Positions 1 through 28,377 of a stretch of 28,377 nt of DNA are shown here, piece after piece. Every line of letters starts with the position of its first letter. Within the stretch, counting starts at the first letter, position 1. Both the position numbers and the translations under genes were made by a program. The notes beneath the pieces were generated by a model. That model was not told the origin of the DNA. It was given only the letters and a program-made list of their open reading frames with translations, and searched no databases. This DNA comes from a virus: IMG/VR virus record IMGVR_UViG_3300030451_002690, positions 1-28,377 of that record; one strand, 5' to 3'.

Positions 1-44
1 CGCCAAGTTATCATCTCAAATTCGTTGATGCTGATTCAGCATAA
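1..44 (+). CDS. C-terminal end of an upstream gene, possibly the major capsid protein (partial)
   Basis: Reading from base 3 gives a short tail ending in YHLKFVDADSA and a TAA at 42-44. Frame 1 is also open, to a TAA at 46-48, but its composition is less protein-like. A strong terminator follows, as is common after a capsid gene, and the next genes are structural. The capsid assignment is inference from gene order only; the sequence itself is too short to recognise. Confidence 0.4.
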   Translation, partial: PSYHLKFVDADSA

Positions 45-62
45 ATAAAAAATTGAAGATTA

Positions 63-92
63 GGGTGGGAATCCACCTCTCACCCTTTTCTT
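63..92 (+). terminator. Rho-independent terminator
   Basis: An 8-bp stem (GGGTGGGA, 63-70, with TCTCACCC, 78-85, one G-U pair) closes a 7-base loop and is followed at once by TTTTCTTCT. This is a textbook intrinsic terminator that ends the upstream transcript. It lies just before a new promoter-like element, so it separates the upstream (probably capsid) unit from the tail genes. Confidence 0.8.
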
Positions 93-93
93 C

Positions 94-102
94 TGCTATA
101 GT
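94..102 (+). promoter_or_regulatory. Extended -10 promoter for the tail gene block
   Basis: TGCTATAGT matches an extended -10 element (TGnTATAAT). It sits between a terminator and the first tail gene, whose ATG is 9 bases beyond the -10. A transcript starting about 7 bases downstream would have almost no leader. No good -35 is visible because that position lies inside the terminator stem. Confidence 0.5.
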
Positions 103-111
103 AGAGAGACA

Positions 112-444
112 ATGATTAAAGTAAAAACAGTTTTAATAGATGTATCAGAAGATAATAGTAACTCAATCAGTTTTAAGACTGATGGTCTATTGTTATCAGG
201 AATTAAATTTCCTGCAGCAATGACAGGTTCTACAATTACATTTGACCATTCAATGGATAACTCCACATGGGCTGATGTAAAAGAAACTGATGGAAGTGAT
301 GTAAGTTATACTATATCAGTTGGAGATGTAATAAGACTTGACCCTAGTGGTTGGGCTTTTGCATCAGAAGGTTGGTTAAGAATTACATCTTCTGGTAATG
401 AAGCAGCAGATAGAAGTTTAGAAGTATACCTAAGACATAGTTAG
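112..444 (+). CDS. Small predicted structural (decoration or head-tail) protein
   Basis: This 110-aa protein has no family I can name. It is rich in Ser, Thr, Asp and Gly, with alternating hydrophobic residues that suggest an all-beta sandwich; it has no signal peptide, membrane segment or cysteine. The pattern FDHSMDNSTWADV resembles beta-sandwich modules of phage virion proteins. It is the first gene after a terminator/promoter pair and ends 8 bases before the neck protein, so a virion role (decoration, head completion or fibre base) is likely. The leader is very short and the Shine-Dalgarno match is weak (AGAGAG), so it may be translated from a nearly leaderless message. Confidence 0.6.
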   Translation: MIKVKTVLIDVSEDNSNSISFKTDGLLLSGIKFPAAMTGSTITFDHSMDNSTWADVKETDGSDVSYTISVGDVIRLDPSGWAFASEGWLRITSSGNEAADRSLEVYLRHS

Positions 445-452
445 GAGGTTTT

Positions 453-1484
453 GTGAGTAGTACAATAGCCGACCTAATTAATAGGACATACAGAGAATAT
501 TTAGAACCAGTAGATTCTGTAGAAAGTTATTCTTATATAACTAATACAGATTCTTTAACTAGTGGTACTGGATTAACTTCATCAGGCACAACAGTAAAAT
601 ATGACGGTAACTTGTTTTCCGTTGAAGAAGAAGATGCATTAGATGCTGGTGCAATTATAGAGATTGGCCAAGAGTTAATGTATTCTACTGCATTAGATAC
701 AACAGCTAACGAGATTACAGTTAAAAGAGGACAAAGAGGAACTACAGCTGCTGAGCATGCTAATGGTTCTTTAGTTAAAATAGCTCCTGCATTTCCTCGT
801 AAAAATATTTATGATTCAGTTATTGACCAAATAAAAAATTTATATCCTACATTATTTGCTGTAGAAACACTAGATGTTACAAGTGGTACAGGTTATAGAA
901 TATTAGGAACTCATGGTAGTGACCAAGATAGTTATAATTATTTAGTTACTCCAATTAAAGCTATATCACAATATACAGATTGGAGTGCAGGTTCAGACCA
1001 AACAGGCTTAACTTATAAACCTGTAGGTATTGAATTAATAGACTTACCTAATCCATTTACTTGGACAGATGATACAAGCACAGAAAGAACTAAAACATAC
1101 ACAACAGGCCCAGATGTAGTACATGCATTACAATTTGCAGGTATAGCTTCAGGCCATACAACATATGTAACTTTTAAAAAGAAATTTGTAATACCAACTT
1201 CTGAAGCTACTACATTAACAGCAGTAGGTTTAGAAACAGAATACGAACCTATAATTATGGCAGGTGTTGCTGCACAGTTACTTGCTGGAAAAGATATTAA
1301 TATGGTGGATACTCCTTATATAACTGAACAATTAGAAGCTGCAGTATATCCTGTAGGTAGTTCTAGTTCTATTAGAAATTCATTATTACAATATCAACAA
1401 GTACTTATAAGCCAAGCTAGAAGTAATTTGAGGTCTAAATATCCGGAGGCTGTCCTATTACAAGGCGTTAGTTATCCTTCGTAA
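453..1484 (+). CDS. Phage neck / head-tail adaptor-like protein
   Basis: A 343-aa protein starting at GTG, chosen because AGGAGG lies at the right distance upstream (443-448). The N-terminus (ADLINRTYREYLEP) is helical. It is followed by a beta module around residues 45-110 carrying IGQELMYS and VKRGQRGTTAAEHANGSLV, and then by PRKNIYDSVIDQIKNLYP. Such modules occur in head-tail connector proteins of environmental phages (established pattern; the exact family was not searched). A second beta region with a helical C-terminus (LEAAVYPVG, then LQYQQVLISQARSNLRSKYP) follows. Its stop TAA overlaps the next ATG (TAATG). The position between head and tail genes fits an adaptor or tail-tube role. Confidence 0.6.
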   Translation: MSSTIADLINRTYREYLEPVDSVESYSYITNTDSLTSGTGLTSSGTTVKYDGNLFSVEEEDALDAGAIIEIGQELMYSTALDTTANEITVKRGQRGTTAAEHANGSLVKIAPAFPRKNIYDSVIDQIKNLYPTLFAVETLDVTSGTGYRILGTHGSDQDSYNYLVTPIKAISQYTDWSAGSDQTGLTYKPVGIELIDLPNPFTWTDDTSTERTKTYTTGPDVVHALQFAGIASGHTTYVTFKKKFVIPTSEATTLTAVGLETEYEPIIMAGVAAQLLAGKDINMVDTPYITEQLEAAVYPVGSSSSIRNSLLQYQQVLISQARSNLRSKYPEAVLLQGVSYPS

Positions 1485-3451
1485 TGCCTAGAATAGCCAC
1501 TACTGATTTAATTTCTAACCCTAAAAGATATGGGTATGACTTTAGAATTGATAGATTATTACTTCGTGCTGCTATAGGTCCTGAAAGGCCTATGACTATA
1601 CAGTCATCAGATGTTCAAGAAGGCCAATCAATTAATGTTAAACAAAATCCTGAAGATTTTACTTCTAACATAGGTCGTGTATTTTCAAGAAGTAATTTTT
1701 CTGCAGGCCAAGGGTTAGATACTGCACATAGAAGCAATGGACAACCTGATGATGTAAATAGATTTTGGGATAGTAAAGGTATAGATGTATTTCATGCAGA
1801 TGATGAAACATCATATAGTGTACATTTATTACATACAACACAAGATGAAGGCATCAACTTTAGTGGTAGCAATAATTACTTGACACAAACTACAGATGGA
1901 AAACTATGGGTAACTGATGCTAATAAAATTTACAAATCAATTAATTACGGTGATACATGGACACAAGAAACAACAGGTAATACACATAACTTTACAGGTA
2001 TAACTTCTGTAGGTAATAGAGTATTTGCTACTACTGCTAATAGTGACAATACTGCTTCAGAGCTTTTAGAATATACTACTAGTTGGAATGCAAGAACAAC
2101 TGCACAAACATCAAGTGGTGGTTTAGATGGTATATGGTTTTATAAAGGTGTATTAATTATTGCTGGAGATGATGGCACTGTAGAAAGAGTATGGGTTATA
2201 TCTCCTTTTAATCAAACATGGAATAGTTCAGATTTAACAGATGGTGATGCTTTATTTAGTTTCGAAAGTACACATAGTGTTTCACAAGTTATAGATGCTG
2301 GTGCTGTAATACTTGTAGCTAGTACTAATGGAGATATATATTCTATTAAAGATAATGCTGGTACTTGGGCTTTAAGAGGCCAGACACATATACCTTTTGA
2401 AGAAGTACATTCTATTGCAGCTACAGAAGGTATTGTATTTTTTGGAACAAAAGATAAATCTTCAGATGTAGGAAGATTCTATCGTGCAGAATTATTAGTT
2501 GCTAATGACTTACATGTATTAGGCCAAAGACAATTAATTAAAGAATGGAATATATCAGGACAAGATACTACACCTAAATATATGTTTGTATCAAGAGACA
2601 GTGTTTATATGGGTATTAAAGAAGGTTCAAGTGAATCATATTTGTGGCGATATTATCTACCAACAGGTGGTATAGCTAGAGATTTGAAAGCAAGTGCTGG
2701 TGGTTTTGTTACTGGAATTACTAATTCTGCTGGTAAGTTTATAATGGTTGTAGCTGGTGCTGATATATGGAGAGAAACATCTACATATGAAAGTACAGGT
2801 TATCTTATAACATCTGCAGCAGATTTCTTTACAGCTGAATCAAAACAGTTTGTAGGTGCGGAGTTATCTACAAAGGAACTAGATGCAAATGTATCAGTAG
2901 ATTTATATTATAATAATAATTTTGAAGATTTAGATAATCCTAATAGTACTAATTATAACAAAGCTATTAACCAAATATCTGGTACAGGTGATACTGAAAA
3001 GCAAATAAAACCTGTAGCAAGGTATATTATAGGTAAATTAGTTTTAAATTCTGCAAATGGTGTAAATACACCTTATGTTAAATCTATACAATTTAGAGCA
3101 TTAGCAAGGCCAGAACTTGTAGTAGCACAGATACCTGTAAATATATCAGATAGAGTAGAAAGGCCTGGAAGAAAACCTCTTAAGGTTAGAGCTTTGGGTG
3201 ATGCTGTTTATCAAGAGTTAAGATTATTAGAAGGTGATGCTGTTACATTAGAAATATTTGACCCTAATGAAGTAATTAAAGGTGTAGTAGAACAAATAAG
3301 TTATCCTATTACAACTAACTCTGAAAGAGGTTCTGTATTAACATATGCTACTATAACTGTAAGAGGTACTAGACAAACAACAGTTGTAGAACCTTCTTCT
3401 ACAGTTGTCTTTGGTATTGGAAAATTAGGTGAAACAAGATTTGGTGGATAA
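1484..3451 (+). CDS. Large tail structural protein with Asp-box/beta-propeller-like region
   Basis: A 655-aa protein. The N-terminus (about 1-100) contains basic segments (RYGYDFRIDRLLLRAA). The middle (about 110-440) has repeated beta strands and an Asp-box-like motif SINYGDTW at residues 152-159, typical of propeller blades, plus related blades such as TTDGKLWVTDANKIYKS. The C-terminus (about 530-640) is a separate beta domain with VTLEIFDPNEVIKGVVEQ and TYATITVRG, resembling a tail baseplate or tube domain. It is translated from a TAATG junction without an obvious Shine-Dalgarno, so it is probably coupled to the neck gene. A role in the tail or tail tip is inferred from the fold signature and neighbours. 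A catalytic glycosidase role is not supported, because no active-site pattern is visible. Confidence 0.6.
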   Translation: MPRIATTDLISNPKRYGYDFRIDRLLLRAAIGPERPMTIQSSDVQEGQSINVKQNPEDFTSNIGRVFSRSNFSAGQGLDTAHRSNGQPDDVNRFWDSKGIDVFHADDETSYSVHLLHTTQDEGINFSGSNNYLTQTTDGKLWVTDANKIYKSINYGDTWTQETTGNTHNFTGITSVGNRVFATTANSDNTASELLEYTTSWNARTTAQTSSGGLDGIWFYKGVLIIAGDDGTVERVWVISPFNQTWNSSDLTDGDALFSFESTHSVSQVIDAGAVILVASTNGDIYSIKDNAGTWALRGQTHIPFEEVHSIAATEGIVFFGTKDKSSDVGRFYRAELLVANDLHVLGQRQLIKEWNISGQDTTPKYMFVSRDSVYMGIKEGSSESYLWRYYLPTGGIARDLKASAGGFVTGITNSAGKFIMVVAGADIWRETSTYESTGYLITSAADFFTAESKQFVGAELSTKELDANVSVDLYYNNNFEDLDNPNSTNYNKAINQISGTGDTEKQIKPVARYIIGKLVLNSANGVNTPYVKSIQFRALARPELVVAQIPVNISDRVERPGRKPLKVRALGDAVYQELRLLEGDAVTLEIFDPNEVIKGVVEQISYPITTNSERGSVLTYATITVRGTRQTTVVEPSSTVVFGIGKLGETRFGG

Positions 3452-3475
3452 AAAAAATATGGTAGGATATTAATT

Positions 3476-3652
3476 ATGTCAATGTTGATAATGCTCAAGG
3501 AAGGTGGTAGTCTTAATATAGATGGTAATCCACCACCTATTGATGAAGACATTGACTTTACAGATGATGTAAGCTATTCTGCTATAGTAGGATTAGCAAG
3601 TTTTGGATTATCACAATTTGGTAATACAGTGAATACGGAGAAGAAAGCGTAA
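3476..3652 (+). CDS. Small hypothetical protein (58 aa) between tail and fibre genes
   Basis: A 58-aa open frame begins at ATG 3476, eight bases after GGTAGGA, and ends at TAA 3650-3652, whose last A is the first base of the next gene (TAATG). The protein has an acidic middle (PPPIDEDIDFTDD) followed by a hydrophobic Gly/Ser segment (AIVGLASFGLSQFGN). Filling the gap exactly, with a Shine-Dalgarno at one end and a coupled junction at the other, argues that it is real. I do not recognise a family. A minor virion component or a fibre-attachment peptide is possible. Confidence 0.7.
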   Translation: MSMLIMLKEGGSLNIDGNPPPIDEDIDFTDDVSYSAIVGLASFGLSQFGNTVNTEKKA

Positions 3653-4557
3653 TGACATTACAAACAGCAAAGTATAGTAACTTTTTTGAAACCACCTTAG
3701 ATGGTGCAGTAGGTGCTTCAGATACTAATATGACTTTAACAGCAGCTCCAACAGACGGAGCCTCAAATATTTCTGCACCTTATTATTTAGTAATAGACCC
3801 AGATAGTACTTCTAAAAGAGAAGTAGTATTAGTAACAAGTGCATCTGGTACTACATTAAGTGCAGTAACAAGAGATGTAGAAGGAAGACATTCACCAGAC
3901 CCATCACATGCTGATGATATAACAGTTCGTATGGCTGTAGTTGGTGAAATGTTTGAAGATTTACATGACAGAATTAATGATGTAGCTTTAACAGGAGATG
4001 TTACAGGTACTATTAGTTCATCTACACAAGATATAGCTACAACAATAGCTGCTAGTTCTGTACAAGTAGGAAACATAGATTTCTTAGTTGATGAAGATAC
4101 TATGTCTTCTGACTCAGCAGTTAAAGTTCCTACACAGCAATCAGTTAAAGCTTATGTAGATAGCGGTGCTACTACAATGACTAACAAAATATTAAAAGAT
4201 TATGCTGAAACAGACCAAGATGTTACTTCTTCTTCAGGAGTAATTACTATTGATTTAGCAAATGGTAATACAGGTTCTATTACACTTGGAGAAAATATTA
4301 CTGATTTAGATTTTAATAATGTACCAGCTGCAGGATTAGCAACCTTTACTTTAATTGTTACACAAGATGGTACAGGTTCTAGAACTATGGCTATTAACCA
4401 ATGTAATGTTAATGGTGCAGGACATCAAACAGGTTTAACTGCAGGTGGTGCAGGGCTAACACTATCAACAGCAGCAGCATCTGTAGACATAGTTACATTT
4501 TTGTTTAAAGATGCAGGTAATAAACCATACATATTTAGCCAGCTAGCGTTTGCATAA
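3652..4557 (+). CDS. Tail fibre / fibre-base protein
   Basis: A 301-aa protein. Residues about 5-100 form a beta module (APYYLVIDPDSTSKREVVLV, then VTRDVEGRHSPDPSHADD) that resembles the module of the neck protein. Around residues 110-170 comes LTGDVTGTISS and then DSAVKVPTQQSVKAYVDS. The ATKVPTQQSVKAYVD type of motif is widespread in phage fibres just before a variable C-terminal domain (established pattern). The C-terminal part (about 180-301) is Gly/Thr-rich beta structure ending YIFSQLAFA. It is followed by three fibre-like paralogues, so it may be the trunk that carries them or one of several host-binding proteins. Confidence 0.7.
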   Translation: MTLQTAKYSNFFETTLDGAVGASDTNMTLTAAPTDGASNISAPYYLVIDPDSTSKREVVLVTSASGTTLSAVTRDVEGRHSPDPSHADDITVRMAVVGEMFEDLHDRINDVALTGDVTGTISSSTQDIATTIAASSVQVGNIDFLVDEDTMSSDSAVKVPTQQSVKAYVDSGATTMTNKILKDYAETDQDVTSSSGVITIDLANGNTGSITLGENITDLDFNNVPAAGLATFTLIVTQDGTGSRTMAINQCNVNGAGHQTGLTAGGAGLTLSTAAASVDIVTFLFKDAGNKPYIFSQLAFA

Positions 4558-5129
4558 TGGCTCCATTAGGTGCGGCTAGGGCCTTAATCACAGGTGGTGC
4601 TGTAGATTTAGGTAAACTAGAAAAAATACAAACACAAACTATTTCAGGCAACACAGGTGCAGTTCAATTTACTTCTATTGACCAAAGCACATACAAAACT
4701 CATTTATTAACAATAGCTAGAATGAAATCAGACGCAGATAATAAAGCAGTTGAATTAGAATTATCTAATGATGGTGGTTCTTCTTATGAAACTAGCACTT
4801 ATTATTGGGCATTTGACTATATGAAAGCAAATGGTACATTTACAAGACCTGGTGGTTCAAATAGTGGAGACTTTACATTGATACAAAATGTAGGAAACAA
4901 TACAGCAGAGAATTTTAATGCTTATGTTTGGCTTCATAATTTAGGTAATGCTTCAAAATTTTCTACAATAACTTGGTCTGGTGTAGGTATGACACAAGAC
5001 CCTGACCAAATATCAGTTTTTGGTAGCGGTACTTATGCAACTGCTGAAGCAATAAATGCTTTGCAATTAAAATTTTCAAGTGATAATGTAGCAAGTGGTG
5101 TATTCTCATTATATGGAGTAGGAGAATAA
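4557..5129 (+). CDS. Fibre-like virion protein, paralogue 1 of 3
   Basis: A 190-aa all-beta protein starting at a TAATG junction with no visible Shine-Dalgarno. It shares its plan with the next two genes: an N-terminal strand (IQTQTISGNTGAVQFTSID), YKTHLLTIARMKS corresponding to YDNYVVKYVF and YDVYVVKYSI in the others, and a C-terminal closing strand FSLYGVGE corresponding to EVYGVKE and TLYGLNK. Such short tandem proteins ending in a [LV]YG[VL] strand occur in fibre clusters of aquatic phages. A receptor-binding or fibre-tip role is inferred from the neighbours. Confidence 0.55.
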   Translation: MAPLGAARALITGGAVDLGKLEKIQTQTISGNTGAVQFTSIDQSTYKTHLLTIARMKSDADNKAVELELSNDGGSSYETSTYYWAFDYMKANGTFTRPGGSNSGDFTLIQNVGNNTAENFNAYVWLHNLGNASKFSTITWSGVGMTQDPDQISVFGSGTYATAEAINALQLKFSSDNVASGVFSLYGVGE

Positions 5130-5130
5130 T

Positions 5131-5670
5131 ATGGCAGGTAGTTTAGAGTTAGTTAAAAAAACAACATCAAGTTCTAATGCAGATATAGTTACTATCACTG
5201 ATTGTTTTACAGCAGACTATGATAATTATGTAGTTAAGTATGTATTTGAAGATGATTCTGGAGTAGCTAATAATACATTTTTTAGATTTTTAGACAGCTC
5301 TAATGCTGCAATTAATAGCACATTTACTTATCAATATGCTACAAGAAACCACAATTCAAGTACTGAATTTGATGTATATAACTCAGGACAAAATGAAATA
5401 TTTACATCATACTTACCTGATAAAGATTTAAGTTTAGGTAAAGAAAGACAAGGTGTTGCTTATGTTTATAATCCTTATAGTAGTAGTAAATATACTGGTG
5501 TATTTTTTCAAACACATGGTGTGTCAACAAGCAATGAGTTTATGGCATCTCAAGGTATAGGTTTGTTAGCAACAGCAGGAGTAAATAAAGGATTTCAAGT
5601 AATACACTCAGGTGGTGGTGATGGTATTAAATCAGGTGCCACAATAGAAGTATATGGAGTAAAAGAATAA
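5131..5670 (+). CDS. Fibre-like virion protein, paralogue 2 of 3
   Basis: A 179-aa protein that starts one base after the previous stop, with GGAG upstream inside the preceding gene. It begins MAGSLELVKKTTSS, close to MAGALIKVDSDTSG of the following gene, and shares the YDNYVVKYVFEDD strand and the closing IEVYGVKE. The middle (residues about 50-150), with aromatic and Asn/Ser-rich loops, differs most among the three copies, as expected of a variable binding surface. Duplication and divergence within a fibre locus is the simplest explanation. No enzymatic motif is visible. Confidence 0.55.
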   Translation: MAGSLELVKKTTSSSNADIVTITDCFTADYDNYVVKYVFEDDSGVANNTFFRFLDSSNAAINSTFTYQYATRNHNSSTEFDVYNSGQNEIFTSYLPDKDLSLGKERQGVAYVYNPYSSSKYTGVFFQTHGVSTSNEFMASQGIGLLATAGVNKGFQVIHSGGGDGIKSGATIEVYGVKE

Positions 5671-6194
5671 TGGCAGGTGCATTAATAAAAGTAGATAGTG
5701 ATACTTCAGGAGGAAGTGTTGCAGAACTTAAAGTTACAGGTATAGATAGTACTTATGATGTATATGTAGTTAAATACTCTATTAAACCTGTTGATAACGA
5801 CAAAGATTTATATATTAGAACTACAACAAGTGGTACTGCTGATAGCGATAGTCAATACGATGAAGCTACTATGTTTCACAGAAGAGATGCTGCTTTTGCA
5901 AATACTTATACTACTAATGCGGCACAATGGTATGCTAACTCAGCTTCTTCAAACGATGCTGCTATAGATGTTGCTGGTACAATGTTTTTATTTAATTTTG
6001 CTAACGCATCAGAATATAGTGCTATGACACATGAAAATGTTGGTTGGAATATTACTATTCCTGGTATGACTGCAGAAAATGGTGGAGGAGTTCATACTGT
6101 AGCAGAAGCAAATGATGGTATTGCATTATCATGGGAAAGTAGTAGTAACTTTGCTAGCGGAAGTAAAATAACTTTATATGGACTTAATAAATAA
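5670..6194 (+). CDS. Fibre-like virion protein, paralogue 3 of 3
   Basis: A 174-aa protein starting at TAATG after paralogue 2; GGAG lies about 12 bases upstream, too far to be a strong site. It shares the N-terminus (MAGALIKVDSDTSG), the YDVYVVKYSIKP strand and the C-terminal SGSKITLYGLNK with paralogue 2. Central residues are Ala/Asn/Tyr-rich and differ from the other copies. Together with the two preceding genes it forms a tandem set that probably makes the host-contact parts of the virion. Confidence 0.55.
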   Translation: MAGALIKVDSDTSGGSVAELKVTGIDSTYDVYVVKYSIKPVDNDKDLYIRTTTSGTADSDSQYDEATMFHRRDAAFANTYTTNAAQWYANSASSNDAAIDVAGTMFLFNFANASEYSAMTHENVGWNITIPGMTAENGGGVHTVAEANDGIALSWESSSNFASGSKITLYGLNK

Positions 6195-6217
6195 AGTATG
6201 GTAATATAGGAGATATT

Positions 6218-6520
6218 ATGGCAACAAAAGAAGAGCTACAAGCAGAAGCAGATGCAGAGATAGAGGCAGCTAAGCCTATTAATAAATCAGTTGATGGTGT
6301 TACAGTAGAATTTTCTGATGCAGATTATGCACAAGCTAAAGTAGATTTAGGAAATTCAAAATGGAATGACCAACAATTTGGTTATATTAATGATAGAAAG
6401 TTAGCTTATCCATCTATAGCAGACCAATTAGATATGCAATATTGGGATGCTGTTAATGATACAACTACTTGGAAAGATGCAGTAGCTAAAGTTAAATCAG
6501 ATAATCCTAAACCTGAATAA
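6218..6520 (+). CDS. Tail assembly chaperone-like / fibre-associated protein
   Basis: A 100-aa acidic protein with a good Shine-Dalgarno (TAGGAG at 6206-6211). The N-terminus is a charged helix (KEELQAEADAEIEAAK). The C-terminal half holds DRKLAYPSIADQLDMQYWDA, very like the AYPSIxDQLDMLYxD motif of small proteins encoded beside fibre genes in many marine phages, sometimes annotated as tail assembly chaperones. Family placement is from memory of the motif. Its position right after the fibre paralogues agrees with a role in fibre assembly. Confidence 0.55.
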   Translation: MATKEELQAEADAEIEAAKPINKSVDGVTVEFSDADYAQAKVDLGNSKWNDQQFGYINDRKLAYPSIADQLDMQYWDAVNDTTTWKDAVAKVKSDNPKPE

Positions 6521-6527
6521 AATTATA

Positions 6528-6536
6528 TGCTATAAT
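6528..6536 (+). promoter_or_regulatory. Extended -10 promoter, start of lysis/membrane gene set
   Basis: TGCTATAAT is a perfect extended -10 element directly after the stop of the preceding gene. Exactly 7 bases separate the -10 from an in-frame ATG at 6544, so transcription would begin at or beside that ATG. No Shine-Dalgarno precedes either candidate start, which fits a leaderless message. No clear -35 is visible. Confidence 0.5.
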
Positions 6537-6693
6537 GTCCTTTATGGATTTTATACTTTTCTTTTTTTTAGGTTACTGCTCAAGAGATATTTTTAATTAT
6601 ATTAAAGCAGTAGTAAATAACTATGACCTAGATAGAGAATTCAAAAACATTATTGAACTAGATGAGGAGTGGCACAGTGACGACCTCCCATAA
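6535..6693 (+). CDS. Small membrane protein (52 aa, or 49 aa from ATG 6544)
   Basis: The frame is open from ATG 6535 to TAA 6691-6693. The N-terminus is a hydrophobic segment (MDFILFFFLGYC), followed by a charged tail (RDIFNYIKAVVNNYDLDREF) and an acidic end (DEEWHSDDLP). ATG 6544 is the better start: it lies 7 bases after a TATAAT and neither ATG has a Shine-Dalgarno. The frame overlaps the start of the next gene and supplies its Shine-Dalgarno. A single-pass protein in this position could be part of the lysis set, but I recognise no family. A run of eight T at 6572-6579 lies in the membrane segment. Confidence 0.6.
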   Translation: MSFMDFILFFFLGYCSRDIFNYIKAVVNNYDLDREFKNIIELDEEWHSDDLP

Positions 6694-6871
6694 CGGTAAT
6701 GGCTTTACCCAAAAAGAAATGTTAAATTTAATACTAGAAGGACAACAAGACATAAATAAACGCATAGACGAATTGCACGAAAAAGTTAATCAGAAATTAT
6801 CAAGACAAGAATTAACTGGGTGGTTAGTTGCTATATCTGCATTAGTAGTACTAATCAACAGTGTTATATAG
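6677..6871 (+). CDS. XhlA-like small membrane protein (holin-associated)
   Basis: A 64-aa protein. I chose GTG 6677 over ATG 6662 because AGGAG at 6665-6669 is 7 bases before it. Residues about 12-45 form an amphipathic, coiled-coil-like helix (MLNLILEGQQDINKRIDELH, then EKVNQKLSRQELTG), followed by one C-terminal membrane segment (WLVAISALVVLINSVI). Coiled coil plus C-terminal membrane anchor is the layout of XhlA/haemolysin-type proteins that work with holins in phages of Gram-positive bacteria (established). The assignment rests on layout, not on a searched match. Its end overlaps the following secreted protein by 11 bases. Confidence 0.55.
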   Translation: MTTSHNGNGFTQKEMLNLILEGQQDINKRIDELHEKVNQKLSRQELTGWLVAISALVVLINSVI

Positions 6872-8519
6872 AATAGGCTTAGTCCTCCTCCTACTACTAC
6901 TATCACTTCCTGCAAGTGCAGAAGATGTACCTTACGAAGTTACAGTTAATGAGGCCTTTGAAGATAGTACATATGAAGAAGGCCTTACTGTTAGTGGTGG
7001 AAACCAAGACGCATTTATATATTGTAATGAACAAAATCAATATGGAACTACAGGTTGTTCATTAGCAATACAAAGTGGTACTTATGTCTTTGAATTTTCA
7101 GAAGATGTATATGAAGTAGGGTTTTTAGTAGGTGCAGTTAATCAAGCTTATAGTGTTAAGTATTATTATTCAGATGATACAGATGAAACTGTAAACAAAT
7201 CAGGTCAAGATAACTCTAATTTTTCTACTATGTATGATGAATTCTATAAATCATTTACAGATTATAACAATGACGAAGCTAACACAGATAAATTTATAAC
7301 TAAATTTGAAGTAACATTAAGTGACATTAGTGTATTAGATACATTATACTGGCAGTATGCTGATATACCTGTTACAACGACATCTAGTACGACAACAACA
7401 ACTACCACCACGACTACGACTACTACATCGACTACAACTACGACTACATTACCTAAAGCGGAAGATGTTGTCGAAGATAATGTCACTACTTACTTGGCTT
7501 GGGACGAATGGGGTTGCGAACATCCAGGCAATCCGTTATCGTTTAAGCAATATTTGGAGGCCGTAGAAAGTGGAGAATGGTTTGGATATATTCCTGATGA
7601 TTGTAGTAATAAACCTATTGTGGATGAAGTTCCTGAAGAGGTTGTAGAAGATGTGGTCGAAGAAATACTTGAGGATGTCGAAATCCCAGAAGAAGTTATT
7701 GAAGAAAAAGCTCCAGAACCAACAGAGGAAGAGCTAGCTGCTATTAAAGCTGAGGAGGAACGCCTCCTTCAAGAGCAACTTGATGCTGAAAAAGAAGAAG
7801 AAATCTTACTAGAACTTGAAGATTCTACTATTGTTGAAGACTTATCTGAAGAAGAAGTTGAAGAATTAGTTGAAGCTATTAAAGAAATTGAAGAAACTCT
7901 TGAAGTTATTGAAATAGAAGAAGAAGTTATAGAGCTGGACATTCCTGAAGATATCGTTACAATTATCGAAGAAGAGGTAAAAGATGATAATGATGTGGTA
8001 TTGGTTGTGGAAGATGAGCCAATTGAAGATGTTGTTGAAGAACAAATTGAAATCATTGAAGACATCGTTGTTGAAGAAATAACTGAAGAACAAATAGAGG
8101 TTGTTTCTGAAATAGTAGAGGAGGTTATTGAAAATGTTGAAGAGCTTACAGAGGAGCAAGTTGAAGTTGTTGCTGAAGTACTTAAAGTTGAAACTGAAGA
8201 TATTGCTATTATTGCAGAAGAAGCTAAAGAAGATGTTGTTATAGCTGAAGCTGTAGAAGTATTCGTAGAAAGAGCTGTAGAAAATGCAGATGTTGAAGAC
8301 TATACATTTGCAGATGTTGTTACTGAGATACAATTTGAAAACTTCATAGAAGACCCCATAGAAGTGATATTAGATATAGACATAGGAAAGATAGATATAA
8401 CTACCATTGGAGATGACATGACTCAAGACCAAAAAGAAAAAGCACAAGAAGTTGTAGTTCCTGTAATCTTGACTAGAATAGTCACTATGGCTTCATTTAT
8501 GTTTAGGAGAAGTGTATGA
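6861..8519 (+). CDS. Secreted protein with Thr-rich linker and long acidic Glu/Val repeats
   Basis: A 552-aa protein starting at GTG. Residues 1-20 are a clear signal peptide (IGLVLLLLLLSLPASA, cleavage before ED). Residues about 21-165 look like a beta-sandwich with two cysteines (FIYCNEQNQYGTTGC). Residues about 170-196 are almost pure Thr/Ser. A small domain with two more cysteines follows (WGCEHPGNPLSFKQYLEAV and YIPDDC). Residues about 250-440 are Glu/Val/Ile-rich heptad-like repeats (EEVVEDVVEEI and variants). The C-terminus ends in a hydrophobic segment (VVVPVILTRIVTMASFMF) and RRSV, which could be a membrane anchor. It lies among membrane and lysis genes and overlaps both neighbours. 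Export points to an envelope role (exclusion, lysis timing or virion surface). Long Thr linkers are common in secreted actinobacterial proteins. Confidence 0.6.
   Translation: MLYRIGLVLLLLLLSLPASAEDVPYEVTVNEAFEDSTYEEGLTVSGGNQDAFIYCNEQNQYGTTGCSLAIQSGTYVFEFSEDVYEVGFLVGAVNQAYSVKYYYSDDTDETVNKSGQDNSNFSTMYDEFYKSFTDYNNDEANTDKFITKFEVTLSDISVLDTLYWQYADIPVTTTSSTTTTTTTTTTTTTSTTTTTTLPKAEDVVEDNVTTYLAWDEWGCEHPGNPLSFKQYLEAVESGEWFGYIPDDCSNKPIVDEVPEEVVEDVVEEILEDVEIPEEVIEEKAPEPTEEELAAIKAEEERLLQEQLDAEKEEEILLELEDSTIVEDLSEEEVEELVEAIKEIEETLEVIEIEEEVIELDIPEDIVTIIEEEVKDDNDVVLVVEDEPIEDVVEEQIEIIEDIVVEEITEEQIEVVSEIVEEVIENVEELTEEQVEVVAEVLKVETEDIAIIAEEAKEDVVIAEAVEVFVERAVENADVEDYTFADVVTEIQFENFIEDPIEVILDIDIGKIDITTIGDDMTQDQKEKAQEVVVPVILTRIVTMASFMFRRSV
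7371..7451 (+). repeat. ACN codon repeat encoding a poly-Thr linker
   Basis: About 27 near-consecutive Thr codons using ACA, ACG, ACT and ACC with two or three Ser interruptions. The codons vary, so selection acts on the protein and not on a simple DNA repeat. The complement gives a spurious open frame of poly-Val. Confidence 0.8.
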
Positions 8520-8737
8520 TAAAAAAAATATGGAATTGGTTTGTAGAAATAATTAAAGAAACATTAAACCTTAGTTGGACTTTGGTTGGTTTAGTTATTG
8601 CTACACTCACACTTACTGGTTCTGCTCAACAAATAACAGGCCTTGCAACATTAATAACATTAGGTATATGGTTACTAACTATTGGTTTTAGAAACAGTAA
8701 ACCTAAAGAAACAAAAAACAAAGGGGTGAGTAAGTAA
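8516..8737 (+). CDS. Small two-pass membrane protein, holin candidate
   Basis: A 73-aa protein with an N-terminal amphipathic stretch (MIKKIWNWFVEIIKETLN), two predicted membrane helices (SWTLVGLVIATLTLTG and ITGLATLITLGIWLLTIGF) and a basic tail (RNSKPKETKNKGVSK). Short length, two helices and a positive C-terminus are the general class II holin layout. It starts at an ATGA overlap with the secreted Glu/Val protein and sits just upstream of the DUF5675 enzyme, so a role in letting that enzyme reach the wall is plausible. A separate r1t-type holin lies at 12407, so which one is the true holin is open. Confidence 0.55.
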   Translation: MIKKIWNWFVEIIKETLNLSWTLVGLVIATLTLTGSAQQITGLATLITLGIWLLTIGFRNSKPKETKNKGVSK

Positions 8738-8775
8738 TGGACTGTTGTGGTTCTTGTAATTGTGGAGGTAACTAA
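8737..8775 (+). CDS. Cysteine-rich 12-residue micro-ORF
   Basis: MDCCGSCNCGGN, with four cysteines in 12 residues (CC-x2-C-x-C). Its ATG overlaps the stop of the previous gene and its stop overlaps the ATG of the next gene, both as TAATG, the junction used throughout this gene block. A GGTGAG stretch precedes it, and its own codons contain the GGAGG that serves the downstream enzyme. It could be a metal-binding or disulphide micropeptide, or merely a coupling leader. The precise double fit is the main evidence; no family is known to me. Confidence 0.45.
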   Translation: MDCCGSCNCGGN

Positions 8776-9359
8776 TGGAATTAGAAGTATTAAGATTTAG
8801 TAGTCAGAAAGATTCTACATCTGGTGCATTGTTTGATGTTGTTAATGGTAAAAGAAACTTTCTTTGTTATACAATAGAAGATGAACAAAGAGATGTAAAA
8901 GTCTGGGGTGAAACCAGGATTCCCGCTGGGAGATACAAACTATCTTTAAGAAAAGAAGGTGGATTTCATACTAGATATTTAGCTAAGTATGGTGATATGC
9001 ACAAAGGTATGATACATGTGAATGATGTACCTGGATTTGAGTTTATCTTATGGCACACAGGTAATACTGATGAACATACTGCTGGTTGTTTAATCATAGG
9101 AGATTCACAAGAAAGTAACCTTGTGAAAAAGGATGGCTTTGTAGGTTCTAGTGTCGTTGCATATAAGAAAGTTTATCCTTATGTTGCAGCTGCAATAGAG
9201 AATGAAGATACATATGTGACATATATAGATTACGATGGTGATATACAGAGTAATGACACAGATAATCTACAAAGTAATGACATAATGGAAAAACTAGAAG
9301 AAATATCAGGCGAACTTCAAATATTAATTAACAAAGATAATAAAACTTGGTTTAGCTAA
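8775..9359 (+). CDS. DUF5675-family protein, candidate cell-wall-active lysis enzyme
   Basis: A 194-aa protein. Residues 1-140 match the DUF5675 pattern: RIPAGRYKLSL (48-58), MIHVNDVPGFEFILWHTGNT (79-98) and TAGCLIIGD (102-110). The HTGNT (His94) and AGC (Cys105) pair resembles the His/Cys arrangement of L,D-transpeptidase-like folds, so Cys105 is the likely nucleophile (inference from motif similarity). A C-terminal extension (about 140-194) is Asp/Asn-rich then helical (IMEKLEEISGELQILINK). GGAGG 7 bases upstream gives a good start. No other wall enzyme is seen on the plus strand, so this is the best endolysin candidate, next to a membrane protein that could be its holin. Confidence 0.65.
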   Translation: MELEVLRFSSQKDSTSGALFDVVNGKRNFLCYTIEDEQRDVKVWGETRIPAGRYKLSLRKEGGFHTRYLAKYGDMHKGMIHVNDVPGFEFILWHTGNTDEHTAGCLIIGDSQESNLVKKDGFVGSSVVAYKKVYPYVAAAIENEDTYVTYIDYDGDIQSNDTDNLQSNDIMEKLEEISGELQILINKDNKTWFS

Positions 9360-12300
9360 TGGCTACTCGTGCACAAAAAATAAAACTTCTTGAAGAAGTA
9401 TGGGACACATTACCATCTGCTATGAAAAATACTATTGAGAATGTTTATGGTGGCCTTAATAATTTAGAAGATATAGAACTTGAAGCATTTTATAAGCGTG
9501 CTAAAGATAACCCTACTACATTTTGGAAAGATTGGGTTGATGAACAAGAAGAATTATTTGGTAAACCAGATGAACCTCAAGGCCGTATAGGTAATGCATT
9601 AGATAGAGTTGCTGAAACACTTGGTTTAAATCCTGATGATTTAACTAAAAGAGAGGAAAAAGAATTATTACCTACTGATGAAGATACAGGTAGAGCTAGT
9701 CCTGAAATGAAAAAGAGAGCTTCTCCTAAAAATGAACTTCCTGAAAGTGTATTAAAGTATGTTAATAATTATAAGAAACAATTAGTAGATACTCAAGCAG
9801 AAACCATAGAACAAATGAAATATGGTGGTAAGAAAAGAAGTGATAAGGGACCTGCTCCTAAGCTAGAGAATTACAAAGCAGGTGGTGTACCTGACTTTGA
9901 ATTTATTGATAGAGGTAGAATAGCTAAAAGTGCTAATGTTTCTATTGACAGCTTAGAAATGGATTTACAAGATGACATACTTGAATTAGAACAGATTATA
10001 AGAAAGAAAAGTCAATTAAAAAAATGGTATGGTGAAGGTAATAGACACACTAAAGTTTTAACAGAAACCAGTCTTGAGTTAGGCGAAAGAATTCAAACTT
10101 TACAAAAAGGTTTAGCTGATATGTACTTTGATGCAAACATGGAGATATTAAAGAATGATGTATTTACTAAGATTGATGATAAGTATTATTTAAATGATAA
10201 TAATAGAACAATCTTAATACCTGAAGAAACTATTGTAGAATTAGCTAAAAGACAAGACAATGTAATTAGTGATTTTTCTTTGTTAAAAAGTAATATTGTA
10301 ACAGGTATCCCTAAGAAAACGATGGAGCTTAAGAATATTTCTCATATACCAGGCCAGGAATTAAGTGAGAGTGACAAGTTATTAGCTGATTTTAATAGAA
10401 GAATAATACATTCTGGATTTATACATGACCCTAACAATGCTACTTTAGATGAGATTGAAATGGCTAAGCATCACTGGAAGATGTCTGGTGAAATGGCAGG
10501 TAGTGGTAAAGCAGTAGTAACTTCAGAAGTAGCTTCTAATAATTTAATAGATATGGGAGACATGGGAGTAATTGAAGTACAAAGAAACCCTAAGTTTGAA
10601 CAAAGTGGTAGAGCTACTGAGCTTGGAGTAGTAGCTGAAATTGGAGATAGAGTATCTTTAGAAGAACAAATAGAACTTTTCGATAGAAGAAACAGTCACC
10701 CTGTTTTTAATTTTTCTGCATCAATGCAAGTTCAAATGGAAGACTTCGGATGGTTTCAAGTTGATAAAGATGGAAATGTTAAACCAGTAGATAGTGCTAA
10801 AAATGCAACCAACATTGGAGAAGCTTTAGAAAACTTAAAGAAAAATCCTAAAGGTGCAGAGATAGTTAAATTCTTAGGACTTTCACATTATACAAACAAA
10901 GATTGGCTTGAAAAAAATCAGAAAAAAACTGGTTTAACTCCAGATGATTTGATGAATAAAAGAATTAGGTCACAGCTACCTTTAGGTACAACTGAAAATA
11001 ATATATTTGGTAAGCCATTAAAACAAGGTCCTATTGTTAATAGTTTCTTGCATCAATTTTTAGATGATGGCAGTCTTGTTCATAATGCAGATGTATTTCA
11101 TTGGGATGAAGAAAAGATGACTATGTCATTAAGAAATATAGACAAATTACCTAAAGGAGTATTACAACAAGTAGGTACTGATTACTTTAAAACATATGAA
11201 ACATTACTAGCGTCAGGTATGGAGTTACCAGTAAAAAGAACGGTTAATCCTGTAGGAGGTAAAGCTAGTCTTGTTCCTTCTGTTAGGGAAACAATATTTA
11301 ATAAGTATTTAATACAGATTGATTTCTTAAATAAAAAAGATTTTAAAGGTATGGCTGACTCAGCAAAGATAGGTAAAGTAATACAAGATTTATATAAAAA
11401 TGTATTTGAACAACCTGATATTCCACTATTAACAAGTGAAGGTTACTTTGCTGAAAAGGGTATTAAAACTAGAGATGTTGTAGCTGTACTTGAAAAAGAT
11501 TTAGCTCAAATAGTAGAAGAATTTGAAAAGCTAGAAACTGGTGAAATATTTGGTGAAGATACTAAAGATAAATTTAAAAATCAAGATGTAGATTACACTT
11601 GGGAGAAACATCTTAATGAAGCTAAAGCTGTAAGGATGCAAATTACTACTGAACATAGAATGGGAAGTCAAGAAGCTAAGAGAAGATTACAATTTGACCC
11701 TACAACTGGATTTCAATTTTATGAAGGTGTTGAAAAGCAGGTTGAAACTAAAGCTATGAAAGGCTATATGAAGATAGCTAAAGAAATAGTTCCTGAATTG
11801 GATGAAAATATATCTATCAAAGCAACAAAAAATATAGATATACTTATTAAGAAAGGTTACTTGTTTCAAGATTTACCCAAATCTCCTGGAGAATTTTTAG
11901 AAAGAATGGAAATAGTGCTTCCTGAATCAAAAGTTTCAAGCGATATATTACAAGATAAACCATCTGTAGAAAAAAAGATAGAAGGTTATGGCAAGCGAAT
12001 AATGTTTAGTCAATATAAAACATATATGACTGAATTAAGTAAGAGTCCAGATTTTGTTAAAAGTACAAGTGAGTTTCCTTTTAGAAAATTTCCTGCTTTA
12101 TACGAACAATTAGTACCTGAATCAAAAGTTTCAATTTCAACAATAACAACTGGAGATTTACCTGCAGATATGGGAATGCATATACTTCAATCAAAAGAAA
12201 TACAACATGGCCTACCTACTGGTGCTTTATCTAGTGGAGATATAGAAACTGGTATTAGAACTGCAGCTTCATTAGAGTTCTTGAAAGATTTACAATCTAC

Positions 12301-12400
12301 TGCTAAACTATCAACAAGTGATATAACTAAGCAAGCTATACAAGGTGACTTTTATGACCAACTTAAAGACGCTTTAAAGTTGCTAGTTAAAAAAGGATAG
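9359..12400 (+). CDS. Large hypothetical protein (1013 aa), probable internal virion protein
   Basis: The longest gene here. It is charged, mostly helical and free of signal peptide, long hydrophobic segment or Cys clusters. Visible parts are a helical N-terminus (about 1-60), a basic low-complexity stretch (about 120-170), a coiled-coil-like region (about 195-255, LEMDLQDDILELEQIIRKKS), a beta-richer middle (about 380-650) and a helical Lys/Glu-rich C-terminus ending in a basic tail LKLLVKKG. I recognise no family or catalytic motif. Late position, size and composition fit an ejection protein or, less well, a tape measure. It begins at TAATG with no Shine-Dalgarno, so it is presumably coupled to the DUF5675 gene. 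Confidence 0.55.
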   Translation: MATRAQKIKLLEEVWDTLPSAMKNTIENVYGGLNNLEDIELEAFYKRAKDNPTTFWKDWVDEQEELFGKPDEPQGRIGNALDRVAETLGLNPDDLTKREEKELLPTDEDTGRASPEMKKRASPKNELPESVLKYVNNYKKQLVDTQAETIEQMKYGGKKRSDKGPAPKLENYKAGGVPDFEFIDRGRIAKSANVSIDSLEMDLQDDILELEQIIRKKSQLKKWYGEGNRHTKVLTETSLELGERIQTLQKGLADMYFDANMEILKNDVFTKIDDKYYLNDNNRTILIPEETIVELAKRQDNVISDFSLLKSNIVTGIPKKTMELKNISHIPGQELSESDKLLADFNRRIIHSGFIHDPNNATLDEIEMAKHHWKMSGEMAGSGKAVVTSEVASNNLIDMGDMGVIEVQRNPKFEQSGRATELGVVAEIGDRVSLEEQIELFDRRNSHPVFNFSASMQVQMEDFGWFQVDKDGNVKPVDSAKNATNIGEALENLKKNPKGAEIVKFLGLSHYTNKDWLEKNQKKTGLTPDDLMNKRIRSQLPLGTTENNIFGKPLKQGPIVNSFLHQFLDDGSLVHNADVFHWDEEKMTMSLRNIDKLPKGVLQQVGTDYFKTYETLLASGMELPVKRTVNPVGGKASLVPSVRETIFNKYLIQIDFLNKKDFKGMADSAKIGKVIQDLYKNVFEQPDIPLLTSEGYFAEKGIKTRDVVAVLEKDLAQIVEEFEKLETGEIFGEDTKDKFKNQDVDYTWEKHLNEAKAVRMQITTEHRMGSQEAKRRLQFDPTTGFQFYEGVEKQVETKAMKGYMKIAKEIVPELDENISIKATKNIDILIKKGYLFQDLPKSPGEFLERMEIVLPESKVSSDILQDKPSVEKKIEGYGKRIMFSQYKTYMTELSKSPDFVKSTSEFPFRKFPALYEQLVPESKVSISTITTGDLPADMGMHILQSKEIQHGLPTGALSSGDIETGIRTAASLEFLKDLQSTAKLSTSDITKQAIQGDFYDQLKDALKLLVKKG

Positions 12401-12406
12401 TGTATA

Positions 12407-12688
12407 ATGTTTGATAAGTTAAAAAGAAAAAGAAATTCTGATGGTACATTTAAGAAAGATGTTGCGTGGACCCCTTGGAACGAAGCATGGAGTTATAAAA
12501 TGAGTGATGACTTAAAAGGTATGTTAGAGAAAACTGTATGGACTTTCATTGAAGCGTTCATTGGTGCTTTAACAGTTGCTCCACTTGTGGGCGTTGACGC
12601 ATCAGCTGTACAATTAGCTGCTATGTCAGGTGCAGGTGCAGCATTAGTAGTAGTTAAAGAATTTGCTAAAAAGAAAGTAAGTAAGTAA
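12407..12688 (+). CDS. r1t-type phage holin
   Basis: A 93-aa protein with a cytosolic basic N-terminus (KLKRKRNSDGTFKKD) and two hydrophobic segments, TFIEAFIGALTVAPLVGVD (about 47-65) and VQLAAMSGAGAALVVVKEFA (about 68-87), ending in KKKVSK. The TFxEAFxGALTV...LAAxxGAGAAL pattern is characteristic of the Phage_r1t_holin family, known from phages of lactococci and actinobacteria (family recognised from memory). It makes pores in the inner membrane that time lysis. AAGGA lies about 10 bases before the ATG. Finding it 3 kb from the candidate wall enzyme is unusual. Confidence 0.7.
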   Translation: MFDKLKRKRNSDGTFKKDVAWTPWNEAWSYKMSDDLKGMLEKTVWTFIEAFIGALTVAPLVGVDASAVQLAAMSGAGAALVVVKEFAKKKVSK

Positions 12689-13068
12689 TGGCTAAAAGTA
12701 CTAAACACTACGAAAGTGGTAAAGGTAAAGGCAAAAGTAAAATTTGGGGACCTGGAAGTCAGGCTTCAGTACCTAAAGGTAAACAATGGTATAATTGGCA
12801 AGAAGGTAGTAATCCATTAGATGTTGCTAATACAGCAGGAAAAGGTATAAATGCAATTTTCTTGATGAGTTCTGATGGTGCTTATTCATATTCAGACGAC
12901 CCAAAAGGTACTAGAAGATATGAAGCAAAAGATTACAATCAAGCTATGAAGCGTGTTCAATCTTCAGTTACTGGTGCAGCAAGATGGAAAAACAAAAATT
13001 ATAAAGGTTTTAGAGGACCAGATTTAAGTCCTAGAACTGCAGGTAAATTTGGAGTAGACTACCACTAA
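12688..13068 (+). CDS. Hypothetical basic protein (126 aa)
   Basis: Lys/Gly-rich N-terminus (SGKGKGKSKIWGPG), a middle with aromatic residues (KGKQWYNWQEGSN) and a basic C-terminus (ARWKNKNYKGFRGPDLSPR). There are no membrane helices or Cys motifs. It starts at TAATG following the holin and is followed by two more basic proteins in the same arrangement. It may be a DNA-associated or virion minor protein; I do not recognise it. Confidence 0.55.
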   Translation: MAKSTKHYESGKGKGKSKIWGPGSQASVPKGKQWYNWQEGSNPLDVANTAGKGINAIFLMSSDGAYSYSDDPKGTRRYEAKDYNQAMKRVQSSVTGAARWKNKNYKGFRGPDLSPRTAGKFGVDYH

Positions 13069-13430
13069 TGTCTGCTCAGGAACCTAAACACGACTGGACT
13101 ACACATGGTATGACAGAGCGTGAGATGAAATCACGCATCAAGTCACACCGTGCTATGGCTACAAAGAGTTTTGAAAAGTGGGATAATACAAAATTACCTA
13201 CAGACTTTTTAAGTCCAGAGTTTAGAACTTGGGTAAAAAATAATCCTAACTCTCCTTGGGTAAAAGGTGGAGGTATGGATAGATTAATTGGTCAAGCTGA
13301 GATGTCACTTAGTGCTAAGTCTAGGGGTTACAAGAGACTTGCGACTGCTGATAAACTAAGTAAATCTTTAAAGAAAAGTCAATTAAGTAAATTACAAAAA
13401 AGTATAAGTAAATTAACAAGTGGATACTAA
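13068..13430 (+). CDS. Hypothetical basic helical protein (120 aa)
   Basis: Begins MSAQEPKHDWTTHGMTEREM, then has a WDNTKLPTDFLSPEFRTWVK segment and a strongly basic helical C-terminus (KSLKKSQLSKLQKSISKLTS). It has a TAATG junction on both sides. Composition suggests nucleic acid binding or packing inside the capsid, but no family is recognised. Confidence 0.55.
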   Translation: MSAQEPKHDWTTHGMTEREMKSRIKSHRAMATKSFEKWDNTKLPTDFLSPEFRTWVKNNPNSPWVKGGGMDRLIGQAEMSLSAKSRGYKRLATADKLSKSLKKSQLSKLQKSISKLTSGY

Positions 13431-13735
13431 TGGTTAGACCTAAAGGTAAAGGCAGGGGAGGAACAAGCGGTCCAGACGGGCCACCAACACCACAAGATTA
13501 TATTAGTCGCTTTAAAGGTTATAGAACTACAATGGCTGTGCTTAATCAAATAGAAAGGAATACAGTTTTTCCTGGTACAGGAGTAAGTATTCCTAAACCT
13601 TTAACTTCTTCTGAAAAAGAATTCAATACTGCAGCTAAAAAGTATATGAGAATACAAAAACAATTTAGAAATATGACTGTTCCTATTTGGGAAGATAGGA
13701 ACATTGATAATATAGGAAGTAAATTAAATCCATAA
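13430..13735 (+). CDS. Hypothetical basic protein (101 aa)
   Basis: Low-complexity N-terminus (RPKGKGRGGTSGPDGPPTP), then a helical region (YISRFKGYRTTMAVLNQIER) and KKYMRIQKQFRNMTVPIW. No known domain is visible. It is the third in a row of small basic late proteins, coupled by TAATG to both neighbours, and is most likely a minor structural protein. Confidence 0.55.
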   Translation: MVRPKGKGRGGTSGPDGPPTPQDYISRFKGYRTTMAVLNQIERNTVFPGTGVSIPKPLTSSEKEFNTAAKKYMRIQKQFRNMTVPIWEDRNIDNIGSKLNP

Positions 13736-13800
13736 TGCCAATAACTAAAAAAGGTAAAAAGAAATCATACAGTAAGAAGCGTGGCGGTAAACGCTACTAG
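13735..13800 (+). CDS. Highly basic 21-aa peptide
   Basis: The peptide MPITKKGKKKSYSKKRGGKRY has eleven Lys or Arg among 21 residues. Its ATG overlaps the previous stop (TAATG) and it ends in TAG at 13798-13800, the last codon of the rightward block before the convergent leftward genes. Very short Lys/Arg/Gly peptides are found at similar late positions in other aquatic phages as far as I recall. A DNA-condensing or capsid-interior role is inferred from charge only. Confidence 0.55.
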   Translation: MPITKKGKKKSYSKKRGGKRY

Positions 13801-13851
13801 ATGCTTCTAATAGGCCGATAGAGCCGTTTTAAGACATAGTTTGGCCGTCTC
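13801..13851. other. Convergent intergenic spacer, no clear terminator
   Basis: Fifty bases separate the rightward late genes from the leftward early genes. GGCC occurs at 13813-13816 and again at 13843-13846 and could pair, and CCGTTTT follows a short GGC/GCC pairing, but no convincing stem with a T-run is visible for either direction. Confidence 0.4.
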
Positions 13852-14160
13852 CTATAATTCATGAGGATTATATAACTTATAAAAAAGGGTCAATTCTTCT
13901 CCTGTCACAATTAGCACTAGGGTTTTCAATAGATAGCCATTTTTTGTTTCAATTAATTCACAGTTTGGCCATTCGGAATGGTTTATAAATCCACCTAATG
14001 GTGTCCTTACAAGTCCATGTTTGAAGGCATTGTTATCAGTCTTATAATGTGTTATGCCTAGTATCTTTCCTTTGCGTATTGGTCGTGTTGAGAATAACCC
14101 AAGGCCCTCTACTTTAGAAGGCCTTATGGTTACATGTTTAGGCAATGGCTTATAGCTCAT
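13852..14160 (-). CDS. SET-domain protein, putative lysine methyltransferase
   Basis: A 102-aa protein from the ATG at 14160, chosen because GGAG lies 8 bases upstream; a longer frame reaches 14232 but would overlap the previous gene further. SET signatures are visible in order: PSKVEGLGLFSTRPIRKGKI (SxxxGxGLF and the first strands), GGFINHSEWPNCEL (the NHSxxPN motif that shapes the S-adenosylmethionine pocket) and IVTGEELTLFYKLY (GEELxxxY, containing the catalytic Tyr region). SET enzymes methylate protein lysines; the target here is unknown. The protein is compact, with no post-SET cysteines. It is last in the leftward block. Confidence 0.75.
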   Translation of the reverse strand: MSYKPLPKHVTIRPSKVEGLGLFSTRPIRKGKILGITHYKTDNNAFKHGLVRTPLGGFINHSEWPNCELIETKNGYLLKTLVLIVTGEELTLFYKLYNPHEL

Positions 14161-14719
14161 CAGGATAGCTCCATTGCTGTTCAGGAACAAAGTATTCACT
14201 CTTTGGCAACTTCCAATGTTCCATAATGTCATGTTGTGTAACTTCAGTGTCTACATGTACACCGTCTGCTACATACTTAAACATTAACTTAGTAGGTTTA
14301 TCTTTTCTAAATCCTTTCCAGAATTTAATATCCACTAAGTTCTTTAGTCTCATTAAGTAATGAAGTGTTTGTTGTGTGACTTCACCACCTCTTTTCTTAG
14401 GTAATTTTCTAGTCATTAAATCATAAGAAAGATTAACTTTCTCATTATAACCAAATGAATACTTGTCATTGGCAAATGTTTTAATGTTAGAAAGATTATG
14501 ACTAAATCCTAATTGTAAAGATAAACTGTCTTTTAATAATCTGTATCTAGCAAAGACTGGTTTTTTATCTTTAGTTAATCCTAAAAATCTTTTACCACCA
14601 TACCAATCCATATTATTTAATTTATCTTTTTTATCTTTAACTTTAACATTATTTCTGTCCACTTTATTATTAGCTTTTCTTTCTGCTAAAGTATAGAATC
14701 TAGTATTTATAGATTTCAT
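14150..14719 (-). CDS. Hypothetical protein (189 aa)
   Basis: A basic N-terminus (ERKANNKVDRNNVKVKDKKD) precedes a mixed alpha/beta region with RFLGLTKDKKPVFARYRLL and a possible helical DNA-contact region (TQQTLHYLMRLKNLVDIKFW). Its ATG sits at a TAATG junction and its Shine-Dalgarno (GAGGAGGAG) is made of the last Glu codons of the upstream gene. I do not recognise a family. It overlaps the SET gene by 11 bases, so the two are likely co-expressed. Confidence 0.55.
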   Translation of the reverse strand: MKSINTRFYTLAERKANNKVDRNNVKVKDKKDKLNNMDWYGGKRFLGLTKDKKPVFARYRLLKDSLSLQLGFSHNLSNIKTFANDKYSFGYNEKVNLSYDLMTRKLPKKRGGEVTQQTLHYLMRLKNLVDIKFWKGFRKDKPTKLMFKYVADGVHVDTEVTQHDIMEHWKLPKSEYFVPEQQWSYPDEL

Positions 14720-14973
14720 TACTCCTCCTCTGTCTCCTCATCGGGAAGAGTTTCAGATAACATTGTAAAGTTATAGTTATAATCAACAACAAACTTGTTT
14801 ATTAATTTATCTACTTTCTCTGTATTAGGTAATGTATTTGTCTTGTCATTTCCTAAATGTCCAATTAATGTTACTGCCCAATGTCTTAGTGCCATTGGTG
14901 TATTGAAGATATTACCATCTTGTTTCTTTGAATCAATTTCTTTTTGTAATTCTTCTCTATTAATTTTAGCCAT
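14719..14973 (-). CDS. Small hypothetical acidic protein (84 aa)
   Basis: Mostly helical (MAKINREELQKEIDSKKQDG; MALRHWAVTLIGHLGND; VDKLINKFVVDYNYNFTML) with an acidic end (PDEETEEE). The three last Glu codons form the Shine-Dalgarno of the next gene. It overlaps the lysozyme-like gene by 8 bases. Function unknown. Confidence 0.55.
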   Translation of the reverse strand: MAKINREELQKEIDSKKQDGNIFNTPMALRHWAVTLIGHLGNDKTNTLPNTEKVDKLINKFVVDYNYNFTMLSETLPDEETEEE

Positions 14974-15382
14974 ACTTATCTACCTTTCCCCAGCAGCGTT
15001 TACTACTGTTCCAATGGTGCCAACCGTCATTGTACACCAACCATGAAGCAACAGCTGTTGATACTTCAGGGTTATATCTATTACTTGTTATTTTTAGTTT
15101 ATTTGTCAACCATGTCCATGTATTGTCATTGAATTGCCATAGTCCTATGTCTTTTGTGCCATTAGTATTAACACCAACTGCGTAATCTATACCTGAAGAT
15201 TCACAATATATAATTGTTAATGCTTTAAGTACATCTTCTTGTTTAAAGTATTGAGATACTAATGGTTGCCACTCTTGCACATGTTCTATTTTCTTTTCAA
15301 TGTCTCTACATTGGATATACTCAGTCACGCTCTCCAGGCTCACAGGCAAGGATAATGCACAACTGAGTAATATTCCAACCAC
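14966..15382 (-). CDS. Lysozyme/transglycosylase-like secreted protein
   Basis: A 138-aa protein starting at GTG two bases after the preceding stop. Residues 1-18 look like a short signal peptide (MVGILLSCALSLPVSLES). The core has the pattern of the SLT/lysozyme fold: ALTIIYCESSG with candidate catalytic Glu61, then NGTKDIGLWQFND (about 74-86), STAVASWLVYNDGWHHWNSS and KRCW. The E-S-x-G ... D-x-G-L-W-Q arrangement is typical of soluble lytic transglycosylases and of actinobacterial lysozyme-like domains. It lies in the leftward early block and not beside the holins, so it may act in envelope remodelling or be secreted rather than be the main endolysin. Confidence 0.65.
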   Translation of the reverse strand: MVGILLSCALSLPVSLESVTEYIQCRDIEKKIEHVQEWQPLVSQYFKQEDVLKALTIIYCESSGIDYAVGVNTNGTKDIGLWQFNDNTWTWLTNKLKITSNRYNPEVSTAVASWLVYNDGWHHWNSSKRCWGKVDKYG

Positions 15383-15384
15383 TT

Positions 15385-15699
15385 CTAGGCCATTGCCTTT
15401 CTTAATCGCTTAAGTAGTCTTTGGCCTTTTTTTCTCATAGACATACTATCTGCAGGTGTGCTAACTAAGTAATAAAGGAAATGTCCTCTTTTCTTAGCAG
15501 CCATAGTTGCAATATCATAACCTTCAGCTCTAAGGTCATGTAGTGTACCACCAAATCTAGTACATCTAAGGTCGAAAACGAACTCACCATTACTAATTGG
15601 TTCCTCAAAACGATTAGTTTCTAAGGCCCACCTAATGAGCTCATGCTTTGATTTTATATCTGTAGGGACTGGAACGCCCCTAAACTCTGATACTATCAA
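15385..15699 (-). CDS. Winged-helix DNA-binding protein (HTH_39-like)
   Basis: I place the start at TTG 15699, where GGAG lies 7 bases upstream and TTGA overlaps the stop of the preceding zinc-ribbon gene; another TTG at 15735 lacks a Shine-Dalgarno. The 104-aa product has a helix (KHELIRWALETNRF) followed by FDLRCTRFGGTLHDLRAEGY and a basic wing (KKRGHFLYYLVS), then a basic tail (RKKGQRLLKRLRKAMA). The LRxTRxxxxLHDLRxxGxxI pattern matches small phage winged helices of the HTH_39 kind. It probably regulates transcription or aids replication. Confidence 0.6.
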   Translation of the reverse strand: MIVSEFRGVPVPTDIKSKHELIRWALETNRFEEPISNGEFVFDLRCTRFGGTLHDLRAEGYDIATMAAKKRGHFLYYLVSTPADSMSMRKKGQRLLKRLRKAMA

Positions 15700-15830
15700 T
15701 TTAGTCTCCGTTTCTCCACCATATAGCGTGTACAACCTAAGTTAAGACACGCTAAGATACGGTGATTCTTTTTTGTAGTTTCTTCTAATAACTTATTACA
15801 GTTATCACAAGTCTTATTGGACTTTCCCAT
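15696..15830 (-). CDS. Small zinc-ribbon-like protein (44 aa)
   Basis: An open frame from ATG 15830 to TGA 15696, overlapping the previous gene by 17 bases and the next start by 3 to 4. It begins MGKSNKTCDNCNKLLEETTK and carries four cysteines as CxxC, then C and C (CDNC ... ACLNLGC), followed by a basic tail (RYMVEKRRLN). Four spaced cysteines suggest one zinc site. GGA precedes the ATG. Function is unknown; small zinc proteins of this kind often accompany phage recombination genes. Confidence 0.65.
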   Translation of the reverse strand: MGKSNKTCDNCNKLLEETTKKNHRILACLNLGCTRYMVEKRRLN

Positions 15831-16371
15831 CTAAGTTCCATTCTTGAGGAACATCGGAATTATCCAACCACCATGATTTTCGCCACTTGCCTGTATGCTG
15901 AGGGCATTCCTCTGGTGTTTTGCCTGAACATACAAAGTCAGGACTTCTTTCTGATTTCTTATTGCGTCTGTTATCCCATACCATTCTCTGATTAGGGCAA
16001 GGACACTTTAAGTCATCACGATATTTATTTTGATTAGCCATTTCAGTGACTAACTTATCTGTTATCTCAGACACTTCAGTATCTGGTTCAGGTGTTATGT
16101 CTTTCACTTCACCCATTATACTAGATACTTTATTTATGATGTCCATATCTTCAAAACTTTCTTGAGAAAATACTTCAGGCATATCTGCCAGTTTCTCAAT
16201 ATAATCAAAGTATTTGTTTAATTGGTCATCATTGTATTCGGTTAACTTTGCAGGAAACTTTCTCAATTTAGCATATTGTGCAGCAGATTGTATTATCTTT
16301 TGCTTAGTCTCCTGTTGTTTACCTTCTAGCATAGTACCTATGGTTGCTCTTATAAACTCCATATCTTGCAT
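15814..16371 (-). CDS. Zinc-ribbon protein, probable partner of the annealing protein
   Basis: A 185-aa protein. The N-terminal 110 residues are helical and acidic. The C-terminal part holds a Cys cluster: CPCPNQRMVWDNRRNKKSER, then SPDFVC, TPEECPQHTG and KWRKSWWLD, a treble of Cys and Trp-rich strands like zinc ribbons that bind single-stranded DNA. Its ATG forms a TAATG junction with the stop of the Rad52-type gene, so both are made together. Such zinc-ribbon proteins often follow phage single-strand annealing genes. A role as an annealing accessory is inferred. Confidence 0.6.
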   Translation of the reverse strand: MQDMEFIRATIGTMLEGKQQETKQKIIQSAAQYAKLRKFPAKLTEYNDDQLNKYFDYIEKLADMPEVFSQESFEDMDIINKVSSIMGEVKDITPEPDTEVSEITDKLVTEMANQNKYRDDLKCPCPNQRMVWDNRRNKKSERSPDFVCSGKTPEECPQHTGKWRKSWWLDNSDVPQEWNLDGKVQ

Positions 16372-16913
16372 TAGAATGGTGCCTCCGCAATAGTCCCATC
16401 ATCATTTAACAACAAGTCTTCCATTGCTCTAGGTTCTGGGTCTGGTACTTTGTTCTCTTTCAAACGCATATCCTTTTTAGTAACTTGAACTGAAGCTTCT
16501 CTTGCTACTTGTGCAGCATGTTCTTCTTCTGTTTGTGTTGAACCTGACCATAGTTCTACACCAAGGCCAAACCTCATACAAGCTCTCTTGAATGCGTCTG
16601 ATTCTGCGTCTTTTAGATTTGTGCCATCATTAAACTTGTCACTGTTTAATTTAAAGGTATCTATATCTCCAAATCCGTCATAGCTTCCCATGCCGTCTAT
16701 TGTTATAGTTCCTTTAGCACCTACAATACGGTTCTCTCCGTTATGTGTTCCATATATTGGTTCACATGTCCAACTATATTTAATCCCACTATCTCGTAGT
16801 CTTTCTACATAATTAGCATGTGGTACATAGTCTCCAAACTTCCCAGCTGGTGCTGAACGCACCAAATTACTAGGAAAAGGGGACAGTAGTTTACCGGTAT
16901 CTATTTCTACCAT
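16371..16913 (-). CDS. Rad52-type single-strand annealing protein
   Basis: A 180-aa protein with AAGGA 5 bases before the ATG. Recognisable blocks are YVPHANYVERLRDSGIKYSW (29-48), a beta hairpin region (IVGAKGTITIDGMGSYDGFG) and the signature KDAESDAFKRACMRFGLG (101-118) followed by ELW, typical of the Rad52/Rad22 fold in phage recombinases. These proteins coat single-stranded DNA and anneal complementary strands for recombination-dependent replication. The C-terminal 50 residues are acidic and probably disordered (PDPEPRAMEDLLLNDDG), as in many SSB-interacting tails. A GTTA-loop hairpin with a conserved flank lies just upstream. Confidence 0.75.
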   Translation of the reverse strand: MVEIDTGKLLSPFPSNLVRSAPAGKFGDYVPHANYVERLRDSGIKYSWTCEPIYGTHNGENRIVGAKGTITIDGMGSYDGFGDIDTFKLNSDKFNDGTNLKDAESDAFKRACMRFGLGVELWSGSTQTEEEHAAQVAREASVQVTKKDMRLKENKVPDPEPRAMEDLLLNDDGTIAEAPF

Positions 16914-16937
16914 GATTTCCTTCCTATATGTTAAAAT

Positions 16938-16970
16938 AGAGAAAAAGCATTTGGTATCCGTTAGGATACC
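16938..16970 (-). promoter_or_regulatory. GTTA-loop hairpin with conserved flank, upstream of the Rad52-type gene
   Basis: A perfect 7-bp stem GGTATCC/GGATACC (16953-16959 with 16964-16970) closes the loop GTTA (TAAC on the minus strand). The adjoining plus-strand flank GAGAAAAAGCATTT is nearly identical to one beside a second GTTA hairpin at 24753-24785. On the minus strand the order is hairpin, AAATGC, TTTTTCTCT, then 25-odd bases to the ATG. It could be a weak terminator or a protein-binding leader element. Confidence 0.6.
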
Positions 16971-16975
16971 TTCAC

Positions 16976-17110
16976 TTATCCTACTTTTGCTTTGTCCAGT
17001 TTTGTAATACCTCTTTCAATAGGTACAAACTCTATCTCTCCTAGTTCATTTTGAACTATAAAGAGTGGTTGGCTACCCATTCCAGCGTATTCAACTCCAA
17101 TTATCTTCAT
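16976..17110 (-). CDS. Small hypothetical protein (44 aa)
   Basis: An open frame from ATG 17110 (GAGGT about 10 bases upstream) to TAA 16976. The protein, starting MKIIGVEYAGMGSQPLFIVQ and ending VPIERGITKLDKAKVG, looks like a compact beta fold with a basic end. It fills most of the gap between the phosphoesterase and the hairpin preceding the Rad52-type gene. No family recognised. Confidence 0.6.
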   Translation of the reverse strand: MKIIGVEYAGMGSQPLFIVQNELGEIEFVPIERGITKLDKAKVG

Positions 17111-17137
17111 GTATTGACATACCTCTATCCATATATA

Positions 17138-18193
17138 CTATACATTCTCTAACTTTACCAGATATTCTGCAGTTACGCCAGTACCATCCTTACAAAATAG
17201 TAACCATTGGCATGGCCTACCCATACTAGCTAGTTGTTCTAGTGCATAGGTATTGTAACTCTCTGTTGAACCATTAACCCATAACCTTATATCATTAAGA
17301 TACATTGTTGTAGGTGTATGGAAATGGCCTGCAATAGCATTGTCAAAGTCTGGCATTAGTCCATTAGCTGCTAGTGTTTTCCAACCTTGTAGCTTCTTAC
17401 CGAAACCATACCAAGGGAATCCACTAAATCCTCTAACATTGTCTCCATGCCATAGTAAGAACTTACATTCTTTACCTAAATCAGCTATGTCGAACCAATG
17501 ATTATCGCCTGTACTATCAGGTATAGTCCATTTAATACGCTTCTCATCTCTAAATATCATCTTCATAATGTTACCTAGCATTCTGTCAGCGTTAGAATCT
17601 GGATGATAATCCTTACGACTACGCCCACCTAAGTGGCCATGATTACCTATAACCCAATGAACATCTACTTCATTAAAGTTAGCAAGTAATATATCGAAGA
17701 ACTTTGTCATGATTCTAGGACCGTCAACTGTTACTTGTTTATACAAGCTACTGTCAATTAAGTGTGATTGGCCTGGAAATATAAGCTCACCTTCTACTAT
17801 ATCTCCTACAGCAAATACAGCTACTTTATTAACTGGATGCGATTGTCTTTGTACATTAGTAATGTCAACTATCTTGTTAGCATAAGCGATTACTCTTTCT
17901 TCTGCTACTTCTGAATTGTATTCAGGTGTAACTTTAGCAAGTTGTATGTCACTTAATACTGCGATAGCTATTTCTTCATCCTTTGTTTTCTTTAAATTGC
18001 GTGGTTTAGGGATACTAGGTTTCTCCCATGTACGAAGATTGGCTGACACTGCCTCATAAACTGCGTCAACCATATCCTCTTTCTTCTTTTTGGCCTTCTC
18101 AAGTTGCTTTAATATATTTAAATTATCTTTTTTTAAATCTTGAACGACTTGAGATTCAACTTCAGCCATTAATTTTTCAATATCTTTAGGCAC
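17138..18193 (-). CDS. Calcineurin-like metallophosphoesterase
   Basis: A 351-aa protein. The N-terminal 60 residues are a charged helix that may be a coiled coil (LEKAKKKKEDMVDAV). The phosphoesterase motifs are in order: VLSDIQL (Asp82, with Gln84 where His is usual), AVGDIVEGE (Asp131), VIGNHGHLG (Asn184-His185), LLWHGDN (His249) and AGHFHTP (His290, His292), which bind the two metal ions. The fold resembles SbcD/Mre11-type nucleases, so a DNA-processing role is likely but not certain. Its start overlaps the preceding HTH gene by 8 bases, a pairing that suggests the HTH protein may recruit or regulate it. Confidence 0.75.
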   Translation of the reverse strand: MPKDIEKLMAEVESQVVQDLKKDNLNILKQLEKAKKKKEDMVDAVYEAVSANLRTWEKPSIPKPRNLKKTKDEEIAIAVLSDIQLAKVTPEYNSEVAEERVIAYANKIVDITNVQRQSHPVNKVAVFAVGDIVEGELIFPGQSHLIDSSLYKQVTVDGPRIMTKFFDILLANFNEVDVHWVIGNHGHLGGRSRKDYHPDSNADRMLGNIMKMIFRDEKRIKWTIPDSTGDNHWFDIADLGKECKFLLWHGDNVRGFSGFPWYGFGKKLQGWKTLAANGLMPDFDNAIAGHFHTPTTMYLNDIRLWVNGSTESYNTYALEQLASMGRPCQWLLFCKDGTGVTAEYLVKLENV

Positions 18194-18428
18194 TTTCTTT
18201 CTCCAATCTCTGCAAGTATCGTCTCATTGCAGATTCAGATATAGTAATACCAAAGTTTTCTTCTAATAATCTACTTACAACATATGGTCTCATCTTAACT
18301 TTATCTTTAACTACCCTGTCTTTCAAAGCAATCCAAAAAGGTTCAGCGTCTGGCGTAATTTTGCTTTCAACATAATTACCTTTTTTTCCGTTTTGTGCTT
18401 CTTCAAGCATGTCATTTATATTTGCCAT
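18186..18428 (-). CDS. Small helix-turn-helix protein (80 aa)
   Basis: A mostly helical protein with an acidic start (MANINDMLEEAQNGKKGNY) and a C-terminal helix-turn-helix-like part: MRPYVVSRLLEENFGITISE, then SAMRRYLQRLEKE, which would be the recognition helix. No Shine-Dalgarno is present. Instead TATACT lies exactly 7 bases before the ATG, so the message is likely leaderless. It overlaps the phosphoesterase start and probably acts as regulator or DNA-binding partner. Confidence 0.6.
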   Translation of the reverse strand: MANINDMLEEAQNGKKGNYVESKITPDAEPFWIALKDRVVKDKVKMRPYVVSRLLEENFGITISESAMRRYLQRLEKESA

Positions 18429-18435
18429 ACAGATA

Positions 18436-18463
18436 AGTATAGTAGATTTGAGATGTATGTAAA
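18436..18463 (-). promoter_or_regulatory. Sigma70-like promoter giving a leaderless message
   Basis: Minus-strand -35 TTTACA (18463-18458), 16-base spacer, -10 TATACT (18441-18436). Seven bases separate the -10 from the ATG at 18428, so the first transcribed base would be at the start codon. The same 7-base arrangement is seen at 6531-6544 on the plus strand. Confidence 0.6.
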
Positions 18464-18482
18464 AGATTTAAGAAGAAATTAG

Positions 18483-18555
18483 TGGAGGTGGCCGGAATCG
18501 AACCGGCGTTAGGATAACAACGGGCAGCTGTTAAACCTCTAACCTGGACACCCCC
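18483..18555 (-). tRNA. tRNA-like element, possible tRNA-Gly(GCC), lacking a clear D-stem
   Basis: Read on the minus strand, a 7-bp acceptor stem (GGGGGTG with CACCTCC, one G-U), discriminator A and a perfect T-arm (GCCGG TTCGATT CCGGC) are clear. An anticodon-like stem AACAG/TTGTT holds the loop CTGCCCG, giving GCC (glycine). However, the D region (TCCAGGTTAGAGGTTT) has at most 2 bp, and its GTTA and GG can instead pair with TAAC and CC on the 3' side of the anticodon arm, making one long hairpin. CCA is not encoded. It lies between two minus-strand genes. It is either a degenerate phage tRNA or a tRNA mimic. Confidence 0.6.
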
Positions 18556-18568
18556 AACAAAGATGGAA

Positions 18569-18627
18569 TACCGTGCTTAAGGTCGGAAAGGAGTACAACC
18601 CACTGTTGCCAGTTGCACGGTACTCCT
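18569..18627 (-). ncRNA. Potential RNA pseudoknot / alternative-pairing element
   Basis: Three segments can pair in two crossing ways: TACCGTGC (18569-18576) with GCACGGTA (18615-18622), and AGGAGTAC (18589-18596) with GTACTCCT (18620-18627). Because the order is A, B, A'B', the stems cross and would form an H-type pseudoknot or act as mutually exclusive hairpins. It lies between the VWA gene end and the tRNA-like element. No coding frame explains it. Confidence 0.45.
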
Positions 18628-18639
18628 AATGTTCCTTCC

Positions 18640-20160
18640 TTATACTAGCTGATTTAATTGTAAAGCAAACTGTTTTACTTCATTAATATTTGCTAGTCTA
18701 GTTATTCCTGAACGCTTGCATATTTCTATACAATCCTTCAATAAGTTTTCTGAGTTATGATTATGTAATCCAAAGACATACATATCACTTACCCAGATTC
18801 TTTTGGCTGGTTGCTTAGCTAACCACTGCAATGCAGGGCCATCAACTAAGTTACCACCACCGGACCAACGGTTAAGATATTCTTGCGAAACTCTTTTACC
18901 ATTTCGTCCTATAATTCGTAATGCACCTGTTGTCCAATCTCCGTCACTAGCTCTATCGTTATACATAGCGATAGTAACTGCTGGTAGTAGTTGCATTATT
19001 TCCAATATATCATCACCACTAAAGTTCATAGAACCTGAAGCGTCAATCAATATTGTTCCTCCGTATACTCTTTGTTTTTGTTTGAATACTTTTTTATCCA
19101 CACACCAACGATTCATATACTTTGGATTGACACCGTAATCCATTGGTCTATATTCTCTACCACCCTTAATCTTGGATTGTAAGTTCACGCTAAGATGTGG
19201 TTTATATGTTTTCATCTTGCCCCACTTACCCATATTATTAGGTTCTGGTACATAATTCATAGCTGTAGGATTGTTAGATTTCTCAAACATTTCTACACGA
19301 TTACGATTATTTAATTCATCAAGCGTCATAGTATCATCGCCTTCACCTTCATTAGATGATTGCTTAGATTGAGCTTGTTTGTTAGCTTGCATAGCTTTTT
19401 CTTTAGCTTCTTTTTCCAAGCGTGCTTTTTCTAAAACCTGATGTTCTTCAGGCTGTTCATTGAATTCTTCCATCAATTTATTTAGAATTTGTGCAGCTTT
19501 TCTAGTCTTATTATATTTAGTAGGCCTTCTACCCCACCCTCTGGTAGTAGTAATCAACCTATATAATGACTGAGCTTGTTTAAAAGCAAAGTTAATTTGT
19601 TGCAACCTTAGTTTTGTCATTTGTAATGGATGATTTGGACTTTCTTCTTGCATATTTAACAAGTCTTTCATTACTCTTATAATAGCTAAGTCTTCTAAGC
19701 TATCAGCTTTAGAATAATAATACTCATTAACTGTTCCTGGTTTCATATTCATTAGTATCCAAGCAGTTATGTCAAATATGGAACCGTTATAGAATACTTG
19801 TTGTGTTTTTTCTATAAACTTAGATTCACATACTGTCCAATCATCTAATGTTACATCCATACAAGATAAGTTATGATTAACACGAACCTCTTCGCATATC
19901 TCTATACATTTTTCTGATTCATTTTCTTTTAACTTACCTACAGTCTTAGGACTCCACTTGGCGTGGCCAAGTTCATGTCTTCTAATCATTTTGTTATGGT
20001 CACTACCACACAATACACATATCTCATCGCTTGTAGGGACATACATTTCATGTGATAATGTAGATGTTCTAGGTTGAACTTCGTCTTCAAATATTTTCCA
20101 AGGTCCCTCTCCAGACGCTATCTCTGGAAAGGGTATCTTGTTATTCTTCTTCTTGTACAT
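18640..20160 (-). CDS. HELGH metallopeptidase-like plus VWA-domain protein (CobT/DUF2201-like)
   Basis: A 506-aa protein. Near the N-terminus there is a CVLC pair (48-51) and the zinc-metallopeptidase motif HELGH (62-66), followed by CEEVRVNHNL (about 89-98), which could supply a third ligand as in DUF2201-type putative peptidases. A charged, Gln/Lys-rich linker spans about 235-285. The C-terminus is a VWA domain with a complete MIDAS start DASGS (Asp373, Ser375, Ser377), the loop SGGGN (433-437) and WVSDMY (Asp459). VWA proteins of this kind work with MoxR/CobS-type AAA+ ATPases, and the ATPase gene lies immediately upstream with a 20-base overlap. Together they may remodel a host or phage complex. 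Confidence 0.75.
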   Translation of the reverse strand: MYKKKNNKIPFPEIASGEGPWKIFEDEVQPRTSTLSHEMYVPTSDEICVLCGSDHNKMIRRHELGHAKWSPKTVGKLKENESEKCIEICEEVRVNHNLSCMDVTLDDWTVCESKFIEKTQQVFYNGSIFDITAWILMNMKPGTVNEYYYSKADSLEDLAIIRVMKDLLNMQEESPNHPLQMTKLRLQQINFAFKQAQSLYRLITTTRGWGRRPTKYNKTRKAAQILNKLMEEFNEQPEEHQVLEKARLEKEAKEKAMQANKQAQSKQSSNEGEGDDTMTLDELNNRNRVEMFEKSNNPTAMNYVPEPNNMGKWGKMKTYKPHLSVNLQSKIKGGREYRPMDYGVNPKYMNRWCVDKKVFKQKQRVYGGTILIDASGSMNFSGDDILEIMQLLPAVTIAMYNDRASDGDWTTGALRIIGRNGKRVSQEYLNRWSGGGNLVDGPALQWLAKQPAKRIWVSDMYVFGLHNHNSENLLKDCIEICKRSGITRLANINEVKQFALQLNQLV

Positions 20161-20914
20161 TTTTCAATGTAGTATCGTTAACATTAACATCAGATAGTTT
20201 AATGGCGTCTAGCAGTTCACTGCCTCTCTCACCGAATATCAATTCAGCTGCCATTTTCATGTCAACACCTTTTTGTTGAAGCTCAAAGTATTCTCTCCAA
20301 GCTCTAACAGATATTCTTTCTTCCATATCTTCTGTTAATGATGTGTCACTTATAACTTGATGCCAAGTCTTAGGAAACATATTCAATGCCATTGGGTGAA
20401 TGGTATCAACATGTATCTGCACTGGGAACCTATCTTTGAGTGCCATTGGTAGGCTCTCTGGTAGGCTGTTAGTAGTAGCAATAACATTAAAACCTTTCTT
20501 AGGTCTTACTGTTTCTTTGTCGTCATTATTTAATGTCAACTGTGCTATATCTTTGTCATCAAGTATCGCATGTAAGAATGTCATAGCGTCTGGTGAAGCG
20601 TGGTCAATCTCATTGACTACCAATCTTCCACCTTTTCTCCATGCTTGGATAGCTATACCATCATGCCATTCAAATCCACCATCTGAGTTAGGCTTATAAA
20701 AGCCTTCAAGGTTTGCACTAGCAGTGTCCTCTGTCATGGTTATTTGATAAACATTAGGTTCACCATTCATGTTTAGTCCTATTTTATTTGTAGCAGCAGC
20801 ATATGTCTTACCTGTTCCCGGAGGTCCATATAGTAATATTCTATCTGCATTTCCGATAGCCGTAGCTACCTTATCCCAACAAGTCACCACTTTTGTGGCT
20901 GTATCTTCACTCAT
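20141..20914 (-). CDS. MoxR/CobS-type AAA+ ATPase
   Basis: A 257-aa protein with GGGAG before the ATG. Walker A GPPGTGKT is at 30-37. The Walker B strand is GRLVVNEID (96-104), with Asn where the first acidic residue is usual, followed by Glu102. Sensor 1 is NVIATTNS (about 143-150) and an arginine-finger region ALKDRFP follows. TASANLEGFYKP and DGIAIQAWRKGG match the MoxR/CobS subgroup. Such ATPases form hexameric rings that act on a partner VWA protein; here the partner gene follows directly with a 20-base overlap. T4-like cyanophages carry a lone cobS-like gene (established), but this pair is more complete. Metal chelation is not implied without the large chelatase subunit. Confidence 0.8.
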   Translation of the reverse strand: MSEDTATKVVTCWDKVATAIGNADRILLYGPPGTGKTYAAATNKIGLNMNGEPNVYQITMTEDTASANLEGFYKPNSDGGFEWHDGIAIQAWRKGGRLVVNEIDHASPDAMTFLHAILDDKDIAQLTLNNDDKETVRPKKGFNVIATTNSLPESLPMALKDRFPVQIHVDTIHPMALNMFPKTWHQVISDTSLTEDMEERISVRAWREYFELQQKGVDMKMAAELIFGERGSELLDAIKLSDVNVNDTTLKNVQEEE

Positions 20915-20925
20915 TGTTCTCCCTT

Positions 20926-21243
20926 CTAGAATATATTGTTTATATCCTTTAGTTTTACGAAACGACAGTATATTTCTACAATACCATCGTCATTCTTCCT
21001 TTGTTTAACTTCAAACATACCTTTATCTTTAAGATGTCTGATATTAGTTTGAGTCATACTTTCTATATTTTGTTTAACACCCGATATCCAATTAGTAGAT
21101 TCTGCTATCATATACCATTCATTAGGTGTAGATAATAATGTTTCTACTTTATCGTCTGTTAAAATTGTAGGTGACTTACCTTTCCTACTTTGATTAGAAG
21201 CTGGTGGCGTTTTGCGTATAAGTTTGTTACTTTGTATCGCCAT
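20926..21243 (-). CDS. Small possible winged-helix DNA-binding protein (105 aa)
   Basis: Basic N-terminus (KLIRKTPPASNQSRKGKSP), then WYMIAESTNWISGVKQNIES, TNIRHLKDKGMFEVKQRKND and a beta wing (GIVEIYCRFV). A short helical domain followed by FEVKxRxxDGxVEIYxRF resembles small wHTH proteins common in phages. It lies directly upstream of the ATPase gene and overlaps the preceding gene by 17 bases; AGGAAG precedes the ATG. Regulation of the ATPase/VWA operon is one possibility. Confidence 0.55.
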   Translation of the reverse strand: MAIQSNKLIRKTPPASNQSRKGKSPTILTDDKVETLLSTPNEWYMIAESTNWISGVKQNIESMTQTNIRHLKDKGMFEVKQRKNDDGIVEIYCRFVKLKDINNIF

Positions 21244-21781
21244 TTTCTTCCTGCTCCTTAAGCCATTGTTCTGCTAATTCACCTGTATGTTCAGTATGGT
21301 TCATTACTTCAGTTATTGAACGATTAATCATTGAATCTTCATTCTCTTTCATAACTACTTGTATACTTGTAGGTTCACTAAAGAACATTCTATTGAACAA
21401 ACCACTGTTACCCATATTGGCTAGTATTGTAGCTTGTTCATCAGCTGTTTCGTTACCGTCTAATCCAGCTATCCAACCTGTCATTAAAGAAGCTTTACGA
21501 TACGCATCAATTCTCATTGCAGCGTCTAATGCTTCCTTAGGTCCTATAGCTGTTACTTCATATCTAGTTGCGACTTCATCATATTCCTCTAAGTTTAGGA
21601 ACTTGTCATCCCAAAAGGATATATGTTCGTCATCTCTTTGATATGTTAATATTACTATATAATCATAGTTCTTTCCCACAGGCAATTTTATACTATCCCT
21701 ATGGTGAAACATGGCCGACATTATGAAGTCTTTATCCTCACAATTGTCACCACATGCACAAGTGTCTTCATTTTCACTCAT
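21227..21781 (-). CDS. Hypothetical protein with N-terminal Cys cluster (184 aa)
   Basis: Starts MSENEDTCACGDNCEDKDF, with three cysteines in seven residues (CACGDNC) that could bind metal. A beta-rich part follows (YDYIVILTYQRDDEHISFWD), then helical segments (GPKEALDAAMRIDAYRKASL) and an acidic tail. No family is recognised. It lies within the leftward operon, overlapping both neighbours, upstream of the ATPase/VWA pair. Confidence 0.55.
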   Translation of the reverse strand: MSENEDTCACGDNCEDKDFIMSAMFHHRDSIKLPVGKNYDYIVILTYQRDDEHISFWDDKFLNLEEYDEVATRYEVTAIGPKEALDAAMRIDAYRKASLMTGWIAGLDGNETADEQATILANMGNSGLFNRMFFSEPTSIQVVMKENEDSMINRSITEVMNHTEHTGELAEQWLKEQEENGDTK

Positions 21782-22076
21782 ATATTTTCCCTTCTTCTAC
21801 TTCCCAAGGTTCAAAGTTAGCGTGACATCTCTCACACCACCATAATTCTGAATGTTCATCATCAAATAGTAAATCACCATTACATAATGAACAGTAGAAT
21901 CCTTCGGGTATTTCTTCTTGTGTAGTAAGTGCAAGCATATCTTCTATAATACGCTGCTCTATAAGCAGCTGTTTATTGTTATACTTCCACCATTTTATAA
22001 TGTTATAATTAAACTCACGCAGTCTTATATAGACTTGTAAGTAGAATCGTTTGTAATCGTTATATGTCATCCTCAT
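21774..22076 (-). CDS. Zinc-ribbon protein (100 aa)
   Basis: I choose ATG 22076, which has AAGG 6 bases upstream; a TTG two codons earlier and an ATG two codons later are alternatives. The N-terminal half is basic and aromatic (YKRFYLQVYIRLREFNYNII). The C-terminal half has a classic zinc ribbon: CSLCNGDLLFDD, a linker, then WWCERCHANFEPWEV. The start overlaps the end of the previous gene. It probably binds nucleic acid; no specific role can be given. Confidence 0.6.
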   Translation of the reverse strand: MRMTYNDYKRFYLQVYIRLREFNYNIIKWWKYNNKQLLIEQRIIEDMLALTTQEEIPEGFYCSLCNGDLLFDDEHSELWWCERCHANFEPWEVEEGKIYE

Positions 22077-22275
22077 TGTCAACCTTAATTTCTATTAAGT
22101 CAATTTGGTGACTAGTAAATGTAAACAACTTATTGTTATCAGCTAGTTTTACAAGTTCATCAACTTGTTCATCTATCTGTTCACTAGTTGTATTTTCGGG
22201 GAATGTAAATGTAACCACTACATCTTTGTCCCATGTTCGTTTCATGGTGTTCTCATAAACATAAGGTTCACTCAC
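22060..22275 (-). CDS. Small hypothetical protein (71 aa)
   Basis: Starts at GTG with GGGAGG upstream. The sequence shows a beta hairpin (DVVVTFTFPENTTSEQIDEQ) then a helix (VDELVKLADNNKLF) and another strand (IDLIEIKV) with an acidic end. The beta-alpha-beta plan resembles a small ferredoxin-like fold. Function unknown. Confidence 0.55.
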   Translation of the reverse strand: MSEPYVYENTMKRTWDKDVVVTFTFPENTTSEQIDEQVDELVKLADNNKLFTFTSHQIDLIEIKVDNEDDI

Positions 22276-22475
22276 TGTTCCTCCCTTCTAGCTTGTAACT
22301 GATACTCATTAGCTATAAGTATAGTTAACTTAGCATTCTTAATTTGATTGTGTATTCGTATTTCTTCTACAATATCTTTACCACTAAAGTCATCATAATC
22401 TTTTTTAATCTTTTGAATTATTTTGATTAATGAACCTTTAGGTAGCATTTCTAATTGTTCGTCTAAAATAGCCAT
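22272..22475 (-). CDS. Small helical hypothetical protein (67 aa)
   Basis: The frame is open from 22520, but that part lies in a large hairpin arm. ATG 22475 has GGAAGGAG 4 bases upstream and is the better start. The product is helical and charged (MAILDEQLEMLPKGSLIKII, then KDIVEEIRIHNQIKNAKLTI, ending in RREEQ). Function unknown. It is the first gene after the 390-base structured non-coding region, so it could be controlled by it. Confidence 0.55.
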   Translation of the reverse strand: MAILDEQLEMLPKGSLIKIIQKIKKDYDDFSGKDIVEEIRIHNQIKNAKLTILIANEYQLQARREEQ

Positions 22476-22865
22476 TACACTCCTTCCTCTATCTTTTTTT
22501 ACATAGATAGCATAGAGCACACATTATTTTGTATCCCCATACAAGTATCACTAATTATAATATGCACTCTGTGCTATCTATCTCGGTCATATGGCAGCAG
22601 GGTAACAACCATATTCCTACCATAGATAGCTTGATATGTTCAAGGAAAGTATCTTAGGACACAAAGGAGGCCGGTTATGAATCCGGTCAATTTAACCTCG
22701 ATACTTATTACCACACAAACCCTAAACATATCAAGCTACCTATAACTATATTCGCAAAGTAGATATTTATTTATACTTCTGTTATAGATAGCTTGCTACG
22801 CACACTAACTCGGTTAACACAGTCGTGTTTCATACTGTGGTCGTTAATGTGCATAACTCTGCTAG
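22476..22865 (-). ncRNA. Structured non-coding region with four large hairpins
   Basis: No convincing gene fits here. Hairpin 1: 22503-22527 with 22557-22581, 25 bp. Hairpin 2: ATATGG/CCATAT (22589-22594 with 22609-22614). Hairpin 3: 22622-22640 with 22725-22743 (19 bp), enclosing AAGTATC/GATACTT (22647-22653 with 22700-22706) and a CCGG/CCGG stem. Hairpin 4: GCACACTAAC/GTTAATGTGC (22800-22809 with 22843-22852) enclosing CACAGT/ACTGTG. ATAGATAGC starts the left arms of 1 and 3 and recurs at 22784 near hairpin 4. Mismatched positions on the plus strand mostly become G-U pairs on the minus strand, so an RNA transcribed leftwards is favoured. It may be a leader of the downstream genes or a free RNA. 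Confidence 0.65.
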
Positions 22866-23432
22866 TTAGTCTTTATATTCTTCATCAACAGATGCTTTGA
22901 TTAATTTATCTAAGTTATTACTTACTTTCATATTATCTGCAACATGCTCTTCTGTCATTGGATATTTGTCAATATGAATTCCTGGTTCGAATTCATACTG
23001 CACATTATCTATTATAATGATATCATATTTTACAGCAATATCGTGCAATAGTTTCCAGGGTGGTCCCCATGCAGATTGAAATGTGATTATCTTTTTACCT
23101 TCATTATTAGTAAATACTTCTGTTTCACAATCACCCCATTTGGTTCCCCAATTTTTATATTGCCAATCAATTGATTTGTATGTGCCATATTTCTCTGTTA
23201 ATTCATCTTTACGAATGTCTAACACTGGTCTAGCACCCTCATCATCTTCATACCAAGCGTCAACTCTAACACCATCAAATTCTCTACTACCTTGATGTAT
23301 TTTGTCAAGTTCGTCTGGTACGGGCATAAGTGCTGCTAAATTATTATTTTTTGATGATAGCTCCGTAAAGAATGCTTTCACATTCTCTACAGGGCCGTCA
23401 ATAATTAGTAAGTTGTCTGTCCAATTAGGCAT
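22866..23432 (-). CDS. Api92-like (DUF1281-type) protein
   Basis: I choose ATG 23432, giving the typical N-terminus MPNWTDNLLIIDGPVENV with GGGGGA upstream; a longer frame to 23489 adds only a basic lead. Family marks in the 188-aa product are the MPNW start, the beta-alpha pattern (KAFFTELSS), WQYKNWGTKWGDCE and ITFQSAWGPPWKLLHDIAVK, followed by YEFEPGIH. Proteins of this ferredoxin-like Api92 type are widespread in phages and plasmids and their function is not established. It overlaps the previous gene by 8 bases. Confidence 0.7.
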   Translation of the reverse strand: MPNWTDNLLIIDGPVENVKAFFTELSSKNNNLAALMPVPDELDKIHQGSREFDGVRVDAWYEDDEGARPVLDIRKDELTEKYGTYKSIDWQYKNWGTKWGDCETEVFTNNEGKKIITFQSAWGPPWKLLHDIAVKYDIIIIDNVQYEFEPGIHIDKYPMTEEHVADNMKVSNNLDKLIKASVDEEYKD

Positions 23433-23784
23433 TTTTATCCCCCTTAAGATTCTTTTCAACTTCTTTAATATATTCATCAATCTTTTCATTGATTTCCATA
23501 TTGGTTAATTTAACTTCATCAGGCACATCATCACTTTCGTTTAGAAACTTTGTAAAGTCATCTCTAAACATTTGATGTTGCATAACTGATGCTACCGCAG
23601 TAGCTCTGAAGTCTGCTGATTTGTTACCTAAATACTCTACTATTGCTTGTTGTAAAGAACTAATTAGTTTTAACTTTGTTTTGAGTTCATTAACTTGTTT
23701 AACTAGCAAATCAATAGCCTCTTTACTATCTACTTCTAACTTTGTAACTTTAGTTTTATATTTAGGCTTATCTTTTTCACTCAT
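23425..23784 (-). CDS. Helical hypothetical protein (119 aa)
   Basis: GGAGG precedes the ATG and the start overlaps the previous stop by 4 bases. Nearly all helix: VDSKEAIDLLVKQVNELKTK (coiled-coil-like), then LQQAIVEYLGNKSADFRATA and a charged C-terminus (EKIDEYIKEVEKNLKGDKNA). No domain is recognised; a coiled-coil scaffold or regulator is possible. Confidence 0.55.
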   Translation of the reverse strand: MSEKDKPKYKTKVTKLEVDSKEAIDLLVKQVNELKTKLKLISSLQQAIVEYLGNKSADFRATAVASVMQHQMFRDDFTKFLNESDDVPDEVKLTNMEINEKIDEYIKEVEKNLKGDKNA

Positions 23785-24191
23785 TCTTCCTCCAATTGAT
23801 TAAGTATTTGAGTTAATATTTCTTTACCTCTTTGTTGTTGTATCTGTTGAAACTCAACATAATCGTTCCACAATGTATCAAATACATTCTTTAAATCACC
23901 ATTACCAATGTCTTTCTCAACTTGTGATAATCTACTGTCAATTTGTCCATTATTATCTTCTGGTATTAATGTCAAATCAAAGTAATCATTAAAGTTATGT
24001 ATTACTTTCCAATGTAGTGTTCTATTGTTTATTGTAATGTCAAACTCCATTCCTCCGTGATATTCTTGTATTCTCTCACCTGTTGGATTGTTAGTAAGTA
24101 TCATTACATTGTCTAGCATTTCATACATACCTTGTGGCATTAAGTCTGTAATACTTCCTGCACTGTATGTATTAACTTCTTTAGTTATCAT
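23781..24191 (-). CDS. Hypothetical protein (136 aa)
   Basis: I choose ATG 24191 (AAAGGA 4 bases upstream) over ATG 24212, which has no Shine-Dalgarno. The N-terminal part is beta-rich (MEFDITINNRTLHWKVIHNF) and the C-terminal part is helical with Gln repeats (FQQIQQQRGKEILTQILNQL). Function unknown. It is second in the leftward operon. Confidence 0.55.
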   Translation of the reverse strand: MITKEVNTYSAGSITDLMPQGMYEMLDNVMILTNNPTGERIQEYHGGMEFDITINNRTLHWKVIHNFNDYFDLTLIPEDNNGQIDSRLSQVEKDIGNGDLKNVFDTLWNDYVEFQQIQQQRGKEILTQILNQLEEE

Positions 24192-24243
24192 ATAGTCCTT
24201 TCTTCGTCTCATATGGGTGTTACAAGACGACCTTTGTCTTTTT

Positions 24244-24274
24244 AAAAAAAGGTGCTAGGGGGCTCTCACCCCCC
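24244..24274 (-). terminator. G/C-rich hairpin with T-run, possible (partial) terminator
   Basis: On the minus strand GGGGG and CCCCC (24273-24269 with 24262-24258) can pair, or GGTG can pair with CACC next to a run of seven T (24250-24244). It lies just after the stop of the first leftward gene and before the second, so it could limit expression of later genes. The spacing between the stronger stem and the T-run is long. Confidence 0.5.
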
Positions 24275-24288
24275 AACATTCCCTTTAG

Positions 24289-24696
24289 TTACTCAGAGTA
24301 ACCCCAAAGTTCCTTAGTCATAGAAGGTGCCTTGTAGATGCCTTTTATCACTAATTGGGTGCCTAAGTTATTCCATTTCCCTGTATCAGGGTCTTTGTAT
24401 GATTGCTCTTGTGCAACTGCCTCAATAAGGACTGGCTCGGTCTTAGGTCTACCGTTCTCTCCCTTAGGTGCGTTAGCAACCAATTGTTGCAGTTGAGTTG
24501 CAGTATCGTTATCTGCATTATTAAATGCCTTTGCAATACTGCGATTGTTTTTACCTACGAACTTAACGCCATAGAAAACACCATTTCCCATAGTTCCTAA
24601 TTCGTTAGGGTCTTTTGTGATTGTAGTAAAGAAGCCTACTTCTCTTAGTGTTCCTAAGTTCACTAGAGCTCCTGTATACTCTGTTAATATACTCAT
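24289..24696 (-). CDS. First gene of the leftward operon, hypothetical protein (135 aa)
   Basis: Two adjacent ATG codons occur; the second (24696) is better spaced from AGGAG. The protein is a mix of beta strands (GVFYGVKFVGKNNR; TQLVIKGIYKAP) and an Asn/Ala/Gln-rich helical middle (NADNDTATQLQQLVANAP). Its position at the head of an early operon, a small beta-rich fold and downstream recombination genes would suit a single-stranded DNA-binding or early host-takeover protein, but no signature proves this. Its leader carries a GTTA hairpin with a conserved flank. Confidence 0.55.
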   Translation of the reverse strand: MSILTEYTGALVNLGTLREVGFFTTITKDPNELGTMGNGVFYGVKFVGKNNRSIAKAFNNADNDTATQLQQLVANAPKGENGRPKTEPVLIEAVAQEQSYKDPDTGKWNNLGTQLVIKGIYKAPSMTKELWGYSE

Positions 24697-24752
24697 CATA
24701 CTCCTCTCTTTAAGTTATATTAATTGATTTGTTTAATATAATGAGTTATAAA

Positions 24753-24785
24753 AGAGAAAAAACATTTGGTCCTCGTTAGAGGGCC
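24753..24785 (-). promoter_or_regulatory. GTTA-loop hairpin with conserved flank, upstream of the first leftward gene
   Basis: Stem GGTCCTC/GAGGGCC (24768-24774 with 24779-24785, one wobble) closes the loop GTTA. The plus-strand flank GAGAAAAAACATTT differs at one base from that at the 16938-16970 element, while the stem sequences differ entirely but remain paired. This is the pattern expected of a conserved structure. Confidence 0.6.
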
Positions 24786-24864
24786 TACACTCCATTTAAT
24801 TTTAATATAATGTAAGCAAAGGGGAACTATAGAGTCTAAAGTAACTACAAATTAAAGCAAAAGT

Positions 24865-24947
24865 AAACCGTTAGCTTTCATACCGTTAGGTTGCGTTAGC
24901 AAAGGTCGTTAGACCTACGGATGTTAATCCGGCTGTTCGTTAGAACA
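24865..24947. repeat. Array of six tandem mini-hairpins sharing a GTTA loop
   Basis: Six GTTA tetranucleotides each sit between inverted repeats. Stems are AAACC/GCTTT (one C-C mismatch, loop 24870-24873), ACC/GGT (loop 24885-24888), TTGC/GCAA (24895-24898), AGGTC/GACCT (24908-24911), CGGAT/ATCCG (24923-24926) and TGTTC/GAACA (24939-24942). Stem sequences all differ; only loop and pairing are kept. Loop spacing is 10-16 bases. On the minus strand the loops read TAAC. The array lies in the divergent control region between the leftward operon and terminase. Confidence 0.7.
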
Positions 24948-25166
24948 TATGTATCTAGTAAAAAATATGCTGGTAATTCAGTAATACAGTATAGGAGGAG
25001 AGCCTGTCAGGGCATGAGCGGGCCTATATATACTAATGTTTTTGATTTAGATATCTTTTTAATCCTTGAGTACTGTGTTTGTGTTTCTGCTTTACTGTTC
25101 CTATCAGTCCACAGCTTTCTGAGCCCCGGTCCCAACTTTACTTGTAATTAAATTCCTTCTAAATGT
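24948..25166. other. Remaining part of the divergent control region
   Basis: About 220 bases without a sure gene. CTGTCA, 17 bases, TATATA (around 25005-25033) could be a further rightward promoter. A 45-aa frame at 25014-25151 is listed separately. No strong terminator is seen. The sequence around 25000-25025 is locally G/C-richer than the surroundings. Confidence 0.4.
25014..25151 (+). CDS. Possible small membrane protein (45 aa), uncertain
   Basis: The frame starts MSGPIYTNVFDLDIFLILEY, continues with a hydrophobic part (CVCVSALLFLSVHSFL) and ends in SPGPNFTCN. AGGAGGAG lies upstream but 13 bases from the ATG, longer than usual. The promoter for terminase lies beyond its end, so it would need its own promoter. 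Composition could arise by chance in AT-rich DNA. Confidence 0.25.
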   Translation: MSGPIYTNVFDLDIFLILEYCVCVSALLFLSVHSFLSPGPNFTCN

Positions 25167-25195
25167 TTGTAATAAATGGAACTATAGCATATAAT
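25167..25195 (+). promoter_or_regulatory. Sigma70-like promoter for terminase and head genes
   Basis: -35 TTGTAA (25167-25172), 17-base spacer, perfect -10 TATAAT (25190-25195). The predicted start near 25202 leaves a 30-base leader with AAGGA before the terminase ATG. It has consensus spacing and is the best promoter in the window. Confidence 0.7.
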
Positions 25196-25231
25196 TAAAT
25201 CTATGCAAATATCTAAGAAGGATTAGTTCAA

Positions 25232-27148
25232 ATGTCTAACAAGCCTCATAAAGTATGTGCAGGAACTGGGTGTAAAAAATGGTTAAAAGGGAAGCAGAGA
25301 CGCTTCTGTTCTACCACTTGTAATAAAAGAACCTGGGCACAAGAGAAAGCAGCAGGTAAAGAGAACATTACCAAGGCTATTAATAAAGAATTAAAGTCCG
25401 ATACTGGTGACTATGCTTCTGTAAGGAGGGGTTCTTACTATGAAGAGTTTAAAGCAACCTATGCAGAAGACTTATCAGGGGGCCTTATCACCACAGCTGA
25501 AGTAGCAGAGGCCATTGGCACAAGCTCAGCTACTGTTTCTCGCATGCTCGCTGCCTACAAGATAGACAGAAATAATGAGATTGAGGCCGAAGACTGGCAA
25601 CTAAGTGACGCCCAGACTGAAATATTAAAAAATTTTTCTAGCTTTCGCTCAAAGTATTTTGCTACAGAAACAGGAGAAAAATTCGAGACTGCAGACTTTC
25701 ATGAAAACTGGATATATAACATAGAAGACTCTATACAGAATGGTAAAGAGCTATTAATACTGTCACCCCCCAGACATGGAAAGACAGAACTGTTAATACA
25801 TTTTGCTATATACCAAATAATGAAGAACCCCAACATAAGAATCATGTGGGTTGGAGGTAACGAGGATATTGCCAAGAACGCATTAAGCTCTGTATTAGAA
25901 CATCTTGATGATAACGAAAGATTGATAGAAGACTTCTGTCCTCCTGGAAAGAATTTTAAACCTGATAACCGTTCAGGAAAGAACTGGTCACAGAATCAAT
26001 TCACTGTAGGTACTAGAACAGTACCAGGTATTAAATCACCAACTATGGTTGCTATAGGTAAGGGTGGAAAGATTCTCTCTCGTGACTGTGACTTGATTAT
26101 TGCTGATGACATTGAGGACCATCAGACTACAATGCAACCTGGTGCAAGAGAGAACACTAGACAGTGGTGGACCACTACTCTCTCATCAAGGAAAGAGGAA
26201 CATACTGCTGTAGTAGTGATTGGTTCAAGACAACACTCAGATGATTTATATCACCACTTACTTGCTAATGATAGTTTTACAACAATAGTTGAAACAGCAC
26301 ATGATATAGCTTGTCCTATACCTGACCATTTTGAAGAGGAACATGTTGAGTGTATGTTATGGCCAGGAAAAAGAACTTTCCCTTGGTTAATGTCTCGTAT
26401 GCGTGCAGCAGAGACTACAGGTGGTAGAAAGATTTATGAAATGGTTTATTACAATCAGGCCTTTGTTGAAGGTACACAAATCTTTACTATGGATATGATT
26501 GATAATTGTTTTAGGCCAGACTTGACGATAGGGCAGATACCAGGTGGATTGCATTTAGTTGCAGGACTTGACCCAGCTTCGTCAGGATATCAGGCAGCTG
26601 TACTATGGGGAATAAACTCCTATAGAGGTGAGCTTTTCTTAATTGATTTAGAGAATAGACAAGGTGGGGGAGTGAAGCATGCTTTACAGATTATGTCTGA
26701 CTGGTATCACAAATATGATTTACAACATTGGGTAATTGAAGAAAATGGTTTCCAGACTGCTATTAGACAAGATGATAAAATAAAAGAATTTGTTTTAAGG
26801 TCAGGTATAACTATGCAAGGACATGTTACTGGAAAAAATAAACATGACCCTATGTATGGTGTAGGTTCTATGGCAGGTTTATTTGAAAATAATAAAATTC
26901 ATTTACCAGTTGGAAATAGTGAAAGTATAGCTAAAATAAATGCTTACAAAACACAGTTATTATATTTTGATGGAAAACCTGTTTCTGTGCGAAACAAAGA
27001 AAAAACTGATATAGTAATGGCTGGATGGTTTCCAATGAAAGTGTTCAGAAGAATGAACAAAGAACAACTTGCGACTATGGGACTAGATTATAACGCAAGT
27101 CACACAAATTTTAAAGGAAGCGACTATAATGAGGCACCATGGGGATAG
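25232..27148 (+). CDS. Terminase large subunit with N-terminal zinc-finger and HTH region
   Basis: A 638-aa DNA-packaging motor and nuclease. Residues 9-30 hold four cysteines (C9, C14, C26, C30) in a basic zinc-finger-like loop. Residues about 86-110 are a helix-turn-helix (TTAEVAEAIGTSSATVSRML), a fold usual in small terminase subunits. The ATPase has Walker A SPPRHGKTE (178-186) and Walker B DLIIADDIED (287-296). The C-terminal nuclease has GLDPASSG (Asp447), VIEENGFQ (Glu503/504) and KHDP (Asp539) as likely metal ligands. ATPase and nuclease motifs are complete. No separate small terminase is seen in the window, so the N-terminal part may do its DNA-recognition job. The end overlaps the portal start by 10 bases. 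Confidence 0.9.
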   Translation: MSNKPHKVCAGTGCKKWLKGKQRRFCSTTCNKRTWAQEKAAGKENITKAINKELKSDTGDYASVRRGSYYEEFKATYAEDLSGGLITTAEVAEAIGTSSATVSRMLAAYKIDRNNEIEAEDWQLSDAQTEILKNFSSFRSKYFATETGEKFETADFHENWIYNIEDSIQNGKELLILSPPRHGKTELLIHFAIYQIMKNPNIRIMWVGGNEDIAKNALSSVLEHLDDNERLIEDFCPPGKNFKPDNRSGKNWSQNQFTVGTRTVPGIKSPTMVAIGKGGKILSRDCDLIIADDIEDHQTTMQPGARENTRQWWTTTLSSRKEEHTAVVVIGSRQHSDDLYHHLLANDSFTTIVETAHDIACPIPDHFEEEHVECMLWPGKRTFPWLMSRMRAAETTGGRKIYEMVYYNQAFVEGTQIFTMDMIDNCFRPDLTIGQIPGGLHLVAGLDPASSGYQAAVLWGINSYRGELFLIDLENRQGGGVKHALQIMSDWYHKYDLQHWVIEENGFQTAIRQDDKIKEFVLRSGITMQGHVTGKNKHDPMYGVGSMAGLFENNKIHLPVGNSESIAKINAYKTQLLYFDGKPVSVRNKEKTDIVMAGWFPMKVFRRMNKEQLATMGLDYNASHTNFKGSDYNEAPWG

Positions 27149-28377
27149 AAAATATACAAATTAAAAATTATCAAGAAATAGTAGATAACGCTACTCAACT
27201 TGTTTCAGGGAAACCTAGTAAGCACAGACAAGTGCAAAAAGCAAGGATTAAAGCAATATTAAATGGTGGAGCTGACGGAATGAAAGCTCTATTAGGAAAT
27301 GCAATGGAAACATCAGATGCAGATTTATTACCTGCACCTAACATGCTTCAATCTGGTATTGATAGACTTGCTCAGAAAATATCAGGTGTACCACAAGTTA
27401 GAGTAGATATCTTAAATCACAATACTTCTGACAGAGCTAAAAGAAGAGCAGAGAAGTTAGAGAGAATTGTTACATCATATGATGAAAGTCAAAATCTTAA
27501 TTTACAGTTAAGTCAGGCAGCTAGATGGTTGCCGGGATACGGTTATGCTGCGTGGATAATAACGACAAGAACAGATAAAAATGGTTATATATACCCAACA
27601 GCAGAACTCCGTGACCCTTATGACACATTCCCTGGAAACTTTGGTCCTAACCAAGAACCTAGAGAGTTAGCTGTATTAAGAAGAATACCAAGATATAAGC
27701 TTGCTCAACTCTATCCTGAGTATGCTAAAGATATCTTAAATCCACCTGAAGAAGAAACATCTGAAACAGCTTTTGGAAGAGGTGGTGTTGGAACTCAATA
27801 TCAAAATGATAAAGAGAATAATTGGGAAGATAATACGGGGCAGGGTGTTCGAATTATAGAATACTACGATGTAGGTGGAACTTATGTTGTATTCCCGGAA
27901 AAGAAAATGATTCTAGACTTTGTTCCGAATTATCTTTCTACTCCACCTTTTGTGTTTATGAAGAGAACTTCTTTTGATGAACTAAAAGGACAATATGACC
28001 ACATTATTGGTTTGATGGGTATGATGGCCAAAATTAATATTATGTCATCAATAGCTATGGAAGACTCTGTATTTACAGAGACAAACATATCTGGAGAATT
28101 AGAATCTGGACAATATAGAAAAGGTAGATTTGCAATTAACTATCTTGCTCCAGGTACACAAGTTTCTAAACCACAAAATAATATACCTTATCAATTGTTT
28201 CAACAAGTAGATAGGTTAGAAAGACAACTTAGATTAGTAGGTGGTTATCCAGTTACTGATGATGCTCAATCACCTAACTCATTTGTTACTGGTGCAGGAT
28301 TACAAGAACTTAATGGAACTATGTCATTAATGATTAATGAATATAGAGAAATAATCAAACATGGTATTGAATCTATG
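27139..28377 (+). CDS. Portal protein (partial, runs off the window end)
   Basis: 413 codons remain open to the last base. It starts at ATG 27139 inside the end of the terminase gene. Features include an N-terminal helical region, LPAPNMLQSGIDRLAQKISG followed by PQVRVDI (typical of the portal wing), WLPGYGYAAWIITTRTDKNG, and AELRDPYDTFPGNFGP leading to PRELAVLRRIPRYKLAQLYP. The YGxxxWxI...DP...FPG pattern resembles SPP1 gp6/actinophage-type portals. The dodecameric portal is the channel for DNA and the docking site of terminase. The immediate downstream position after terminase is the standard order. Confidence 0.8.
   Translation, partial: MGIENIQIKNYQEIVDNATQLVSGKPSKHRQVQKARIKAILNGGADGMKALLGNAMETSDADLLPAPNMLQSGIDRLAQKISGVPQVRVDILNHNTSDRAKRRAEKLERIVTSYDESQNLNLQLSQAARWLPGYGYAAWIITTRTDKNGYIYPTAELRDPYDTFPGNFGPNQEPRELAVLRRIPRYKLAQLYPEYAKDILNPPEEETSETAFGRGGVGTQYQNDKENNWEDNTGQGVRIIEYYDVGGTYVVFPEKKMILDFVPNYLSTPPFVFMKRTSFDELKGQYDHIIGLMGMMAKINIMSSIAMEDSVFTETNISGELESGQYRKGRFAINYLAPGTQVSKPQNNIPYQLFQQVDRLERQLRLVGGYPVTDDAQSPNSFVTGAGLQELNGTMSLMINEYREIIKHGIESM

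Follow-up and report, generated by a model that had tools for sequence, protein, structure and literature searches.

Conserved hairpin-plus-box elements ahead of early genes in a marine phage group, and their possible role as promoters with an extruded DNA hairpin

The viral DNA analysed here (28,377 nt, hereafter the window) belongs to a 43,662-bp virus record in IMG/VR (IMGVR_UViG_3300030451_002690). Its minus strand encodes annealing, exonuclease-like and AAA proteins, and its plus strand the terminase and virion genes; the term "early" is applied to the former from gene order and content, not from expression. Six short GTTA-centred inverted repeats lie between the leftward early gene block and the rightward terminase gene (25232-27148), i.e., in the divergent control region where a preliminary description of the sequence had placed them. 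The first early gene of the leftward block gave no Pfam or PHROG match, and is followed by a likely intrinsic terminator (24253-24278); in relative G001 its stem is capped by a TAAC loop.

Table 1. Features of the window discussed in the text, with positions counted from its first nucleotide.
Feature	Position	Strand	Details
Array of six GTTA-centred inverted repeats	24865-24947	.	GTTA starts 24870, 24885, 24895, 24908, 24923, 24939
First array unit	24865-24878	.	AAACC-GTTA-GCTTT; interrupted stem, C-C mismatch
Older family-wide element	24907-24931	-	Consensus about GATTRACATAGGTAGGTCAAA; distant relatives have it but lack the TAAC hairpin array
Complete element before the first early gene	24745-24786	-	R1 match, 42.6 bits, E 7e-6
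Stem-loop of element 24745-24786	24768-24785		GGTCCTC-GTTA-GAGGGCC, 7 bp including one T-G; GTTA 24775-24778 on +, TAAC on -
Box of element 24745-24786			TCT 24753-24755; TATTNT-like 24748-24753; invariant purine 24747
Complete element before the Rad52/ERF-like annealing gene	16930-16971	-	R1 match, 49.4 bits, E 2.7e-7
Stem-loop of element 16930-16971	16953-16970		GGTATCC-GTTA-GGATACC, 7 bp; TCT 16938-16940, purine 16932
First early gene	24289-24699	-	136 aa; downstream of element 24745-24786
Rad52/ERF-like single-strand annealing protein	16371-16913	-	PHROG 3290, E 1.6e-9; downstream of element 16930-16971
Putative zinc-ribbon early protein	21774-22082	-	102 aa; weak candidate for the reading factor

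All six inverted repeats of the preliminary description are present, with GTTA-to-GTTA spacings of 15, 10, 13, 15 and 16 nt. The last four have perfect stems of 4, 5, 5 and 5 bp, and two are weak, i.e., the second (a 3-bp stem, ACC/GGT) and the interrupted first. To gauge chance occurrence, the 532-nt intergenic region was shuffled 10,000 times with its dinucleotides preserved; GTTA hairpins of at least 4 bp then numbered 0.0275 on average and 2 at most, against 5 observed; no loop sequence whatever reached 4 such hairpins in the shuffles. Because shuffled sequence never matched the observed number, the cluster is not due to chance, and the objection that sequence of the same composition might yield similar runs falls away.

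In close relatives the order and spacing of the array units are kept to approximately ±1 nt, the outermost gap excepted (16 or 11 nt), and this spacing is kept even where the relatives' stems shrink to GC-TAAC-GC. Two hairpins of the array arose on top of the older family-wide element. Both the spacing conserved at weak stems and the older element at the same place would suit sites for a double-stranded-DNA regulator or a replication initiator (iterons, an origin) for which structure is immaterial. We nevertheless regard such sites as distinctly unlikely, since a reader of the duplex would keep the arm sequence, whereas four pairs of the hairpin vary in type yet stay complementary (see below), and since the elements precede several separate early genes.

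The preliminary description took the array itself as the element. Its hairpins are real, but the working unit, which it missed, is a hairpin together with a box at a fixed distance, and the stem-loops at 24768-24785 and 16953-16970 were absent from it. On the minus (early-gene) strand, the full unit consists of a 6-bp hairpin with a TAAC loop, i.e., G-NNNN-C-[TAAC]-G-N'N'N'N'-C, followed after 13 nt by TCTATTNTR. The window holds two complete copies, both on the minus strand, of which the one before the annealing gene is conserved at the orthologous site in those relatives within the group that cover it. Among relatives gathered via the terminase, the annealing protein and whole records, 32 non-redundant copies were found, all in one monophyletic marine phage group, all on the early-gene strand and most of them with an early start codon approximately 45-80 nt further on. 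Invariant across the 32 copies are the outer G-C pair, the T-A-N-C loop, the T-C-T and a purine six bases past the TCT; the closing C-G pair is present in 31. Only 23 of the 32 have A at the second position of the box, and G is nearly missing from the stretch between the stem and the invariant purine.

The relatives' GTTA hairpins occur in a single orientation and recur with different stems that still pair. Pairs 2-5 were formed in 121 of 128 cells, compared to 47 on average and at most 70 in 10,000 shuffles, a count inflated by selection because the 32 copies had been chosen for having five or more of the six pairs; the covariation score was 0.769, versus 0.155 in shuffles and at most 0.14 in slid controls. 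In an unselected check, the pattern CTNNCG-N18-TCT-N4-TR, which leaves pairs 2-6 free, gave 23 distinct matches in nine group genomes, every one of them on the early strand, with at least 3 of the 4 free inner pairs formed and with G-C at pair 6. Likewise, each of the 10 occurrences of the strict box T[CT]TCTATTNTRA in these genomes was accompanied by a 6-bp hairpin at the fixed spacing. At the sequence level, pairing of the hairpin stem is thus shown to be under selection, and the covarying stem pairs and near-fixed loop bear out the earlier proposal of selection on shape plus loop.

A covariance model of the element (R1) found its true matches at E-values of 1e-8 to 1e-4, with the next best at 0.2, and no match outside the hairpin-carrying group; the copies from which R1 was built necessarily fit it, and it is the gap to the next match and the absence outside the group that are informative. 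In pattern scans of the whole collection, fully paired complete elements were, among the matches listed, almost solely from the group, and the other matches listed behaved like chance. An Rfam search returned no match. R1 gave no match in the window to the first array unit, which is a decayed copy of the promoter-type hairpin; its counterpart, nearest the early genes, is intact and has a box in several relatives (G002, G004, G006 and G007).

The preliminary description had read the loop on the minus strand as RNA, where TAAC becomes UAAC, a member of the UMAC class of GNRA-like tetraloops; our literature search found no paper on UMAC loops. A folded early transcript would be expected to contain G-U pairs, and none was found among the variable stem pairs on that strand (nor any one-side-changed cell of the G-U type), favouring a DNA hairpin. 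Stem mismatches on the early strand are C-A, A-C, T-C, C-T and A-A; on the template strand all eight, a small and partly non-independent sample, are of the G·T, G·A or T·T type, as with the C-A mismatch of the hairpin at 24768-24785, which is T-G on the plus strand. With DNA folding parameters the template (GTTA) strand was the more stable in 32/32 copies, an advantage that comes partly from a constant loop term. The loop of this strand is G-N-T-A in every copy (GTTA, GCTA or GATA). With loop G at position 1, A at position 4 and C-G closing in 31/32, it conforms to d(cGNNAg), a type of DNA loop reported as extra stable in a passage of PMC8373063 that cites Nakano 2002. A DNA hairpin is also the simpler reading because any RNA copied from the template strand would run antisense to the early genes. 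Together, the sequence data indirectly favour a DNA hairpin on the template strand, with its GNTA loop, over a UAAC RNA hairpin, and the tetraloop claim is not upheld: in addition to the missing G-U pairs and to mismatches better accommodated on the opposite strand, one lineage uses TAGC and TATC loops, which fall outside the UMAC class.

The same data bear on the possibility that the UAAC-loop hairpin and the U-rich box act within the early mRNA leader, in stability, processing or translation. The elements do sit ahead of ribosome sites, UAAC is plausible as an RNA loop, and some distant relatives (e.g., L374, L376, L389 and L435) carry long, very dissimilar hairpins directly upstream of the ribosome site of the same annealing gene. 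However, the absence of G-U among the variable pairs, the C-A, U-C and A-A mismatches on the transcribed strand, the additional use of TAGC/TATC loops and the fixed base-pair distance to a short box all speak against it, and we consider a leader element unlikely for the group. For the distant hairpins, DNA parameters favoured the template strand in 18/32 cases and the sense strand in 5/32, and across the family an RNA role for the early leader may exist.

The hairpin of the group changes its loop between lineages. G004 and G006 are close relatives; the loops of G004 are TAAC at all sites seen, and those of G006 are TAGC or TATC at every site examined, array and promoters alike. A single trans-acting factor that recognises the loop would be expected to produce such a change in concert within a genome. 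Distant relatives have different hairpins in the same intergenic region, and in the other family lineages no conserved hairpin-plus-box was found, nor any loop or box in common with the group; because they share neither, the element is lineage-specific. A GAA triloop, as in N4, was noticed in lineage G008 and dropped, as it is not kept in the close relative L016.

To our knowledge, the textbook case of promoters acting as small extruded DNA hairpins is that of phage N4 and close relatives. In N4, supercoiling drives the extrusion, a single-strand-binding protein activates the promoter, and transcription starts approximately 11 nt from the loop. N4 promoters are template-strand hairpins with fixed plus variable-but-paired stem bases and a sheared G:A in the loop (PMC4496689). 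The elements described here resemble N4 early promoters (including those of LIT1/LUZ7) in being short hairpins of fixed and variable-but-paired bases upstream of early genes, in favouring the template strand (here from mismatch types and DNA energies), and in a loop with G...A ends and a C-G closing pair (PMC4496689, PMC3715699). In contrast to N4, with its 5-7 bp stems and 3-nt purine-centred loops, they have stems of 6-7 bp and a GNTA tetraloop (GTTA, GCTA or GATA), an extra conserved box approximately 13 nt past the stem and a tandem hairpin array, in a genome of about 44 kb and in a phage group with no recognisable giant virion RNA polymerase. Given the different loop size, and as the searches turned up no N4-type polymerase, we do not class the element as an N4 promoter. 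DNA hairpin promoters of the N4 kind were nevertheless one of the options named at the outset, and this option gains support from the strand, mismatch and position data.

The box offers a second comparison. Its TATTNT resembles a sigma-70 -10 element, and the hairpin loop lies near the -35 position. Unlike sigma-70 promoters, however, in which a TTGACA-like -35 stands 16-18 nt from a TATAAT-like -10, a hairpin of variable sequence occupies the -35 region, and an invariant T-C-T overlaps the start of the box. With A at its second position in only 23/32 copies, the box is also an imperfect -10. The T-rich tract that follows the hairpin at some sites is also reminiscent of intrinsic terminators or attenuators of early operons; the site before the ERF gene was flagged as terminator-like, and in G001 a TAAC loop also caps what is probably a genuine terminator behind the first early gene. 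That the elements are terminators is nonetheless highly improbable, as the 24745-24786 unit before the first early gene and the array have no upstream early-strand gene to terminate, the array hairpins lack T tracts, many stems are weak and A/T-rich, and the conserved TCT...TATTNTR box would have no role in termination.

We therefore favour, as the probable though sequence-based reading, that the GTTA hairpins form the upstream half of a bipartite early promoter whose template-strand hairpin is extruded. Upon entry of the phage DNA, negative supercoiling would extrude the template strand (C-GTTA-G) as a small hairpin, of which a protein or RNA polymerase would read the fixed bases, i.e., the closing C-G, the outer G-C and the GNTA loop. 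This reader would thereby be placed on the TCTATTNTR box, and transcription would start near the invariant purine; if TATTNT serves as the -10 element, the hairpin loop falls at -35. The reader might be a virion polymerase too divergent for recognition, or the host polymerase together with a phage factor. The array we take to be a set of further hairpin units lying upstream of the first early promoter, probably additional binding sites for the factor that reads the promoter hairpin.

Among the early genes, the putative zinc-ribbon gene is a weak candidate for this factor. It is present in 8/8 group genomes covering the locus and in no genome outside the group, a link that shared ancestry explains equally well given that the group is monophyletic. 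No RNA polymerase was recognised by motif regexes, Pfam, PHROGs or a PDB profile of the 1938-aa virion protein; the PF00940 search matched nowhere and is hence uninformative, and one polymerase search matched in no control either. AlphaFold models of the two halves of the 1938-aa protein matched nothing, but were of too low confidence for a verdict (pLDDT 58 and 53). This protein occurs family-wide and is nearly free of cysteine, as has been noted for N4-type virion polymerases, but here each of the six virion proteins tested (1938, 1514, 1013, 538 and 413 aa and a part-read putative portal) was without cysteine, compared to nine in the terminase (regions compared: L088 1146-14360, window 9359-12397 and 27139-28377). 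The 1013-aa protein was rejected as the reader: its locus differs strongly between TAAC and TAGC/TATC phages but is variable family-wide. The virion locus at window 9359-12400, beside a conserved 194-aa gene, carries very different proteins of 200-1271 aa in relatives. The 61,426-bp G002 record (L092-L095) seems chimeric, with a 99.9% copy of the 1938-aa gene and a second, 54% copy. No isolate relatives of the annealing protein or the 1938-aa protein were found, and a host look-up yielded just two MAG contigs, from different phyla.

Elsewhere in the window, a long early-strand gap (22521-22868) bears repeated AAGCTATCTAT motifs, and similar GTGTGTTACAAGCTATC blocks precede an early gene in relatives; the gap is possibly a structured RNA, and gave no Rfam match. 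A long threonine-codon run lies at approximately 7357-7486 (+) within the 552-aa gene 6861-8519.

Finally, the elements could represent a second, independently evolved class of DNA-hairpin promoter, in which a template-strand GNTA tetraloop hairpin stands in for the -35 ahead of a TCTATTNTR box, is served either by a polymerase that escaped recognition or by that of the host together with a phage factor, and follows a loop code that changes in concert throughout the genome; we put this forward tentatively, as somewhat short of an even chance. The concerted loop shift between close phages suggests that a trans-acting reader has altered its specificity, and loop differences such as that between G004 and G006 offer a natural route to finding it. 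The hairpin-plus-box element is a compact, testable unit, and if the proposal is true, shape-reading transcription start arose or spread more widely than the N4 group.
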